Part shown: positions 1 through 64,000 of the stretch, piece after piece | Layout of the letters: every line of letters begins with the position of its first letter | Numbering within the stretch: position 1 is the stretch's first letter | DNA from: Bacillota bacterium | GTDB taxonomy: Bacteria > Bacillota > Clostridia > Peptostreptococcales > Anaerovoracaceae | Length of the DNA: 64,000 bases | Reading direction: 5' to 3' | Assembly: GCA_029006195.1 (NCBI GenBank) | Contig: JAQXGH010000001.1 | Coordinates: forward strand, 1-64,000 | Made by a program: the position numbers and the translations under genes | The notes under the pieces: generated by a model | What the model was told of the DNA's origin: nothing | What the model saw: the letters and a program-made list of their open reading frames with translations, nothing else | Database searches by the model: none

Positions 1-116
1 TGCGGTGACTATAGCGAGGAGGCCACACCTGTTCCCATACCGAACACAGAAGTTAAGCTCCTTAGCGCTGATGATACTTGGTGGGCGACCGCCTGGGAAA
101 GCAAGACGTTGCCGCT
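1..116 (+). rRNA. rrf: 5S ribosomal RNA
   Basis: The sequence has the conserved 5S core (CCATACCGAACACAGAAG followed by TTAAGCTC). Bases 2-9 (GCGGTGAC) pair with 108-115 (GTTGCCGC), closing helix I, so the gene is essentially complete at the window start. It is the last rRNA of an operon whose 16S and 23S genes lie to the left. A tRNA follows after about 6 bases. Confidence 0.95.
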
Positions 117-122
117 TATTTT

Positions 123-197
123 GGTCCTATGGTCAAGCGGTTAAGACACCGCCCTTTCACGGCGGTAACCCGGGTTCGATTCCCGGTAGGATCACCA
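123..197 (+). tRNA. tRNA-Glu (anticodon UUC)
   Basis: A full cloverleaf can be drawn. The acceptor GGTCCTA (123-129) pairs with TAGGATC (187-193), including one G-T pair. The anticodon loop CTTTCAC gives anticodon TTC, the T loop reads GGTTCGATTCC, and the 3' CCA is encoded at 195-197. It lies directly behind 5S rRNA and is probably cotranscribed with the rRNA operon. Confidence 0.96.
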
Positions 198-202
198 AAA
201 TT

Positions 203-232
203 AAAGACCTGGAGATTTTCTCCAGGTCTTTT
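203..232 (+). terminator. Terminator of the rRNA/tRNA-Glu operon
   Basis: A 13-bp perfect stem (203-215 with 219-231) has a TTT loop and ends in a T run. It closes the 5S-tRNA unit. Confidence 0.9.
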
Positions 233-348
233 AATTCTACTGGAAGCATTTGACCGGGATCGGACAAGTGCACCTATCTAATAGGCATATAAGCGATAAT
301 ATATGGTATAATAAATCTCGTAAATTTTAGGCATAAAGGTAGAACAGA

Positions 349-1014
349 TTGATTAAGGCAATTATATTTGACATGGACGGCGTACTTATTGATAGTGAGC
401 CGTTACACACTAAGGCGGTTGCGGATGTTCTTAGAGAAATGGGCTACGAACCGGATGAGATATTAAAGAAGTACCGAGTAGGGGCTAGAAGTTATGGTAA
501 AACCTGGGCGGATATAAAGGAAGAGCTTGGGCTGGCGATGCCGCTTGAGGAAATTACCAGAAGGCAGTTCGAGTATTCTTATGAAATGTTTGAGGAAGTT
601 GAGCTTTTTGAGATAGAAGGTGCTACTCAAATTATTGAGAAGGCGAAGGAGCTGGGTTTCGCAGTAGCAGTTGGATCTTCTGCACCGGTTAGACTTATCA
701 ATATTATTCTGAGGAAGCTTGGGATGATGGATCTGATTGAGACTTACTGCGGAGTCGAGTATGTTAAGACACCGAAGCCTGCGCCGGATATCTATGAATG
801 GGTGGCAAAAGATTTAAAACTCCAACCGCAAGAATGTATGGTTATTGAGGATTCTCCTACGGGAATTAAGTCTGCCAAGGCTGCAGGCATGTTCGCTATG
901 GGAATCATGGGATCCGGATATACCAGAGAAGAGCTGGCTCAGGCCGATATAATTGTCGAAGATTTCGAGGAAGCTACTAAGTTTATATGTGATGAAATAA
1001 GAAAGGATATTTAA
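349..1014 (+). CDS. HAD-superfamily phosphatase, beta-phosphoglucomutase-like
   Basis: This 221-aa cytosolic hydrolase belongs to the HAD subfamily I phosphatases/phosphomutases. Motif I is FDMDGV near residues 7-12 (nucleophile Asp and acid/base Asp), motif II is VGSSAP near 108-113, the Lys is in VKTPKPAPD, and the acidic motif is IEDSPTGI. An alpha-helical cap fills residues 15-85, as in beta-phosphoglucomutase and sugar-phosphate phosphatases. The start is TTG at 349, chosen because MIKAIIFDMDG is the usual family N terminus and AAAGGT lies just upstream; no in-frame ATG fits. A TATAAT at 307-312 may be the -10 box. The next gene starts 2 bases after the stop, so the two are likely cotranscribed. 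The substrate cannot be told from sequence. Confidence 0.85.
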   Translation: MIKAIIFDMDGVLIDSEPLHTKAVADVLREMGYEPDEILKKYRVGARSYGKTWADIKEELGLAMPLEEITRRQFEYSYEMFEEVELFEIEGATQIIEKAKELGFAVAVGSSAPVRLINIILRKLGMMDLIETYCGVEYVKTPKPAPDIYEWVAKDLKLQPQECMVIEDSPTGIKSAKAAGMFAMGIMGSGYTREELAQADIIVEDFEEATKFICDEIRKDI

Positions 1015-1015
1015 G

Positions 1016-1402
1016 ATGGAAGCTGGAATCAAGAATGTTAAAGAAATAATGGTAAGTGAAGCTAATAGCGCTAAGACTATGGGCAGCGGTACTCTGGATG
1101 TTTTCGCAACTCCTGCAATGATCGCGCTTATGGAAGGCTGCTCATTTGAAAGCGTTGCTGATCAGCTGGAAGAAGGCGCTGGTACTGTAGGCATTTCACT
1201 GGACGTTAAGCATGTAGCTGCTACACCACTGGGAATGAAGGTTAGATGTGAAAGCGAACTGATAAAGGTTGATGGACGTATCCTTACTTTTGAAGTTAAG
1301 GCGTATGATGAAAAGGGTCTTATCGGCGAAGGAACACATGAAAGATGCATTATCTATAACGAAAAGTTCCAGAATAAGGCGAATGCTAAGTTGGAAAAGT
1401 AA
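1016..1402 (+). CDS. Hotdog thioesterase, FlK-like
   Basis: This 128-aa protein has the single hotdog domain of the fluoroacetyl-CoA thioesterase-like family. The motif FATPAMIALMEG supplies the family's Thr and Glu, and His in VKHVAATP matches the third catalytic residue of FlK. Family members hydrolyse acyl-CoA thioesters; most are not specific for fluoroacetyl-CoA, so the true substrate is unknown. The ATG is 2 bases after the HAD gene stop, and AAAGGATATT upstream can serve as ribosome binding site. Confidence 0.8.
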   Translation: MEAGIKNVKEIMVSEANSAKTMGSGTLDVFATPAMIALMEGCSFESVADQLEEGAGTVGISLDVKHVAATPLGMKVRCESELIKVDGRILTFEVKAYDEKGLIGEGTHERCIIYNEKFQNKANAKLEK

Positions 1403-1420
1403 AAAATCTTTGTGAAAAAT

Positions 1421-1450
1421 TTGGCAGAGTTCTGATTTTTACTAGCTAAT
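1421..1450 (+). promoter_or_regulatory. Possible promoter of the orphan RNA
   Basis: TTGGCA (1421-1426) and GCTAAT (1445-1450) are 18 bp apart and would start a transcript near 1457, ahead of the structured region. The -10 is a 4/6 match, so this is weak. Confidence 0.3.
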
Positions 1451-1456
1451 GGGCAA

Positions 1457-1602
1457 AAAATTTGCTATCATATTGCCAGTTAGGGGTATTTAGAACGGAT
1501 GTAACGGAGGAAGGAATACTTATTCCTGACCCGTTATGTCACGGGCTCTGTAAATATATGAAGGTTAGAGGAAGTCATATTAATATGACTTCCCTTTTTT
1601 AT
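1457..1602 (+). ncRNA. Orphan structured RNA ending in an intrinsic terminator
   Basis: No ORF is convincing here, but nested pairings are visible. TATTTA (1487-1492) pairs with TAAATA (1551-1556), GTAACGG (1501-1507) with CCGTTAT (1531-1537), and AGGAA (1512-1516) with TTCCT (1523-1527). A strong terminator hairpin follows at 1570-1600. The SulP gene downstream has its own good promoter after the terminator (1632-1660), so this region is either a separate small RNA or a prematurely terminated leader. I could not match it to a riboswitch class I know. The 5' end is inferred. Confidence 0.45.
1570..1600 (+). terminator. Intrinsic terminator of the orphan RNA
   Basis: GGAAGTCATAT (1570-1580) pairs with ATATGACTTCC (1583-1593), and six T follow at 1595-1600. 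Confidence 0.88.
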
Positions 1603-1631
1603 GCATAAATAAAAAGATAGCAAACTTGTAA

Positions 1632-1660
1632 TTGAAAAACCCTTGGTAAGTAACTATAAT
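1632..1660 (+). promoter_or_regulatory. Sigma-A promoter of the SulP gene
   Basis: TTGAAA (1632-1637) and a perfect TATAAT (1655-1660) are 17 bp apart. Transcription would start near 1667, which excludes an upstream GTG/TTG start and supports the ATG at 1706. Confidence 0.85.
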
Positions 1661-1705
1661 ATGGAGTTAGACAAAATAGGATTACATTATAAACAGGAGA
1701 CAGAA

Positions 1706-3349
1706 ATGAATTTGGTTGCAAATTTTAAGAATGATCTTAAAAGGGAATTTAAGGGTTATAACAAGAGCCGATTTACTAAGGACGTAATGTCAGGTATAAC
1801 AGTTGCTGCTGTAGCTTTACCGCTGGCGCTGGCGTTTGGTGTCAGCTCTGGTGCGACTGCGGCGGCAGGTCTGGTAACTGCTGTAATTGGTGGACTTATT
1901 ATGAGTTTCTTTTCTGGAGCTTCTTTCCAGATTTCAGGTCCGACAGGTGCGATGACCGCTGTACTTGTAACATTAGCGGCTAAGTATGGAATGCAGGGTA
2001 TTTTGATTGCCAGCTTTATTGCAGGCATTTTCCTTGTGATTGCTGGTTTTTGTAAGTTAGGCCGTGTAATATATCTGATTCCATCATCAGTAATGACTGG
2101 TTTTACATCAGGCATTGCGGTTATTATCGCGCTTGGTCAGCTGGACAATTTCTTTGGCATTAAGTCCCAGGGTTCACTGGCTATAACAAAATTCATTTCA
2201 TATTTTACTATGGGATTCCACCCAAATATACAGGCTATGGCTGTTGGAATTGGTGTAATAATTCTTATGGTCATTTGGCCAAAGAAACTGAATGAGAAAA
2301 TTCCTTCATCACTGGCATCAATCGTTTTAGTTGCGATTCTGGTTCAGTTTGTAGATCTTAATGTAGATGTTATTGGAGATATTCCTAGAACACTTTTATT
2401 AGAAGATCACCTTTCATTCGCTAGCTTAAACCTTGGAGTAATGAAGGGAATGCTGGCTCCAGCATTTACTATTGCTGCTCTTTGCATGGTAGAGAGTTTA
2501 TTATGCGGTGCTTCAGCAGGTAAGATGAAGGATGAAGAAATGGATGCGGATAGAGAACTTATCGCGCAGGGTATCGGTAATATGGTTATTCCGATCTTCG
2601 GCGGTGTTCCTGCAACAGCTGCTATTGCTCGTACTAGCGTAGCCATCAAGTCAGGCTGTGAAACTAGACTCACAGGTATTATTCATTCTCTGATTCTTCT
2701 GCTGTCAATGTTCGTACTTGCACCAGTTATGTCAGATATTCCACTTTCAGCTCTGGCAGGAGTACTTATCGTAACAGCATGGAGAATGAATGACTTCGCA
2801 AACATTAAGTATATCTTTGGTCACAAGTTCAAGTCAGGTATGATCAAGTTCATTGTTACACTGGCTGCAACAGTTTGCCTCGACCTCACAGAAGCTATTA
2901 TTATCGGTGTTATTATTTCCGCTCTGCTGGTATTCTTTAATATTTCAAATATCGATATTTCAGTTAGAAGCGTTGATGATAAGAGACTCGAAGAAGTTGG
3001 AATCGAAGTACCATATTCATCAGAAGATATTAAGGTAGCTTATCTGACAGGTATCATATTCTTCGCAGTAGTTGATAAACTTCAGAAGGAACTGAGAAGA
3101 CAGGAGAAGAATACTAAGGTATTGATTCTTTCGATGAGAGGTGTACCGTCAATTGACCTGTCTGGTGTTCAGGCAATAACAGAACTTATTGCATTTATGC
3201 AGGAACACGGTACTAAGGTATACATTACAAGTGCTCAGCCAGCCGTTCTGGAAAAAATGCGTAGAGGCGGCGTTATTGATATGATCGGTGAAGAAAATGT
3301 ATATAAGAGTGCTGAGTATGCAATTGAAGAAGCTTATGAAGAGTTGTAG
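1706..3349 (+). CDS. SulP-family anion transporter with STAS domain
   Basis: This is a 547-aa inner-membrane permease of the SLC26/SulP family, which carries sulfate, bicarbonate or other anions. The N-terminal part has many hydrophobic segments, including the family signature region around ALPLALAFGVSSGAT and QISGPTGAMTAVLV. The C-terminal ~110 residues form a cytosolic STAS domain (VLILSMRGVPSIDLSGVQAI). The start at 1706 is set by AGGAGA at 1695-1700 and by the promoter position. The substrate cannot be assigned from sequence; no carbonic anhydrase or sulfate-assimilation gene is adjacent. Confidence 0.92.
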   Translation: MNLVANFKNDLKREFKGYNKSRFTKDVMSGITVAAVALPLALAFGVSSGATAAAGLVTAVIGGLIMSFFSGASFQISGPTGAMTAVLVTLAAKYGMQGILIASFIAGIFLVIAGFCKLGRVIYLIPSSVMTGFTSGIAVIIALGQLDNFFGIKSQGSLAITKFISYFTMGFHPNIQAMAVGIGVIILMVIWPKKLNEKIPSSLASIVLVAILVQFVDLNVDVIGDIPRTLLLEDHLSFASLNLGVMKGMLAPAFTIAALCMVESLLCGASAGKMKDEEMDADRELIAQGIGNMVIPIFGGVPATAAIARTSVAIKSGCETRLTGIIHSLILLLSMFVLAPVMSDIPLSALAGVLIVTAWRMNDFANIKYIFGHKFKSGMIKFIVTLAATVCLDLTEAIIIGVIISALLVFFNISNIDISVRSVDDKRLEEVGIEVPYSSEDIKVAYLTGIIFFAVVDKLQKELRRQEKNTKVLILSMRGVPSIDLSGVQAITELIAFMQEHGTKVYITSAQPAVLEKMRRGGVIDMIGEENVYKSAEYAIEEAYEEL

Positions 3350-3373
3350 AATTTAAAAGACTAGAATTATGAA

Positions 3374-3399
3374 GGGCAGCAATAATTTCATTGCTGCCC
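3374..3399 (+). terminator. Hairpin after the SulP gene
   Basis: GGGCAGCAAT (3374-3383) and ATTGCTGCCC (3390-3399) form a perfect 10-bp stem. The T tract behind it is weak, so partial read-through into the peptidase gene is possible. Confidence 0.6.
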
Positions 3400-3427
3400 A
3401 CATTTACATACAGGGAGGCTGAGAGTT

Positions 3428-5290
3428 TTGAAAAAGTTTGGAATCAGAATATTATTAGCAGCGATTTTAGTTACATTGATTTCTGTTGTTAATGTACCGG
3501 CTAATTCTGCTTCTGCACTAACTCTTGATAAGAAGCATGCGGCCGTGGTCATTGACATTGATGACGGTATTAATTACGTTGTAAGAAAAAAGTTTGACGG
3601 AAGTGGAGCAATTGTTAAGCCGAAGCAGGAGAATACATATGTACTTGCTAAGGGGCTATATAGCCTTTGCATTAAGCAGGAGGGCTATTATCAGTCAAAA
3701 CAGGCTTTCTTTGTCAGCTCTGCAGACCTTAAAAAAGAGAAGGTGATCCAGGCAGATCCTCAGCTTATGGCAGGAAGAGGAAATGAGCCGACTGGCGAGT
3801 TTTTTAGATGGAATCCAGAAGTGGAGCAGAATTTCTACTCGGACGATGTGGCGGCAGGTGAACCTATCGATACACCGTCACTTGATCCTGCAAAGGCTGC
3901 AAACGAATATGTAAATTCCGATGAGAGAATTGCTTATCTGACTGATGCTGTGGCAAAGTCAGATAATCTCTACATGTTTTTCATAGATGAGAAGACGCCG
4001 GTGATATTCTTTACTTCAGAGGATCTTAACGGTGCTGGCAGCTTAGAAGAGGCTGCTGAAATATTCGCGGCAAGCGATAAGCTCAAAATGTATCTGCAGT
4101 GCGAGATCCACGGCAATGAGCCTGTTGGCGGTGAAGCGGGAATGTATTTCGTTTCAAGGCTTGCAGGACAGCTGGGAGAATCCATCAAGCCTAATATGGA
4201 TATGTATATCACACCGTGTCTTAACACTTCAGGGCATGAAGCTTTTGCACGAATAAATGAAGACGGCATTGATATGAATAGAGACAATATGCAGGTGAAG
4301 AGCGCTAAAATGAGAGCGGTTCACGGGCTCTTTAATATCATTATGCCTGAAGTCGCTGTGGACTGTCATGAGTCACACTACGAAGATATCGTGAGCTCGG
4401 CGGGCAAGATTTCACACCTGGATGACGTTAAGGTGCGCGGAATCGAGAATACTAACACTGCAGCTGATATCAGAAAGATTACTGCGCAGCTTACAGAAGA
4501 CGCTATTGCTGATGGCAATGAAGCGGGACTTAGAACATATTATTACAATTCGTCAGTTAACAGCACAACATCGAGAGGCTACTATGGTTTGTATAATACA
4601 TGCTCGATGATCATTGAATCCATCGGCCTCAGATCGGGAAAGGATCATTTGGCAAGAAGGGTGTATTCCCAGTATGTTGTGACAAAGAGCCTTGTAGAAA
4701 ATGTGGCGGATAATGCAGCTTCGATAAAGGAAATGGTGGCGGCAGATAGAGCGCAGGTTGTCGAAAAAGGCAAGGTTTATTCAAAGAGCAATAAATTTGT
4801 TTTGAAACATGGCCTGGGGCTGACGCTGAAATCATATAGACCGGTTGTGAATATTTACGGCAACGTTGTGAGCAATGGTCAGGTAGGCAAAAGGTCATAT
4901 AGTAAGGTGCTTAAGACGAGAGCGCTTCCTACAGCTTATGTAATTCCAAAGAATGCGAAGAATGCTGAAGCGGTTGCTACGGCTTTGAGATATAACGGTG
5001 TGCAGGTTTTGGAACTTCGCGAAGGTACTGCGATTAAGGTTGCGCAGACTAGCGGAAAGAGATCCGCGGCTAAGGTTGGCAGGGCGAAAAACAAGGTGTT
5101 CGCAGATGGTGCGTATGCGATTCCAATGGATCAGGTCGGCGCTAAACTTGCGGCTGCTTCGCTGGAACCGGACGTATACGACAGCAATAAGGAAAATAAA
5201 ACAGAAACTCTGTCCTATATGATGAACATAAAAGATCTTTTTAGATATTTTGATGCAAATCCTACAGAATCTTTATCCGAGTGGCTGTAG
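3428..5290 (+). CDS. Secreted M14-family zinc carboxypeptidase
   Basis: This is a 620-aa exported metallopeptidase. Residues 1-30 are a Sec signal peptide (KK start, hydrophobic core, cut near SASA). The M14 zinc site is visible: HGNE gives His228 and Glu231, DCHE gives His314, and MIIES gives the candidate catalytic Glu397. NEDGIDMNRDNM resembles the substrate-binding Asn-Arg segment. The last ~180 residues match nothing I recognise. The start is TTG at 3428 after GGGAGGCTGAGAG (family signal-peptide pattern MKK). Exported M14 enzymes trim peptides or peptidoglycan stems; which one is not clear here. Confidence 0.85.
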   Translation: MKKFGIRILLAAILVTLISVVNVPANSASALTLDKKHAAVVIDIDDGINYVVRKKFDGSGAIVKPKQENTYVLAKGLYSLCIKQEGYYQSKQAFFVSSADLKKEKVIQADPQLMAGRGNEPTGEFFRWNPEVEQNFYSDDVAAGEPIDTPSLDPAKAANEYVNSDERIAYLTDAVAKSDNLYMFFIDEKTPVIFFTSEDLNGAGSLEEAAEIFAASDKLKMYLQCEIHGNEPVGGEAGMYFVSRLAGQLGESIKPNMDMYITPCLNTSGHEAFARINEDGIDMNRDNMQVKSAKMRAVHGLFNIIMPEVAVDCHESHYEDIVSSAGKISHLDDVKVRGIENTNTAADIRKITAQLTEDAIADGNEAGLRTYYYNSSVNSTTSRGYYGLYNTCSMIIESIGLRSGKDHLARRVYSQYVVTKSLVENVADNAASIKEMVAADRAQVVEKGKVYSKSNKFVLKHGLGLTLKSYRPVVNIYGNVVSNGQVGKRSYSKVLKTRALPTAYVIPKNAKNAEAVATALRYNGVQVLELREGTAIKVAQTSGKRSAAKVGRAKNKVFADGAYAIPMDQVGAKLAAASLEPDVYDSNKENKTETLSYMMNIKDLFRYFDANPTESLSEWL

Positions 5291-5356
5291 TATTTTTAAG
5301 TAAAAATGGTTATAATAAAATATAAGTTATAAGGAAAAATAGGAGGAATGTGGTAT

Positions 5357-7105
5357 ATGAAAAAGAAAATTTTAGCATTGCTGATGACAATGGCAATGGT
5401 AGTGACATTTATTCCAACATTCGCATTCGCAGCTGAAGGACCTGAAGGGGACGAAGGCGTACAGGCAACTACTAAGACTCCTGCCTACAGCGAAATCACT
5501 GTTTATGACGAAGAGTATGCGAATATTTATCGTGTTTACTCAACAAATCCTGATGTGAAAATAAAGGGTTATGAAGGAGTAACTTATGATGCAGATACCA
5601 ACACTATGACAATCAATAACGTTAACATCGAAAATATGGTTCTGCAGATTTACGAAATGGGAGATTGTACAGTAAATGTTGTTGGTGCTAACAAGATTGC
5701 AGAAATCGATGTTCACAACACTAATACAGAGGAAATCCCAACTATCACTTTCGCAGGTGAAGGTACTATTACTTCAAACTTAATCAGTGTAGATAGAGAA
5801 AACCTGACTCTTGAATGTGGCAAAGTAACTGTAACAAACAATTATGGTTTATATGACGAAAAGAGCGAAGTAGAAGAATGCTGCATCAATGTTAGTGGTT
5901 TTGATCCATATGACATGCCAGAATTCGATGAACTGATGAACTTTGATATTGACGATGAAGTTCTTCTGGATAACGTTGTTTTAAAAATGAATTGCCCTGT
6001 ATCAGTTTCATGTAAGCATTCATTTGACGGATGCGTTGGCGTACTGGTTGAAACTGGTGGTGTTCCAGATATCCAGCTCGCAGATGGAAGCAAGTTTAAG
6101 GAAAGCGGTCTTGATACAAGAGATTACAGTTATACATACAAGGAAGACTTATATAACGCTTTAACAGACAGCCGTGATGCTGGTGAATGGACTTATAACT
6201 GCACAACAATCGGTAAGAAGGGCGCATCAGCTAAGTATAAGAGCTACGTTAAGGACGAAGTAGATGACGGACAGTTTGATTACTACAGTGAAGACTTCGC
6301 TTACAACAAGTATGTTTCAAGATCATTCAATCTTTATCAGCAGCCTTATTTCGATGAAGTCGGTAGGGATGTATACTGCTATAGCGAACCATTCATAAAC
6401 AAGATCAACAAGGCAACAGGTACAGTTAAGTGGTCATCATCAGCTAAGACTGTTGCTAAGGTTGACGAAGAAGGTAATGTAACTCCTCTGAAGGCTGGTA
6501 AGGCAACAATCACAGCTAAGGTTGACGGTAAGAAGTATTCTTATAAGGTGAGAGTAATGAAGCCTGAACTGTCAGCTACAAAGCTTTCCCTCGAAAAGGG
6601 CGGCACTACTGAAACTCTGACAGTAACTGGTGGTACTGATCCTACAACTTGGACTACTTCATCAGCAGCAATCGCAACAGTTGATGAAAACGGCGTTGTT
6701 AAAACAGGCGATAAGCTGGGAACAGCAACAATCACAGCTAAGAGAAACGGTTACAAGATCACTTGTAAGGTAACTGTAGTAAGCACATATGAAAATCATC
6801 CTGTTTTCAACTTTGGCGATTACTACACAAAGACTGAACTGACATCAGCAGAAACAGTTGACGGTGTTCAGAGCTACACTTATTCAAAGGCTACAAGCGC
6901 TAACGCAACAGCTTACGGCAAGAAGCTGGTAGCTGCAGGCTTCAAGGAAGATAAGTCAGGCAACATTAAGCCAAGAGAAAACACTAAGAAGAGAGTAGCT
7001 AGAGTTTATAAGATGGCAATCTCAGATACAGAAACTTGTGTTGTTTACTTCCTGTGGACAAACGATAAGACAATGAATATCCAGGTTTGGGATATGGCAA
7101 ATTAA
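5357..7105 (+). CDS. Secreted protein with two Big_2-like Ig domains
   Basis: This is a 582-aa exported protein with a signal peptide of ~26 residues (MKKKILALLMTM...AFAAEG). The middle region (roughly residues 30-340) is Asp/Glu/Asn-rich with short beta-type repeats and no domain I can name. Two tandem bacterial Ig-like group 2 repeats lie near 345-395 (AKVDEEGNVTPLKAGKATIT) and 398-470 (ATVDENGVVKTGDKLGTATI). The C-terminal ~100 residues may be a further small domain. There is no LPXTG or wall anchor, so it is likely released or held non-covalently. AGGAGG at 5341-5346 fits the ATG at 5357, not the nearer ATG at 5348. TATAAT at 5311-5316 may be its -10 box. Confidence 0.8.
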   Translation: MKKKILALLMTMAMVVTFIPTFAFAAEGPEGDEGVQATTKTPAYSEITVYDEEYANIYRVYSTNPDVKIKGYEGVTYDADTNTMTINNVNIENMVLQIYEMGDCTVNVVGANKIAEIDVHNTNTEEIPTITFAGEGTITSNLISVDRENLTLECGKVTVTNNYGLYDEKSEVEECCINVSGFDPYDMPEFDELMNFDIDDEVLLDNVVLKMNCPVSVSCKHSFDGCVGVLVETGGVPDIQLADGSKFKESGLDTRDYSYTYKEDLYNALTDSRDAGEWTYNCTTIGKKGASAKYKSYVKDEVDDGQFDYYSEDFAYNKYVSRSFNLYQQPYFDEVGRDVYCYSEPFINKINKATGTVKWSSSAKTVAKVDEEGNVTPLKAGKATITAKVDGKKYSYKVRVMKPELSATKLSLEKGGTTETLTVTGGTDPTTWTTSSAAIATVDENGVVKTGDKLGTATITAKRNGYKITCKVTVVSTYENHPVFNFGDYYTKTELTSAETVDGVQSYTYSKATSANATAYGKKLVAAGFKEDKSGNIKPRENTKKRVARVYKMAISDTETCVVYFLWTNDKTMNIQVWDMAN

Positions 7106-7110
7106 GCTTT

Positions 7111-7143
7111 GGTGCTGACCGTGGTGCTGACCGTGGTGTTAAC
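7111..7143. repeat. 12-bp tandem repeat
   Basis: GGTGCTGACCGT occurs twice in tandem (7111-7122, 7123-7134) and a diverged third copy, GGTGTTAAC, runs into the inverted-repeat array that follows. Confidence 0.85.
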
Positions 7144-7330
7144 TAAATATGGGCTGTTTTTACAAAATGGTTAGTTCTCGTGAAGTTTGTTAACCAAATA
7201 TAGGGCTAATCGTTGAAATGGTTAATGCTGCTTCTGTGATGATTAACCAAAAGCTACAAATCCTGCGATTTATGGTTAGCGATTTAGATGGCGATTAACT
7301 ATTTATGAAAAAGAGGCGTTTTTTGGTTAG
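7139..7330. repeat. Array of four 36-37 bp inverted-repeat units
   Basis: Units lie at 7139-7174, 7190-7225, 7243-7279 and 7295-7330, separated by 15, 17 and 15 bp (period 51-53 bp). Each begins TTAACYA and ends TGGTTAR, so the ends of a unit are inverted copies, while the 20-odd interior bases differ between units. A fifth unit of the same length lies alone at 56850-56885. There is no cas gene, and the repeated parts are the ends and not the interior, so this is not a CRISPR array. Confidence 0.8.
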
Positions 7331-7376
7331 TCCGCAGCCCTCTCGGGTTCAAGTTCCTTCGATTTGTACATATAAT

Positions 7377-7406
7377 AAAATAGACATCCGAATGGATGTC
7401 TATTTT
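7377..7406 (-). terminator. Terminator of tRNA-Leu
   Basis: AAAATAGACATCC (7377-7389) pairs perfectly with GGATGTCTATTTT (7394-7406) around a GAAT loop. The stem ends in T on both strands; it lies just 3' of the minus-strand tRNA. Confidence 0.85.
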
Positions 7407-7411
7407 GTTAT

Positions 7412-7494
7412 TGGTGCGCCCAGAGGGACTTGAACCCCCACGCTCTCGCACTAGTACCTAAAACTAGCGTGTCTGCCAATTCCACCATAGGCGC
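7412..7494 (-). tRNA. tRNA-Leu (anticodon UAG)
   Basis: Read on the minus strand, acceptor GCGCCTA pairs with TGGGCGC, and discriminator A and an encoded CCA follow. The anticodon arm CTAGT-TTTAGGT-ACTAG gives anticodon TAG, decoding CUA. The long variable arm and the T loop GTTCAAGTC are typical of class II tRNA-Leu. Confidence 0.95.
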
Positions 7495-7627
7495 ACATTT
7501 AGTACTTTGCTAGTTTACCAAATTTAGGATATTAAATCAATATGAGATTTGAAGATTTATGGCCTTAGGCTTATAATAGTTAGTATGGTTTAACGCCACG
7601 CGATAAGAATTCACAGGAGAGCACGAG

Positions 7628-8095
7628 ATGAAGGTATTAGTTAGCGCCTGTCTTTTGGGCGAAAATTGTAAATATAACGGCGGCAACAATAGAGACGAGG
7701 GGATTTTGAAGTGCATAGAGGGGCACGAGGTGATTTCGGTGTGCCCGGAAGTTCTTGGCGGCCTGCCGGTTCCTAGGATCCCCTGCGAAATAAAGGACGG
7801 CATCGTTATAAATAAAGAGGGCGAAGTTAAAGATAAAGAGTTTAGAGCGGGAGCGGCTAAGGCCTTTGAAATTGCAAAGGCTAAAAACATCGACTGCGCG
7901 ATTCTGCAGGCGAGAAGCCCGAACTGCGGATGCCGTGAAATATATGACGGTACTTTTAGTAAGAATAAAATCAAGGGGCATGGAATATTCGCAGGGCTCT
8001 TAATGGATGCTGGTTTCACGGTGTTTGATTCTGAAGAAATTGATGAAAGCACTGTTTTGGATGATATAATAGTAAGCACAAAGCAGGAAGGATAA
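7628..8095 (+). CDS. DUF523 family protein
   Basis: This 155-aa cytosolic protein has the DUF523 (YbbK-like) pattern. It starts with VSACLLGENCKYNGGNN, then has CPEVLGGLPVPRIPCEI, and ends with AILQARSPNCGCREIYDGTF. The conserved cysteines (Cys in SACLLG, NCKY, CPEV, SPNCGC) suggest a metal- or Fe-S-related role, but the family's function is not established. AGGAGAGCACGAG precedes the ATG. mnmA starts 6 bases after its stop and its ribosome binding site lies in the end of this gene, so the two are an operon. The link to tRNA thiolation is only contextual. Confidence 0.85.
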   Translation: MKVLVSACLLGENCKYNGGNNRDEGILKCIEGHEVISVCPEVLGGLPVPRIPCEIKDGIVINKEGEVKDKEFRAGAAKAFEIAKAKNIDCAILQARSPNCGCREIYDGTFSKNKIKGHGIFAGLLMDAGFTVFDSEEIDESTVLDDIIVSTKQEG

Positions 8096-8101
8096 AGATA
8101 T

Positions 8102-9181
8102 ATGACACAAAAGGTGCTTATAGCAATGAGCGGCGGCGTTGATTCCAGCGTGGCTGCTAGCATAATAAAAGATCAAGGGTATGAGTGCATTGGCGGGACT
8201 ATGAAGCTTTTTGACGATGAGTACATAGCGCCGGGCGATGACACTTGCTGCTCCGAGAATGCGGTTGAAGATGCCCGCATGGTTGCGGAGAAGCTGGATA
8301 TGCCTTATCACGTTTTTAATTTTAAGGGGGATTTTAAGGATATTGTAATCGGCAATTTCATCGATGCATATGAGAATGGCAGAACGCCAAACCCATGCGT
8401 TGTTTGTAATAGATATTTGAAGTTCGAGGCGCTTTACGATCAGGCTGAACAGCTTGGCTGCGATAAGATCGCGACAGGCCATTATGCGAGAATCGAAAAG
8501 CAGGGCGATAGATACATATTAAAGAAGGCCCTGGATCCTAAGAAGGACCAGAGTTATGTGCTTTATTCGCTGACTCAGGAACAGCTGACTAGAACAATGT
8601 TCCCGCTTGGGGAGATGACTAAGGAAGAAACTAGAGAGATTGCGAACGGTCTGGGATTCATCAATGCGGATAAGCCGGACAGCCAGGACATCTGCTTCAT
8701 TCCTGATGGCAAGTATGCTGAATTCATACAGAGATTCACTGGCAAGGAATATCCAGAAGGTGATTTCGTAGATACAGAAGGTAATGTTATGGGAACTCAT
8801 AGCGGCATTATCAGATACACTATCGGACAGCGAAAGGGCCTGGGAGTTGCTGCAGGTAAACCCGTTTATGTTAATAAAATAGATCCGGAGAACAATACAG
8901 TTGTACTGGGAAGCAATGAAGAACTTTTTAAGAAGACTCTCTATGCTGACAAGTTCAATTGGATAGCCTTTGCGAAACCTGATGCTCCGGTAAGGGCGAG
9001 CGCTAGAATAAGATATGCGCATAAGGAGCAGCCGGCGACAATAGAGCCGCTTGATGGCGATAGGGTCAAGATTACTTTTGACGAGGGCCAGAGAGCGATA
9101 ACGCCGGGGCAGGCAGTAGTTGTGTACGATGGAGACGTTGTGATCGGTGGCGGAACGATCATCGGTACGACTTTGAAATAA
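8102..9181 (+). CDS. mnmA: tRNA-specific 2-thiouridylase MnmA
   Basis: This 359-aa enzyme adds sulfur at C2 of wobble uridine 34 in tRNA-Lys, -Glu and -Gln, using ATP. The PP-loop SGGVDSS is near residues 10-16. The two catalytic cysteines sit in NPCVVCNRY and in DSQDICFIPDG. The C terminus carries the usual beta-barrel (YTIGQRKGLGV onward). Length and domain order are normal. The partner cysteine desulfurase is not in the window. tRNA-Glu(UUC), a substrate type, is encoded at the window start. Confidence 0.97.
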   Translation: MTQKVLIAMSGGVDSSVAASIIKDQGYECIGGTMKLFDDEYIAPGDDTCCSENAVEDARMVAEKLDMPYHVFNFKGDFKDIVIGNFIDAYENGRTPNPCVVCNRYLKFEALYDQAEQLGCDKIATGHYARIEKQGDRYILKKALDPKKDQSYVLYSLTQEQLTRTMFPLGEMTKEETREIANGLGFINADKPDSQDICFIPDGKYAEFIQRFTGKEYPEGDFVDTEGNVMGTHSGIIRYTIGQRKGLGVAAGKPVYVNKIDPENNTVVLGSNEELFKKTLYADKFNWIAFAKPDAPVRASARIRYAHKEQPATIEPLDGDRVKITFDEGQRAITPGQAVVVYDGDVVIGGGTIIGTTLK

Positions 9182-9198
9182 AGAAGTGAGGATAAGTA

Positions 9199-11007
9199 AT
9201 GCTAGAATATGTAATGGGTAATGGCGCCATTGCGCTGGGAGCACTGGCTGCGGGAGTTAATCTCGTCAGCGGATACCCGGGCACACCATCATCAGAAATA
9301 ATCGAGACTATTTACAAGAGACCGCACGAAGGCGTGCATCTGGAATGGTCTGTAAACGAGAAGGCGGCACTTGAAGTGGCTGCCAGCGCGGCTTATGGCG
9401 GCGCCAGAACAATGGTTACCATGAAGCAGATGGGACTCAACGTTGCATCTGATGCGCTCATGTCGCTGGCTTATGTTGGCGTTAAGGGCGGTATGGTAGT
9501 TGTTGCTGCGGATGATCCCGGTCCGATTTCATCACAGACGGAGCAGGACACTAGAAGGTACGCGGATTTTTGCAGAATCCCGGTATTCGATCCTACATCA
9601 CCTGAGGAAGCTTATCAGATGATTCAGGATGCCTTTGAATACTCAGAAAAATACAGCACACCAGTACTTTTCAGACCTACAACAAGAGTGTGCCACGCAT
9701 ATGCGTCGATTGATGCTGCGGAGCACACAGAGCCTAAGAAATACGAGGGCTTCGTCAAAGACTCAAACAAGTGGGTAATTTTCCCTAAACTTTCAAATGC
9801 CAACCACGGTATGATCGAGAAGAGAAACGTAGAAATCGGTAAGGATTTCTCATCCTACGCTTTTAACGAAGTGCAGGGTGCAAAGGCAAAAGGCAAGGCA
9901 GTTATGGCTTCAGGAGTAAGCTACCAGTACGCTAAAGAAGCACTTAGAGACTGTCAGGATGTGAAGCTCATAAAGGTGGGAACTGCATATCCTCTGCCAG
10001 AGGATTTCCTGCTGGAAGCACTCAGCGGCGTGGATGAAATCATCTGCCTTGAAGAACTGAGTCCATATATCGAGGAGCAGCTCCTTAAGCTTGCTGGCAA
10101 GCACCACCTGAATATCAAGGTATCAGGCAAGCTTGACGGTAAGGTACCTGCAAACGGTGAGCTCAGTGCCAATATAGCTGCAGACGTTTTGGGAGAATTC
10201 CTCGGAATAGAAGCTGCTAAGGAAACTTTAGATTTATCAGATATGCCGGCTTTGCCGGTTAGACCGCCGGCACTCTGCGCTGGATGTCCACATAGAGCTG
10301 CTTTTTATGCAGTTAAAATCGCAATGAAGGGCAAGAGAAGCTACTTCTGCGGAGACATCGGCTGCTACACGCTGGGTAATGCGATGCCGCTTGATATGGT
10401 GGACACTTGCCTTTGCATGGGTGCTGGAATCACAATGGCCCAGGGCTTCCACTGGATCGACGAAGAGGGCACATCCTTCGCATTCGTGGGCGACTCAACA
10501 TTCTTCGCATCAGGCCTAACAGGCGTTGTGAACGCGGTATATAACGAAGCTAATATGATCCTCTGCGTGCTGGACAATTCAACAACAGCCATGACCGGTC
10601 ATCAGCCGCATCCGGGAACAGGTTTCAATATGCAGGGTAATTTCGTCGATAAGATTCAGATCGATAAGATCCTGGAAGGCATCGGTGTTAAGAAAATCCT
10701 GGCTGTGGATCCGCTGGATCTTGACGCATCAGTTAAGGCGGTTCAGGAATGCTGCGAAATTAAGGGTGTGAAGGCTATAATCTTCAAATCACCTTGCATT
10801 GCAATCGCGAAGTCAAAGAAGAAGGCAATAGTAAATGCTAGCTGCACAAACTGTAAGAAGTGCATCAGAGAGCTTGGCTGTCCTGCACTGATAACAGAAG
10901 ATGGTGCCGTTAAGATAGATAGGAACCTGTGTACAGGCTGCATGCTGTGCAGTCAGGTTTGTCCGTGCGGCGCGCTTACGCTGGAAGGAGGTGGCAGCAA
11001 TGAATAA
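9199..11007 (+). CDS. iorA: Indolepyruvate:ferredoxin oxidoreductase, alpha subunit
   Basis: This 602-aa subunit oxidatively decarboxylates aryl 2-oxo acids (indole-, phenyl- and p-hydroxyphenylpyruvate) to the arylacetyl-CoA and reduces ferredoxin. The N terminus has the pyrimidine-binding domain (SGYPGTPSSEI). The TPP-binding domain carries CAGCPHRA, GDIGCYTLG and the GDSTFF...DNSTTAMTGHQPHPG segment. Two [4Fe-4S] motifs close the protein (CTNCKKC...CTGCMLCSQVC). iorB overlaps its end by 8 bases. The operon links aromatic amino acid breakdown to ferredoxin reduction in an oxygen-sensitive cytosolic enzyme. Confidence 0.97.
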   Translation: MLEYVMGNGAIALGALAAGVNLVSGYPGTPSSEIIETIYKRPHEGVHLEWSVNEKAALEVAASAAYGGARTMVTMKQMGLNVASDALMSLAYVGVKGGMVVVAADDPGPISSQTEQDTRRYADFCRIPVFDPTSPEEAYQMIQDAFEYSEKYSTPVLFRPTTRVCHAYASIDAAEHTEPKKYEGFVKDSNKWVIFPKLSNANHGMIEKRNVEIGKDFSSYAFNEVQGAKAKGKAVMASGVSYQYAKEALRDCQDVKLIKVGTAYPLPEDFLLEALSGVDEIICLEELSPYIEEQLLKLAGKHHLNIKVSGKLDGKVPANGELSANIAADVLGEFLGIEAAKETLDLSDMPALPVRPPALCAGCPHRAAFYAVKIAMKGKRSYFCGDIGCYTLGNAMPLDMVDTCLCMGAGITMAQGFHWIDEEGTSFAFVGDSTFFASGLTGVVNAVYNEANMILCVLDNSTTAMTGHQPHPGTGFNMQGNFVDKIQIDKILEGIGVKKILAVDPLDLDASVKAVQECCEIKGVKAIIFKSPCIAIAKSKKKAIVNASCTNCKKCIRELGCPALITEDGAVKIDRNLCTGCMLCSQVCPCGALTLEGGGSNE

Positions 11008-11584
11008 AGACATTATGCTTTGCGGCGTTGGCGGCCAGGGAACTGTTCTGGCGTCAAAGATCATAGCAGCAGCTGCCATGAGCGAGGGAAGCACTGTTCA
11101 TTCCGCAGAAACGATCGGTATGGCGCAGCGTGGAGGCTCTGTAACAAGCCACGTTAGAATTGGCGATGCCTATTCACCGCTTATCCCTCTGGGAAGCGCT
11201 GAAATGATTCTGGCTTTCGAACCTGCTGAAGCGGTTAGAAATCTGGCTTACATGAAGAAGGATGGAATAGTGATCACAAATACCGTTCCTGCCAAGCCTG
11301 TAACCGAGTCACTGGCTCCATCAGGATACGAAGGCGCAGAAATGGTGGAATACCTTAAGAATAAATGTGAATGCATAGCTATCGATGCGAACGAAGTTTG
11401 TCAAAAGTTCGGATCGACAAAGTTCTTGAATATAATTATGCTTGGCATTGCTGCCGGAACTGGCAGACTGGGAATCGATACTGAAACTATCGCAGAAGAA
11501 ATCAAGAAAAGAGTTCCTGCCAAGTTTGTGGAGGCAAATATTGAAGCCTTTGCATTAGGCTTTGAAATAGGGGGAGAAAAATGA
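11000..11584 (+). CDS. iorB: Indolepyruvate:ferredoxin oxidoreductase, beta subunit
   Basis: This 194-aa gamma-type subunit of 2-oxoacid:ferredoxin oxidoreductases starts with the CGVGGQGTVLASKI motif and continues with ETIGMAQRGGSVTSHVR. AGGAGG at 10986-10991 lies 8 bases before the ATG at 11000, so an upstream in-frame GTG at 10991 is not the start. It overlaps iorA by 8 bases and the next gene (paaK) by 4, giving a tight three-gene operon. Confidence 0.96.
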   Translation: MNKDIMLCGVGGQGTVLASKIIAAAAMSEGSTVHSAETIGMAQRGGSVTSHVRIGDAYSPLIPLGSAEMILAFEPAEAVRNLAYMKKDGIVITNTVPAKPVTESLAPSGYEGAEMVEYLKNKCECIAIDANEVCQKFGSTKFLNIIMLGIAAGTGRLGIDTETIAEEIKKRVPAKFVEANIEAFALGFEIGGEK

Positions 11585-12822
11585 GACTGAATGAAACACA
11601 GCTGGCGCAGGTGGATGCGCAGATCAAGAGACTGATAAAGACTGACAGCTACTACGGTAAAATATATAGAGAGGCCGGCATTGAGGGCGTTACCTCCCAG
11701 GAAGATTTCGAAAAGCTGCCCTTCTCAAGTAAGGACGACCTGAGAAACGCTTATCCTCTGGGTATTCAGGCTGTTCCTGACGAAGAGGTGGTTAGAATCC
11801 ATTCATCATCAGGGACTACAGGTAAGCCTGTAATCATCCCTTATACTGCCAAGGACGTTTCAGATTGGGCTACTATGTTTGACAGATTCTATTAAACTGC
11901 AGGAATTACTAAGAATGATAGAATTCAGATCACTCCAGGATATGGACTTTGGACTGCAGGTATCGGTTTCCAGGCAGGCTGCGAGAAGCTTGGCGCGATG
12001 GCAATTCCTATGGGCCCTGGCAACACTGAAAAGCAGCTCCAGATGATGATGGATCTAGGTTCAACTGTTCTGACTGCAACTTCATCATATGCACTGATGC
12101 TGGCTGAAGAGATTAATAAGCGCGGCATTAGAGATAAGATCAAGCTTAAGAAGGGCGTGTTCGGTTCAGAAAGATGGAGCGATAAAATGCGCACATACAT
12201 CCAGAGAGAACTTGGCATCGAGCTTTATGATATTTACGGACTGACAGAAATCTACGGCCCTGGCATCGGCATCAACTGCACAGGCCAGCCAGGCATGCAC
12301 TACTGGGATGACTATATTTACATCGAAATCATCGACCCGAAGACAGGCAAGCAGGTTCCAGATGGCGAAGAAGGCGAAATCGTAATCACAACTCTGGTTA
12401 AGGAAGGCGCACCGCTCCTCAGATTCCGTACTCACGATATTTCAAGAATCATTCCTGAAGAATGTCCATGCGGAAGCAAATACCCTAGACTTGATATCAT
12501 CAAGGGTAGAAGTGACGATATGTTCAAGGTTCACGGCGTTAACATGTTCCCAAGCCAGGTTGAAGAAATCCTCGGCATGGTTGACGGCGTATCAAGTGAA
12601 TACAACATCAACATCGCGCACGATGACGAAAAGAACCGCGACATCATTATGGTTACAGCTGAAGCTGAAGGCCGCGTAAACTTCGAAAAGACAGCCGCTG
12701 AAATCAAGGGCCTCTTTAAGTCAAGAATGAGCGTAACTCCTAAGGTTACTATTGTACCTGTGGGAACTCTGCCAAGAACAGAAAAGAAGGCGAAGAGGAT
12801 TATTGACCACAGAGAATTGTAA
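11581..12822 (+). pseudogene. paaK: Phenylacetate-CoA ligase-like gene interrupted by a TAA codon
   Basis: The reading frame covers 414 codons and is similar throughout to aryl-acetate:CoA ligases of the adenylate-forming family: the AMP-binding loop SSSGTTGKP, then PGYGLWTAGIG, YGLTEIYGPG, and the C-terminal domain (GRSDDMFKVHGVNMFPSQVE). A TAA stands in frame at codon 105 (11893-11895) between DRFY and TAGITKND, and the frame resumes at once, so a single base change (for example from AAA or GAA) explains it. As read, translation gives 104 residues plus an untranslated remainder; an ATG at 11998 has no clear ribosome binding site. It overlaps iorB by 4 bases, as expected for a ligase that works on arylacetates. 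It may be a real nonsense mutation, a sequencing error or a rare recoding case. Confidence 0.85.
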
Positions 12823-12912
12823 TATGTTCGGGCTTCGCATTCCGGTCCTCGTCGCAGGATATTTCTAGAAGTTACTTTTCCTGCGAAAGAATGCTCCGCC
12901 GAGCCATATTAC
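12819..12912. repeat. 94-bp interrupted palindrome after paaK
   Basis: Nested arms: GTAATATG (12819-12826) with CATATTAC (12905-12912), GCATTC (12837-12842) with GAATGC (12889-12894), and TCGCAGGA (12852-12859) with TCCTGCGA (12879-12886). TTCTAGAA (12863-12870) lies at the centre. The outer two pairs share exactly the same centre. The paaK stop codon is in the left arm. No T tract follows; a separate terminator lies downstream. Confidence 0.75.
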
Positions 12913-12931
12913 AAAATAATAAACAAAAACA

Positions 12932-12962
12932 AAAAGCTGCACACCACCCGCGTGCAGCTTTT
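12932..12962. terminator. Bidirectional terminator between paaK and the small minus-strand gene
   Basis: AAAAGCTGCAC (12932-12942) pairs with GTGCAGCTTTT (12952-12962), giving T runs on both strands between convergent genes. Confidence 0.85.
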
Positions 12963-12973
12963 GAGCTTTAAAA

Positions 12974-13219
12974 TTAATCTAATTTCTGGTCCTGATCTAA
13001 ATCGTAGTAGCGAACGCCGCTTCTATCTACGTATCTCATGTAAGCTCCCTGGAAGAGTGCTGTCAGCATGTCTTTGAACTCTTCAGCCTTAGTTTCGTCT
13101 GAAACGTCTGAGATCATCCACATGATTCTCTTAGCTGATACCTGTTCTGAGTAGTTCATCTTCTTAAAAAGATCCATTTCCATCTGAGTGAGCTTAACTT
13201 CTCTAACGCCTGGATTCAT
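12974..13219 (-). CDS. Small protein of unknown function
   Basis: This 81-aa predicted soluble protein is rich in Met, Asp and Glu and has no signal peptide, membrane segment or motif I recognise. AGGAGGGTATCCG precedes the ATG at an ideal distance on the minus strand, and a terminator follows the stop, so it is likely a real single-gene unit. It is divergent from the PaaI-type thioesterase gene and convergent with iorAB-paaK. No function is proposed. Confidence 0.65.
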   Translation of the reverse strand: MNPGVREVKLTQMEMDLFKKMNYSEQVSAKRIMWMISDVSDETKAEEFKDMLTALFQGAYMRYVDRSGVRYYDLDQDQKLD

Positions 13220-13333
13220 CGGATACCCTCCTATGTAAATATCTAAAAAAGTTATTTCGTAATTATGTACGGTACTAATTTATCATAATCGTGGTATACT
13301 TGCAATGGACTAAAAATTCGGGAGGGATTGCAA

Positions 13334-13750
13334 ATGACAGAAGAAATCATTATGACAGCGGAAGATCTGGAAGAAGCGAGAAAGTTTTTTGCAGGAGATA
13401 AGTTCGCGACTGTTGCAGACGGAGCAGTAATCGACGAGATTAAATATAAATATGCCAAGTGCAGCCTGGAGATCAAGGATGTTCACAGAAATGCACTGGG
13501 AGCAGTAATGGGTGGCGCTATGTATACGCTGGCAGACTTTTGTTTTGCTGTAGCGTCAAATTATAAGCAGAACCCTACAGTTACAGTGGTTAGCCAGATT
13601 TCATATCTGGGCCAGCCAAAGGGAGATAAGTTAATTGCAGAATCACGCCTGATCAAGGACGGTAGGAAGAATTGTTTCTACGAAGTTAATGTTACAGACG
13701 AAGGCGGCAAGCCAGTTGCTGTAGTAAGTATGACAGGTGCACATCTTTAA
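13334..13750 (+). CDS. PaaI-type hotdog thioesterase
   Basis: This 138-aa protein has the PaaI/4HBT hotdog domain. NALGAVMGGAMYTLADFCFAVA carries the usual G-G-x-x-x-x-x-D segment. VVSQISYLGQPKGDKLIAESRLI forms the next strands. Relatives hydrolyse aromatic or short acyl-CoAs, and the site near iorAB-paaK would suit arylacetyl-CoA, but this is only context. GGAGGG at 13321-13326 sets the ATG at 13334 rather than the TTG at 13328. TATACT at 13295-13300 may be the -10 box. larC follows 17 bases downstream. Confidence 0.85.
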   Translation: MTEEIIMTAEDLEEARKFFAGDKFATVADGAVIDEIKYKYAKCSLEIKDVHRNALGAVMGGAMYTLADFCFAVASNYKQNPTVTVVSQISYLGQPKGDKLIAESRLIKDGRKNCFYEVNVTDEGGKPVAVVSMTGAHL

Positions 13751-13767
13751 TAAAGGAAAAAGAATAT

Positions 13768-14553
13768 ATGGATAGAATTTTATACCTTGATTGCTCATCA
13801 GGCATCAGTGGAGATATGACGCTGGGTGCGCTTTTGGATCTGGGGATCGATGAGCAGGTATTTAGAGAAGAACTTAAGAAGCTTGATTTCGGCAGCTATG
13901 CACTGGACATCAAGAAGGTCCAGCGCAGTGCGATCGATATGATGGACGTTGATGTTATTCTGGACAGCGAGCATCGTCACGATCACGATCACGGCCATGT
14001 TGAGGCTAGACCGCATGACCACGTTCATAGAAACCTCAAGATGGTAATGGACATCATCGATGGAAGCGGCATTACTGATAATGCTAAAGAAATTGGCAGA
14101 AAGATATTCACAGAAATCGCTAAGGCAGAGGCTAAGGTGCATGGTAAGCCTATCGATCAGGTGCACTTCCATGAAGTTGGCGCCATCGATTCACTGGTCG
14201 ACATTATGGGCGCTGCGATCTGCTTTGACATTCTGGGAATAACAGAAATATATGCATCACCTCTTCATGAGGGAAGCGGTAAGATAATGTGTCAGCACGG
14301 CATACTGCCGGTACCGGTACCTGCAGTTGCGGCGATCCTTGAAGGATCAGGAATCCCTATCATCCAGGAAGATGCGGACACTGAACTCATCACACCAACT
14401 GGTGCGGGCATTGCTAAGTCAATGGTAAAATCATTTGGCAAAATGCCGCCAATGACTATCGAGAAAATCGGATACGGTCACGGTAAGAGAGAGACAGGAC
14501 TTTTCGGTGCGGTAAGAGCCATCATAGGTAGACCGTACAGGGAGGAAAAATAA
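13768..14553 (+). CDS. larC: LarC N-terminal part (LarC1), nickel-pincer cofactor synthesis
   Basis: This 261-aa protein matches the first ~260 residues of LarC, the CTP-dependent nickel cyclometallase that inserts Ni into the pincer nucleotide. The N terminus YLDCSSGISGDMTLGAL, a His-rich loop near 70-90 (HRHDHDHGH), VHFHEVGAIDSLVDI and TPTGAGIAKS are typical. The usual ~140-residue C-terminal LarC2 part is missing: the stop is followed at once by larB, and I see no LarC2-like reading frame nearby. In some lactobacilli LarC1 and LarC2 are joined by a ribosomal frameshift; that cannot apply here because larB fills the space. LarC2 may be elsewhere in the genome. Confidence 0.88.
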   Translation: MDRILYLDCSSGISGDMTLGALLDLGIDEQVFREELKKLDFGSYALDIKKVQRSAIDMMDVDVILDSEHRHDHDHGHVEARPHDHVHRNLKMVMDIIDGSGITDNAKEIGRKIFTEIAKAEAKVHGKPIDQVHFHEVGAIDSLVDIMGAAICFDILGITEIYASPLHEGSGKIMCQHGILPVPVPAVAAILEGSGIPIIQEDADTELITPTGAGIAKSMVKSFGKMPPMTIEKIGYGHGKRETGLFGAVRAIIGRPYREEK

Positions 14554-15297
14554 ATGGAAAAAGATAAACTCGAACAGCTTTTGAATGACGTTGCAGAGGG
14601 GAAAGTCGGAACTGCGGAGGCTTTGCAGGTTTTGAAAACTCTCCCTTACGACGACATCGGAATTGCGAAAATCGATAAACATAGAGAGCTCAGAACGGGG
14701 CATTCAGAAGTTATCTTTTGTCTGAACAAGACGCCGAAACAGGTGGCTCAGATCGTGAAGAAGATGACCGAATACTCTAAACTGATTATTGGTACCAAGG
14801 CTTCACCCGCCCACTATGAAGCGGCGAGGGAAGTTGTGCCTGAGGCTAAGTACGATGAGGATGCGGGCATGATCATAGTTGGCGAAATGCCGGAGCCTAA
14901 GTCTGATAAGGTCATCGCTATAGTAACGGCTGGAACTGCGGACATTCCTGTTGCTAGGGAAGCTGCACTGACAGCGCAGTCATATGGCCACAAGACTAAG
15001 GAATACTATGATGTTGGTGTTGCGGGAATACACAGACTCTTTGACAAGCTTGACGAAATCAGAGAAGCTAATGTAATCATCGCGGTTGCAGGGATGGAAG
15101 GCGCTTTGGCATCGGTTCTTGGCGGTCTTGTTGACGTTCCGGTCATTGCTGTTCCTACAAGCACAGGGTACGGCAGCAGCCAGGGAGGAATGGCGGCGCT
15201 CCTCGCTATGCTCAACTCCTGCGCGCTGGGAGTATCAGTAATGAACATCGATAATGGGTTCGGTGCGGGATATTTCGCGTGCAAAATCAACAGATAA
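14554..15297 (+). CDS. larB: LarB, pincer nucleotide carboxylase/hydrolase
   Basis: LarB carboxylates the pyridinium ring of nicotinic acid adenine dinucleotide and hydrolyses its phosphoanhydride, the first step to the nickel-pincer nucleotide. The 247-aa length is normal. The C-terminal AIR-carboxylase-like domain is visible (VTAGTADIPVAREAALTA, VAGMEGALASVLGGL, VPTSTGYGSSQGG). It begins immediately after the larC1 stop, with AGGGAGG at 14538-14544. LarE, the sulfur-inserting enzyme, is not in the window. A LarA-type racemase, the expected user of the cofactor, is at 48679. Confidence 0.95.
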   Translation: MEKDKLEQLLNDVAEGKVGTAEALQVLKTLPYDDIGIAKIDKHRELRTGHSEVIFCLNKTPKQVAQIVKKMTEYSKLIIGTKASPAHYEAAREVVPEAKYDEDAGMIIVGEMPEPKSDKVIAIVTAGTADIPVAREAALTAQSYGHKTKEYYDVGVAGIHRLFDKLDEIREANVIIAVAGMEGALASVLGGLVDVPVIAVPTSTGYGSSQGGMAALLAMLNSCALGVSVMNIDNGFGAGYFACKINR

Positions 15298-15332
15298 GCT
15301 GCTTACAGCAGCGCTTTAGCAGCTAAAAGTCC

Positions 15333-15361
15333 TTGACATTCGAAGTTGCCAGTGCCAAAAT
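15333..15361 (+). promoter_or_regulatory. Promoter of the aromatic amino acid operon
   Basis: A perfect TTGACA (15333-15338) and CAAAAT (15356-15361) are 17 bp apart. The start would be near 15368, only a few bases before the leader peptide ribosome binding site. Confidence 0.7.
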
Positions 15362-15382
15362 AGAAGGGCGGGAGATTTTATT

Positions 15383-15490
15383 ATGAAGAACAAGGTTAAC
15401 AATAACACAGCAGTATATTTTGCCTTTAGATTCCAGAACTACTATTATTATGGTTCTGGTAATTGTGCTGCTGTAAACATTTTTGATTAA
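15383..15490 (+). CDS. Tyr/Phe-rich leader peptide of the aromatic operon
   Basis: A 35-codon ORF starts at ATG 15383, 8 bases after GGGAG (15370-15374), and ends with TAA at 15488-15490. It carries five Tyr (12, 20, 21, 22, 23) and four Phe (13, 15, 17, 34), including a run of four Tyr codons at 15440-15451. It lies between a TTGACA promoter and a terminator placed in front of pheA. This is the classic layout for ribosome-mediated attenuation: scarcity of charged Tyr- or Phe-tRNA would stall the ribosome inside the peptide. The peptide itself probably has no other role. It has no similarity to a protein family I know. Confidence 0.85.
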   Translation: MKNKVNNNTAVYFAFRFQNYYYYGSGNCAAVNIFD

Positions 15491-15531
15491 AATCATCCTA
15501 ATAATAAAGCTTTAATCAATCCGATGTTTGC
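15433..15531 (+). promoter_or_regulatory. Attenuator pairings: pause hairpin and antiterminator
   Basis: CCAGAAC (15433-15439) pairs with GTTCTGG (15453-15459), and the four Tyr codons lie in its loop. The antiterminator forms when GTAAACAT (15473-15480) pairs with ATGTTTGC (15524-15531) and GATT (15485-15488) with AATC (15518-15521). This captures the whole 5' arm of the terminator. The left arm overlaps the leader stop codon, so a ribosome that finishes the peptide would block it and let the terminator form. A further local hairpin, GATTAAA (15485-15491) with TTTAATC (15511-15517), also competes. Confidence 0.75.
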
Positions 15532-15553
15532 GTAGCAGGCATCGGATTTTTTT
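15518..15553 (+). terminator. Attenuator terminator before pheA
   Basis: The stem runs from 15518-15531 to 15535-15548: nine perfect outer pairs (AATCCGATG with CATCGGATT), then T-G and inner pairs to a GTA loop. Seven T follow at 15547-15553. pheA starts 23 bases later. Confidence 0.9.
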
Positions 15554-15575
15554 ATCATTTACTTTGGAGGAAAAA

Positions 15576-16556
15576 ATGGAAGACATAAAACGTAGAAGTG
15601 AAGAAATCGACAAAGAGATTCAAAAGCTCTATAAAGAGCGAATGAAACTTAGCAACATGACAATGGAGTTAGCAGACTTGGGAGACGTTAAGTCTATAGT
15701 AGAAACTGCACTGAAAAACACACCTGAAGTGTTCCCGGATTGTGCCCTTGTAGCATGTCAGGGAGTACCAGGTTCTTATTCACAGGCAGCAGCAAAGCAG
15801 CTCTTTAATCATCCTGATATCAATTTTTATAAAAACTTTGAAGATGTCTTTCTGGCAATTGAGCGTGGCGAATGCGAGTACGGCGTTCTGCCGATCGAAA
15901 ACAGTACAGCAGGCTCCGTAAACAAGATATATGACCTGCTTATCTATCACAGATGCTATATCGTTAGAAGCACTAGACTTAAGATCAACCATAATCTCAT
16001 GGCGCATGCAGGCAGCAAGCGTAACAAGATTCAGAGAATCTATTCACACGAACAGGCGTTAAACCAGTGTGAAGGCTATCTTAAGGGCTTCGATGATGTC
16101 GAAGTCCTCACATGCAGCAACACTGCTAAGGCAGCTAAAATCGCAGCTGAAGATGAAACTGGAACAACAGCAGCAATATGTTCATCAAGCTGTGCTGAAA
16201 TATATGATTTGGATATTCTCGATAGAGCGATTCAGGACAATAACAATAACTATACTAAATTTATTTGCATCAGTAAGACACCGCAGATTTTCCCTGGAGC
16301 AGATATCACAAGTATCATGGCCAAGATTTCACATAAGCCAGGAAGTCTGTTTGAAGTAATGAAAATATTCGCAGAGAAGGGATATAACCTGACAAAGCTT
16401 GAAAGTAGGCCTGTACCTGATACAGCGTTCGAATTCATGTTCTACTTCGACTTTGATGCACCTATAGTCCACGAAGGTTTCGTAGACGCAATTATGGAAA
16501 TGAGTCTTCACTGCGAAGACCTGGAATACCTGGGAAGTTACACAGAAAGGATTTAA
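15576..16556 (+). CDS. pheA: Prephenate dehydratase with a shortened chorismate-mutase-like N terminus
   Basis: This 326-aa cytosolic enzyme converts prephenate to phenylpyruvate. Residues 1-30 (MEDIKRRSEEIDKEIQ...ERMKL) resemble the first helix of an AroQ chorismate mutase, but the remaining ~60 residues of that domain are missing, so mutase activity is doubtful. The dehydratase domain starts near 57 (ACQGVPGSYSQAAA) and has GVLPIENSTAGSV. The usual TRF motif reads TKF here. A C-terminal ACT domain (HKPGSLFEVMKIF, KLESRP) suggests Phe feedback inhibition. The start is ATG 15576 after TTGGAGG (15565-15570). It is the first structural gene behind the attenuator. Confidence 0.93.
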   Translation: MEDIKRRSEEIDKEIQKLYKERMKLSNMTMELADLGDVKSIVETALKNTPEVFPDCALVACQGVPGSYSQAAAKQLFNHPDINFYKNFEDVFLAIERGECEYGVLPIENSTAGSVNKIYDLLIYHRCYIVRSTRLKINHNLMAHAGSKRNKIQRIYSHEQALNQCEGYLKGFDDVEVLTCSNTAKAAKIAAEDETGTTAAICSSSCAEIYDLDILDRAIQDNNNNYTKFICISKTPQIFPGADITSIMAKISHKPGSLFEVMKIFAEKGYNLTKLESRPVPDTAFEFMFYFDFDAPIVHEGFVDAIMEMSLHCEDLEYLGSYTERI

Positions 16557-16575
16557 GAACAGAAAGGATTTAAGA
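16542..16575 (+). repeat. 17-bp tandem duplication at the pheA/aroF junction
   Basis: ACAGAAAGGATTTAAGA occurs twice without a gap (16542-16558, 16559-16575). The unit holds the pheA stop codon and an AAGGA ribosome binding site; the second copy serves aroF. Confidence 0.95.
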
Positions 16576-16576
16576 A

Positions 16577-17578
16577 ATGATTACAGTATTAAAAAGCACA
16601 GCAACAGCTGAACAGAAAGCTAAACTGATAAAGTGGTTTGAAGCACAGGGCGTTAAAGTTCACGTATCAGACGGTGAATACCAGACGATTCTGGGCCTTG
16701 TTGGTGATACAACTCTCATCGATGACGAGCTGGTCGACGCACTGGAAATCGTTGAAGCGGTTAAGAGAGTAAGCGAACCTTACAAGAGAGTAAACAGAAA
16801 GTTCCATCCAGAAGACACAGTTGTTGACGTTAACGGCGTTAAGATCGGCGGCGGTCACTTCGGTATCATCGCTGGACCTTGCTCAGTAGAATCAGAAGCA
16901 CAGATTCTGGAAGTAGCAAATAGTGTCAAGGCTGCAGGCGCTACAATGCTCAGAGGCGGAGCATTCAAGCCTAGAACATCACCTTACGATTTCCAGGGAA
17001 TGAAGTCAGAAGGTATCGAACTTCTGGAGAAGGCAAAGGCTGCAACAGGCATGCCTCTGGTAAGCGAAGTAATGAATGCTGATCACCTGCCGCTCTTTGA
17101 AAACGTTGACGTTATCCAGATCGGCGCTAGAAACATGCAGAACTTCGAACTGCTCAAGGCAGTAGGCAGAACTAATAAGACCGTACTCCTGAAGAGAGGC
17201 CTAGCTAACACTCTTAAGGAAATGCTCATGTCAGCTGAATACATCATGTCAGAAGGTAATGAAAACGTTATCCTCTGCGAAAGAGGCATTAGAACTTTCG
17301 AAACTTTCACTAGAAATACGCTGGACCTTTCAGCAATTCCTGCACTTAAAGAAAAGTCACATCTTCCAGTAGTTGTTGACCCAAGCCACGCTACAGGCAT
17401 CGCATCAATGGTTGAACCTATGGCAATGGCAGCAGCTGCAGCAGGCGCTGACGGTCTGATGATCGAAGTGCATAATGATCCTGCTAATGCGCTTTGCGAT
17501 GGTAAGCAGTCACTTACCCCAGCACAGTTCGCATCAGTTGTAGAAAAGGTAAATAAGATTAGAGAGGCAATCAAGTAA
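16577..17578 (+). CDS. aroF: 3-deoxy-7-phosphoheptulonate (DAHP) synthase, type I-beta
   Basis: This 333-aa enzyme condenses PEP and erythrose 4-phosphate, the first step of the shikimate pathway. An N-terminal ferredoxin-like domain of ~70 residues (TVLKSTATAEQKAKLIKWF) is the allosteric domain seen in Thermotoga-type DAHP synthase, which binds Tyr or Phe. The barrel follows, with IIAGPCSVES, LRGGAFKPRTSPYDFQG and VDPSHATG for metal and PEP binding. It has no fused chorismate mutase. Its stop overlaps the tyrA start by one base. Confidence 0.96.
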   Translation: MITVLKSTATAEQKAKLIKWFEAQGVKVHVSDGEYQTILGLVGDTTLIDDELVDALEIVEAVKRVSEPYKRVNRKFHPEDTVVDVNGVKIGGGHFGIIAGPCSVESEAQILEVANSVKAAGATMLRGGAFKPRTSPYDFQGMKSEGIELLEKAKAATGMPLVSEVMNADHLPLFENVDVIQIGARNMQNFELLKAVGRTNKTVLLKRGLANTLKEMLMSAEYIMSEGNENVILCERGIRTFETFTRNTLDLSAIPALKEKSHLPVVVDPSHATGIASMVEPMAMAAAAAGADGLMIEVHNDPANALCDGKQSLTPAQFASVVEKVNKIREAIK

Positions 17579-18423
17579 TGAGAACTATTGGTGTAGCAGG
17601 AATGGGCCTCATCGGAGGCTCATTCATTAAGGCATATAACGAAGCCAAAGACTGGAGGGTTTACGGTTTTGATATCGATAAGAAGATAGTACAGCTGGCT
17701 GAACTGTCAGAGGATATTGCAGGTGAGCTGACTAAAGAGAACATCGGCGAATGTGATCTGGTCCTCATAGCTCTTTATCCTGAAGCGACTGTAAACTACC
17801 TGAGAGATATGGCTCCATTCATTAAAAAAGATGCCATCGTAATCGACTGCTGCGGCGTTAAGGGAGATGTGTGCAAGCCTTGCTTTGAAATTGCAAAGGA
17901 CTACGAATTCACATACCTTGGCGGACACCCAATGGCAGGTAGACACGTATCAGGTTACAAGTACTCTACAGAAAAGCTCTATAGAGGCGCACCTATGGTT
18001 ATAGTACCTGAACATTTCGATGATATCGATCTGCTGTCATATGTTAAGGAACTTTTGGCACCAGCACAGTTTGGCTCCATCAGTGTTACAACTGCAGATA
18101 ATCATGATAAGGTTATAGCTTTTACATCTCAGCTGGCACATGTTGTTTCAAACGCATACATGAAGAGCCCGACTGCGCTGGAACACAGAGGTTTCTCAGC
18201 GGGGAGCTATAGAGATATGACAAGAGTTGCATGGCTTAACGAAAACATGTGGACTGAGCTGTTTATGGATAACAGAGAACATCTCTTATTTGAACTTGAT
18301 CATATTATTGGAAGTTTAACTCAGTATAGAGATGCCCTGGAAAGCAAAGATTATGATACAATGAAGGAGTTACTTAAGGAAGGTAGAATCCTCAAGGAAC
18401 AGGTAGACGGATTCATTAAATAA
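17578..18423 (+). CDS. tyrA: Prephenate dehydrogenase
   Basis: This 281-aa NAD(P)-dependent enzyme oxidatively decarboxylates prephenate to 4-hydroxyphenylpyruvate for Tyr. The Rossmann motif GVAGMGLIGGSF is at the N terminus. The catalytic-region GGHPMAGRHVSGY and TSQLAHVVSNA are present. There is no C-terminal ACT domain, so feedback would have to act through AroF or attenuation. The ATG overlaps the last base of the aroF stop codon, which implies translational coupling. Confidence 0.96.
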   Translation: MRTIGVAGMGLIGGSFIKAYNEAKDWRVYGFDIDKKIVQLAELSEDIAGELTKENIGECDLVLIALYPEATVNYLRDMAPFIKKDAIVIDCCGVKGDVCKPCFEIAKDYEFTYLGGHPMAGRHVSGYKYSTEKLYRGAPMVIVPEHFDDIDLLSYVKELLAPAQFGSISVTTADNHDKVIAFTSQLAHVVSNAYMKSPTALEHRGFSAGSYRDMTRVAWLNENMWTELFMDNREHLLFELDHIIGSLTQYRDALESKDYDTMKELLKEGRILKEQVDGFIK

Positions 18424-18442
18424 TCGAAGGGAATACTTAGAT

Positions 18443-19624
18443 ATGAAGTGTAGAATTATCAAACCGGCAGATAGCGGAGTTGTGCAGGCGCCACCGTCAA
18501 AGTCAGCGGCGCACAGAATGCTTATAGCAGCCGGATTATCAGGGATAGATATTGAGAACTTCTGTAAGGATGTTTCTCAGGATATGGATGCGACTAGAGA
18601 CTGCATCAAGGGAATCTTAAGTGACGCCAAGGTTAAGCAGGTTTCATGCGGCGAGAGCGGTTCTACTCTCAGATTCATGCTTCCTATAGCAGGCGCACTG
18701 GGTGCAAACACTCAGTTCAGAGCTGCAGGCAGACTGCCGAATAGACCTCTGGGCGCTCTTAGAGAAGCCCTTGAGAGCCACGGTTGCACGATGTCAAAGG
18801 AAGGCAACAATCCGATCTGCATCAGCGGACAGCTTAAGAGCGGCGAATACACACTGCCAGGTGACATCTCATCACAGTATGTAACTGGTCTTCTCATGGC
18901 GCTGCCGCTTGTTAAGAAGGATAGCCACATTACTATCGTGGGCAAGCTTCAGTCAAAGCCTTACGTTGACCTGACAATGGACACACTTACAAAGGCGGGC
19001 ATCAAGATCGTAGAGAAGCCGTATGGATATATGGTACCTGGCGGACAGAAATATAACCTGCCTGTTAAGTACGTAGAAAGCATCGAAGGCGACTGGTCAA
19101 ACGGCGCATTCTGGCTGGTAATGAAGGCAATCAGAAGCATGGGCATCGAATGCGAAGGTCTGGACCTGGCATCAGCTCAGGGCGATAAGGCGATCGTTGA
19201 TATCATCTCCGGAGCAAGCCAGAAGGGCGAGCTCATCGTAGATGCATCAGACATTCCGGACCTCATTCCGGTTGTTTCAGTTCTGGCAAGTGCACGTCGC
19301 AAAGGCCTCATAACCAGAGTAATAAACGGCGAACGTTTAAGATATAAGGAAAGCGATAGACTGGAAGCTGTTGCCAGAGTGATGAACGGCCTCGGCGCAG
19401 ATATCGAGGAGCTTGAAGACGGCCTTATCATTAAGGGCGTTGAGAAGCTCAAGGGCGGAGAAGCAGATGGCTGCAATGACCACAGAATCGTTATGATGGC
19501 AGCAACAGCAGCATGTATCTCAGAAAACCCTATTACTATAGACGGATACGAAGCAGTAGCCAAATCATATCCGAACTTCTTTGACGAATATCAGAAACTC
19601 GGAGGTGAAATCGAATGGCTATAG
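18443..19624 (+). CDS. aroA: 3-phosphoshikimate 1-carboxyvinyltransferase (EPSP synthase)
   Basis: This 393-aa enzyme transfers the enolpyruvyl group of PEP to shikimate 3-phosphate. Recognisable pieces are PPSKSAAHRMLIAAGL near the N terminus, GESGSTLRFMLPIAG, and RYKESDRLEAVARVMNGLGA, plus NDHRIVMMAA near the end. The protein is slightly shorter than the ~430 residues usual for the family, mainly from compact loops. A ribosome binding site (GAAGGG) lies in the 19-base gap after tyrA. Its end overlaps aroC by 10 bases. Confidence 0.97.
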   Translation: MKCRIIKPADSGVVQAPPSKSAAHRMLIAAGLSGIDIENFCKDVSQDMDATRDCIKGILSDAKVKQVSCGESGSTLRFMLPIAGALGANTQFRAAGRLPNRPLGALREALESHGCTMSKEGNNPICISGQLKSGEYTLPGDISSQYVTGLLMALPLVKKDSHITIVGKLQSKPYVDLTMDTLTKAGIKIVEKPYGYMVPGGQKYNLPVKYVESIEGDWSNGAFWLVMKAIRSMGIECEGLDLASAQGDKAIVDIISGASQKGELIVDASDIPDLIPVVSVLASARRKGLITRVINGERLRYKESDRLEAVARVMNGLGADIEELEDGLIIKGVEKLKGGEADGCNDHRIVMMAATAACISENPITIDGYEAVAKSYPNFFDEYQKLGGEIEWL

Positions 19625-20682
19625 GATTCGGTCAGAATATCAGAGTAAGCATATACGGCGCTTCACATGCACCTCAGATTGGGGTAACAGTTGAAGGACT
19701 GCCTAAGGGCGCACCAGTTGACGTAGAGAAGCTCCAGGCTTTTCTCACTAGACGTGCCCCAGGCAGAAACGAGTGGTCAACTCCTCGTAAGGAAGCTGAC
19801 GCACCTGAATTCATTTCAGGACTCGAAGATGGAATCATAACTGGGGAGAAGCTTGAGGCCATCATCAGAAATACGAATACAAGACCGCAGGATTACGGTA
19901 ATGTGATTACAGTTCCTAGACCTGCACATGCTGATTATCCTTCATGGGTTAAGCAGGGAAAAATCGAAACAGGCGGAGGCAGATGGTCAGCTAGAATGAC
20001 TGCACCTCTCTGCATTGCAGGCGGTATCGTACTGCAGCTTCTGGAAGAGATGGGAATTAATATCAAGGCGCATATTAAAAGCATTGGAGGGATAGAGGAT
20101 GTAGCTTTCTCAGGCGGAGAAGTTTCTGAAGAAGTTGACACTGAATTCCCGGTTATCGATAAGGAACAGGGCGAGAAGATGAAGGCCCTGATCAGAGAAA
20201 CTAAGAAAGCTGGAGATTCTGTAGGGGGAATCATCGAGTGCGAGATCCGCGGCATGAAGCCAGGCATTGGCGATGCGCTGTTTGGCGGACTTGAATCCAG
20301 CATTTCACAGAGCATTTTCGCGATTCCGGCAGTTAAGGGCATCGAGTTTGGCTGTGGATTTAAGGTGGCTGAAATGAAGGGCTCACAAAATAACGATCCG
20401 TTCATCATTAAGGACGGCCGCGTGGAAACTGTTACTAACAATCACGGCGGCATCCTGGGCGGTATGTCATCAGGTATGCCCATCATTTTCAGAGCTGCTC
20501 TTAAGCCAACACCTTCCATCGGTATGGAGCAGCAGAGCGTTAACCTGGCTACAATGGAGCCGGCTACACTGGCAGTTAAGGGCAGACACGACCCCTGCAT
20601 CGTACCACGTGCGGTGCCGGTAGTTGAAGCGGCTGCAGCAATTGCAATTTATGATGTTATTTTAGGAGAAATCAATGGGTAA
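19615..20682 (+). CDS. aroC: Chorismate synthase
   Basis: This 355-aa FMN-dependent lyase removes phosphate from EPSP to form chorismate. It has the family features GASHAPQIGVTVEGLP, RRAPGRNEWSTPRKEAD, GGGRWSARMTA, and the C-terminal GRHDPCIVPRAVPVVEA. A reduced flavin must be supplied. The start overlaps the end of aroA and its end overlaps the aroE/aroK gene by 8 bases, so this stretch is tightly coupled. Confidence 0.97.
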   Translation: MAIGFGQNIRVSIYGASHAPQIGVTVEGLPKGAPVDVEKLQAFLTRRAPGRNEWSTPRKEADAPEFISGLEDGIITGEKLEAIIRNTNTRPQDYGNVITVPRPAHADYPSWVKQGKIETGGGRWSARMTAPLCIAGGIVLQLLEEMGINIKAHIKSIGGIEDVAFSGGEVSEEVDTEFPVIDKEQGEKMKALIRETKKAGDSVGGIIECEIRGMKPGIGDALFGGLESSISQSIFAIPAVKGIEFGCGFKVAEMKGSQNNDPFIIKDGRVETVTNNHGGILGGMSSGMPIIFRAALKPTPSIGMEQQSVNLATMEPATLAVKGRHDPCIVPRAVPVVEAAAAIAIYDVILGEING

Positions 20683-21922
20683 TGATAATAATAAGGGCCT
20701 TTACGGACTTCTTGGCAGAAAGCTGGGACACAGCTTCTCACCACAGATCCATAAGGCTTTTGGCGGATATGATTATGAACTTTTCGAAAGAGAACCTGAA
20801 GAAGTCGGCGATTTCATCAAGAACGGCGGTTTTAAGGCTATCAATGTAACGATTCCATATAAGAGAGCGGTAATGGAGTTCTGCGACGAGCTGTCAGAAG
20901 TTGCTATCGCAGCAAACAGCGTTAACACAGTTATCCGCATGGATGACGGCAGAATCATCGGCGACAACACTGATTATTACGGCTTCAGATACATGCTGGA
21001 ATCAGAAGGCCTCTCACCTGCCGGACAGAAGACACTGGTTCTTGGCAGCGGCGGCGTTTCAGGAACTGTTATCAAGGCGCTTCAGGATATGGGAGCTTCT
21101 GAAGTCATCACTATCTCACGTTCAGGCGAAAACAACTACGATAATTTGGATAAGCATTACGATGCAGGCTTCATCGTAAACACAACTCCGGTAGGAATGT
21201 ATCCCGATAACGAAGGCTGCGTAATCGACGTGAAGAATTTCCCTTCATGCAAAGGCTGCGCAGACCTGGTTTACAATCCTCTGAGAACTCGTTTCGTAGT
21301 AGAGTCACGCGAAGCTGGTATCCCGGCTGTAAGCGGACTTTCGATGCTGGTTGCACAGGCTGCAAAGGCATGCAATCTCTTCATAGGAATTGATGTGCCA
21401 GATGAAGCTATCAGAGAGCAGGTTGCGATTCTGGAACGTGGCCACGAAAACATCGTACTGATCGGAATGCCTGGCTGCGGCAAGAGCTCAGTAGCTGCTG
21501 AGCTTGCCAAGATCACTGGTAAGCCGCTGGTGGATACTGATACCTTAATCAAAGAAATGACAGGCCGCACACCTTCAGAAATCATAAACGAAGACGGCGA
21601 ACCTGCATTTAGAGATATCGAAACAAAGGCGCTGGCCGAAGCTCTTCATACAGGCGGTAAGATCATCGCATCAGGCGGCGGTATCGTAGAAAGAGACGAA
21701 AACCGTCTGCTTATGATCAGAAACAGCCGCGTTCTCTACATTAAGCGTGATCTGGAAAACCTGCCATCAAATGACAGACCGGTTTCACAGAGAGATGGCG
21801 TTAAGAAAATTTACGAAAGACGCCACGGTAAGTATGAGGGCTGGAGCGATTTCACTGTTGATAACAATGGCGAATTGAATTCGACAGTTGAAGAGGCAGC
21901 TTGGGTGCTTGGGTATAAATAA
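20675..21922 (+). CDS. aroE-aroK: Fused shikimate dehydrogenase-shikimate kinase
   Basis: This 415-aa protein joins two enzymes. Residues ~1-255 are AroE: LLGRKLGHSFSPQIHKAF and AINVTIPYKRAVMEF bind shikimate, and LVLGSGGVSGTVIKAL is the NADPH site. Residues ~260-415 are AroK: the P-loop GMPGCGKSS, then DTDTLIKEMTG, GEPAFRDIETKAL and IASGGGIVERDENR. The fusion channels 3-dehydroshikimate to shikimate 3-phosphate in one polypeptide. It is the last gene of the operon. aroB and aroD/aroQ, needed for the two earlier steps, are not in the window. Confidence 0.96.
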   Translation: MGNDNNKGLYGLLGRKLGHSFSPQIHKAFGGYDYELFEREPEEVGDFIKNGGFKAINVTIPYKRAVMEFCDELSEVAIAANSVNTVIRMDDGRIIGDNTDYYGFRYMLESEGLSPAGQKTLVLGSGGVSGTVIKALQDMGASEVITISRSGENNYDNLDKHYDAGFIVNTTPVGMYPDNEGCVIDVKNFPSCKGCADLVYNPLRTRFVVESREAGIPAVSGLSMLVAQAAKACNLFIGIDVPDEAIREQVAILERGHENIVLIGMPGCGKSSVAAELAKITGKPLVDTDTLIKEMTGRTPSEIINEDGEPAFRDIETKALAEALHTGGKIIASGGGIVERDENRLLMIRNSRVLYIKRDLENLPSNDRPVSQRDGVKKIYERRHGKYEGWSDFTVDNNGELNSTVEEAAWVLGYK

Positions 21923-21954
21923 AACATAGAATTAGTATAAATGTGATAGAATAA

Positions 21955-22003
21955 AATAGCCCGTTAGAGATAGCTGTGAAAGGGAATGCTAGCGGGCTAT
22001 TAT
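21955..22003 (+). terminator. Terminator of the aromatic operon
   Basis: AATAGCCCGTTAG (21955-21967) pairs with CTAGCGGGCTATT (21989-22001), a 13-bp stem with one G-T pair and a 21-base loop, followed by a modest T-rich stretch. Confidence 0.75.
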
Positions 22004-22092
22004 TTGTTGACTTGTTAGAAAAAGGGCATTTACAAGCGAAAAACCAATCACCCAATAATGTGTCAGGTCTTCTCATAGTATCAGCGCCTTGC

Positions 22093-23607
22093 TTATTCAG
22101 TCGTTCTCTTTTTTCTTGTGTAAACAGCAGTGCCGGCTGTTCCTGCTCCCGCAAGAAGCATCAGCGCAAGCCACAGAGCGAGGTTGTTATCGTCTCCGGT
22201 CTGTGCTGAATCCTTATCTGATTTAGAATCATTGTCGCTACCATCGGTCGTTCCGGCTGCCGCGTTATCTGTTACATTATCCGGATCCTTGCTTACTACG
22301 TGAATCGGCGCATAAAAAGGTTTACCCAGCAGCGTTCCAATATCTGCATAAATACAGACGATATATCTACCATCTTTAACTTTCGGTATTGTTAGGGTTT
22401 TGCCGTCCGGGCTAACTGTCACGTCTTCTAACGGCACGCTGCCATCCGTTATTTTTTGTTCATATACATCTAAAAATTTGAAGCTGTATCCATCGTCATC
22501 TATTCCCTGTGGATTTTCATTATTATACCGCTTTGTTTTAGGATTGAGTTCTTCGATAGAAATTACACTTCCTGCCTCTGCCCAGCATTCATCTGTTTCG
22601 AATTTATAAACTTCCTTGAACAGGTGTATCCACCCGAAATCACTTCCGCTTAGCCCCTCATCACCGACAGATGCCGTTACTTTAATCATGACATTTCTAT
22701 CCTCATCAACCCATTTTTCATTTATTTTAAAATGTAACAGGTTTGGGTTATCAGCATCCACTTCGTATGATACATAATCTGATAATTTATTAATTGTATC
22801 CTTATCATATTGATCATCGTGTAACACAACATCCCAGGCAACACTAACTTTTGAAGTATCCATATCAATAACCTTGCCAGACGCCGCGTCAAACTTCTTC
22901 CAGCTTACTTCAGCAAAATAATCAGCACTGTCTCCCGGAAGCGAAGGTTCAATATATCCAGGATTGTTGGTAATCTTTACTGATAATAATTCCTTTTTTA
23001 CATAAGATATGTGTGTCCATCCATAATCTATTTCTTCATCTCCCCTACGGAATGTCGGTCTAATATCGAAATGAGATGCCGGGCTGGTTTTATTTACTTT
23101 GATATCAAGCCTATTGCTTTCTTTCGACGAAAGAATGGTATATTCGTTAATTATATTTTTCTTTTCTGATTCATCGTCTATTTGAATTACATTCCACTCC
23201 ACAGTAAAATCATGTATTCTTGTAGTGGTCGTTTTTTTACTTTCCTGGGTGTATTCGTAACGGTACGCCCTTGCCGTAAAGCTTATCGTCTCTCCCGGAA
23301 ACACTTCATAGCTACCAGGTGCTCTATCTACATAACCTAAATACTCCACATACACTGAAGAGTCAGATTCTTCCGATTCCTCTCCCAGTCTGGCTGTGTC
23401 CTTCCCCTCTGTCTGCTTCTCGCCATCGAGGGTGTTCCCGTCCTCTGTGTTAACCTCAGGCTGTTCAGCTTCAACATTAACCGCCTCGCCTGCTGCACCT
23501 TCGCCCTCTGCCTGAACTTCATTAGCAAAGGCAGCGCTCGACCCGCAGGTCAAAGCCATTACTGCTGCCAGCATCCAGGCAATCAGGCGTTTTCTTGACT
23601 TTTTCAT
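22093..23607 (-). CDS. Secreted, probably wall-anchored protein
   Basis: This is a 504-aa exported protein. The signal peptide covers about residues 1-29 (MKKSRKRLIAWMLAAVMAL, cut after AFA). An acidic low-complexity stretch follows, then ~350 residues of beta-rich character with paired VEYLGYVDRAPG / SLPGDSADYF style repeats that I cannot assign to a family. The C terminus has SAQTGD, a hydrophobic helix (LALWLALMLLAGAGTAGTAV) and RKKR, which is a sortase signal with a non-standard QTGD pentapeptide in place of LPXTG. The start was set at the ATG 23607 after GAGGAGG. The matching sortase is not in the window. Confidence 0.75.
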   Translation of the reverse strand: MKKSRKRLIAWMLAAVMALTCGSSAAFANEVQAEGEGAAGEAVNVEAEQPEVNTEDGNTLDGEKQTEGKDTARLGEESEESDSSVYVEYLGYVDRAPGSYEVFPGETISFTARAYRYEYTQESKKTTTTRIHDFTVEWNVIQIDDESEKKNIINEYTILSSKESNRLDIKVNKTSPASHFDIRPTFRRGDEEIDYGWTHISYVKKELLSVKITNNPGYIEPSLPGDSADYFAEVSWKKFDAASGKVIDMDTSKVSVAWDVVLHDDQYDKDTINKLSDYVSYEVDADNPNLLHFKINEKWVDEDRNVMIKVTASVGDEGLSGSDFGWIHLFKEVYKFETDECWAEAGSVISIEELNPKTKRYNNENPQGIDDDGYSFKFLDVYEQKITDGSVPLEDVTVSPDGKTLTIPKVKDGRYIVCIYADIGTLLGKPFYAPIHVVSKDPDNVTDNAAAGTTDGSDNDSKSDKDSAQTGDDNNLALWLALMLLAGAGTAGTAVYTRKKRTTE

Positions 23608-23713
23608 AGAATCCTCCTCAAAACAATTAACTAAATCTCCAGTTGGTATCATCATTAAACTCTATTTCCTGTCAGCAGTGTAGGCAAAACTTATTGCGGA
23701 TTCGCATAGTAAA

Positions 23714-23736
23714 AGAAGCGGTTATGAACCGCTTCT
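23714..23736. terminator. Bidirectional terminator after the DMT transporter gene
   Basis: AGAAGCGGTT (23714-23723) pairs with AACCGCTTCT (23727-23736) around ATG, with T runs on both strands. The transporter stop codon (23735-23737) overlaps the stem. Confidence 0.85.
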
Positions 23737-24607
23737 ATTTTTTTAAGTTAAATACTATGAGTGACGCAATGATAATTCCGCCGCCGATAAAGGTTCCGGC
23801 ATCCGGCGCTTCGTGCAGCATGATGAGGCCCAGGATAGTCGCCAGTATCGGTGTGATGAACATAAAGTTAGTAACCGAGCTGGTTTTGTCAGCGTAGTCC
23901 ATAGCCTTTGCCCAAAAGAAATAACTCACCGCGCTCGGCAGAACGCCCAGGTAAACCGCCCAAAGCACAGCGCTCGTGCTTGCTGTCTGAATGACTCCGA
24001 TCGTATGCGGCACGAAAACCAGCAGCGCGATTGCCGCCACCGTCATCGCATAAGTTATAACTTCAAGCGAAGTCAGCGTCTTCGTCAGCTCCCTTGTCAG
24101 CATATTATATATGAAGAAAAGGAACGCAGCCGAAAGCGTCCAAAGCGCCCCGGCGTTTATCGAAAGCACACCGTTCCAGCACATGAGCACAACTACTCCT
24201 CCAAAGGCTGTAAAAATCGATATCCATCCAGAGATGCTGATTTTTTCTTTATATATTATGCGCGATCCGATAGCTACCATAATCGGCACAAGCGCGATGA
24301 TGATACTGGATGTCGCCGAGGTGATGCTATGAAGCCCCAGCGAAAATACTACTATATATATAGCGAATCCGCATACGCCCGCCACGATGATCTTGATCCA
24401 GGTGTTTCTGTCCTTCGGAATGCTGATTTTATTAAAAGCTCCGATTGCGAGTAGCAGCACTGATGCCGATACACATCGTATAAGTGCCAGCGCATACTGG
24501 TCGATCTGATCGCCTATCATTCTGGTCACCGGAAAGGCCGTCGCCCAGATAAGTATAGTGAGCGACGCGTAAATATTCATTTTTGCTCTATTTATTTGAT
24601 TTGCCAT
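23735..24607 (-). CDS. EamA/DMT-family transporter
   Basis: This 290-aa membrane protein has about ten hydrophobic segments arranged as two EamA repeats, the pattern of drug/metabolite exporters. Recognisable parts are ILIWATAFPVTRMIGDQIDQ at the N terminus and LGVLPSAVSYFFWAKAMDYAD in the second repeat. AGGAGATATAAA precedes the ATG. The substrate is unknown; relatives export amino acids, nucleosides or metabolites. It stands alone, convergent with nothing on its 3' side but the wall protein in the same direction. Confidence 0.88.
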   Translation of the reverse strand: MANQINRAKMNIYASLTILIWATAFPVTRMIGDQIDQYALALIRCVSASVLLLAIGAFNKISIPKDRNTWIKIIVAGVCGFAIYIVVFSLGLHSITSATSSIIIALVPIMVAIGSRIIYKEKISISGWISIFTAFGGVVVLMCWNGVLSINAGALWTLSAAFLFFIYNMLTRELTKTLTSLEVITYAMTVAAIALLVFVPHTIGVIQTASTSAVLWAVYLGVLPSAVSYFFWAKAMDYADKTSSVTNFMFITPILATILGLIMLHEAPDAGTFIGGGIIIASLIVFNLKK

Positions 24608-24759
24608 TTTATATCTCCTGCACGGTCGCTTTCAAATGTAGCACAGGGCAAAAGAGAATTCAAGGTTAAAACCAGAGGCGAGAAAGAACGCGCTGCGCAA
24701 TCAGCTCGTCTAGCACCTCGGCATCCAGTACGTCATCCTTACCTTCCAAAATAAAAATA

Positions 24760-24786
24760 TTAGCACTCTCATACGGTGAGTGCTAA
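24760..24786. promoter_or_regulatory. Perfect CIRCE operator (HrcA site)
   Basis: TTAGCACTC (24760-24768), a 9-bp spacer and GAGTGCTAA (24778-24786) match the CIRCE consensus without mismatch. It ends 7 bp before the clpB -35 box, so the heat-shock repressor HrcA is expected to control clpB. Confidence 0.97.
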
Positions 24787-24793
24787 AAAAGTG

Positions 24794-24822
24794 TTGACTT
24801 TCGTAACACACAAGAATAAAAT
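24794..24822 (+). promoter_or_regulatory. Promoter of clpB
   Basis: TTGACT (24794-24799) and TAAAAT (24817-24822) are 17 bp apart, just downstream of the CIRCE element. Confidence 0.85.
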
Positions 24823-24913
24823 GAGGCTGTAGGAGGACGCGTACTCCTTACAAAACTTGAAAATGAAGAAAAAGGGAAAAGAACACCCAGAATATAAATA
24901 GAGAGGTGAAAAC

Positions 24914-27505
24914 ATGAACATCGAGAAATACACACAGAAGGCACAGGAAGCAATCATCGATTGCCAGAACATCGCCATCGAAGAAGGACAGCAGCAGCTT
25001 GATGGTGAACATCTCCACCTGGCACTGCTCATGCAGAATGATGGCCTTATTCCTAAGCTGCTGAACTACATGGAAGTAAACACAGGTGAAGTGATCGGCG
25101 CAGTTGAAGCTGAAATCGACAAACTGCCTAAGGTATCAGGCAGCGCTGATTCAATGTACACAACAAGAAGACTGCAGCAGATTCTGCTTAATGCAGAGAA
25201 GAAAGCACAGCAGCTCAAAGACGAATACATCAGCGTAGAACATCTCTACCTGGCGCTGCTGGATGAGAGAAACACACCATCAGCTAACATCTTTAAGAGA
25301 TATAACATCACAAAGGACAGCTTCCTCACAGCACTTAATAAAGTCAGAGGCAACCAGAGAGTAACAAGCCAGAATCCTGAGGAAGGCTATGATGCACTCA
25401 CTAAATACGGCAGAGACCTGGTTGAAATGGCTAGAGACGGTAAGCTTGATCCGGTAATCGGTAGAGACTCCGAGATCAGACATACAATTCAGATCCTTTC
25501 AAGAAGAACAAAGAACAACCCGGTTCTCATTGGTGAACCTGGCGTTGGTAAGACAGCAGTAGTTGAAGGACTGGCTCAGAGAATCCTTAAGGGAGATGTT
25601 CCTGAAGGACTTAAGGACAAGACAATCTTCGCACTGGATATGGGTGCACTCATTGCGGGTGCTAAGTTCAGAGGCGAATTCGAAGAAAGACTTAAGGCTG
25701 TACTTAACGAAATCGAGAAGTCCGAAGGCAGAATCATCCTCTTCATCGACGAAATCCACAACATCGTTGGTGCTGGCAAGACTGAAGGCGCTATGGATGC
25801 AGGTAACCTGCTCAAGCCTAAACTCGCTAGGGGTGAACTGCACTGCATCGGTGCTACAACACTCGACGAATACAGAAAGTACATCGAGAAGGACGCTGCT
25901 CTGGAAAGAAGATTCCAGAAAGTTCTCATCGACCAGCCAAACGTAGAAGATACAATCTCAATACTCAGAGGTCTGAAGGAGAGATTTGAAATCCACCACG
26001 GAGTTAGAATCACAGATAACGCACTCATCGCATGCGCAACATTAAGTGACAGATATATCAGCGACAGATTCCTGCCGGATAAGGCAATTGACCTCATGGA
26101 CGAAGCGGCAGCTAGAATCAGAACAGAAATCGACAGCATGCCTGAAGAACTGGATCAGATCTCCAGAAAGATCATGCAGCTGGAAATCGAGAAGCAGGCA
26201 CTTGGCAAAGAAACTGACAAGGCTTCAGAGCAAAGGCTACAGGCTCTAGAAGAAGAGCTCGCCCAGCTTAAAGATGAGTCAAATTCCATGAGAGCACAGT
26301 GGGAAGGCGAAAAGAAGGCGATTACAGAAGTTAAAGCCTTAAAGCAGGAAATCGAAGGCCTCAAGTACCAGATGGAAGAAGCTGAACGCGCTTACGATCT
26401 GGAGAAGGTAGCACAGCTTAAATACGGAACAATTCCTGAGAAGGAGAAGGCTCTGCAGGCAGTGCAGGAAACTGCTAACAAGGCAGAGGAACAGAGACTT
26501 CTGAAGGAAGAAGTTGGCGAAGAAGAAATCGCAGAAGTCATTTCAAGCTGGACAGGAATCCCTGTTGCTAAACTTGTAGAAACAGAAAGAGAAAAACTGC
26601 TCAGACTTCCGGAAATTCTCCATAAGAGAGTAATCGGACAGGAAGATGGTGTTAAGGCAGTAGCTGAAGCGGTGCTTAGAGCTAGAGCTGGACTTAAGGA
26701 TGAGAAGAGACCTATCGGTTCATTCATCTTCCTGGGACCTACAGGTGTAGGTAAGACAGAACTGGCTAAGGCACTTTCAGAAGCGCTGTTTGACTCAGAA
26801 CGCAATATGGTAAGAATCGACATGTCAGAGTACATGGAGAAACACTCGGTATCAAGACTGGTTGGAGCTCCTCCGGGATACGTTGGATATGATGAAGGCG
26901 GACAGCTTACTGAAGCAGTAAGAAGAAAGCCATACAGTGTAATACTTTTCGACGAAATCGAGAAGGCTCATCCAGATGTATTCAATATCCTGCTCCAGCT
27001 GCTTGATGACGGCAGACTTACTGATAACCAGGGTAGAACTGTAGACTTCAAGAATACTATCGTAATCATGACATCTAATATAGGAAGTCAATATCTCATT
27101 GACGGTATCCGTGATGATGGTACAATAGCAGAGGACGTTAAGCAGAAGGTTGAAGATGAAACTAAGAAATACTTCAGACCTGAATTCCTCAACAGAATCG
27201 ACGACATCGTAGTATTCTCACCACTGACAGCTGACCAGATCAAGAACATCATCAAGCTGTCCATGAAGGACATCGAGAAGAGACTTGGCGAAAAGGAAAT
27301 CTCAATCAGACTGACTGAAGAAGCAGCTGACTTCATCGCTAAGGAAAGTTACGATTCAGCATACGGCGCTAGACCTGTTAAGAGATTCCTCCAGAGAAGT
27401 GTGGAAACACAGCTTGCTGGCGAAATCATCAGAGGAAACATCAAGGAAGGTGACAACGTAGTCATCGGAACAGATGGAGAGAAGCTTACATACACGACAG
27501 AATAG
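24914..27505 (+). CDS. clpB: ClpB disaggregase
   Basis: This 863-aa AAA+ chaperone rescues aggregated proteins with DnaK. It has the N-domain (residues 1-145), the first ATPase with Walker A GEPGVGKT near 207-214 and the pore loop [10 protein letters not shown] coiled-coil middle domain spans about 400-525, and the second ATPase has GPTGVGKT near 608-615. The C terminus has the arginine-containing [16 protein letters not shown]. The middle domain separates it from ClpA/ClpC. It is preceded by CIRCE and a strong promoter, so heat induction is likely. RBS GAGAGGTG lies before the ATG. Confidence 0.97.
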
Positions 27506-27542
27506 ACTACATTATATATAGGAAAGGATAAGTAAGTAGCAA

Positions 27543-28427
27543 ATGGTTTTAAGTTATATCGCAGGCCCCATAATAGGAGCAGTAATCGGTTATTGTACTA
27601 ACTTCATAGCAGTTAAAATGCTTTTCTTCCCTAAGAAGGAAGTAAGGATCGGAGGAGTTAAACTTCCGTTCACACCGGGCGTAATCCCTAAAGGCAAAGA
27701 CCGCCTGGCTTTAGCAGTAGGTGATGTAGTTGGTAACAAACTGGTCACAGCGGAAGACATGGAATCACAGCTACTTAGTGACGAAGTAGGAATGAAGCTG
27801 GCGAGCAGCCTGGCGTCAAAAATGACAGTGACTTTCAAAGAAGGTTTAACAGAGCTAACCGGCATGTCAGAAGAAAACTACATAAATAATAAAGAAAAGG
27901 TTGTATCCGCAGTCAGCGATATGGCTGCGGACGCAGTCGTTAAAATGGACCTTAACGACTTCATGATGCAGAGAGTACCTGCAATTTTAATAGAAAACCT
28001 CAATAACCCAATGCTGGCCATGTTCATGACACCAGAGCTCATCCAGCAGATAGTCGTTCCTATGGGTGACAAACTTAAGGAAGCTATTGTAGAGGAAAAA
28101 GAAGAACTGATAAAACCGGTCATCCAGAGCAAGATGGACGAGATCGAAAGTGCAAAGGCTGCAGACTTTGCTCTTTCATTGGGCTTTAATGAGGCGGAAA
28201 TTGAGAGCATGCTGTCATCAGTTATCCTTAATGTGATGAAGGGTTGCCTTGGTGATGTGCTTGCTAAAGTTAATGTTGAAGGCATCGTTAGAGATAAGAT
28301 TAAGGACATGAGTGTCGATGATTTAGAAAATTTAGTCTTAAAAGTTATGAAAAAAGAACTTGACACAATCGTAAACTTGGGTGCTGTAATCGGATTCATA
28401 ATCGGCCTTTTAATGATATTCTTCTAA
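27543..28427 (+). CDS. DUF445 family membrane protein
   Basis: This 294-aa protein has hydrophobic segments at both ends (residues ~3-20 and ~275-292) and a helical charged middle. The N-terminal pattern GAVIGYCTNFIAVKMLFFPKKE and LPFTPGVIPKGKDRLA is diagnostic for DUF445 (YheB/YjiN group). The function is not established; some relatives are linked to cell envelope or sporulation. It is 37 bases after clpB without a terminator between, so it may share heat-shock control. Confidence 0.85.
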   Translation: MVLSYIAGPIIGAVIGYCTNFIAVKMLFFPKKEVRIGGVKLPFTPGVIPKGKDRLALAVGDVVGNKLVTAEDMESQLLSDEVGMKLASSLASKMTVTFKEGLTELTGMSEENYINNKEKVVSAVSDMAADAVVKMDLNDFMMQRVPAILIENLNNPMLAMFMTPELIQQIVVPMGDKLKEAIVEEKEELIKPVIQSKMDEIESAKAADFALSLGFNEAEIESMLSSVILNVMKGCLGDVLAKVNVEGIVRDKIKDMSVDDLENLVLKVMKKELDTIVNLGAVIGFIIGLLMIFF

Positions 28428-28454
28428 AAAATTCATAAAATGACAGAAAATTCC

Positions 28455-28505
28455 AAAAACTGTTTTTAAACTAATACAATCTTAGTTAAAAACAGTTTTT
28501 CTTAT
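28455..28505 (+). terminator. Terminator of the clpB-DUF445 unit
   Basis: A long AT-rich stem joins 28455-28474 to 28482-28500 (AAAAACTGTTTTTAA with TTAAAAACAGTTTTT at its base) around a 7-base loop and ends in T. Confidence 0.85.
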
Positions 28506-28547
28506 TTGTCGATAAGAAAACGTAAATTATGAATGTTTTTAAGGCTG

Positions 28548-28587
28548 TTGACACCCGTATTTTAATACTGTATCTTGTATACAAGAT
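28548..28587 (+). promoter_or_regulatory. pflB promoter overlapped by a 16-bp palindrome
   Basis: TTGACA (28548-28553) and TATCTT (28571-28576) are 17 bp apart. The perfect palindrome ATCTTGTATACAAGAT (28572-28587) covers the -10 box and start region, a repressor position. The core TTGTATACAA is of the kind bound by GntR-family regulators. No such regulator gene is in the window. A second small palindrome (GTATT..AATAC) lies in the spacer. Confidence 0.65.
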
Positions 28588-28681
28588 GAGAAATAAGCAA
28601 ACATGGGTGTAGTTTGCTACAGATAAAAATGATATTTTAACCAGTAAGATAATTTGCGAGAAGCAGAAAAGAGGTCTTAAA

Positions 28682-30913
28682 ATGAACACACAGTGGAATG
28701 GATTCAAAGAAGGCGCATGGATGGATACAATCAATGTTGATAACTTCATCAACATTAACTACACACCATATGATGGTGATGAAAGCTTTCTGGCTGGCCC
28801 AACAGAAAGAACAAACGAAGTAAACGCTAAGGTTAAGGAACTGATCGAAGCAGAAAGACTTAACGGCGGTACATTAAAGGTAGATTCAAGCAGAATCATG
28901 AGAATCAATGCTTTTGAACCTGGCTACATCGTAGAAGGTAAGGACATCATCGTTGGTCTGCAGACTGATGAACCTCTGAAGAGAGGTATTTGCCCATTCG
29001 GCGGTATCAGAATGGTTAAGTCAGAACTGGAAGAATACGGCGAAAAGCTTCCTGAAGAAATCGATTTCATGTTCAAGTATGTAACATCACACAATGATGG
29101 CGTATTCAAGGCATACTCACCTGAAATGAAGGCTTGCAGACACTTAGGTTTCATCACTGGTCTTCCTGATGCATACGGCAGAGGCAGAATCATCGGCGAC
29201 TACAGAAGATGTGCTCTCTATGGTATCGACAGACTGATCGAAGCTAAGCAGGCTGACCACACAGAAATTACTTCAAGACCAATCATGTCAGAAGAAAACA
29301 TTAGACTGGCAGAAGAAGTTTCAAACCAGATCATCGCTCTTAAGGAAATCAAGAAGATGGCAGCATCATATGGTTTCGATATTTCACAGCCAGCTAAGGA
29401 CGTTAAGGAAGCTATCCAGTGGGTATACTTCGCATACCTGGCAGGTATTAAGGAAGAAAACGGTGCAGCAATGTCACTGGGCAGAACTGCTACATTTATC
29501 GATATTTACGCAGAAAGAGACCTGGCAAACGGTACTTACACTGAAGAACAGATTCAGGAATTCGTCGATGACTTTATCCTGAAGCTGAGAGTTGCTAGAC
29601 ACCTCAGAACTCACGAATACAACGAACTGTTCGGTGGAGACCCAATGTGGATCACTGAAGGTCTGGCAGGCGTTGGTGCAGACGGCAGACACAGAGTAAC
29701 TAAGATGACTTACAGATACCTCAACACTCTGTACAACCTGGGACCAGCTCCAGAACCAAACCTCACAGTTCTCTGGTCAGAATCACTTCCAGAAAGCTTC
29801 AAGAAGTTCTGTGCACAGGTTTCAATCGATACTGACTCAATCCAGTACGAAAACGATGACAAGATGAGACCTTCATACGGTGAAGACTACTCAATCGCTT
29901 GCTGCGTATCAGCTATCCAGATGGGTCAGCAGATGCAGTTCTTCGGCGCTAGATGTAACCTGGCTAAGACTCTGCTGCTGGCAATCAACGGTGGTGTTGA
30001 TGAAAGAACTGGCGAACACCTAGGACCTCAGATGGAACCTTTAACTGAAGGCCCTCTCGACTACGATGAAGTTTGGAGAAGATACAACATTTACCTCGAA
30101 TGGATTATGAGCGTATATGCTAGAATCATGAACATCATTCACTTCATGCACGATAAGTATGATTATGAAAGATCACAGATGGCATTCCTGGATTCAGAAG
30201 TTAAGAGACTGATGGCATTTGGTGTTGCTGGCTTCTCAGTAGCAGCTGACTCGCTCTCAGCAATCAAGTATGCTAAGGTAACTCCTATCGTAAACGAAGA
30301 TGGTATCGTTGTTGACTATAAGACAGAAGGCGACTTCCCTAAGTATGGTAACGATGATGACAGAGTTGACAGCATCGCAGTAGCAATCAGTGAAAAGTCA
30401 ATCGCTGAACTGAGAAAGCAGCCTGCATACAGAGGCGCTGAAACTACACTTTCAGTACTGACTATCACTTCAAACGTAATGTACGGTAAGAAGACTGGTA
30501 ACACTCCTGACGGAAGAAGAGCTACAACTCCATTCGCTCCTGGTGCTAACCCAATGCACGGCAGAGATTCAAAGGGCGCTATCGCTTCACTGAACTCAGT
30601 AGCTAAGATCGACTGGGATACTTGCAGAGACGGTATTTCAAATACATTCAGCATCATTCCAGACGCACTTGGTAAGGATGAAAGCGCTAGAAGAGAAGTA
30701 CTGGTAGGACTCCTTAGCGGATACTTCAAGCAGGGTGCTCACCACCTCAACGTAAACGTACTCAACAGAGAAAAGCTGATGGATGCTTATGATCACCCAG
30801 AAAAGTATCCAGATCTGACAGTAAGAGTATCAGGATACGCTGTAAGATTTAACGCACTTTCAGATGCACATAAGAAGGAAGTAATTTCAAGAACATTCCA
30901 CGAAGCTCTGTAA
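28682..30913 (+). CDS. pflB: Pyruvate formate-lyase
   Basis: This 743-aa glycyl-radical enzyme splits pyruvate with CoA into acetyl-CoA and formate. The adjacent active-site cysteines are Cys407-Cys408 in [10 protein letters not shown]. The glycyl radical site is Gly718 in RVSGYAVRF, 26 residues from the C terminus. Length and motifs are those of true PFL and not of glycerol or choline lyases. The radical makes it oxygen-sensitive. The ATG follows AGAGGTC. The activase gene is 40 bases downstream. Codon use is strongly biased (AGA, AAG, GAA), as expected of a highly expressed gene. Confidence 0.98.
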
Positions 30914-30953
30914 GGGATCAGCGTATACCAGAGGAATAGGATTAGAGTATTAA

Positions 30954-31676
30954 ATGATAAAGACTAGATTGCATTCTATTGAGACATTCGGAGCAGTTGA
31001 CGGTCCTGGAATAAGAACGATCTTCTTCTTGCAGGGCTGTCCTGCCAGATGTATATATTGTCATAATCCCGACACTTGGAAGGCAGGCGGCGGAGAAAGC
31101 GACATAACACCTGAAGAGGTGCTCCAAGTTGCCAGTCGTTCAGTGAACTACTATGGCAGCGAAGGCGGTGTGACTTTTTCTGGCGGTGAGCCTCTCATTC
31201 ATGGAGAGTTTGTACTGGCGACAATGAGGCTCCTTAAAGAGAACGGAATAAAGTCTCTTGTCGACACAAGTGGTACATATTATGACGAATACACTAAGGA
31301 TATCTTTAAGGAATGTCAGGTTGTGCTTTTAGATATTAAGCATAGCAATCCTGAAAAGTTCCATGATATCTGTAAATGTGATTTTGATAAACTTTTAAAA
31401 GTCATGGATATTGCTAATGAAGTAAATGCTCCTGTCTGGGTAAGACAGGTAATCGTGCCAGGGATCAATGACACTGAAGAGAACGTCATTGATCTGGCTA
31501 ACTTCATTAAATCGCACATTAACAATGTGTATAAGGCAGAACTTCTAGGCTATCATACATTGGCCCTTGATAAATATAAGAAACTGGAAATGACTTATCC
31601 ACTTGACGGTGTCAAGGCAATGGATAAGGAAAGACTCAAAGAACTTGATGTAATACTGCAGGAAAATCTTAAATAA
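30954..31676 (+). CDS. pflA: Pyruvate formate-lyase activating enzyme
   Basis: This 240-aa radical SAM enzyme abstracts hydrogen from the Gly718 site of PFL. The cluster motif is CPARCIYCHNPDTW (CxxxCxxC) near residues 30-43. GGVTFSGGEPL binds SAM, and VWVRQVIVPGINDTEE is typical of PflA. There is no inserted ferredoxin domain, which sets it apart from the activases of other glycyl-radical enzymes. It is in the same direction as pflB with no terminator between. Confidence 0.97.
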   Translation: MIKTRLHSIETFGAVDGPGIRTIFFLQGCPARCIYCHNPDTWKAGGGESDITPEEVLQVASRSVNYYGSEGGVTFSGGEPLIHGEFVLATMRLLKENGIKSLVDTSGTYYDEYTKDIFKECQVVLLDIKHSNPEKFHDICKCDFDKLLKVMDIANEVNAPVWVRQVIVPGINDTEENVIDLANFIKSHINNVYKAELLGYHTLALDKYKKLEMTYPLDGVKAMDKERLKELDVILQENLK

Positions 31677-31692
31677 GATTTTATTATTGTAT

Positions 31693-32235
31693 TTACTGTT
31701 TGTTAAAATCAATTGGTTCGAATTCCTGTAAAGGCGCCAGATATCCCTTAGCTTCCAGCCTCTCCTGAATGAGATTGAGCACTGATTCGCTCTTGGCTGA
31801 AACGCTGTGATAGTGGTAGCCTGATGTGACTTTCAGAAGCAGGCTTGACTTACCTGAACTGATGTTTTCGAGAAAATTATCGATATCCAGTCTTGAGCGT
31901 ATGTCCATTTCGCCCTTAATGATACCGTAAGCTCTGTGAAAGACGAAAACGTCTTCAACAACGCCTCCGCAGTCTATGATAGTTGAGAGTTCATCATGAA
32001 CCTGGTCTTCTGAGTGCTTTACCTTGAATACTCGTCTGCACTCATTGCTGCTCATGAGGACATAACCCTGGTTTGTTGATAAGATGTCTGATCCATTAGC
32101 TCTGATAAGAGCGATGTCTTGGACGATAACCTGTCTGCTGACTTCGAATATGTTGGCCAGTTCTCTGCCTGGAACTGGTGATTCGGAGCTTGACAGTATG
32201 TCCATTATTCTTTTCCTTCTCTCGATTCCTAACAT
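31693..32235 (-). CDS. niaR: NiaR-type niacin-responsive repressor
   Basis: This 180-aa regulator has an N-terminal winged helix (RRKRIMDILSSSESPVPGRELANIFEVSRQVIVQDI) and a C-terminal 3H domain. The three conserved His regions are HSEDQVHDEL, FHRAYG and GYHYHSV. The 3H domain binds nicotinate with a metal in Firmicutes NiaR/YrxA, which represses NAD-synthesis or niacin-uptake genes. No such target is in the window, so the regulated genes are elsewhere. It is transcribed toward pflA and ends 16 bases from its stop. Confidence 0.9.
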   Translation of the reverse strand: MLGIERRKRIMDILSSSESPVPGRELANIFEVSRQVIVQDIALIRANGSDILSTNQGYVLMSSNECRRVFKVKHSEDQVHDELSTIIDCGGVVEDVFVFHRAYGIIKGEMDIRSRLDIDNFLENISSGKSSLLLKVTSGYHYHSVSAKSESVLNLIQERLEAKGYLAPLQEFEPIDFNKQ

Positions 32236-32302
32236 TCTTTATTCCCCCTGTTAATCGTTCGGGTGGAGATTTTTAAGTGAAACATCCAGAAGCCGCATTA
32301 TA

Positions 32303-32884
32303 TTAGCAGCATGGGTTGATGCAGTCGAAGCAGATAGCGCACTGCAGCATGCGGCAGCAATCATCATCGGCATTGCTATAGCCACGGCCAGCTGCCTGAT
32401 TTCTGTAACCGAATCCCTGGTTCATCATGCTCTGGAAGTAGCGCTGATATTCGTAGTTGCCAGGATCCATCTGAGTAGCACGCTGCATGTTTGACATGGC
32501 TTCATCATACCAGCCCTTTCTGGAGCAGAGAACGCCTCTTAAGAAGTAGTACTCAGCGCTGCCGTCATTGAGGGAATTCAGCATGCTTTCTGCACCCATC
32601 AGATTGCCCATATCGATAGCCTTCCTGACTTCGGCGAACTTAGCCTTGTTAACGTTTGATCCTGCGCCCTGTCCGTAAGAGTTAGAGTAGCTGCCGGCAC
32701 CAGCGTTATTTGTTAACATATCGTATGCTTCGTTGATCTGCTGGAGCTTCTCCTCAGCCAGGTCTGCCAAAGGATTGTTCTGGTATCTGTCCGGATGATA
32801 TTTCTTAACAAGAGCCTTATAGGCTGCCTTGATCTCTTCCTGTGAAGCGCCTTCTTTAATTCCTAATACCTCATATGGATTCAT
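32303..32884 (-). CDS. J-domain protein with TPR-like region and Cys-rich tail
   Basis: This 193-aa protein begins with a J domain (NPYEVLGIKEGASQEEIKAAYKALVKKYHPDRYQ; HPD present) and would stimulate a DnaK-type ATPase. A Gly/Ser/Tyr-rich linker and a TPR-like segment (RGVLCSRKGWYDEAMSNMQRATQMDPGN) follow. It ends in a cluster of eight cysteines within 18 residues (CCRMLQCAICFDCINPCC), which may bind metal or a membrane surface. Of the three consecutive ATG codons the third (32884) best fits AAGGAG. It overlaps the DUF5685 gene by 14 bases, so the two are coupled. Confidence 0.88.
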   Translation of the reverse strand: MNPYEVLGIKEGASQEEIKAAYKALVKKYHPDRYQNNPLADLAEEKLQQINEAYDMLTNNAGAGSYSNSYGQGAGSNVNKAKFAEVRKAIDMGNLMGAESMLNSLNDGSAEYYFLRGVLCSRKGWYDEAMSNMQRATQMDPGNYEYQRYFQSMMNQGFGYRNQAAGRGYSNADDDCCRMLQCAICFDCINPCC

Positions 32885-33800
32885 CATCATTCTCCTTATC
32901 GTCTGATTCATCGACTGTCTTACCATTCAGAACTTCCTCGGTCTTCCTATTAAGGCCAAAGTAAATGATATTGTCGATGATCCCCTTATTCTTCTTTATG
33001 TCCATTCTATCCACAAGCTGACTTATTACAGCCAAATAGTGGAATAGATTAAAACTCACTTTTTCCTTTATTCTATCGTAAAATTCCTCTCCTGTCTCTA
33101 TGGTTTCGTAACCATATCGATAGAGAAGGGGATTGTAGGATCCTTTTTCCAGATTTTCGCTGATATCGTCAGCTGCATCCATTAAATATATCCACTTGCC
33201 TAAATGATACCCTATATTTGCAAAGGATTGGTGAAGAGCGGCAAATTCTTCTCCCATTCTCTTTTTATGCAAAAGCTTCGCGCCCTGAGAAAATATCGCC
33301 CTCATGATAAGAGCGAAGGGCTCACATACCTGGTCTAAGCTTTCGCACTTAGCCTCCTCAAGTTCGTGGAGCTCCTTGAGTCTATTTTCTATTTCCAGGC
33401 AAAGCCCAGAATGCCTGCGGGCAATCTCTTTGAATTTCTTCTTCATTGTCAGCATTGCAGCCTTGGCTTTAACGCTTCCGTCATCGCGGGCATCATCCTC
33501 GAGTTTATACCAGGCTAAGAGGAGCATGACATCTCCTGCGTAAGCTATGGCATCATTGGAGATTACTGAACGCTTAGCCATAGGGTGCACTATGCAGTGC
33601 TCCCACTTGATGTTATCCTTGGCGTCACTTATGCAGGCCAGCATAAGCGCCAGGAAGGCGGCGTCATAACTGAGGGCTGCACGAGGAAGCTGTCCGAAAT
33701 TTTCGCCAATGTATTTACATATGCCACAGTAGTAGCCCTGATAAACATCGTATTCCCTGACTTTAAGTTCGGGTTTGTAGATTTGAACGTATCCTAACAT
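32871..33800 (-). CDS. DUF5685 family protein
   Basis: This 309-aa, largely helical protein carries the family pattern at its start (GYVQIYKPELKVREYDVYQGYYCGIC). Conserved Cys and His residues are spaced like a metal-binding helical bundle (YCGICK, HCIVHP). A later segment, YHLGKWIYLMDAADDISEN, recalls the aspartate-rich helices of prenyl-chain enzymes, but I would not assign that function. It sits between a DUF4015 protein and a J-domain protein in one operon, an arrangement that I believe recurs in Clostridia. Confidence 0.8.
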   Translation of the reverse strand: MLGYVQIYKPELKVREYDVYQGYYCGICKYIGENFGQLPRAALSYDAAFLALMLACISDAKDNIKWEHCIVHPMAKRSVISNDAIAYAGDVMLLLAWYKLEDDARDDGSVKAKAAMLTMKKKFKEIARRHSGLCLEIENRLKELHELEEAKCESLDQVCEPFALIMRAIFSQGAKLLHKKRMGEEFAALHQSFANIGYHLGKWIYLMDAADDISENLEKGSYNPLLYRYGYETIETGEEFYDRIKEKVSFNLFHYLAVISQLVDRMDIKKNKGIIDNIIYFGLNRKTEEVLNGKTVDESDDKENDDESI

Positions 33801-33801
33801 A

Positions 33802-35439
33802 TTATTGTTCCCAAATTTTCTGATACTGCTTGTATTTGCTCAGTTCACATGAACTGTTCCACGGAATGAAGCCGCCGGTGAGGCCCGCGTCATTCAGCGC
33901 ATCCACCTGTTCTTTCAGCTTATCGTAGCCGTAGTTAACAGTTGGGTTATTATACGGTGTGTTGTATCCTGTGATCCATGTTCTGGCAATTGCAGGTGTA
34001 GGGATATGAGACTGCTGCTCGGCAGCGCTGCTTGCCCATGAGTGCATTACTGAATATGGATTTGACCATGTGTCTGTTGTTCCGAAGTGGTCGGTGTACG
34101 GCATGCTGCTGATGGCATCAACAACATTGGAAATTGCAGGCCAGTACTGACCGTATGCTGTTACGTATCCGTTTGAACATTCGCCAAAGACATCCGCTGA
34201 GAAGTAGGCTCCCGCTTCGTGGATCTGGTCGGATGCGTAGAAGCAGAAATTCTGAATGGCCTGTGCCTTTGATTCGTCAAACTGATTGCCAAAGTCTGTG
34301 CTTCCGCTAGTTGACATATTGTAGGCTGTTTCAGGGAATCTGACGTAGTCGAACTGGATTTCGTCAAAGCCTATAAGTTTAACAGCTTCAACTGCCATTG
34401 ATACCTTGTATTCCCATGCGTTTCTGCTATAGGCGCTTACCCATTCGGTAGTCTTACCGCCTGTCTTAATGCAGTCTTCCGGATGATCCTTAGCGTAGTT
34501 TGTATCGTTGAAGCAGGCGATTCTGCCAATTGTATAGATGCCTGCATCAGTATATTTCTTGACGGCTTCCTGGTACTTCTCAAGGCTCATGTGTGCATCC
34601 TTATATGCACGCGGGCAAAGCTCCTGAGCGACCGGTGATTCGTAAGCCAAAGTACCGCCATCAATATTGATGACAACGGCATTGGCGCCGCTATCCATAA
34701 CCAGATCGAAATATTCGTCCTTAGTTACAGCGCCCGCATGAAGGTAAACAGCGCGAGCATTGTCGCAGAATTTCTTGCCTTTGATATTTCCCTTTTCGTG
34801 AGGGTAGTAGTCCAGATCTTCAGCATCGCCACCATAAAGCGGAATTGAATATCTGTCCTTCTTAGCCTTATCATATTCTCCGTTTTCGTTATAGTACTTG
34901 TCAGCTTCTTCCTGACTTAGTACCAGGTATTTGGCGTAAACATATCCCTTGCCTTCGCCGCAGTTGATTCGGTACTTGTTTACATTACCGTTTTCGTCGA
35001 TTTTATCGAAGCCGGTGATTTCGAGCTGGCTGCCTTTGCGTGCGAAACCAGCGATTTCAGGACCCTTCTTTTTAGCGTAAACGGTTACCGGAGTGCGGAC
35101 ATAGGCCGTCTTTTCCTTAACGCACTCAGCCTTTGTCTCTACCAGGGCATCTGACTCGATGAAGTAGTCATTTTCGCCGTAAGTTATGCCTGTATACTCC
35201 ACGCCGTCTGATGAGGCCTGACTGCCTCCCTTGTCGACTTTGGCGCCTCTAGGGAGCTCGCCGTCTTCCTTCAGATTGCCATTATTATCTATTGAATAAA
35301 CTGCCACTGCATTCTGATTGGATGCTACAAATGCAGGCTCTTTTTTAGGAGCGAAGGCTCCAAGATCAATGCCGCATACTGCACCGATAGAAAGGGCAGC
35401 TATGACTAATGTACATATTATTACTAAAGCTTTTTTCAT
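33802..35439 (-). CDS. Exported putative glycoside hydrolase (DUF4015) with SH3-like region
   Basis: This 545-aa protein has an N-terminal signal/anchor segment (KKALVIICTLVIAALSIGAVCG). Residues ~60-175 look like an SH3-type binding region (AYVRTPVTVYAKKKGPEIAGF). Residues ~225-545 form a TIM-barrel putative glycosidase: AVVINIDGGTLAYESPVAQ, GRIACFNDTNYAKDHPE and IGFDEIQFDYVRFPE, the last carrying candidate catalytic acids. The role is probably in wall polysaccharide turnover, but no substrate is known. It is the first gene of the DUF4015-DUF5685-J-domain operon; the next gene starts one base after its stop. Confidence 0.85.
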   Translation of the reverse strand: MKKALVIICTLVIAALSIGAVCGIDLGAFAPKKEPAFVASNQNAVAVYSIDNNGNLKEDGELPRGAKVDKGGSQASSDGVEYTGITYGENDYFIESDALVETKAECVKEKTAYVRTPVTVYAKKKGPEIAGFARKGSQLEITGFDKIDENGNVNKYRINCGEGKGYVYAKYLVLSQEEADKYYNENGEYDKAKKDRYSIPLYGGDAEDLDYYPHEKGNIKGKKFCDNARAVYLHAGAVTKDEYFDLVMDSGANAVVINIDGGTLAYESPVAQELCPRAYKDAHMSLEKYQEAVKKYTDAGIYTIGRIACFNDTNYAKDHPEDCIKTGGKTTEWVSAYSRNAWEYKVSMAVEAVKLIGFDEIQFDYVRFPETAYNMSTSGSTDFGNQFDESKAQAIQNFCFYASDQIHEAGAYFSADVFGECSNGYVTAYGQYWPAISNVVDAISSMPYTDHFGTTDTWSNPYSVMHSWASSAAEQQSHIPTPAIARTWITGYNTPYNNPTVNYGYDKLKEQVDALNDAGLTGGFIPWNSSCELSKYKQYQKIWEQ

Positions 35440-35480
35440 GTTGCCAGTTTGATCCTCCTGCAGGTTAGATTATAGCATAT

Positions 35481-35505
35481 AAAAAAGAGGCATTAAGCCT
35501 CTTTT
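35481..35505 (-). terminator. Terminator of the DUF815 gene
   Basis: AAAAGAGGC (35483-35491) pairs with GCCTCTTTT (35497-35505); on the minus strand a run of T follows the stem. Confidence 0.85.
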
Positions 35506-35510
35506 ATTGT

Positions 35511-36743
35511 TTAGATTCCGATTTTCAGAAGTTCGATAAACTGTCTGGCAGTTCTCGGGCTTCTGCCGTTATGTCTTATTGCAAAAGCTTCAGCCTTCGT
35601 ATTAAGCGCTCTAAGTGTTATTGCACCTTCGGCAGGAACAGCAGCCGGATCTTCATCGTCATAGTAGAGGATTCCGTACTCGTCAGCCAGTGATCTAACG
35701 ATGCTGAGGTAGTTATCCTTTTCTGGACGCATGAATGTGATAGTCAGTCCGAAACGGGCAGCCAGGCTCATTGTTTCCTGGATAGTATCGTTAACGTGGA
35801 TTTCTTCGCCAGTTCTGTCAGACATGCTTTCCTTAACAAGATGACGACGGTTACTTGTAGCAAAGATAGCCACATTGTCTCCGCATCCGGCAACGCTGCC
35901 TTCGAGAGTTGCCTTAAGAGCTGAGAAGTTATCGTCATTACCTGTGAAAGATAAATCGTCAATAAACAATATGAATTTAAGAGGGTTTGATGACAGTTCT
36001 TCCAGAATTTCTGGGATCTGGAAAAGCTGTTCCTTCTTTATTTCTATGATTCTAAGTCCCTGGTCAGCGTAGTGAGCAGCAACTGCCTTGATAGTTGAGC
36101 TCTTACCAGTACCCATATCGCCGTAAAGAAGCATGTTGCTTGCGCCCTTACCGCTAACAAGAGCTTCTGTGTTCTTGATAATGAGGTTTCTTTCGCGTTC
36201 GTATTCAAAGAGCTGATCCAGTCTCTGGAAATCAGGTGAAGTTACAGGTGTGATCTTACCGTCTGAAATACGGAAGAAGTTGTAACGAGCGTACATGCCG
36301 TAACCTGTAACAGGGATGTCGGCAATCTTCTTATTGAAGTCATCCGCTAAAGTGATATGCTGGCACTTCCAAGCCGGCAGAGTGATAGGCAGCTGGCCGT
36401 CAAAACATGCATCTGCGATAGCCTGCTGCATCTCGTCTGAAGAAATCGATGCGATCTCCTCCAGAATGTTTAATTCGCGTGTAACCGCAGCCTTAATGTC
36501 ATCGCTCATTTCTCTGCCTGCGGCAACATTCTTAACATAGAAGTTGTCATCGCTGAGAACGATCTTCTTAACATATTCTGAAATGTTATCAGTTTCAGGA
36601 TACAGAAGTGAAATGAACTGGCTGTATAAGTCGATGCTTGGGCTTTCGATAAGATCAAGCAAAGCCTTCATAGCCTTATCGCTTCTAACTTCTCTAAAAA
36701 TCGCGAGCGAATCAGCCTTGATTTTTAAATTATTATTCTCCAT
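35511..36743 (-). CDS. DUF815 family AAA ATPase
   Basis: This 410-aa cytosolic protein has an N-terminal helical part (residues 1-170) and a DUF815 ATPase. The Walker A is LYGDMGTGKSS, Walker B is FILFIDDLSF, and the sensor region is VAIFATSNRRHLV. The start at 36743 is set by AAGGAG seven bases upstream; a TTG just before it is less likely. The family has no established function; it is often compared with small ATP-dependent remodelling enzymes. It overlaps the small upstream gene by 11 bases. Confidence 0.88.
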   Translation of the reverse strand: MENNNLKIKADSLAIFREVRSDKAMKALLDLIESPSIDLYSQFISLLYPETDNISEYVKKIVLSDDNFYVKNVAAGREMSDDIKAAVTRELNILEEIASISSDEMQQAIADACFDGQLPITLPAWKCQHITLADDFNKKIADIPVTGYGMYARYNFFRISDGKITPVTSPDFQRLDQLFEYERERNLIIKNTEALVSGKGASNMLLYGDMGTGKSSTIKAVAAHYADQGLRIIEIKKEQLFQIPEILEELSSNPLKFILFIDDLSFTGNDDNFSALKATLEGSVAGCGDNVAIFATSNRRHLVKESMSDRTGEEIHVNDTIQETMSLAARFGLTITFMRPEKDNYLSIVRSLADEYGILYYDDEDPAAVPAEGAITLRALNTKAEAFAIRHNGRSPRTARQFIELLKIGI

Positions 36744-37035
36744 CAAAATACTCCTTTATATATTTGCTGACGATGTCTATAGCTTCCTGCATTCCCTCTA
36801 AAGCTTCCCAGTCGTCAGATATTAACACCTTAACGAGTCCATAGATTCTGTTTCTGTAATATTCGATTGCACCTTCAAAATCCATATTCTCTGCCTGAAG
36901 GTCTCTGATTTCAGGAACGCCGTAGTCTACAGTAATAGCTCCGCGTCTCTTCTCAGGGCCGTCAGTAACATCGATAATATTGAATTCACATTTATAGCTA
37001 TATGCTGGTTCTGCTACCAGTTTGATCTTTCTCAT
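36733..37035 (-). CDS. Small protein of unknown function upstream of DUF815
   Basis: This 100-aa soluble, acidic protein (FNIIDVTDGPEKRRGAITV, EAIDIVSKYIKEYFDG) has no motif I recognise. GGAGAGATT precedes its ATG and its last 11 bases overlap the DUF815 ATPase gene, so the two are translationally linked. It is divergent from the pseudouridine synthase gene. Confidence 0.7.
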   Translation of the reverse strand: MRKIKLVAEPAYSYKCEFNIIDVTDGPEKRRGAITVDYGVPEIRDLQAENMDFEGAIEYYRNRIYGLVKVLISDDWEALEGMQEAIDIVSKYIKEYFDGE

Positions 37036-37097
37036 AATCTCTCTCCATATAAGTGTTATAGTAAGTTTAGTCCTTCTTAATTATACACCATTTATGA

Positions 37098-37103
37098 TAT
37101 AAT
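37098..37103 (+). promoter_or_regulatory. Likely -10 box of the pseudouridine synthase gene
   Basis: A perfect TATAAT lies 45 bases before the ATG in the divergent gap. The -35 region is not close to consensus. The surrounding ATTATA...TATAAT is a loose dyad. Confidence 0.5.
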
Positions 37104-37147
37104 GGTCAGAAAGATTAGTTTCAGTTAGTAGATTAGAAAGAATAGAT

Positions 37148-37852
37148 ATGAGATTAAACAAATACATTGCGACTGCAGGCGTTTGCAGCCGTAGAAAAGC
37201 AGATGAACTCATCTCAAATGGTAACGTTAAAATCAACGGGGCAGTAATGCGTGAGATGGGATATAACGTTGAAGAAGGCGACAGAGTTGAAGTAAACGGT
37301 AAGCCTATATTCGCAGAAGAGAAGAAAATCTATGTGGCAGTTAATAAGCCGCTGGGCTACATCACTTCAATGGATGACGATAAGGATAGAGCTACAGTTG
37401 CTGAACTGGTTTCAGACATTCCTGAAAGACTCTTCCCGGTAGGTCGTCTCGACTACAACACGACAGGTCTTCTCATCATGACTAACGACGGTCAGCTGAC
37501 ATATGCACTGACTCATCCTAAGCACGAAGTGTATAAGACTTATGTGGCTACAGTAGCCGGTGTTATTTCAGATGTCAGACTGGCTAAACTCAGACGCGGA
37601 GTTGATATCGGAGGATTCATCACATCACCGGCCAAGGTTCGCGTAATCAAACAGAACAGAAGATCAACTGTAGTAGAAATCTCCATAAGAGAAGGTAAGA
37701 ACAGACAGGTAAGAAAAATGTTCAAGGCTGTCGGCAACAACGTGCAGGCTTTAGAGAGAGTCGCTATCGGCGACATCAAACTGGGCCGTCTCATGGAAGG
37801 TCATTACAGAAAACTCACTAGAGAAGAAGTGGAATATCTTAAGAGCTTTTAA
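37148..37852 (+). CDS. 23S rRNA pseudouridine synthase, RluB/RsuA family
   Basis: This 234-aa enzyme isomerises a uridine in rRNA. Residues 1-60 form an S4 RNA-binding domain (MRLNKYIATAGVCSRRKADELI). The catalytic Asp is in GRLDYNTTGLLIMTNDG. REGKNRQVRKMFKAVG is the family C-terminal motif. RluB (23S U2605) is the most likely member in Firmicutes, but RsuA-type specificity cannot be excluded. Confidence 0.92.
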   Translation: MRLNKYIATAGVCSRRKADELISNGNVKINGAVMREMGYNVEEGDRVEVNGKPIFAEEKKIYVAVNKPLGYITSMDDDKDRATVAELVSDIPERLFPVGRLDYNTTGLLIMTNDGQLTYALTHPKHEVYKTYVATVAGVISDVRLAKLRRGVDIGGFITSPAKVRVIKQNRRSTVVEISIREGKNRQVRKMFKAVGNNVQALERVAIGDIKLGRLMEGHYRKLTREEVEYLKSF

Positions 37853-37867
37853 GGGAGGGATTTAATA

Positions 37868-38410
37868 ATGATCAATGTATATTTAGCTGATGGATTCGAA
37901 GAAGTTGAAGCGCTGACAGCTGTGGACGTTCTGAGAAGAGCGGGAATCCCGGTACAGACTGTTTCAATTACAGACGATAAAATGGTAAGAGGAACTCACG
38001 ATATCTACGTTCAGGCGGACACTGTTTTCGCAGACGTAGATCATAACGATTGTGAAATGATCGTTCTTCCTGGCGGACTTCCAGGTGCTGCTAACCTGCA
38101 GGACTTTAAGCCGCTCGAAGAGCAGATTATAGCTTTTGCACAGGGCGGCAAGAAGCTGGCGGCAATTTGCGCAGCACCAATGGTATTTGGCGAACTGGGT
38201 CTTCTCGAAGGCAAGAACGCAACAATCTATCCTGGAATGGAAGAACATCTTAAGGGCGCCAACGCCACAGACCTGGCAGCAGTGGTTGACGGAAACATAA
38301 CTACAGGCAAGGGTCCAGCCTTCGCGATGACATTCGCACTCACTTTAGTTGAGGTTCTCCAGGGAGAAGCAAAGGCTTCAGAAGTTGCCAGCGGTTTACT
38401 TTTAAAATAG
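37868..38410 (+). CDS. DJ-1/PfpI family protein
   Basis: This 180-aa protein is of the YajL/ThiJ type. The nucleophile-elbow cysteine lies in LAAICAAPMVFGELGLL, and the conserved Glu is in DGFEEVEALTAVDVLRRAG. VLPGGLPGAANLQ is typical of the DJ-1 group and not of PfpI proteases. Proposed roles in the family are glyoxalase-like, deglycase or oxidative-stress functions, which remain debated. GGGAGGG lies before the ATG, 15 bases after the pseudouridine synthase gene. Confidence 0.9.
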   Translation: MINVYLADGFEEVEALTAVDVLRRAGIPVQTVSITDDKMVRGTHDIYVQADTVFADVDHNDCEMIVLPGGLPGAANLQDFKPLEEQIIAFAQGGKKLAAICAAPMVFGELGLLEGKNATIYPGMEEHLKGANATDLAAVVDGNITTGKGPAFAMTFALTLVEVLQGEAKASEVASGLLLK

Positions 38411-38412
38411 GC

Positions 38413-38443
38413 TTGACGATAGTGGATTAAAATAGTACACTAT
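38413..38443 (+). promoter_or_regulatory. Rubrerythrin promoter with a dyad over the spacer and -10
   Basis: TTGACG (38413-38418) and TACACT (38436-38441) are 17 bp apart. ATAGTG (38419-38424) and CACTAT (38438-38443) form a 6-bp inverted repeat with 13 bp between, covering the spacer and -10, as an operator might. A ~75-base untranslated leader follows. Confidence 0.5.
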
Positions 38444-38523
38444 AAATGCGGGAGGGAAACCTCTATATATAACAGTTCAAACATCAAATAGGATATTGAG
38501 ATATTTAAGGAGGAAAAGAAATT

Positions 38524-39066
38524 ATGAAATGGGTATGTTCAGTATGCGGTTACACTCACGAAGGCGATCAGGCACCAGAAAAGTGCCCACAGTGTAAGGT
38601 ACCTGCAGAAAAGTTTAATAAGGTTGAAGATGAAGAAAGAGTATGGGCTGCAGAACACGTTGTTGGCGTAGCTAAGGGCGTTGATGAAGAAATCATTCAG
38701 GGTCTCAGAGACAACTTCAATGGCGAATGTACAGAAGTTGGTATGTACCTGGCAATGGCTAGAGTAGCTCACAGAGAAGGTTATCCTGAAATCGGTCTTT
38801 ACTGGGAAAAGGCTGCATGGGAAGAAGCTGAACACGCTGCTAAGTTCGCAGAACTCCTGGGCGAAGTAGTTTCAGATTCAACAGAAGCTAACCTTAAGGC
38901 TAGAGTAGATGCTGAATGGGGCGCTACAGCTGGTAAGACAGAACTGGCTAAGAAGGCTAAGGCTCTTAACCTGGATGCTATCCACGATACAGTTCACGAA
39001 ATGGCTAGAGACGAAGCTAGACATGGTAAGGCTTTAGCTGGCCTCCTCGCTAGATACTTTGGCTAA
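38524..39066 (+). CDS. Rubrerythrin with N-terminal rubredoxin domain
   Basis: This 180-aa protein has the reversed order: a rubredoxin-like iron site first ([10 protein letters not shown]...CPQCKVP, Cys4 type), then the four-helix diiron domain ([40 protein letters not shown], later [12 protein letters not shown]). It reduces hydrogen peroxide with electrons from NADH oxidoreductases and protects anaerobes. AAGGAGG precedes the ATG. It is monocistronic, with its own promoter and terminator. Confidence 0.95.
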
Positions 39067-39110
39067 TGCTTGTTAATTATCACTGTGCATTTATAAATGA
39101 ATGAGATAGG

Positions 39111-39138
39111 GACTATCGAGAAATCGGTAGTCTCTTTT
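39111..39138 (+). terminator. Terminator of the rubrerythrin gene
   Basis: GACTATCGA (39111-39119) pairs with TCGGTAGTC (39124-39132) around a GAAA loop, then T-rich sequence. Confidence 0.85.
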
Positions 39139-39256
39139 GTTTTGTTGAAACAGCCTGATTCTAACAGTAAATGTAGCCAAACATTCCCCGTGTGGCACAC
39201 TCTGAAACTATGTAAAGCTTTTGTAAATGTATGTAAAAACAATTGATAAAAAAGGG

Positions 39257-39284
39257 TTGAAACTTGTAAAATTTATGTTATAAC
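39257..39284 (+). promoter_or_regulatory. Promoter of the Na/Pi cotransporter gene
   Basis: TTGAAA (39257-39262) and TATAAC (39279-39284) are 16 bp apart, 65 bases before the ATG. Confidence 0.65.
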
Positions 39285-39349
39285 TGTACTTGGTTAAGGT
39301 TTGATTTTTGACAATAACTAATGGTTTTATATAGAAAAGAGGAAAGTAA

Positions 39350-41122
39350 ATGAGTGTTGTAAATGTAATCTCGCTTCTTGGAGGAGTTGCCTTATTCCTG
39401 TTCGGAATGCATCTTATGGGTGACGGCCTGAAGAAGGTTGCGGGAAGCAAGCTTGAACTTATCCTGTACAGATTAACAAGCAGCCCTATCAAGGGCATTA
39501 TGCTGGGTACAGGTGTTACTGCAGTTATTCAGAGTTCATCAGCTACATCAGTAATGGTTGTAGGTTTTGTAAACTCAGGAATGATGAAGGTTAAACAAGC
39601 TATCGGTATCATTATGGGTGCCATCATCGGTACAAGTATCACAGGATGGATCATCTGTCTGTCTTCAGTAAATGGAGGCAGCGATGGAAACGATGTATTC
39701 GCGATCCTTTCTACTGATACCTTTACTACAATTGTTGCAGTAATTGGTGTAATACTGATAATGTTTACTAAGAAGGAGAAGAACCATCAGCTTGGTTCTA
39801 TCATGTTAGGTTTCGCGGTACTGATGTTCGGTATCGGAGCTATGAGTGACGCTGTATATCCACTTCGTGAAAGTGAACAATTCATTCATATGCTGACTAC
39901 ATTTTCAAACCCTGTAATCGGCATCCTGATCGGTCTGCTGTTTACATGTGTTATCCAGAGTGCATCAGCTGCTGTAGGTATCCTGCAGACACTAGCTGTT
40001 ACAGGAGCTATTGACTTCGGTCTGGCTTTACCTATGATTATGGGTATCGCTGTTGGTGCTGCTGTACCAGTACTGCTTTCGGCTTTAGGCGCTAATAAGA
40101 ATGGTAAGAGAACTGCTTTGATATATCTTCTGGTAGACGTTCTCGGCGCTATTATCTTCGGCATTCTGTTCTATGCGGTTAATGCCGTTGTGCATTTCAG
40201 TTTTATGGATATGTCAATGAACATGGCGGCTATCGCTCTGCTGAACACAATTTACAGAGCTGTTATCGTTCTGATTCTGACACCGTTCATCGGAACTCTT
40301 GAAAAGCTGGTTACTAAGATCGTTCCTGGCGGCGCAGAAGACGAAGCTCCTGTTGCTGACGTTGATCTCCTGGAAGAAAGATTCCTGAGCTACCCATCAA
40401 TCGCTATCGAACAGACTAGACTTACTATCAACTCAATGGCAGAAAGAACTAAGCAGAATCTTGATGATGCAATTAGACTGTTCGATCATTATACGAAGGA
40501 AGGCTTCGATAAAGTCTGCGAAATTGAAAGTGTTGTAGATACATACGAAGATAAGCTTAACGCATTCCTTATTAAGATTACTGAGAAGGAATTGAATCAC
40601 GAACAGAACCAGGCAGTAAGTAAGTACCTGCATGCGATTACTGACTTCGAAAGAATGAGTGACCATGCTGAAAATCTGGCAGAAACTGCGCAGGAAATGC
40701 ACGATAACAAGATCAGTTTCTCACCTGCAGGTGCTAGCGAAATGGCTACACTCAAGGAAGTAGTTGAGGAAATTATTGGACTTACTATTAAGGCTTTCGT
40801 AGAAGATGATATGGAAGCTGCATATAGAATCGAGCCTCTCGAAGAAATCATCGATGGCCTTTGCGATGGAATGAAGATGCATCATATCGAGAGAATCACA
40901 ACTGGCGAATGTCACAACAGTAACGGCTACGCATTCAATGATATGCTTACAAACTTCGAACGTATCGGCGACCACTGCTCAAACGTTGGTATCGCAGTTA
41001 AGATGAAGTACGAAGAAACTATTGAGGCTCACGGCCAGGAAGCTAGAATGGAAATCGAGAGACAGCACGGCTTTGATAAGTACTATGACGAATACGTTGA
41101 GAAGTATCACGTTCAGAGATAA
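39350..41122 (+). CDS. Na/Pi cotransporter with C-terminal PhoU-like domain
   Basis: This 590-aa membrane protein belongs to the NptA/SLC34-like family. Two inverted QSS repeats are visible: GVTAVIQSSSATSVMVVGF and TCVIQSASAAVGILQTLAV, each in a membrane core. From about residue 345 the soluble PhoU-like helical domain follows (DFERMSDHAENLAETAQ; FERIGDHCSNVGIAVKM). It imports phosphate with sodium. The fused PhoU part suggests self-regulation by phosphate status. The ATG follows AGAGGAAAG. Confidence 0.94.
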   Translation: MSVVNVISLLGGVALFLFGMHLMGDGLKKVAGSKLELILYRLTSSPIKGIMLGTGVTAVIQSSSATSVMVVGFVNSGMMKVKQAIGIIMGAIIGTSITGWIICLSSVNGGSDGNDVFAILSTDTFTTIVAVIGVILIMFTKKEKNHQLGSIMLGFAVLMFGIGAMSDAVYPLRESEQFIHMLTTFSNPVIGILIGLLFTCVIQSASAAVGILQTLAVTGAIDFGLALPMIMGIAVGAAVPVLLSALGANKNGKRTALIYLLVDVLGAIIFGILFYAVNAVVHFSFMDMSMNMAAIALLNTIYRAVIVLILTPFIGTLEKLVTKIVPGGAEDEAPVADVDLLEERFLSYPSIAIEQTRLTINSMAERTKQNLDDAIRLFDHYTKEGFDKVCEIESVVDTYEDKLNAFLIKITEKELNHEQNQAVSKYLHAITDFERMSDHAENLAETAQEMHDNKISFSPAGASEMATLKEVVEEIIGLTIKAFVEDDMEAAYRIEPLEEIIDGLCDGMKMHHIERITTGECHNSNGYAFNDMLTNFERIGDHCSNVGIAVKMKYEETIEAHGQEARMEIERQHGFDKYYDEYVEKYHVQR

Positions 41123-41133
41123 AGAATGTAATA

Positions 41134-41165
41134 AGAGCGAACTCCGGATGGGGGCGCTCTTTTTT
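41134..41165 (+). terminator. Terminator of the Na/Pi cotransporter gene
   Basis: AGAGCG (41134-41139) pairs with CGCTCT (41155-41160), with CTCC/GGGG pairing inside, and five T follow. Confidence 0.8.
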
Positions 41166-41268
41166 ATTATTGGGCGTGCGCGGCTGCATGAAATTATTTG
41201 GCTTCAAACTGTGAATTTGCTTATAAAGAATGTTATAATAATTCCACTAAATACATGAGGAGACAGAA

Positions 41269-41838
41269 ATGGTTGTAAATAAGAATGAATTCTTCGGTAA
41301 AATCAAGAAGATCCTCATCCCAGAGGATCAGATACAGGAAAAAATAGCGGAAGTAGGTAAGCAGATCAGTGAAGAGTATGAAGGCAAACCTTTGCTTCTC
41401 ATTAGTATTCTGAATGGGGCATTTGTGTTCATGGCGGATATATGTAGAGCTATTTCGATCCCATGTGAAATCGGATTTATGGCAGCGAAGAGCTATGCCG
41501 GTACACAGTCAACTGGTGAAGTTAAGATTTCGCTTGATGTTACTCAGGACTTGAGCCAGTATCACGTGATTATAGTTGAAGATATTATTGATACAGGAAG
41601 AACTCTTTCTCTTGTTGTAGAGAAGCTCAAAGAGAGAAATCCGCTTTCCCTTAAGGTTGTAACTCTTCTCGACAAGCCAGAGCGCAGAGTGGTTGATTTT
41701 AAGGCAGACATTGCGCTGTTTACGATTCCAGATCACTTTGTAATCGGTTACGGCCTGGATTTTGATGAGGCATACAGAAATCTGCCGTATATTGCTGAGT
41801 ATTCAGAAGATACTGATGAAGTTTCAGTAGACGTTTAA
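41269..41838 (+). CDS. hpt: Hypoxanthine phosphoribosyltransferase
   Basis: This 189-aa enzyme salvages hypoxanthine (and usually guanine) with PRPP. The PRPP loop is [15 protein letters not shown], the flexible-loop serine/tyrosine pair is in [14 protein letters not shown], and the purine-site segment is [28 protein letters not shown] at 41234-41239 is a likely -10 box. GAGGAGACAG precedes the ATG. It completes purine salvage with guaB, purA and purB downstream. Confidence 0.96.
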
Positions 41839-41896
41839 GATATATAGTTATTGTTGTGTTTATCCATACTTATTGCTAGTTTGGAGGAGAATCATT

Positions 41897-43126
41897 ATGG
41901 TTAAATCAATTTTTAGCGCTTGGAATAAGCTGAGCCTGGTTAAGCGTATCATTATCGGCTTAATCGTAGGTATCATTTTATCATTCCTGGCACCTGAGAA
42001 GCTGTCATTCATCACTATTTTCGGAACACTGTTTGTAAGCGCACTTAAGGCAGCAGCACCTGTGCTCGTACTGTTCCTGGTTGCTTCGGCAATCGCACAG
42101 CACAAGACAGGTCAGAAGACAAACCTTAAGACAGTAATTTGTCTGTACATCATTGGTACACTTACAGCTGGTATAATCGCAGTACTTGCAAGCTTCGCAT
42201 TCCCGGTTACTATTGCACTGAGCAAGGGCGTAGAGGCTGCTGATATTACTCCACCAAGTGGAATCGCAGAAGTATTCCAGACTTTACTTGGTAATATCGT
42301 TTCAAATCCTATCGCTTCAATCGCTGATGCTAACTACATTGGCGTTCTGGCATGGGCTGTTATTCTGGGTGTTGCATTAAGACATTCAGCAGACAGCACT
42401 AAGAAGGTTATTAGCGACGTTGCAGATGCACTTACAACAATCATCAGATGGATCATTCAGTTCGCACCTCTGGGCGTTATGGGTCTGGTATTCAGCTCAA
42501 TCGCAGAAAGCGGCGTTGAATCACTCATCAGCTATGGTAAGCTGATTCTGGTTCTTGTAGGATGTATGCTTGTTGTTGCATTTATCACTAATCCGCTTAT
42601 CGTATTCCTGGCTGCACACAGAAATCCATATCCACTGGTACTCAAGTGCATCAAGGACAGCGGTATCACAGCATTCTTCACTAGAAGTTCAGCTGCTAAC
42701 ATTCCTGTTAACATGCAGCTTTGTGAAGAACTCAAGCTCGACAAGGACACTTACTCAATCTCAATTCCTTTAGGAGCAACAATCAACATGGCTGGTGCAG
42801 CAGTAACTATCTCAGTACTGACACTTGCTGCAGCTCATACACTGGGCATCCAGGTTGACCTGCCATCAGCTATTCTGCTTTGCTTCATGTCAGCTCTTGG
42901 CGCATGCGGTACTTCAGGTGTTGCAGGCGGTTCAATTCTGCTGATCCCTATGGCAGCTGCTCTCTTCGGAATTCCTGCAGACATCGCAGCTCAGATCGTA
43001 GGTGTTGGTTTCATAGTTGGTGTAATTCAGGACTCATGCGAAACAGCTCTGAACTCATCAACAGATGCTGTATTAACAGCTACGGCTGAATACAGAAGAA
43101 TGTGGAAGGAAAGCAAGAAAGCTTAA
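41897..43126 (+). CDS. sstT: Serine/threonine:Na+ symporter
   Basis: This 409-aa membrane protein of the dicarboxylate/amino acid:cation symporter family matches Sst[18 protein letters not shown] at the start, [41 protein letters not shown] (substrate and sodium sites), and [18 protein letters not shown]. It imports Ser and Thr with sodium. The start is ATG 41897 with TTGGAGGAG upstream. It stands alone, with a terminator behind. Confidence 0.95.
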
Positions 43127-43141
43127 TCGTCACTAGACTAC

Positions 43142-43171
43142 AAAGGGAGCGTTAAACGCGCTTCCTTTTTA
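43142..43171 (+). terminator. Terminator of sstT
   Basis: AAAGGGAGCG (43142-43151) pairs with CGCTTCCTTT (43159-43168, one G-T pair) and T residues follow. Confidence 0.8.
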
Positions 43172-43265
43172 ATTGTTAAGATTCACAGTTTCTCCTTCCA
43201 AACATCATAAATAAAGATTAGAATTAATGTGAGAAGATAGGTTTTGCATAACAAAGGAGACGAAT

Positions 43266-43565
43266 ATGATTACAACTAAAACTATGAACGTAAATGGTAA
43301 TATTCTTCAGGGTATCAGCATCAGCTCACCTGGCGGTGAAGGCCATCCAAATATGCTTGTTATCGTAGGAACTAAGGGATACATTATGTGCGGTTATCTG
43401 AATCAGGAGGCTGCTAAGAGCTTCGGTGACGTTGCATGTGTTATCAGCGGCAAGGAACTTGAGGACCTGCTTGATGCACCTGTTAAGGCTGTTTTACCTG
43501 AAGCTGAGAAGCTGGGAATCCAGATCGGAATGACTGGTGCACAGGTGTGTGAAATTATCGCATAA
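43266..43565 (+). CDS. DUF1805 family protein
   Basis: This 99-aa protein matches the YunC/DUF1805 family. The pattern LIVGTKGYIMCGYLNQEAAKSFGD appears here as VIVGTKGYIMCGYLN, and GVKTVEDLLDAPV-like sequence as ELEDLLDAPVKAV. The function is unknown. AAAGGAGACGAAT precedes the ATG. The next gene begins 16 bases after the stop and is probably cotranscribed. Confidence 0.82.
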   Translation: MITTKTMNVNGNILQGISISSPGGEGHPNMLVIVGTKGYIMCGYLNQEAAKSFGDVACVISGKELEDLLDAPVKAVLPEAEKLGIQIGMTGAQVCEIIA

Positions 43566-43581
43566 CAGGAGGAGGGATTAA

Positions 43582-44469
43582 ATGAGAAATAAATTCAGAG
43601 CATTGCTTGCAGGCGGAATTGCTTTGGCGATGATGTTTACAAGTGTATGCGCATATGCTGAGGACGTGACTATTGATTCGGGCGATCAGCCTTATCTGTC
43701 GCTGGGGGCTGATTTGACAGAGGATCAGCAGAATACAGTGCTTGGATACTTCGGAATTAATTCTAGCGATCTTTCAAATTATGATGTACATTATGTTACT
43801 AATGACGAGGAGTATCAGTATTTGGGTTCAAGACTTGATGCTTCTAAGATCGGAACGAAGGCTTTATCATCTGTTGTTATTAAGGATAGCGGTGATAAGA
43901 ACATCGATATCGATACTTATAACATCAATTACTGCACAGAAGGCATGTACAGAAATGCGCTGGTAACTGCAGGCGTTAGCGATGTTGATGTTATCGTTGC
44001 CGGACCTTTTGAAATTTCGGGCACAGCGGGTCTTGTTGGCGTTATCAAGGCTTACGAGAATATGACTGGTGAAGAAGTGCCTGATGAAGTTATTGAAAGC
44101 GCTGTAGATGAAATTACAACAACTGGCGAAGTAGGGGAAGATGTAGGCGATAAAGAAGGAGTAGAAGCCATTATAGCGACAGTAAAGGAAGAGATGGCTG
44201 AGAACCCTTCGATGTCAGCTGAGGAAATCGCTCAGGCAATCAGAGACGCTGCTGATAAGTATGGCGTTGATATTTCAGAAGAAAATATACAGAAGATCGT
44301 GAACATGCTTCAGAAGCTGCAGAATTCCGGCGTTGACTGGGATAATATCATGAAGCATTCGGATTCTATCCTCAAGCATTTCGAGGGCCTCTTCTCAGGC
44401 GACAATGCGGATGCTGCTAAGGGATTTTTACAGAGAATCATAGATTGGTTTGCTGGTCTGTTCAGTTAA
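43582..44469 (+). CDS. Secreted DUF1002 family protein
   Basis: This is a 295-aa exported protein. Residues 1-26 are a signal peptide (cut near AYAED). The body shows the DUF1002 (YpuA-like) pattern: LGADLTEDQQNTVLGYFGI, YNINYCTEGMYRNALVTAGVSDVDVIVAGPFEISGTAGLVG. A helical C-terminal region ends in a hydrophobic stretch (QRIIDWFAGLF), perhaps a membrane contact. The function is not known; B. subtilis YpuA is linked to envelope stress. AGGAGGAGG lies before the ATG. Confidence 0.85.
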   Translation: MRNKFRALLAGGIALAMMFTSVCAYAEDVTIDSGDQPYLSLGADLTEDQQNTVLGYFGINSSDLSNYDVHYVTNDEEYQYLGSRLDASKIGTKALSSVVIKDSGDKNIDIDTYNINYCTEGMYRNALVTAGVSDVDVIVAGPFEISGTAGLVGVIKAYENMTGEEVPDEVIESAVDEITTTGEVGEDVGDKEGVEAIIATVKEEMAENPSMSAEEIAQAIRDAADKYGVDISEENIQKIVNMLQKLQNSGVDWDNIMKHSDSILKHFEGLFSGDNADAAKGFLQRIIDWFAGLFS

Positions 44470-44492
44470 TTAAATAAAACAGAACATAAAAG

Positions 44493-44524
44493 TAGTGCAC
44501 CACCGGGAAATGGTGCACTATTTT
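44493..44524 (+). terminator. Terminator of the DUF1805-DUF1002 unit
   Basis: TAGTGCACCA (44493-44502) pairs perfectly with TGGTGCACTA (44511-44520), followed by T residues. Confidence 0.9.
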
Positions 44525-44531
44525 ATTTGAC

Positions 44532-44639
44532 GCATACTCATAATTCGAGAGTTGGATAGATATCATTTATAAGTATGCCTTAGGACCCTGGTGCTCACAA
44601 GAATGGGGTTCTTGTTACGGGAAATAAGCAGCCAGGTCC
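44532..44639. ncRNA. Orphan structured element between DUF1002 and pckA
   Basis: Two hairpins occupy the gap between convergent genes. GCATACT (44532-44538) pairs with AGTATGC (44572-44578). In the second, GGAC (44583-44586) pairs with GTCC (44636-44639), CTGG (44588-44591) with CCAG (44632-44635), TGCT (44592-44595) with AGCA (44627-44630), and ACAAGAA (44597-44603) with TTCTTGT (44609-44615) around TGGGG. An 11-base one-sided bulge (44616-44626) includes a GGGAAA. This bulged shape is not a terminator and has no T tract. Either strand could be transcribed, on the minus strand as the pckA 3' end. I know no family that fits. Confidence 0.4.
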
Positions 44640-44662
44640 AGTCTGGAATTTAATTGCATATT

Positions 44663-46258
44663 TTATAGTGAAACAACCTTGCTGTTTGGACCAGCCTGGG
44701 CGATTTCTTTATTCATATTAGGGTATTTAGCTTTGAAGTTATCTTCGAACATTTTAGCGAGCTTAAGAGCCTGCTTATCATATTCTTCGCCATTTGCCCA
44801 TGTATTTCTCGGATTTAATATATTAGATGGAACTCCTGGACACAGCTTAGGGATATCAAGATTAAATAGATCGTCGTGAACGTATTCAACTCCATCTAAA
44901 AGTCCGCTAAGAGCAGATGTAATCATGTGTCTAGTGTATCCTAATTTCATTCTCTGTCCCTTACCATAAGGGCCACCAGTCCAGCCTGTATTAACCAGGT
45001 AAACCTTAGTGCCATACTGATCAAGTCTGTCACCCAGCATCTGCGCATACTTTTCGGCACGCAGAGGCATGAACGGTTCTCCGAAGAGAGTTGAGAATGT
45101 TGGCTGCGGTTCCTTAACGCCTCTTTCTGTTCCTGCCAGCTTTGATGTGAAGCCGGTTACGAACTGGTACATCGCAGCGTTCTTTGACAGTCTGGAAATT
45201 GGAGGTAATACACCAAATGCATCAGCTGTAAGGAAAATTACAGCCTTAGGAATTCCGCCAACTCCTGGGATTTCTGAATTTGAAATGAAATCGACAGGGT
45301 AACCTACACGAGTGTTTTCTGTAAGACTACGGTCTTCGTAGTCAGGTGTGCCTTTATTATCAAGTACTACGTTTTCTGTTACGGCACCAAATCTAATGGC
45401 ATTGAATATTTCCGGCTGTTCGCTCTGCTTTAAGTCGATGCACTTAGCATAACATCCGCCTTCTATATTGAATATCCCATCACAAGACCAGCCATGTTCG
45501 TCGTCGCCGATGAGCTTACGCTTAGGATCGGCAGAAAGTGTTGTCTTACCGGTTCCGGAAAGACCGAAGAATACTGCTGTGTCATTTGCAGTCTTCCCCA
45601 TGTTAGCTGAGCAGTGCATTGGAAGCACGTTATCTTCTACAGGAAGTGCAAAGTTCATTACTGAGAATACGGATTTCTTGATTTCGCCTGCATAGTGTGT
45701 GCCTGCGATGATAACGAAGTGTGCTTCATAATCGATAATGATAGCCGCTTCTGAATTGAGCCCGTATTTTTCCGGGTCGCACTTAAAACCAGGTGCGCAC
45801 AGAATTGTGTAATCCGGTTCACCGAAGTTCTCAAGCTCCTTATCTGTTGGACGAATGAGAAGGTTACGGATGAAGAGATTCTGCCAAGCAAACTCGTTGA
45901 TTACTCTGAACTTACGAGTGTACTTGCGGTCAGCTCCTGCGAAACCATCAAAAACATAAATCTCTTTGCCTCCAAGATACTCAATCATTTCTCCCCTAAT
46001 TGCATTGAATGTATCTCTGGAAACAGGGCGGTTCACCTTTCCCCAGTTAATTAAATCATGAACTCCCTCAGTATCAACGATGAATTTGTCATGTGGTGAA
46101 CGTCCAGTATACTTGCCTGTTTCTACAGCCAGGGCGCCAGTCTCAGTCAAGCGACCTTCGCCGTTTTGAAGAGATATTCGGATAAGCTCTGAAGGACACG
46201 CATTATAAAGAGCTTTTTTAGCATTGATATGAAGATTTTCGATTCCGATTCTAGTCAT
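44663..46258 (-). CDS. pckA: Phosphoenolpyruvate carboxykinase (ATP)
   Basis: This 531-aa enzyme interconverts oxaloacetate and PEP with ATP/ADP and Mn/Mg. The kinase-1a loop FFGLSGTGKTTLSADP, the PEP-carboxykinase signature LIGDDEHGWSCDGIFNIEGGCYAK, and the lid region RVGYPVDFI are seen. In fermenting anaerobes it may run toward oxaloacetate to make ATP. A LysR-type gene is divergent from it across a 175-base AT-rich gap, the usual place for a regulator of the neighbour. Confidence 0.97.
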   Translation of the reverse strand: MTRIGIENLHINAKKALYNACPSELIRISLQNGEGRLTETGALAVETGKYTGRSPHDKFIVDTEGVHDLINWGKVNRPVSRDTFNAIRGEMIEYLGGKEIYVFDGFAGADRKYTRKFRVINEFAWQNLFIRNLLIRPTDKELENFGEPDYTILCAPGFKCDPEKYGLNSEAAIIIDYEAHFVIIAGTHYAGEIKKSVFSVMNFALPVEDNVLPMHCSANMGKTANDTAVFFGLSGTGKTTLSADPKRKLIGDDEHGWSCDGIFNIEGGCYAKCIDLKQSEQPEIFNAIRFGAVTENVVLDNKGTPDYEDRSLTENTRVGYPVDFISNSEIPGVGGIPKAVIFLTADAFGVLPPISRLSKNAAMYQFVTGFTSKLAGTERGVKEPQPTFSTLFGEPFMPLRAEKYAQMLGDRLDQYGTKVYLVNTGWTGGPYGKGQRMKLGYTRHMITSALSGLLDGVEYVHDDLFNLDIPKLCPGVPSNILNPRNTWANGEEYDKQALKLAKMFEDNFKAKYPNMNKEIAQAGPNSKVVSL

Positions 46259-46433
46259 TTCTGTTCTCTCCTGTTTTACTATATGGTGCTGCGAGGCGTA
46301 TGAGATTATGTTTTATTGTTCTGTGGGTTTCCCCGTTGATTAGAGTATAGTTGAATGATATTATATAATCAAATATATATATTTCTATGATTTATATAGT
46401 TTCAAAGCTATAGTTATAAATTGGAGGAAAGCT

Positions 46434-47396
46434 ATGTTTAAAGGCATGGATTACGTATATGAACTGTATAAAGAAAGGAATTTTTCACGTGCTGCAGACA
46501 ATATGTTTATTTCGCAGCCATCGCTCAGCGCTAACATCAAGAGAGTTGAAGACAAGGTTGGATATCCGCTTTTTGACAGAAGTACTAAGCCGATAGAACT
46601 GACACCTGTAGGGGAGCAATACATCAAGACGATCGAACAGATAAGAATGGCAGAACATGAATTTGAATCTTTCATTACTGACCTGGCAGAGCTTAAAACG
46701 GGGAAAATCGTATTCGGAGGAAGTAACTTCTTCTCATCCTGGGTGCTTCCGGAAATGCTGGCGAGATTTTCTGCTCAGTATCCTGATGTTACGATTGAGC
46801 TTATGGAGTCGAGATCGGTTAGACTGGCACAGGCTCTTCAGGATGCGTCAATAGACTTCTTATTAGATAATAAGGAATTGGATCTTGACGTATTTGATAG
46901 ACACATTATGGGAGAAGAGGAACTTCTGCTTGTAGTTCCTAAATCATTCAAAGCCAATGAAGGCCTCGAGAATTACAGGATAGATCTTGAAGATATAAGA
47001 AGCGGTGCCTTTAAGGATGAGAGTTTCAGATGTGTGGATCTGGAGTATTTCGCAGGGTCACCGTTTGTCCTTCTGCGTTCGTTTAATGACACGGGAAGAA
47101 GGGCAGAGCTCATCTGTCAGGAGCATAACTTTAAGCCTAATGTTGTACTCAATCTGGACCAGCAACTTACAGCATATAATGTAGCAAGTTCCGGGGTAGG
47201 AATAGCGTTTACAGGGGAAATACTTCTGCGAAGTGTACCTGCCAACCCGAATCTTGTGTACTACAAACTCTCAAGCAAGTATAAGACGAGAAGCATATAC
47301 TTTTACTGGAAGAAGGGTCGTTATATAAGTAATGCCATGAAGGTTTTTCTTGATTCCATCATATATAACACAGATTTCAATTCGCTTCAGAAATAA
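46434..47396 (+). CDS. LysR-type transcriptional regulator
   Basis: This 320-aa protein has an N-terminal LysR winged helix (YELYKERNFSRAADNMFISQPSLSANIKRVEDKVGYPLFDR) and the two-lobed effector domain (GKIVFGGSNFFSSWVLPEMLARFSAQYPDVTIEL). It is divergent from pckA, so pckA and itself are the first candidates for control; pta and the larA-malic enzyme pair lie next to it on the other side. The effector is unknown. The 46259-46433 gap holds several AT-rich dyads that could be its sites. TTGGAGGAAAG precedes the ATG. Confidence 0.9.
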   Translation: MFKGMDYVYELYKERNFSRAADNMFISQPSLSANIKRVEDKVGYPLFDRSTKPIELTPVGEQYIKTIEQIRMAEHEFESFITDLAELKTGKIVFGGSNFFSSWVLPEMLARFSAQYPDVTIELMESRSVRLAQALQDASIDFLLDNKELDLDVFDRHIMGEEELLLVVPKSFKANEGLENYRIDLEDIRSGAFKDESFRCVDLEYFAGSPFVLLRSFNDTGRRAELICQEHNFKPNVVLNLDQQLTAYNVASSGVGIAFTGEILLRSVPANPNLVYYKLSSKYKTRSIYFYWKKGRYISNAMKVFLDSIIYNTDFNSLQK

Positions 47397-47432
47397 AAAA
47401 TGCCGTGCATCTTATTGATGTACGACATTTTA
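47397..47432. terminator. Bidirectional terminator between the LysR gene and pta
   Basis: The arms AAATGCCGTGCATC (47398-47411) and GATGTACGACATTT (47417-47430) pair with one mismatch and one G-T pair, with A/T runs at both ends. Confidence 0.8.
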
Positions 47433-47449
47433 ATATACTCTTAAATTAA

Positions 47450-48421
47450 TTATGCGAGTGCAGCTGTGATGATTGCCATCTTGTAAACTTCGTCAGCGTT
47501 GCAACCTCTTGACAGGTCGTTGATTGGAGCGTTAAGTCCCTGAAGGATAGGGCCGTAAGCTTCGAATCCACCCAGTCTCTGAGCGATCTTGTATCCGATG
47601 TTACCAGCGTTGATGTCTGGGAAGAGGAATACGTTAGCCTGACCAGCAACCTTTGAACCCTTACACTTAGTCTGAGCTACAACTGGTGATACTGCTGCGT
47701 CGAACTGTAATTCGCCGTCGATAGCGAGCTCTGGAGCTGCTTCCTGTGCCAGCTTGCAAGCTTCTACCATCTTATCTACGTCTTCGCCCTTACCTGAACC
47801 CTTAGTTGAGTATGACAGGAAAGCAACCTTAGGATCGATACCGAATGTAGCAGCTGTGTGAGCTGTTTCGATAGCGCATTCAGCGATTTCTTCTGGTGAT
47901 GGCTTGATGTTGATAGCACAGTCGCCCATAGCCAGCATTTCTGCCTTGCCTTCTACTTCTCTAGTCAGGATGAAGCATGATGATACGCTCTTGCTGCCTG
48001 GCTTTGTCTTGATCAGCTGGAGAGCTGGTCTTACTGTATCTGCTGTTGAGTAAGTAGCGCCACCAAGAAGTGAGTCTGCCTTACCCATCTTAACAAGCAT
48101 AGTTCCGAAATAGTTACCCTTTGAGAGAGCGTCTGCACACTGTTCTTCTGTCATCTTGCCCTTTCTCAGTTCAACCATCTTAGCTACCATTGCGTCCATT
48201 TCAGGATAAGTAGCAGGGTCGATGATTTCGATTCCTTCGATGTCGAAACCGCCAGCCTTAGCAGCAGCCTGTACTTCGTCTACGTTACCAACGAGAACTG
48301 GAGTAAGGAATCCGCCTTCCTTGAGCTTAGCAGTTGCTTCGAGAATTCTAGCATCTGGACCTTCTGTGAATACGATCTTTCTTGGGTTTGCCTTAAGTAC
48401 TTCGATTAATTTGTTGAACAT
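47450..48421 (-). CDS. pta: Phosphate acetyltransferase
   Basis: This 323-aa enzyme converts acetyl-CoA and phosphate to acetyl phosphate, the route from PFL-derived acetyl-CoA to ATP by acetate kinase. The protein is the short single-domain form: RKIVFTEGPDARILEA at the start, GKADSLLGGATYSTADTVRPALQ, SSCFILTREVEG, and NVFLFPDINAGNIGYKIAQRLGGFEAYGPILQGL. The start at 48421 is set by GGGGAGAAA and family length. The acetate kinase gene is not adjacent and not in the window. Confidence 0.97.
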   Translation of the reverse strand: MFNKLIEVLKANPRKIVFTEGPDARILEATAKLKEGGFLTPVLVGNVDEVQAAAKAGGFDIEGIEIIDPATYPEMDAMVAKMVELRKGKMTEEQCADALSKGNYFGTMLVKMGKADSLLGGATYSTADTVRPALQLIKTKPGSKSVSSCFILTREVEGKAEMLAMGDCAINIKPSPEEIAECAIETAHTAATFGIDPKVAFLSYSTKGSGKGEDVDKMVEACKLAQEAAPELAIDGELQFDAAVSPVVAQTKCKGSKVAGQANVFLFPDINAGNIGYKIAQRLGGFEAYGPILQGLNAPINDLSRGCNADEVYKMAIITAALA

Positions 48422-48678
48422 TGTTTCTCCCCTCTTGCAGTATTGCAAAATATATTGTATCGGTTTGCGATATTTACCGCATTTCATAGCTATAAAAATT
48501 ATAGCACAGAAAAATAAACTTGGATATATTATGCAAATTCTCCGAAATACATTTTCTCTGCATTTTTGCAATGCCGTTATCTGAATTTTTAATATATACA
48601 AAAGCCTGTATATATATGATATAATATTTTGTCAACTCATAACAATAAGATTGCCTATACTCATAAAGGAGAAATGAC

Positions 48679-49938
48679 ATGAAAATTGAGGTTGGTTTTG
48701 GCCATGGCATACAGGAAACTAATGTGCCAGACAAAAATATAATAAGGATTTTATGCGCGAATGAAGTGGAAATCGAGAGAAGAGATGCTGACGCAGTAAA
48801 GTATGCTCTTGATAACCCCATCGGAGCACCGAGACTATCTGAGATAGTTAAACCTGGTGAGAAGATCGTTATCGCAACGAGTGATATCACAAGACCGATG
48901 CCAACTTGGGTGGCGCTTCCTCCAGTGCTTGAGGAACTATATAGCGCTGGTGTGGATCCTGCTGATATTACACTTATCTTTGCCAGAGGCAGTCACAGAT
49001 CACATACTGAAGATGAAATGAGACATCTGGCAGGGGATGAGGCTTTTGCGAAAATAAGATGCATGGACTCGGATCCCGGTGATGTGGTGAGACTCGGTGA
49101 AACATCAAAGGGTACACCTGTAGACATAATGAAAATCGTTGCCCAGGCGGATAGAAGAATATGTCTTGGCAACATCGAATACCACTATTTCGCTGGATAT
49201 TCAGGAGGAGCGAAGGCTATAATGCCGGGATGCTCAACTCCGGCAGCAATTCAGGTAAACCATTCCATGATGGTAAACCCTAAGGCTCATGCGGGAAACA
49301 TTAAGGATAATCCGCTGAGAACTGACCTAGAGGAAGCTGCTGATATGTGCGGTATTGATTTCATCCTGAACGTAGTTCTCGATGAACATAAAAATATAAT
49401 CTATGCGGTTGCAGGCGATGCGACTTTAGCTCACAGGGCGGGCTGCAAGTTCCTTGACAGTCTGTATCACGTTGAGATACCGGAAAAGGCTGATATTGTT
49501 ATCACCTCACAAGGCGGTGCGCCTAAGGATGCTAACCTCTATCAGACGCAGAAGGCTCTCGACAATGCTAAGCATGCTGTTAAGGATGGCGGTACGATCA
49601 TACTGGTAGGAGCATGTAATGAAGGCATGGGCTCGGCGGTGTTTGAGGAATGGATGACCGAGGCAAACGAGCCAGAAGATCTGATAAAGAGGATCAAGGA
49701 GAACTTCAAGCTGGGCGGACATAAAGCTGCAGCAATCGCGATGATTATGGAATACGCGGATATAAAACTTGTTTCACAGATGGATCCGGACTATGTAAGG
49801 TCTATATTTATGGAACCGTGCGAAAGCCTGGATGAAGCGGTTAAGGATGCATTTGCGAAATATGGAGAGGAAGCTAAAGTGATTATAATGCCATATGGCG
49901 GATCAACTCTGCCTGTGATGGGATCGAAGGGAGAATAA
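48679..49938 (+). CDS. larA: LarA-family nickel-dependent 2-hydroxyacid racemase
   Basis: This 419-aa enzyme of the lactate racemase family uses the nickel-pincer nucleotide. The expected ligands and catalytic residues are present at family spacing: His106 (RGSHR), His169 (IEYHYF), Lys179, which binds the cofactor (SGGAKAIMPG), and His195 (QVNHSMM). TSDITRPMP is the substrate-region motif. The gene is followed one base after its stop by malic enzyme, which suggests malate as substrate; malate racemases are described in this superfamily. LarC1 and LarB lie 34 kb away. GGAGAAATG sets the ATG start. Confidence 0.92.
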   Translation: MKIEVGFGHGIQETNVPDKNIIRILCANEVEIERRDADAVKYALDNPIGAPRLSEIVKPGEKIVIATSDITRPMPTWVALPPVLEELYSAGVDPADITLIFARGSHRSHTEDEMRHLAGDEAFAKIRCMDSDPGDVVRLGETSKGTPVDIMKIVAQADRRICLGNIEYHYFAGYSGGAKAIMPGCSTPAAIQVNHSMMVNPKAHAGNIKDNPLRTDLEEAADMCGIDFILNVVLDEHKNIIYAVAGDATLAHRAGCKFLDSLYHVEIPEKADIVITSQGGAPKDANLYQTQKALDNAKHAVKDGGTIILVGACNEGMGSAVFEEWMTEANEPEDLIKRIKENFKLGGHKAAAIAMIMEYADIKLVSQMDPDYVRSIFMEPCESLDEAVKDAFAKYGEEAKVIIMPYGGSTLPVMGSKGE

Positions 49939-49939
49939 A

Positions 49940-51115
49940 ATGGATTATCAGAAGGAATCGTTAAGACTTCACGAAGAAGAATGGAATGGTAAGATTGAGG
50001 TAATTGCCACTGTACCTGTAAACAACAAGGATGACTTATCACTGGCATATACACCTGGCGTTGCTCAGCCTTGTCTGGAAATACAGAAGGACATCGAGAA
50101 GAGCTACACTCTTACAAGAAGAGCTAACATGTGCGCTGTAATCACTGACGGTTCAGCAGTACTTGGCCTTGGTAACATCGGACCTGAAGCAGGTATGCCT
50201 GTAATGGAAGGTAAGTGTGTACTGTTTAAGGCTTTTGCAGATGTTGATGCATTCCCTATCTGCGTTAAGTCACAGGAAGTTGACGATATCGTTGAAACTG
50301 TTTATCAGATTTCAGGATCATTTGGCGGAATTAATCTGGAAGACATCAGTGCTCCTAGATGTTTCGAAATCGAAAAGAAGCTCAAGGAAAGATGCGACAT
50401 TCCTATCTTCCACGATGACCAGCACGGTACAGCAATCATCACACTGGCAGGTCTGACAAATGCCCTCAAGGTAGTTGGTAAGAAGAAGGAAGATATCAAG
50501 ATCGTAACTTCAGGCGCAGGCGCAGCAGCTATCGCAATCACTAAGATCCTGCTTTCAGCTGGCGTTGGCAACGTTGTTATGTGCGACCGTAAGGGCATCA
50601 TCTACAAGGGTAGAGAAGGTCTGAACTGGATCAAGGAAGAAATGGCAGAAGTAACAAACAAGAATAACGAAAAGGGTACATTAGCAGATGCAATGAAGGG
50701 TGCAGACGTGTTCATCGGCGTATCAGCTCCTGGTCTTGTAACTAAGGAAATGGTTGCGTCAATGGCAAAGGATCCTATCATATTCGCATGCGCTAACCCA
50801 ACACCTGAAATCTTCCCAGAAGAAGCAAAGGCTGCAGGCGCAGCAGTATGCTCAACTGGCAGATCAGACTATCCTAATCAGATCAATAACGTACTGGCAT
50901 TCCCTGGAATCTTCAGAGGTGCATTCGACGTTAGAGCAAGTGATATAACAGAAAACATGAAGCTGGCTGCAGCTGAAGCTCTGGCTAACCTGGTTAAGCC
51001 GGAAGAACTGACTGCAGACTACATTATTCCTAAGGCATTTGATCCGGCAGTTGGACCAGCAGTTGCCAAGGCAGTAGCAGAAGCAGCAAGAAAAGACGGA
51101 GTGGCAAGAATTTAA
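49940..51115 (+). CDS. NAD(P)-dependent malic enzyme
   Basis: This 391-aa enzyme oxidatively decarboxylates L-malate to pyruvate. The N terminus has LAYTPGVAQPCLEIQKD and the metal-site segment IPIFHDDQHGTAIITLAGL. The Rossmann part has VTSGAGAAAIAITKILLSAG and ACANPTPEIFPEEA. Length is that of the small bacterial form without a phosphotransacetylase extension. It starts 2 bases after the larA stop codon, so the racemase and this enzyme are made together. Confidence 0.96.
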   Translation: MDYQKESLRLHEEEWNGKIEVIATVPVNNKDDLSLAYTPGVAQPCLEIQKDIEKSYTLTRRANMCAVITDGSAVLGLGNIGPEAGMPVMEGKCVLFKAFADVDAFPICVKSQEVDDIVETVYQISGSFGGINLEDISAPRCFEIEKKLKERCDIPIFHDDQHGTAIITLAGLTNALKVVGKKKEDIKIVTSGAGAAAIAITKILLSAGVGNVVMCDRKGIIYKGREGLNWIKEEMAEVTNKNNEKGTLADAMKGADVFIGVSAPGLVTKEMVASMAKDPIIFACANPTPEIFPEEAKAAGAAVCSTGRSDYPNQINNVLAFPGIFRGAFDVRASDITENMKLAAAEALANLVKPEELTADYIIPKAFDPAVGPAVAKAVAEAARKDGVARI

Positions 51116-51136
51116 GCCTATTGGTTTCAAACTATT

Positions 51137-51162
51137 AAGCGGTCATAATCGTGGCCGCTTTT
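51137..51162 (+). terminator. Terminator of the larA-malic enzyme operon
   Basis: AAGCGGTCA (51137-51145) pairs with TGGCCGCTT (51152-51160), one wobble, and T residues follow. Confidence 0.75.
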
Positions 51163-51191
51163 AAGGTATATGCGAAAAAACAGGAGAAAGT

Positions 51192-52745
51192 ATGAGTGTA
51201 TTGGTAGTTGATCACGTGTCACACGGATTTGGCGGAAGACAGATCCTTGACGATGCGTCGTTCAGATTAAACAAAGGAGAACATGTTGGTCTTGTAGGCG
51301 CAAACGGCGAAGGTAAATCAACTTTTCTGAATATCATCACAGGTAACATTATGCCTGATGAAGGCAGTATCGAATGGTGTAACAGAATTACAACAGGATA
51401 CCTGGATCAGAGAACAACACTTACGCCGGGCAAGACAATAAGAGAAGTGCTTCAGGAAGCTTTTGGTCATTTCTTTGAGCTTGAGCAGGAAATGCTGGGC
51501 ATCTATGATAAAATGGGTGAAGCGGATGAAGACGAGATGACAAAGCTTATGGAAGATGCGGCTGAAATTCAGGAGATATTGGAATACGGCGGCTTCTATA
51601 CAATAGATGCCAGAATTGAAGAATTCGCTAACGGCCTTGGCCTTGGAGACATTGGTCTTGAAACAGATGTAACAAACCTTTCTGGCGGTCAGCGCTCGAA
51701 GGTTTTGCTTACTAAACTCTTACTAGAGAATCCGATGATCCTCATCCTGGACGAACCTACGAACTACCTGGATGAAGAACACATCATCTGGCTGACAAGA
51801 TTCCTTCAGGAATACGAGAATGCATTCATACTCGTATCACATGATATCCCCTTCCTCAATAACGTAGTAAATGTAATTTATCATGTTGAGGATGCGGTAC
51901 TGACAAGATATACGGGCAACTACGATGACTTCCAGCGCATGTACGAAATCAAGAAGGCGCAGATTGAGCAGGCCTACAAGAAGCAGCAGAAGGAAATCGC
52001 AGATCTTGAGGACTTCATTGCCAGAAACAAGGCCAGAATCGCCACAACAAACATGGCGAAATCCAGACAAAAGAAGCTGGATAAGATGGAGAAGATCGAG
52101 CTTACTAAGGAGAAACCAAAGCCCGAGTTCAGATTTGACTATTCCAGAGCTCCAGGCAAGTACGTTATTTCATGTACTGATCTTGTAATCGGGTATGATG
52201 AACCGCTTACTAAGCCGCTAACCTTCAACATCGAGCGCGGTAAGAAAATTGCACTCAAGGGAGTTAATGGTCTGGGTAAGTCAACGTTACTTAAGACTAT
52301 GCTCGGAATCATTCCGCCTGTAAGCGGAAAGGTTGAAAAAGATCAGTTCGCACATCCTGCATATTTCGAGCAGGAGCATGACGGCAGCAGCAATACTACT
52401 CTCCAGGAATTCTGGGATGAGTTCCCTGCGTTGACTAACGCAGAAGCTCGCCGTGCGCTGGCAAAGTGCGGTCTGACAACAGAACAGATCGAGAGTCAGG
52501 TCAGAGTGTTAAGTGGCGGTGAAAACGCCAAGTATAGACTTTGCAAATTGATGCAAAAGCCACTGAATCTTCTGGTCCTCGATGAACCGACAAACCACCT
52601 GGATCCTGTTGCTAAGGATGTGCTTAAGGAAGCTATCCGCGACTTTAAGGGAACAGTGATCCTGGTAAGCCACGAACCTGAATTCTATGAAGGCGTGGTT
52701 ACAGATGTTTGGAATATAGAAGACTGGACGACAAAGATCGTTTAA
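51192..52745 (+). CDS. ABC-F family ATPase
   Basis: This 517-aa cytosolic protein has two ABC domains and no membrane part. The first has Walker A GANGEGKST and signature NLSGGQRSKVLL; the second has Walker A GVNGLGKST and signature VLSGGENAKYRL. A charged linker (residues ~250-300) joins them. ABC-F proteins bind the ribosomal E site and affect translation; some give antibiotic resistance. It most resembles the YbiT-type housekeeping group, but resistance cannot be ruled out. The thioesterase gene starts 15 bases after its stop. Confidence 0.92.
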   Translation: MSVLVVDHVSHGFGGRQILDDASFRLNKGEHVGLVGANGEGKSTFLNIITGNIMPDEGSIEWCNRITTGYLDQRTTLTPGKTIREVLQEAFGHFFELEQEMLGIYDKMGEADEDEMTKLMEDAAEIQEILEYGGFYTIDARIEEFANGLGLGDIGLETDVTNLSGGQRSKVLLTKLLLENPMILILDEPTNYLDEEHIIWLTRFLQEYENAFILVSHDIPFLNNVVNVIYHVEDAVLTRYTGNYDDFQRMYEIKKAQIEQAYKKQQKEIADLEDFIARNKARIATTNMAKSRQKKLDKMEKIELTKEKPKPEFRFDYSRAPGKYVISCTDLVIGYDEPLTKPLTFNIERGKKIALKGVNGLGKSTLLKTMLGIIPPVSGKVEKDQFAHPAYFEQEHDGSSNTTLQEFWDEFPALTNAEARRALAKCGLTTEQIESQVRVLSGGENAKYRLCKLMQKPLNLLVLDEPTNHLDPVAKDVLKEAIRDFKGTVILVSHEPEFYEGVVTDVWNIEDWTTKIV

Positions 52746-52760
52746 GTAAGGGGGAGAAAA

Positions 52761-53213
52761 ATGAATAATGATTTTAGATATCAGGTAGTACTGAGCCAGG
52801 TTATGCTGCCGCAGAATGCTAACGTAGCAGGCAATGTACACGGCGGAGATATTATGAAGATGATGGACGCAGCTGCTGGCGCGGTAGCCATCAAGTACTC
52901 AAAGGGAAATTGTGTAACTGCACGTGTTGACGAAATTGAATTCCATCTTCCGATTTTCATCGGAGCGCTGGTTACATGCACAGCTTCAATCGTATATGTA
53001 GGCAGAACATCTATGGAAATCTACGTAAAGGTAGAAGCTGAAGACTTAGAATCTCACAGCGGTCCTCAGCCTGCACTTTCCGCATCATTCACAATGGTTT
53101 GCATGGGTAAAAACGGCAGACCTCAGCAGGTTCCTGAATACATTCCGGAAACTGAAGCGGAGAAAGAAATGTACGAAATCGCGAAAGCTAAAAAAGAATC
53201 AAGGAGCCGTTAA
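52761..53213 (+). CDS. Acyl-CoA thioesterase, YciA/BACH type
   Basis: This 150-aa hotdog protein has the family pattern QVMLPQNANVAGNVHGGDIMKMMDAAAGAVA, with the conserved Asp in the central helix, and VDEIEFHLPIFIGALVTCTASIVYVGRTSMEI. It hydrolyses acyl-CoAs of broad chain length in the cytosol. GGGGGAG precedes the ATG. The stop codon is inside the terminator hairpin. Confidence 0.92.
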   Translation: MNNDFRYQVVLSQVMLPQNANVAGNVHGGDIMKMMDAAAGAVAIKYSKGNCVTARVDEIEFHLPIFIGALVTCTASIVYVGRTSMEIYVKVEAEDLESHSGPQPALSASFTMVCMGKNGRPQQVPEYIPETEAEKEMYEIAKAKKESRSR

Positions 53214-53231
53214 ATACACGGCCCTTTTTTC
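53202..53231 (+). terminator. Terminator of the ABC-F/thioesterase unit
   Basis: AAGGAGCCGT (53202-53211) pairs with ACGGCCCTT (53219-53227) with one bulged A, then six T. Confidence 0.85.
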
Positions 53232-53328
53232 TTGTATATACATATACAAAAAGGTATAATATTGAGTGTATGTGCCACTTATTGCATACATATTAATGCG
53301 ATTTACAATACCGAAAGGAGTTATTAAT

Positions 53329-54603
53329 ATGGCTGAGAGTATCATTGTAGGAATTAACTGGGGAGACGAAGGCAAAGGCAGAATGGTTGACCTACTCACA
53401 GAGAAGTATGACGTTGTGTGCAGATATCAGGGTGGCGGCAACGCTGGACACACTGTAATCAACCAGTATGGTAAGTTCGCACTCCATCTGCTCCCATCAG
53501 GACTGTTCAGACCTGGAACAATGAATATCCTTGGAAACGGTGTTGCTGTTGACCTGGAAAGCCTTTGGGAGGAAATGCAGTCAGTAATCGAACAGGGCGT
53601 TGACATCACTCCTGAAAACTTAAGAATCAGTGAGAGAGCTTCACTTCTCCTGCCTTGGCACAGAGAACTGGACTCACTTGAAGAAGCTAGACTTAAGGAT
53701 AAGAAGTACGGATCAACAAAGCAGGGCATCGCACCATTCTATTCAGATAAGTATCAGAAGAAGACAATTCTGGCTGGAGAACTGTTCTATCCAGAATATC
53801 TCCTGAACCACGTTAAGGATCTTGTTGAATGGAAGAATCTGACAATTACTAAGGTTTACGGCGCTGAACCTTATACAGTAGAACAGGTTTACGGATGGCT
53901 CATGGAATATGGCGAAAAGCTCAAGCCATTCATCTGCAACACAGCTAAGTATTTGAGAGACGCTCAGGCTGAAGGTAAGAACATCCTGTTCGAAGCACAG
54001 CTTGGCTCACTTAAGGATCTGGATTTCGGTATTTGTCCATATACAACATCATCAAACGCAATCGCAGCTTACGCTCCAGTAGGTTCAGGTCTCACAACTG
54101 CTAAGATGGATGACATCATCGGCGTTGTTAAGGCTTATTCAACAGCAGTAGGTGAAGGTCCTTTCACTTGCGAAATGTTCGGAGAAGAAGCAGAAAAGCT
54201 TCGTGAAGCTGGCGGTGAATACGGCGCTAAGACAGGTAGACCTAGAAGAGTTGGTCCTATCGACCTGGTTGCAACAAGATACGGCGTTCAGTGCCAGGCT
54301 GCAACAAACATCGCCCTCACTAAGATGGACGTACTCAGCTACATGGATGAAATTCCAGTATGCACTAAATACATCGTAGACGGCGAAGAAACAGACGAAT
54401 TCCCATTCCCTGTTGCTCTTATCGATGCTAAGCCAGTAATCGAATATGTACCAGGCTGGAAGGTTGACATCTCAGGTGTTAGAAACTGGGAAGACCTGCC
54501 ACAGGAAGCTAGAGACTACGTTGAAATGATCGAAAAGGCTATCGGCTGCCGCATCGGTTATGTCTCAGTAGGTCCTGAAAGAGATAGTATCATTATTAGA
54601 TAA
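53329..54603 (+). CDS. purA: Adenylosuccinate synthetase
   Basis: This 424-aa enzyme makes adenylosuccinate from IMP, Asp and GTP. The N-terminal IVGINWGDEGKGRMVDLL holds the catalytic Asp and GTP loop, GGGNAGHTV follows, and TGRPRRVGPIDLVATRYG is the C-terminal signature. AAAGGAG before the ATG at 53329 fixes the start; upstream in-frame codons lack a site. A TATAAT near 53254 is a likely -10 box. purB follows after 21 bases. Confidence 0.97.
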   Translation: MAESIIVGINWGDEGKGRMVDLLTEKYDVVCRYQGGGNAGHTVINQYGKFALHLLPSGLFRPGTMNILGNGVAVDLESLWEEMQSVIEQGVDITPENLRISERASLLLPWHRELDSLEEARLKDKKYGSTKQGIAPFYSDKYQKKTILAGELFYPEYLLNHVKDLVEWKNLTITKVYGAEPYTVEQVYGWLMEYGEKLKPFICNTAKYLRDAQAEGKNILFEAQLGSLKDLDFGICPYTTSSNAIAAYAPVGSGLTTAKMDDIIGVVKAYSTAVGEGPFTCEMFGEEAEKLREAGGEYGAKTGRPRRVGPIDLVATRYGVQCQAATNIALTKMDVLSYMDEIPVCTKYIVDGEETDEFPFPVALIDAKPVIEYVPGWKVDISGVRNWEDLPQEARDYVEMIEKAIGCRIGYVSVGPERDSIIIR

Positions 54604-54624
54604 ATAAGAAAGGTTATTAGAGAT

Positions 54625-56046
54625 ATGAAAGATCGTTATGAATCACCATTATCATCAAGATACGCATCACCATTCATGCTTCAGCTTTTCTCACAGCAGA
54701 AGAGAATAAGCACATGGAGAAGATTATGGGTAGCTTTAGCTAGAGCTGAACATAAGCTTGGACTCCCTGTAACTGCTGAGCAGGTTGCAGCACTGGAAGC
54801 TCATATCGATGATATCGATTTCGAAATGGCTCGTAAGAGAGAACTGGAAGTAAGACATGACGTAATGGCTCATGTTTATACATATGGTCAGGTAGCTCCT
54901 GAAGCTGCTGGCATCATCCACCTTGGAGCAACTAGCTGCTATGTAACAGACAATGCAGATATGATCATCTACAAGGAAGGCCTGGAATACATAAGAAAGG
55001 AACTGCTTCAGGTAATCGAAAGGCTGGCAGATTTTGCATACAAGTACAAGGATATGCCAACACTGGGTTACACTCACTATCAGCCTGCACAGCTGGTAAC
55101 AGTTGGTAAGAGAGCCAGCCTCTGGCTGCAGGACTTCATGTCAGACCTTGAAGAACTGGATTTCGTTATCAGCACAATGAAGCTTCTGGGCTGCAGAGGT
55201 ACAACTGGTACTGAAGCAAGCTTTATGGAACTCTACGGCGGAGACGAAGCTAAGATCGACGAAATGAACAAGATGATCGCTGAAGAATTCGGATTCGAAA
55301 AGTGCTTCACAGTTTCAGGTCAGACTTATCCTAGAAAGTTCGATAGCAGAATCCTGAACGTATTATCAGCAATCGCTCAGTCAGCATACAGAATGGCTGG
55401 AGACATGAGACTGCTTCAGCATGACCGTCAGATGGAAGAACCATTCGAAAAGAACCAGATCGGTTCATCAGCAATGGCTTACAAGAGAAATCCAATGAGA
55501 AGTGAAAGAATCTGCTCACTGTCAAGATACCTCATCGCTGATGCTGCTAACCCAGCAATGACAGCTTCAACTCAGTGGCTTGAAAGATCACTGGACGACT
55601 CAGCAAACAGAAGAATCTCAATGCCAGAAGGTTTCCTCTGCGCAGATGCTATTCTGAGACTGGTATCAAACGTAACTGATGGTATCGTTGTTAACGATAA
55701 GGTTATCGCTAAGACTGTAGAAGAATACATGCCATTCATGGCAACAGAAAACCTCATGATGGAAGCAACTAAGAGGGGCGCTTCACGTCAGGACGTTCAT
55801 GAAATCATCAGACAGTGCTCAATGGAAGCAACTAAGGAAATGAAGCAGGGTCTGCCTTGCCGTCTCCTGGAAATGCTCGCAGAATATGACGAAATTCCAA
55901 TGACTCTCGCAGAAATGGAAGACGTTCTTGCTCCAGAAAAGTACACAGGAAGATGCCCTCAGCAGGTTGAAAGAATCGTTGCTGAAGCTAAGGCTATCGT
56001 AGCTGCCGGCGAAAGATTAGACGACGGCGGAATCGAAATCCTGTAG
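54625..56046 (+). CDS. purB: Adenylosuccinate lyase
   Basis: This 473-aa enzyme releases fumarate from adenylosuccinate and from SAICAR, acting twice in purine synthesis. The lyase signature GSSAMAYKRNPMRSERI and the upstream HLGATSCYVTDNAD and GYTHYQPAQLVTVGKRASLW are present. It is in one operon with purA. A strong terminator follows. Confidence 0.97.
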   Translation: MKDRYESPLSSRYASPFMLQLFSQQKRISTWRRLWVALARAEHKLGLPVTAEQVAALEAHIDDIDFEMARKRELEVRHDVMAHVYTYGQVAPEAAGIIHLGATSCYVTDNADMIIYKEGLEYIRKELLQVIERLADFAYKYKDMPTLGYTHYQPAQLVTVGKRASLWLQDFMSDLEELDFVISTMKLLGCRGTTGTEASFMELYGGDEAKIDEMNKMIAEEFGFEKCFTVSGQTYPRKFDSRILNVLSAIAQSAYRMAGDMRLLQHDRQMEEPFEKNQIGSSAMAYKRNPMRSERICSLSRYLIADAANPAMTASTQWLERSLDDSANRRISMPEGFLCADAILRLVSNVTDGIVVNDKVIAKTVEEYMPFMATENLMMEATKRGASRQDVHEIIRQCSMEATKEMKQGLPCRLLEMLAEYDEIPMTLAEMEDVLAPEKYTGRCPQQVERIVAEAKAIVAAGERLDDGGIEIL

Positions 56047-56065
56047 TTTAATCACTAGATTATTT

Positions 56066-56098
56066 ATCCCGGCGGACTGCGTTTCGCCGGGATTTTAT
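56066..56098 (+). terminator. Terminator of purA-purB
   Basis: ATCCCGGCG (56066-56074) pairs with CGCCGGGAT (56085-56093), and TTTAT follows. Confidence 0.85.
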
Positions 56099-56117
56099 GT
56101 GTGTGCCAGGCGCGGGG

Positions 56118-56168
56118 TTCGTCCCGGGACGAAAACGCCGAAAAAATCGCGTTTCGGGGCGTTTTCGT
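56118..56168. repeat. Two overlapping, mutually exclusive palindromes before thiN
   Basis: TTCGTCCCGGGACGAA (56118-56133) is a perfect 16-bp palindrome. ACGAAAACGCC (56129-56139) also pairs perfectly with GGCGTTTTCGT (56158-56168), with CGAAA/TTTCG pairing inside. Both use the bases 56129-56133, so only one hairpin can form at a time. The stretch is more GC-rich than its surroundings and has no T tract. The thiN ribosome binding site is about 15 bases downstream. Confidence 0.7.
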
Positions 56169-56191
56169 TGTTTGAACAGAGAGGAAACGTA

Positions 56192-56830
56192 ATGACAAAG
56201 ACTTGCTTGATAATATCAGGCGGCGATTTCAGTATGCCGCCGGAAGATGCGCTCGGGAGCGATATCATAATCGCATGCGATAGCGGATATAAGCATGCGG
56301 AAAAGATGGGTGTGAAGCCGCATGTGATAGTCGGCGATTTCGACTCGGCAGAAAAACCGGAAACAGGGGACATCCCGATTAAGACGTTCCCGTCAAGAAA
56401 AGACGACACTGATACCATGCTGGCGGTCAAGCACGCGCTTGATGAAGGTGCTTCTTACATTTGTATAGCTTGCGCGCTTGGCGGAAGAATGGACCATACT
56501 TTTGCTAATATTCAGGCGGGAGCATATATCGCAAACGCTGGAGCACACGCCAGAATAACGGATGATAATACGGTGATCGACATCTTTAAAGACGAAAAAC
56601 TTGTGATCCCTAGACGAGATGGATGGTCTTTCTCAGTATTTTCACTGGCTGATGAATCAAAGGGAGTCAGCATCAGCGGAGCCAAATATGAGATTGAAAA
56701 TGCGGATGTAGTGAACACCTTCCCTTGGGGACAGAGTAACGTTTGGGCTGCAGATCAGGCGAAGATCTCGGTAAATGACGGCATGCTCGTCGTGATCCAG
56801 TCGAAGCTTAAGCCGGGAGAACATATTTAG
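56192..56830 (+). CDS. thiN: Thiamine pyrophosphokinase
   Basis: This 212-aa enzyme makes thiamine pyrophosphate from thiamine and ATP. LIISGGDF, ACDSGYKHAEKMGVKPHVIVGDFDSAE, and the Asp-rich FPSRKDDTDTMLAVKHAL are the catalytic-domain motifs; ALGGRMDHTFANIQ follows, and the C-terminal half is the thiamine-binding beta domain. AGAGGAAACGT sets the ATG at 56192. TPP is the cofactor of IorA. I see no TPP riboswitch in front of it. Confidence 0.93.
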   Translation: MTKTCLIISGGDFSMPPEDALGSDIIIACDSGYKHAEKMGVKPHVIVGDFDSAEKPETGDIPIKTFPSRKDDTDTMLAVKHALDEGASYICIACALGGRMDHTFANIQAGAYIANAGAHARITDDNTVIDIFKDEKLVIPRRDGWSFSVFSLADESKGVSISGAKYEIENADVVNTFPWGQSNVWAADQAKISVNDGMLVVIQSKLKPGEHI

Positions 56831-56849
56831 TGCTATGCGCATACCGCGA

Positions 56850-56885
56850 TTGACCAAATTTCGACATAATTTTTCATTTGGTTAA
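56850..56885. repeat. Single 36-bp inverted-repeat unit
   Basis: It begins TTGACCAAAT and ends ATTTGGTTAA, the same ends and the same 36-bp length as units of the 7139-7330 array. Including flanking GA/TC, the arms pair over 12 bp with one G-T pair (56848-56859 with 56876-56887). It lies between thiN and the convergent thrH. Confidence 0.75.
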
Positions 56886-56900
56886 TCACCAGCAAAAATA

Positions 56901-56930
56901 AAAAACCCGAACCAGCCGGTTCGGGCTTTG
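56901..56930. terminator. Bidirectional terminator between thiN and thrH
   Basis: CCCGAACC (56906-56913) pairs with GGTTCGGG (56918-56925), with an A run before and CTTT after. Confidence 0.8.
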
Positions 56931-56938
56931 TAATAGTC

Positions 56939-57538
56939 TTACAGTGCTGCCTTAATAGCTGCGAGAAGGTCGTCGTATTCTTCGAATGCAGGATACTGTG
57001 GGTAATCCTTCTTGATCTGTTCTGTGCTCTTGAAGAGGAAGCCAGCCTTTGAAGCCTGAATCATTCCCAGGTCATTGAAGCTGTCGCCAGCAGCGATTGT
57101 TTCATAGCCGCATGACTGGAGAGCAGTTACAGTAGTCAGCTTTGACTTAGGGCATCTCATGTGGTGCTTAATGATTTCGCCGTTTTCTGCGATTTCTAAA
57201 GTGTTGCACATAATCGTTGGCCATCCCAGCTTCTCCATCAGTGGAGTTGCAAACTGTTCGAATGTATCGCTCAGGATAACTACCTGTGTGATCTTTCTCA
57301 GTTCATCGAGGAATTCCTTAGCGCCTGGCATGGGATCGATCTTAGCGATTGTTTCCTGGATTTCCTTGATTCCCAGACCATGTTCTCTCAGAATGTTAAG
57401 TCTGTATTCCATCAGCTTATCGTAATCTGGCTCGTCACGAGTTGTTCTTTTCAGTTCAGGAATTCCTGCAACCTCAGCAAATGTGATCCAAATTTCTGGA
57501 ACCAGAACGCCTTCCATGTCTAAACATACAATATTCAT
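56939..57538 (-). CDS. thrH: ThrH-type phosphoserine phosphatase/homoserine phosphotransferase
   Basis: This 199-aa HAD-family protein has CLDMEGVLVPEIW at its start, where the second Asp of the usual DxDGT is replaced by Glu, as in ThrH. Motif II is VVILSDTFEQFATPLM, the Lys is in CPKSKLTTV, and motif III is AAGDSFNDLGMI. Known ThrH hydrolyses phosphoserine and can pass the phosphate to homoserine. This suggests a role in Ser/Thr synthesis. It is monocistronic and convergent with thiN. Confidence 0.92.
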   Translation of the reverse strand: MNIVCLDMEGVLVPEIWITFAEVAGIPELKRTTRDEPDYDKLMEYRLNILREHGLGIKEIQETIAKIDPMPGAKEFLDELRKITQVVILSDTFEQFATPLMEKLGWPTIMCNTLEIAENGEIIKHHMRCPKSKLTTVTALQSCGYETIAAGDSFNDLGMIQASKAGFLFKSTEQIKKDYPQYPAFEEYDDLLAAIKAAL

Positions 57539-57680
57539 TTTCTTATTCTCCCCTTAGTATATTTATCTATTTCGCTTAAAAAAAGCGATTTTAATCATGA
57601 TTAAACCATTCTAACACATATCTATGTGCAAAGGCTACAAAATGCCATAAAAGGACCATTAGATTTTTTGCCAACTTTTA

Positions 57681-57709
57681 TTGAAAGTATGGTTCAATGA
57701 ATATATAAT
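57681..57709 (+). promoter_or_regulatory. Promoter of guaB
   Basis: TTGAAA (57681-57686) and a perfect TATAAT (57704-57709) are 17 bp apart, 70 bases before the ATG. Confidence 0.85.
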
Positions 57710-57778
57710 ACTATATTAAATCAAATAATAATCAAATTTAATTAGCATATAACAAATTTTAAGAAAATGGAGGGCGAA

Positions 57779-59287
57779 ATGGCTAAAATATACGAAGAAC
57801 CGTCAAGAACTTTTAGTGAATATCTGCTGGTGCCTGGTTATTCATCAGTAGACTGCAGAGTTGAGAATGTTTCACTCAAGACTCCGCTTGTTAAATTTAA
57901 GAAGGGCGAAGAACCTGCTATCACAATGAACATCCCTATGACATCAGCTATCATGCAGGCTGTATCAGGTGATGAACTGGCAGTAGCACTGGCTAAGGAA
58001 GGTGGTATCTCATTCATCTTCGGATCACAGTCAATCGAAAGCCAGGCTAATATGGTAAGAAAGGTTAAGAGCCACAAGGCAGGATTCGTACAGAGCAACA
58101 CAAACATCAGACCTGACCAGACAATCGGCGAACTCCTCGAACTGAAGGAAAAGACTGGTCACTCAACAACAGCAGTAACAGAAGACGGTACTTCAGAAGG
58201 TAAGCTCCTTGGTATCATCACAAGCAGAGACTACAGAATTAGCAGAACTCCTCTTACAGATAAGGTTAGTCAGTACATGACACCATTTGAAAATCTGATT
58301 TATGCAGAATCAGGAATCACACTTAGCGAAGCTAACAACATCATTTGGGATAACAAGCTTAACTCACTCCCAATCGTAACTAAGGACCAGAGACTTGAAT
58401 ACTTCGTATTCAGAAAGGACTACATGGATCACAAGGAATATCCAGACGAACTCCTGGATTCAGCTAAGAGATACATTGTAGGCGCTGGTATCAATACTAG
58501 AGACTATGAATTAAGAGTACCTGCTCTCGTTGAAGCTGGTGCAGACGTTCTTTGCATCGACTCAAGTGAAGGTTATTCAGAATGGCAGGCTAAGACTTTA
58601 GCATTCATCAGAGAAAGATATGGTGACACTGTTAAGGTTGGTGCTGGTAACGTAGTAGATGCTGATGGATTTAACTATCTGGCTGAAGCAGGCGCTGACT
58701 TCATCAAGGTTGGTATCGGCGGCGGCAGCATTTGCATCACAAGAGAACAGAAGGGCATCGGTAGAGGTCAGGCTACAGCAGTAATCGAAGTTGCTAAGGC
58801 AAGAGACGAATACTTCGAAAAAACTGGAGTATACATTCCTATCTGCTCAGACGGCGGTATCGTATATGACTATCACATGACATTAGCACTGGCTATGGGT
58901 TCAGACTTCCTTATGCTGGGAAGATACTTCTCAAGATTCGATGAATCACCTACAAACAAGGTTCAGCTCAACGGAACTTACTACAAGGAATACTGGGGTG
59001 AAGGTTCAGCTAGAGCTAGAAACTGGCAGAGATACGACCTGGGCGGCGACGCTAAGATGAAGTTCGAAGAAGGCGTTGACTCATATGTTCCATATGCAGG
59101 TTCATTAAGCGACAACGTTAGACAGTCACTGCTGAAGGTTAAGTCAACAATGTGCAACTGCGGTACTTTAGATATCCCAACTCTCCAGAGAGAGGCTAAG
59201 ATCACTATGGTATCAGCAACAAGTATCGTTGAAGGTGGCGCACATGACGTTATCCTTAAGGATCAGATCAGCTCAGTAGGCAAGTAA
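57779..59287 (+). CDS. guaB: IMP dehydrogenase, Tritrichomonas-like type
   Basis: This 502-aa enzyme oxidises IMP to XMP for GMP synthesis. The catalytic cysteine is in [18 protein letters not shown], where most bacterial enzymes read GPGSICTTR. CBS domains lie near residues 105-215. The flap/C-terminal segment [19 protein letters not shown] contains the catalytic Arg-Tyr. These motifs are, from memory, very like the IMPDH of the parasite Tritrichomonas foetus and a clade of anaerobic bacteria. The start is ATG 57779 after GGAGGG; an ATG at 57767 contains the Shine-Dalgarno itself. It has its own promoter and terminator. Confidence 0.96.
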
Positions 59288-59301
59288 ATATATGACATAA
59301 T

Positions 59302-59334
59302 GTCCGTAATTCCAATGGAATTGCGGACTTTTTT
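59302..59334 (+). terminator. Terminator of guaB
   Basis: GTCCGTAATTCC (59302-59313) pairs with GGAATTGCGGAC (59317-59328) around AAT, then six T. Confidence 0.92.
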
Positions 59335-59453
59335 GTTAACCTGAGAAACTTCACAAGGCTTTCACATGCGCTACCACATATTGAGATATTATTTATCAAA
59401 CTGGCTAAATATGGTATACTACAGTGTGATTGTATTGAGAAAGGTAAAATCGT

Positions 59454-61706
59454 ATGATTCAACTTAAAAATGTGTCCAAGTTTTACCACAGCAAGGGCGT
59501 GATCTCCAGCGGAATAATGAAAATCAACCTCACACTTGATAAGGGTGAGTTCGTTGTGATAACCGGAGAATCCGGTAGCGGTAAGACTACACTTTTAAAT
59601 GTAATCTCGGGACTCGATTCATATGAAGAGGGTGAAATGTATGTGAATGGCAAGGAAACAAGCCATTTCATGGCATCGGACTTCGAGAAATACAGAAACA
59701 AGTATATAGGTAACATATTCCAGAACTACAATCTGATAAACAGTTACACAGTATATCAGAATGTTGAGCTCAGTATGAGAATCAACGGATGCCGCAGAAG
59801 CGAAATGAAGCAGCGCGTTAATGAGATACTGGAGAAGGTGGGACTAGCTGAATTCGCAGGAACTAAGGCGTCTAAGCTTTCCGGTGGACAGAAGCAGCGC
59901 GTTGCTATCGCCAGAGCATTAGCTAAGGATACTGACATTATTGTAGCGGACGAACCGACAGGAAATCTGGACAGTGAATCAGCTAAAGATGTAGCTAAGC
60001 TCCTCTCAGATATCTCTGCGGACAAGCTGGTTATCGTAGTAACACATAACTACGAGCAGTTTGCAGACTATGCCACAAGAAGAGTCAAGCTTCATGATGG
60101 TTCAATCATCGAGAATGCTGTTGTAAACATGGAACCTCAGGAGAAGGCGGCTGAAGTAGCTAAAGTAGCTGAACCAGCTAAACCTGCCAAGAAGAAAAAA
60201 GGCCCTAAGGGCAGACCTTCTGTATTTAGTATCATAAGATTAGGACTCAGAAACACGTTTAACATCGGTTATAAATTCGTGCTTCTGCTTGTTGTATTCT
60301 TGTTTATGGTTGTGGCTGTCACGTCTCAATATACAAGTTATCTTAACCAAAAGGCTGAAAGCGACGCGGTTGGGTACAATTCGTATTTCTACAATTACAG
60401 CGCGGACCGAATAGTTCTCAAGAAGAAGGATGGATCAGCTTTCACAGAGGATGACTACCAGGCCATCTCTAATATAAGCAATGTTAAGAGCATAGCTAAG
60501 AACGATATGGTACTGGATCAGACTGTTTATCTGGAGAATGATTCATTCTCGTATCAGTCATTCATGCACACTATGGATGAATTCACAGGGGACCTTGCTA
60601 AGGGCAGAATGCCTGAAAAGAATAACGAAATCATCCTCATGGGCAATAGAGATGATTATATGTTCTCTGATGCTTCACTTGAGAATGTTTTAGATAAGGG
60701 ATTTACTATCTATGTCGGCTCAGATACTAAGCTTGAGCTGAAGGTAGTAGGAATAGCATATAACGAAAATGCTGAGAAGTATGAAAGTGCCGGCGATATA
60801 TTCATGACAGACGCCAAGATGAAGGACGTCTTACTGGCAACATACAGCAGCATCAGTACAGTGTCTACGACAATTAATAAGCAGCTTCAGGAATACGTTC
60901 CCGGCAGCTCTTATTACAGAATAATGCCTAATGAGCTTGTCAAAGACGGTAAGGCAATGGTTTACGAAGAAGTAAACAGCTACTACGACGACGGCAATGC
61001 TACTGGTAAGAAGATACAGGTAGAAGTTGATAACCTCTATTATAACCAGAAACTGACACTTAAAATTTCAGATATCTATAAAGAAAAAGGCTTCTTGTAC
61101 AAGACTGGATATAAGAGCTTTGAAGATTACGGTGGAGCCATTTTCATAAGCCATGGAGATTACAGGAAGCTCTTTGGCAAGGGCAACTTCCAGTGCTCTG
61201 TATATGTTAAGGATACAGAAACTGAAGACCAGACAATAGAAGCTCTTAAGAGAACTGGTTATACTACACTGGCTCTTAGAGATGCTCTTGTAACAACAGA
61301 TAATGATCTTATGTCATTCCTGCAGGTACCTATGATAATCATCATATTGCTGGCGGTATTCTTCATAGGATATCTGGTTATCAGATTGATATTCAGATCA
61401 AGAACAAGCTATTTCGGCATAATAAGAATGCTGGGAATGTCAAAACGAAACATAATGGGTGTCTTATGGATAGAGCTCTTTGTTGTCATGAATATAGCTT
61501 TTGCAATTTTCATGGGAGCAGTAACGCTCGTTCAGAAACATATCATAAATGTGGAATACCTGAATACGCTGATCAGATATATGGAAGGCTATAATTATGT
61601 CGTCCTCTATATCGTAATAGCGCTGATGTCAACTCTTATTGCGGTTAGGTTCTCAAGGAGACTGTTTAAGAAAACAGCCATGGGATCCTTTAGAGAGGAG
61701 GCGTAG
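59454..61706 (+). CDS. ABC transporter, fused ATPase and FtsX-type permease (first of two)
   Basis: This is a 750-aa membrane protein. Residues 1-225 are a MacB/LolD-type ATPase: Walker [10 protein letters not shown], signature [16 protein letters not shown], Walker [16 protein letters not shown] Lys/Pro/Ala-rich linker ([13 protein letters not shown]) follows. A first membrane helix lies near 270-292, a ~330-residue extracellular domain follows, and three helices lie near 625-735, the FtsX/MacB arrangement. TATACT at 59415-59420 is a possible -10 box. The next gene is of the same design and starts 2 bases after the stop; the pair may form a heterodimer. The substrate is unknown. Confidence 0.9.
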
Positions 61707-61708
61707 CG

Positions 61709-64000
61709 ATGATCAAATTAATAAATGCTGATAAATATTTCTTTAAGAATAATAAGAATGAAATCCATGTTATAAACAACACTACTTTAGACATGGAAGG
61801 CAAAGGCCTCATAGCGCTCCTTGGTCCAAGCGGTGGTGGTAAGACTACTCTCCTGAATGTTATGGGCGGCCTTGATAAGGTTGGCAGCGGCAAGGTCTTT
61901 GTGAATGGACATCAGATTTCCGGACGTCCATCATGGGTAGTTGATAAAATCAGAACTTTGAACATAGGTTACATTTTCCAGAATTATAATCTTATCGATA
62001 ATATGACTGTCTTTGATAATGTGGCACTGGCACTGAAGATGACCGGTGTGACAAACAAGAAGGAAATCGAGGAAAAGGTCAATTACGTTCTGGAAAAGGT
62101 CGGTATGTTCCGCTACAGGAACAGATATGCGGATATGCTTTCGGGCGGTGAAAGACAGAGGGTAGGAATCGCCAGAGCTATCGTAAAGAATCCGCCGATA
62201 ATCATAGCGGATGAACCTACAGGAAACCTGGATAGCAGAAATACTCTGGAAGTAATGAATATCATTAAGGCGATTTCAGAGGAGAAACTTGTTGTGCTGG
62301 TTACTCATGAGGAGAAGCTGGCTAACTTCTATGCTAACAGGATCATCAGAATAAGTGACGGTACCGTTATTTCTGATGAAAACAATGAACATGAAAATGA
62401 TCTGGATTATAGGATCGAAAACAAGTTCTATCTTAAGGACATTAAGGAACATAAGCGCCTTAAAACTGAGGGCTACAACCTGGATTTCTATAACGATACT
62501 GGCGATGCGATAGACCTTGATATCGTTATAAGAAACGGAAACATATACATAAGGACAAACAATCAGGATCAACACATTGAAATCGTTGATAAGAACTCGA
62601 GCATTGAACTGATAGATGATAACTATAAGGCCATGACTATGGAGGAAACTGCTGAGCAGGCCATCGATCTTAAGACGCTCGAGTCAAAGCGAAAGAAGCG
62701 ATACCGATCAATACTGAATCCGTTTACCATGCTGATAAAGGGATTCCATTCGGTTTCAAACTACAGCTCCCTAAAGAAGGTGCTTTTGGTAGGATTCGTT
62801 GTCTCAGCTATGTTCATAACATATGCGGTCAGTATGTTCTTTGGAGTGCTCAATATCTCTGATGATGAGTTCTCAGGCGCAGATAGAGATTACATAACTG
62901 TGGTGGGCAAGAATATAAGCGTCAATAACTACAGGGGGTATGAGAACAATGAGGAATACAGTTACGTATTCCCAGGCAACTCACTAATCTCATTGGAAAT
63001 GAAGTTTGATGATTATATTCAGACTAAAGACTTTGTCGCTAATCTGGATGGATCGCTTTCGAGCGTTAATAAGCTTTCTGAAGCGAGCATTATTTATGGA
63101 CGAATGGCCCAGGACAGCAAGGAATTAGTAGTCGACAGGATGGTTATAGATTCTGTTATTATGGGACAGAGCAGTATTGAAGTCGGTGCAGGAAGGGTCA
63201 GAGATTTTGTCGACAGAACTGTTGAGATAAAACATATGGGTACTTTCAAGATAGTAGGTATAACAGATCTGAAGACACCGTGTATCTATGCTGATGAAAG
63301 TCAGTTCATAAACATTATTGCAAACTGCCCTGAATCATCCATGGAAATCCAGGATGACCCTACTGCCAGCAATCAGGAATTCATCGACTATAAGCTTATG
63401 AAAAACAGCGTAAGGCTTAAGAAGGGCAAATGGCCTGAGGGCAATTACGAGGTTTTAGTAAACGAAAAGAATAAAGGTGATTCTGCTTACAAGATCGGGA
63501 AGAAAATAAAGACAAAAATCAACGGACGTAAGCTTAAGGTAACGGGCTACTACGCTGATGATTATTACAGCGATTACATGCTTGTAAATGAGAAGATGGT
63601 AAAGTACAACCTTGTTAAGACGAAGAACAACGTCACTCTTTCTCCGTACAACAAGGAAGCTGCACTCTCCATGCTGAAATTTGAAGGTGTTAACGTTAAG
63701 GATACTTTTGAAGAAAGTAAGGAACACTATATCAAGCAGAAATGGGCATCAATGAAATCAATGCTCATAATGGCAGCTATAATACTTATTATTTCATTTA
63801 TTGAAATATACCTGATAATCAGGGCTTCCTTCCTCTCACGAATCAGAGAGGTGGGCATTTACAGAGCTATCGGTGTTAAGAAGCTGGATATCTACAGAAT
63901 GTTTGCAGGTGAAATCATAGCGATAACAACATTTGCCAGCATTCCTGGTTTCGCACTAATGGCGTTCATACTTCATAACGTATCGAAGGTATCGTACATG
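61709..64000 (+). CDS. ABC transporter, fused ATPase and FtsX-type permease (second), cut by the window end
   Basis: The frame runs open from ATG 61709 for 764 codons to the last base of the window. Residues 1-215 are the ATPase: Walker A GPSGGGKTT, signature MLSGGERQRVGIARAI, Walker [16 protein letters not shown] charged linker leads to a first membrane helix near 347-368 (VLLVGFVVSAMFITYAVSMF). A long extracellular part follows, and membrane helices near 686-708 and 731-750 end the visible sequence; the last helix is probably beyond the edge. GAGGAGGCG precedes the ATG. It is a diverged paralogue of the gene before it. Confidence 0.9.
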   Translation, partial: MIKLINADKYFFKNNKNEIHVINNTTLDMEGKGLIALLGPSGGGKTTLLNVMGGLDKVGSGKVFVNGHQISGRPSWVVDKIRTLNIGYIFQNYNLIDNMTVFDNVALALKMTGVTNKKEIEEKVNYVLEKVGMFRYRNRYADMLSGGERQRVGIARAIVKNPPIIIADEPTGNLDSRNTLEVMNIIKAISEEKLVVLVTHEEKLANFYANRIIRISDGTVISDENNEHENDLDYRIENKFYLKDIKEHKRLKTEGYNLDFYNDTGDAIDLDIVIRNGNIYIRTNNQDQHIEIVDKNSSIELIDDNYKAMTMEETAEQAIDLKTLESKRKKRYRSILNPFTMLIKGFHSVSNYSSLKKVLLVGFVVSAMFITYAVSMFFGVLNISDDEFSGADRDYITVVGKNISVNNYRGYENNEEYSYVFPGNSLISLEMKFDDYIQTKDFVANLDGSLSSVNKLSEASIIYGRMAQDSKELVVDRMVIDSVIMGQSSIEVGAGRVRDFVDRTVEIKHMGTFKIVGITDLKTPCIYADESQFINIIANCPESSMEIQDDPTASNQEFIDYKLMKNSVRLKKGKWPEGNYEVLVNEKNKGDSAYKIGKKIKTKINGRKLKVTGYYADDYYSDYMLVNEKMVKYNLVKTKNNVTLSPYNKEAALSMLKFEGVNVKDTFEESKEHYIKQKWASMKSMLIMAAIILIISFIEIYLIIRASFLSRIREVGIYRAIGVKKLDIYRMFAGEIIAITTFASIPGFALMAFILHNVSKVSYM

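Follow-up and report, generated by a model that had tools for sequence, protein, structure and literature searches.

In Bacillota, genes of aromatic amino acid synthesis are usually controlled by T-boxes or by TRAP, and a TRAP-controlled leader carries a series of GAG/UAG repeats. The nearest precedent for the leader analyzed here is AroR of Corynebacterium glutamicum, a Phe-Tyr-Phe leader peptide encoded before aroF and acting by ribosome-mediated attenuation (PMC11802643, PMC4046766, citing Neshat et al. 2014); Phe limitation raises expression, and the system is reported to be unresponsive to Tyr. Another precedent is the pheL-pheA attenuator of Escherichia coli, in which a leader peptide sensing Phe-tRNA precedes pheA (PMC11802643). 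A further example is the uORFC-13-1 motif, a candidate Phe uORF that immediately precedes a terminator in the region 5' of aroF and is reported from 24 sequences, in Acholeplasma and in environmental sequences of unknown origin only (PMC8632094). Within Bacillota, His leader peptides have been described in bacilli and relatives of Clostridioides difficile (PMC2965389, PMC9413887) and a Leu-rich attenuator before ilv of Staphylococcus aureus (PMC5794164). A comparative attenuation survey from 2010 (Lopatovskaya and others), known here through its citation in PMC4833913, may also bear on aromatic leaders of Clostridia.

The locus described here belongs to a 64-kb stretch of DNA, called the window below. 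Like AroR, it combines an aromatic leader peptide with a DAHP synthase operon; it differs in that AroR is actinobacterial, is credited with three aromatic residues, and is reported not to respond to Tyr. Since AroR is said to answer Phe and not Tyr, a Tyr response of the window leader is not to be assumed. The E. coli attenuator involves Phe and pheA only, whereas the window leader combines Tyr and Phe codons with a six-gene operon. The description of uORFC-13-1 gives at least one Phe codon and makes no mention of Tyr codons, whereas the window leader has both. The His and Leu leaders of Bacillota use the same classical attenuation where relatives use a T-box, but for other amino acids and operons.

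The first-pass annotation of the window regarded a dual Tyr/Phe leader over such an operon as undescribed in this group. In the literature searched, which included few subscription papers, nothing was found on Tyr/Phe leaders of aromatic operons in Clostridia, and to this extent the statement holds; its broader sense is narrowed by the known Phe-Tyr-Phe leader of Corynebacterium, Phe uORF of Acholeplasma and His and Leu leaders of Bacillota. The mechanism is old, and the novelty lies in where it is found, how widely it occurs and how leader content matches operon content. The case is wholly computed, and for one of that kind the evidence is strong: the leader parts, how they are conserved and covary, two folds that exclude each other, and the correspondence of codons to operon.

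Leader region, operon and predicted folds

The features of the region are as follows (positions in the window).

15333–15361, + strand: promoter-like site, TTGACA, 17 nt, CAAAAT, with TG before the −10; 10 of 12 matches
15365–15374, + strand: Shine-Dalgarno-like AGGGCGGGAG, ending 8 nt before the leader ATG
15383–15490, + strand: putative leader peptide ORF, ATG start, 35 codons plus stop, encoding MKNKVNNNTAVYFAFRFQNYYYYGSGNCAAVNIFD
15407–15474, + strand: predicted anti-antiterminator (1:2) helix, 15407–15416 with 15465–15474
15433–15459, + strand: pause hairpin, CCAGAAC (15433–15439) with GTTCTGG (15453–15459), the four Tyr codons (15440–15451) in its loop
15464–15491, + strand: antiterminator 5' arm (region 2), extending across the leader stop codon
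15488–15490, + strand: leader stop codon
15511–15539, + strand: antiterminator 3' arm (region 3), covering most of the terminator 5' arm, the loop and the start of the 3' arm
15518–15553, + strand: intrinsic terminator with U-tract, stem 15518–15548, −18.9 kcal/mol
15576–16556, + strand: pheA, prephenate dehydratase with an ACT-like region and no chorismate mutase match
16577–17578, + strand: aroF, DAHP synthase with a ferredoxin-like N-terminal domain
17578–18423, + strand: tyrA, prephenate dehydrogenase
18443–19624, + strand: aroA, EPSP synthase
19615–20682, + strand: aroC, chorismate synthase
20675–21922, + strand: aroE-aroK fusion, shikimate dehydrogenase plus shikimate kinase

Intergenic gaps from pheA to aroEK do not exceed 20 nt. 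Judged by its gene matches, the operon 3' of the leader makes Tyr and Phe, whose codons cluster in the leader. No CM_2 (chorismate mutase) Pfam match was found in the window genome, which is 85% complete. A few kb 5' of the operon lie iorA/iorB-like genes (9199–11584), presumably encoding indolepyruvate oxidoreductase, and 3' of these a paaK-like frame (11563–12822), which we take to be a phenylacetate-CoA ligase and which is broken by an in-frame TAA at 11893–11895.

The elements that the first-pass annotation had listed were recovered: the 35-codon ORF with five Tyr (codons 12 and 20–23) and four Phe (13, 15, 17 and 34), its ribosome binding site, the 7-bp hairpin holding the four Tyr codons in its loop, the strong terminator, and the overlap of the antiterminator arm with the leader stop codon. 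The TTGACA promoter is likewise present; as four such sites were found in the 1.4 kb scanned vs 2.5 expected, this match is weak when taken alone. A composition-based leader-plus-terminator scan of both strands of the 64 kb, comprising 28 terminators and 15 residue groups, returned this ORF as its sole match and no further leader peptides in the window.

Folding of 15367–15560 gave a z-score of −5.7, with none of 200 shuffles equally good. The duplex of region 2 with 15518–15540 reached −20.1 kcal/mol vs −11.6 for shuffled sequence, and in this calculation the antiterminator is a long interrupted helix (15464–15481 with 15523–15539). Both antiterminator helices proposed at first pass exist, but the structure is larger than had been drawn: in the folded subsequence an outer helix, TTGATTAAA at 15483–15491 with 15511–15519, competes with and replaces the GATT/AATC pair (15485–15488 with 15518–15521). 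In the fold model of the naked leader RNA, the 1:2 helix forms alongside the terminator; this helix has fold support only, and its location varies among relatives. When a ribosome positioned at Tyr20 was masked, the antiterminator fold reached −27.7 kcal/mol vs −22.9 with the terminator enforced, and with the ribosome at Phe17 the antiterminator was ahead by only 1.5 kcal/mol. A ribosome at the stop codon left the terminator in place, an outcome obtained partly by construction because region 2 is then masked.

Very probably, transcription of the whole pheA-aroF-tyrA-aroA-aroC-aroEK operon is governed here by classical ribosome-mediated attenuation, with the charging of tRNA-Tyr and tRNA-Phe as its signal. 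With both amino acids ample, a ribosome translating the leader ORF, as it presumably is translated, would complete the peptide and rest at the stop codon (15488–15490), covering region 2 and letting the terminator form. With Tyr or Phe short, it would halt among codons 12–23 and keep region 1 from region 2, so that region 2 could pair with region 3, the terminator would not form and RNA polymerase would read on. A stall at codons 20–23 would leave region 1 behind the ribosome, and we infer that the 1:2 helix is still blocked in that case. If the leader were not translated at all, region 1 would pair with region 2 and the terminator would form. The model predicts that ribosomes stall at the Tyr and Phe codons and that read-through increases when either amino acid is limiting. 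The observation made at first pass is confirmed, and comparison with relatives gives good computational support to its interpretation as an attenuator.

Conservation and covariation within the genus

To find the same leader in the genus, 49 genomes were searched using three leaders as queries. The search gave eight clear matches (E 6e-8 or better), including the queries themselves, and a ninth leader (G016) was found by reading upstream of its pheA; an HMM of the nine recovers all of them, as it must (E 3.2e-10 or better). A homologous leader is present in 9 of the 49 genomes. It stands directly before a short pheA in seven of the nine, while in G069 a pheA start follows the leader at the contig end. 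In G018 a transposase-like ORF (L038:1181–1594), which we assume to resemble an IS200/IS605 transposase, separates the attenuator from pheA, and a group II intron match (L038:32–97) lies upstream of the leader. No convincing homologue outside the genus was obtained with the HMM in the 349 genomes of the family, 49 of them from the genus (the best other match being partial, with E 5.7e-4), nor in the other 79 loci of the best 80 of 570 GTDB loci described below; the wider class of leaders was found by composition.

Alignment of the leader in relatives, suggested at first pass as a check, showed that relatives retain the ORF, its Tyr and Phe codons and the helices, the last with compensatory substitutions. 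The consensus of the nine peptides is TAAYFGFxFQGYYFSAGxLCC. At seven codon positions, chosen for having Tyr or Phe in at least six of the nine sequences, Tyr or Phe occupies 61 of the 62 cells, with TTT, TTC, TAT and TAC interchanging; positions 10, 16 and 18 drift, the last being Q, P, S or W. Among the nine, the four-Tyr run is unique to the window, and in the other eight leaders the cluster ends one codon earlier, with Phe or Tyr. Given the consensus TAAYFGFxFQGYYF and this window-specific run, Phe codons count at least as much as Tyr codons.

Covariation is strong for the terminator, clear for the pause hairpin and weaker for the antiterminator. In the nine-row alignment, 99.1% of terminator cells are paired and 6 of 12 pairs have changed on both sides, with a covariation score of 0.400 vs 0.205 for shuffled alignments (reached by 0 of 500). 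For the pause hairpin, 90.7% of cells are paired, 4 of 6 pairs have changed on both sides, and the score is 0.394 vs 0.262 (reached by 1 of 500). In the antiterminator core, 83.3% of cells are paired and two of eight pairs have changed on both sides (a count reached by 84 of 500 shuffles), and its score of 0.281 vs 0.210 was reached by 12 of 500, the best slid version scoring 0.128; these column counts are lowered because G011 and G016 are out of register. One antiterminator pair, alignment columns 110–180, occurs as UA, CG, GC and UG and involves a column of the terminator loop. Antiterminator duplexes of the nine leaders range from −19.2 to −24.9 kcal/mol, with z-scores from −0.95 to −3.97 (mean −2.9), the weakest being that of G016 at only −0.95. 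Computed energies and covariation indicate that the antiterminator and terminator folds are mutually exclusive. When a stalled ribosome was masked to 15 nt past the start of the second aromatic cluster, in an equilibrium model, the antiterminator formed in six of the nine leaders, and three (G011, G069 and G018) failed to flip and kept the terminator.

Each of the nine leaders is preceded by TTGAC(A/T), 16–17 nt and a −10, with 10–11 of 12 matches, and each promoter score was equalled by 1–18 of 300 base shuffles. The −10 of G069 is just 6 nt away from the chosen ATG, so either the start or the promoter is wrong there. These sites bear on an explanation in which the ORF has its effect through polarity or translational coupling, the hairpin being an ordinary terminator that ends an upstream transcript. 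A terminator of the upstream gene would be expected within 15297–15576; yet a promoter-like site stands upstream of the hairpin in the window as in all nine leaders, and the antiterminator both excludes the hairpin and covaries. We consider an ordinary terminator very unlikely.

Leader and operon content in the genus and beyond

A second arrangement emerged when the window aroF was used as query, which found the gene in 38 of the 49 genus genomes. Thirty loci were taken; nine are pheA-first with the leader, one (G013) is pheA-first with masked sequence, and the other 20 (L202–L221) have no pheA before aroF. Where aroF is followed by tyrA (L203–L215), a Tyr/Phe leader is present in 13 of 13 loci, e.g., MLFRAFAAAYYYFYFTFFRSKVNFAATR, accompanied by a terminator and by an antiterminator whose z is −1.8 to −5.7. 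Where aroF is followed by aroA or aroC without tyrA (L202, L216–L221), it was found in 0 of 7, the best ORF having 4 Tyr/Phe in 12 codons.

To extend the analysis beyond the genus, GTDB contigs were scanned with an alignment of seven pheA proteins, and the best 80 loci of 570 relatives were taken, mostly from metagenome genomes labelled Oscillospiraceae, Lachnospiraceae or Clostridia. A frequent gene order in these 80 is aroF-tyrA-aroA-aroC-pheA-aroE-aroK. Operons in which 450 nt or more precede the first gene recognised were treated as evaluable (61 of the best 80), and an ORF with at least 5 Tyr/Phe in 12 codons as a Tyr/Phe-dense leader. Such an ORF is found in 48 of the 61, with at least 6 Tyr/Phe in 47, vs a background of 89 (at least 5) and 21 (at least 6) among 2231 stretches of comparable length drawn at random from these loci, with coding DNA allowed; one of the 48 (L112) is the genus member G016. 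By first gene, a leader is present in 39 of 41 aroF-first, 9 of 16 pheA-first, 0 of 2 aroA-first and 0 of 2 tyrA-first operons of this best-80 set. No Tyr/Phe-dense leader was found in 13 of the 61 evaluable operons, including the aroF-first L155 and L184. A stricter scan of the same best 80 of 570 loci, in which a terminator and a Shine-Dalgarno sequence were also required, gave 29 Tyr/Phe matches, one of them (L135) away from the operon front; other residue groups gave Leu/Ile 6, Lys/Asn 1, Gly/Ala 5, Ser/Thr 4, His/Gln 1 and Trp 0.

Codon content of the leaders follows operon content. Among the best 80 of 570 loci, two or more Tyr codons occur in all 41 leaders of loci with tyrA (mean 4.0 Tyr and 4.6 Phe) and in 0 of 7 leaders before pheA where the available DNA shows neither aroF nor tyrA (mean 0.6 Tyr and 6.0 Phe). 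The association of Tyr codons with tyrA across the 48 leaders of this set has a Fisher p of 1.4e-8, a value overstated because the loci are related. Among the seven pheA-alone leaders, which are Phe-only or nearly so (L136, L138, L143, L158, L171, L173 and L179), are two groups of three that resemble one another.

A terminator is present in 46 of the 48 leaders from the best 80 of 570 loci, with a median antiterminator z of −2.8; against shuffles, the antiterminator of these 46 is better by more than 1 sd in 42 and by more than 2 sd in 32, and z lies above 0 in one. In the 27 of 46 that were aligned by anchor, three or four Watson-Crick types are seen at most of the antiterminator pairs; these pairs had been chosen by energy.

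We hypothesize that Phe/Tyr operons in a large part of Clostridia are probably controlled as a rule by leader-peptide attenuation, with codons fitted to products: a mixed Tyr and Phe leader would serve as an either-or gate for a shikimate-to-Phe/Tyr operon, pheA-alone leaders would respond only to Phe, and an aroF operon that lacks tyrA would have no such leader. If true, ribosome-based sensing that governs entire aromatic operons in many uncultured Clostridia would change how the regulation of aromatic synthesis is annotated in them. The leaders also offer a natural series for testing codon content against operon content.

Stall sequences for small molecules are known from TnaC and Erm leaders, and the peptide could in principle be of this kind rather than a sensor of charged tRNA. 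Conservation of the genus peptide beyond its aromatic residues (TAAYFGFxFQGYYFSAGxLCC) speaks for such a role, but part of this conservation falls in paired RNA, the TGCTGCTG Cys codons lying in region 2, and the peptides from the best 80 of 570 GTDB loci vary widely save for their Tyr/Phe density. A small-molecule stall is most improbable on this evidence.

T-boxes and other RNA families

An Rfam search of the leader (15250–15650) returned nothing at gathering score, and matches with E up to 10 were at chance level only, with no T-box (RF00230) and no leader family among them. No T-box reached gathering score in the window or in 20 pheA loci of relatives, whose flanks of ~1.5 kb miss the operon front if another gene precedes pheA. 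Nor did one in 20 additional loci of the genus, made up of 13 that begin with aroF and 7 of the 9 that begin with pheA, or in the 8 of the 80 GTDB loci that were searched. The window genome has three T-box matches just under the cut-off, all on other contigs.

These three matches, together with the usual place of T-boxes in Bacillota, are what favors a tRNA- or ligand-sensing RNA (a T-box or an unknown riboswitch) in which the ORF would be incidental. We regard such a sensor as highly improbable: against it stand the empty Rfam result for the window leader at gathering score, the selection acting on aromatic codons in one frame, and the way in which both leader presence and Tyr-codon content track operon content.

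The number of T-box matches per genome is 2–6 in the genus (19 genomes, G000–G018) vs 7–26 in other families of the order (12 genomes, G037–G048); those of the genus are of smaller size and frequently incomplete. In G047, from another family of the order, a Phe-rich leader, MKYLNANTTSQFNTFFFSWGFIFSAGFLTCKSKS, followed by a terminator is located upstream of pheA (L027, 1246–1350 of the reversed locus).
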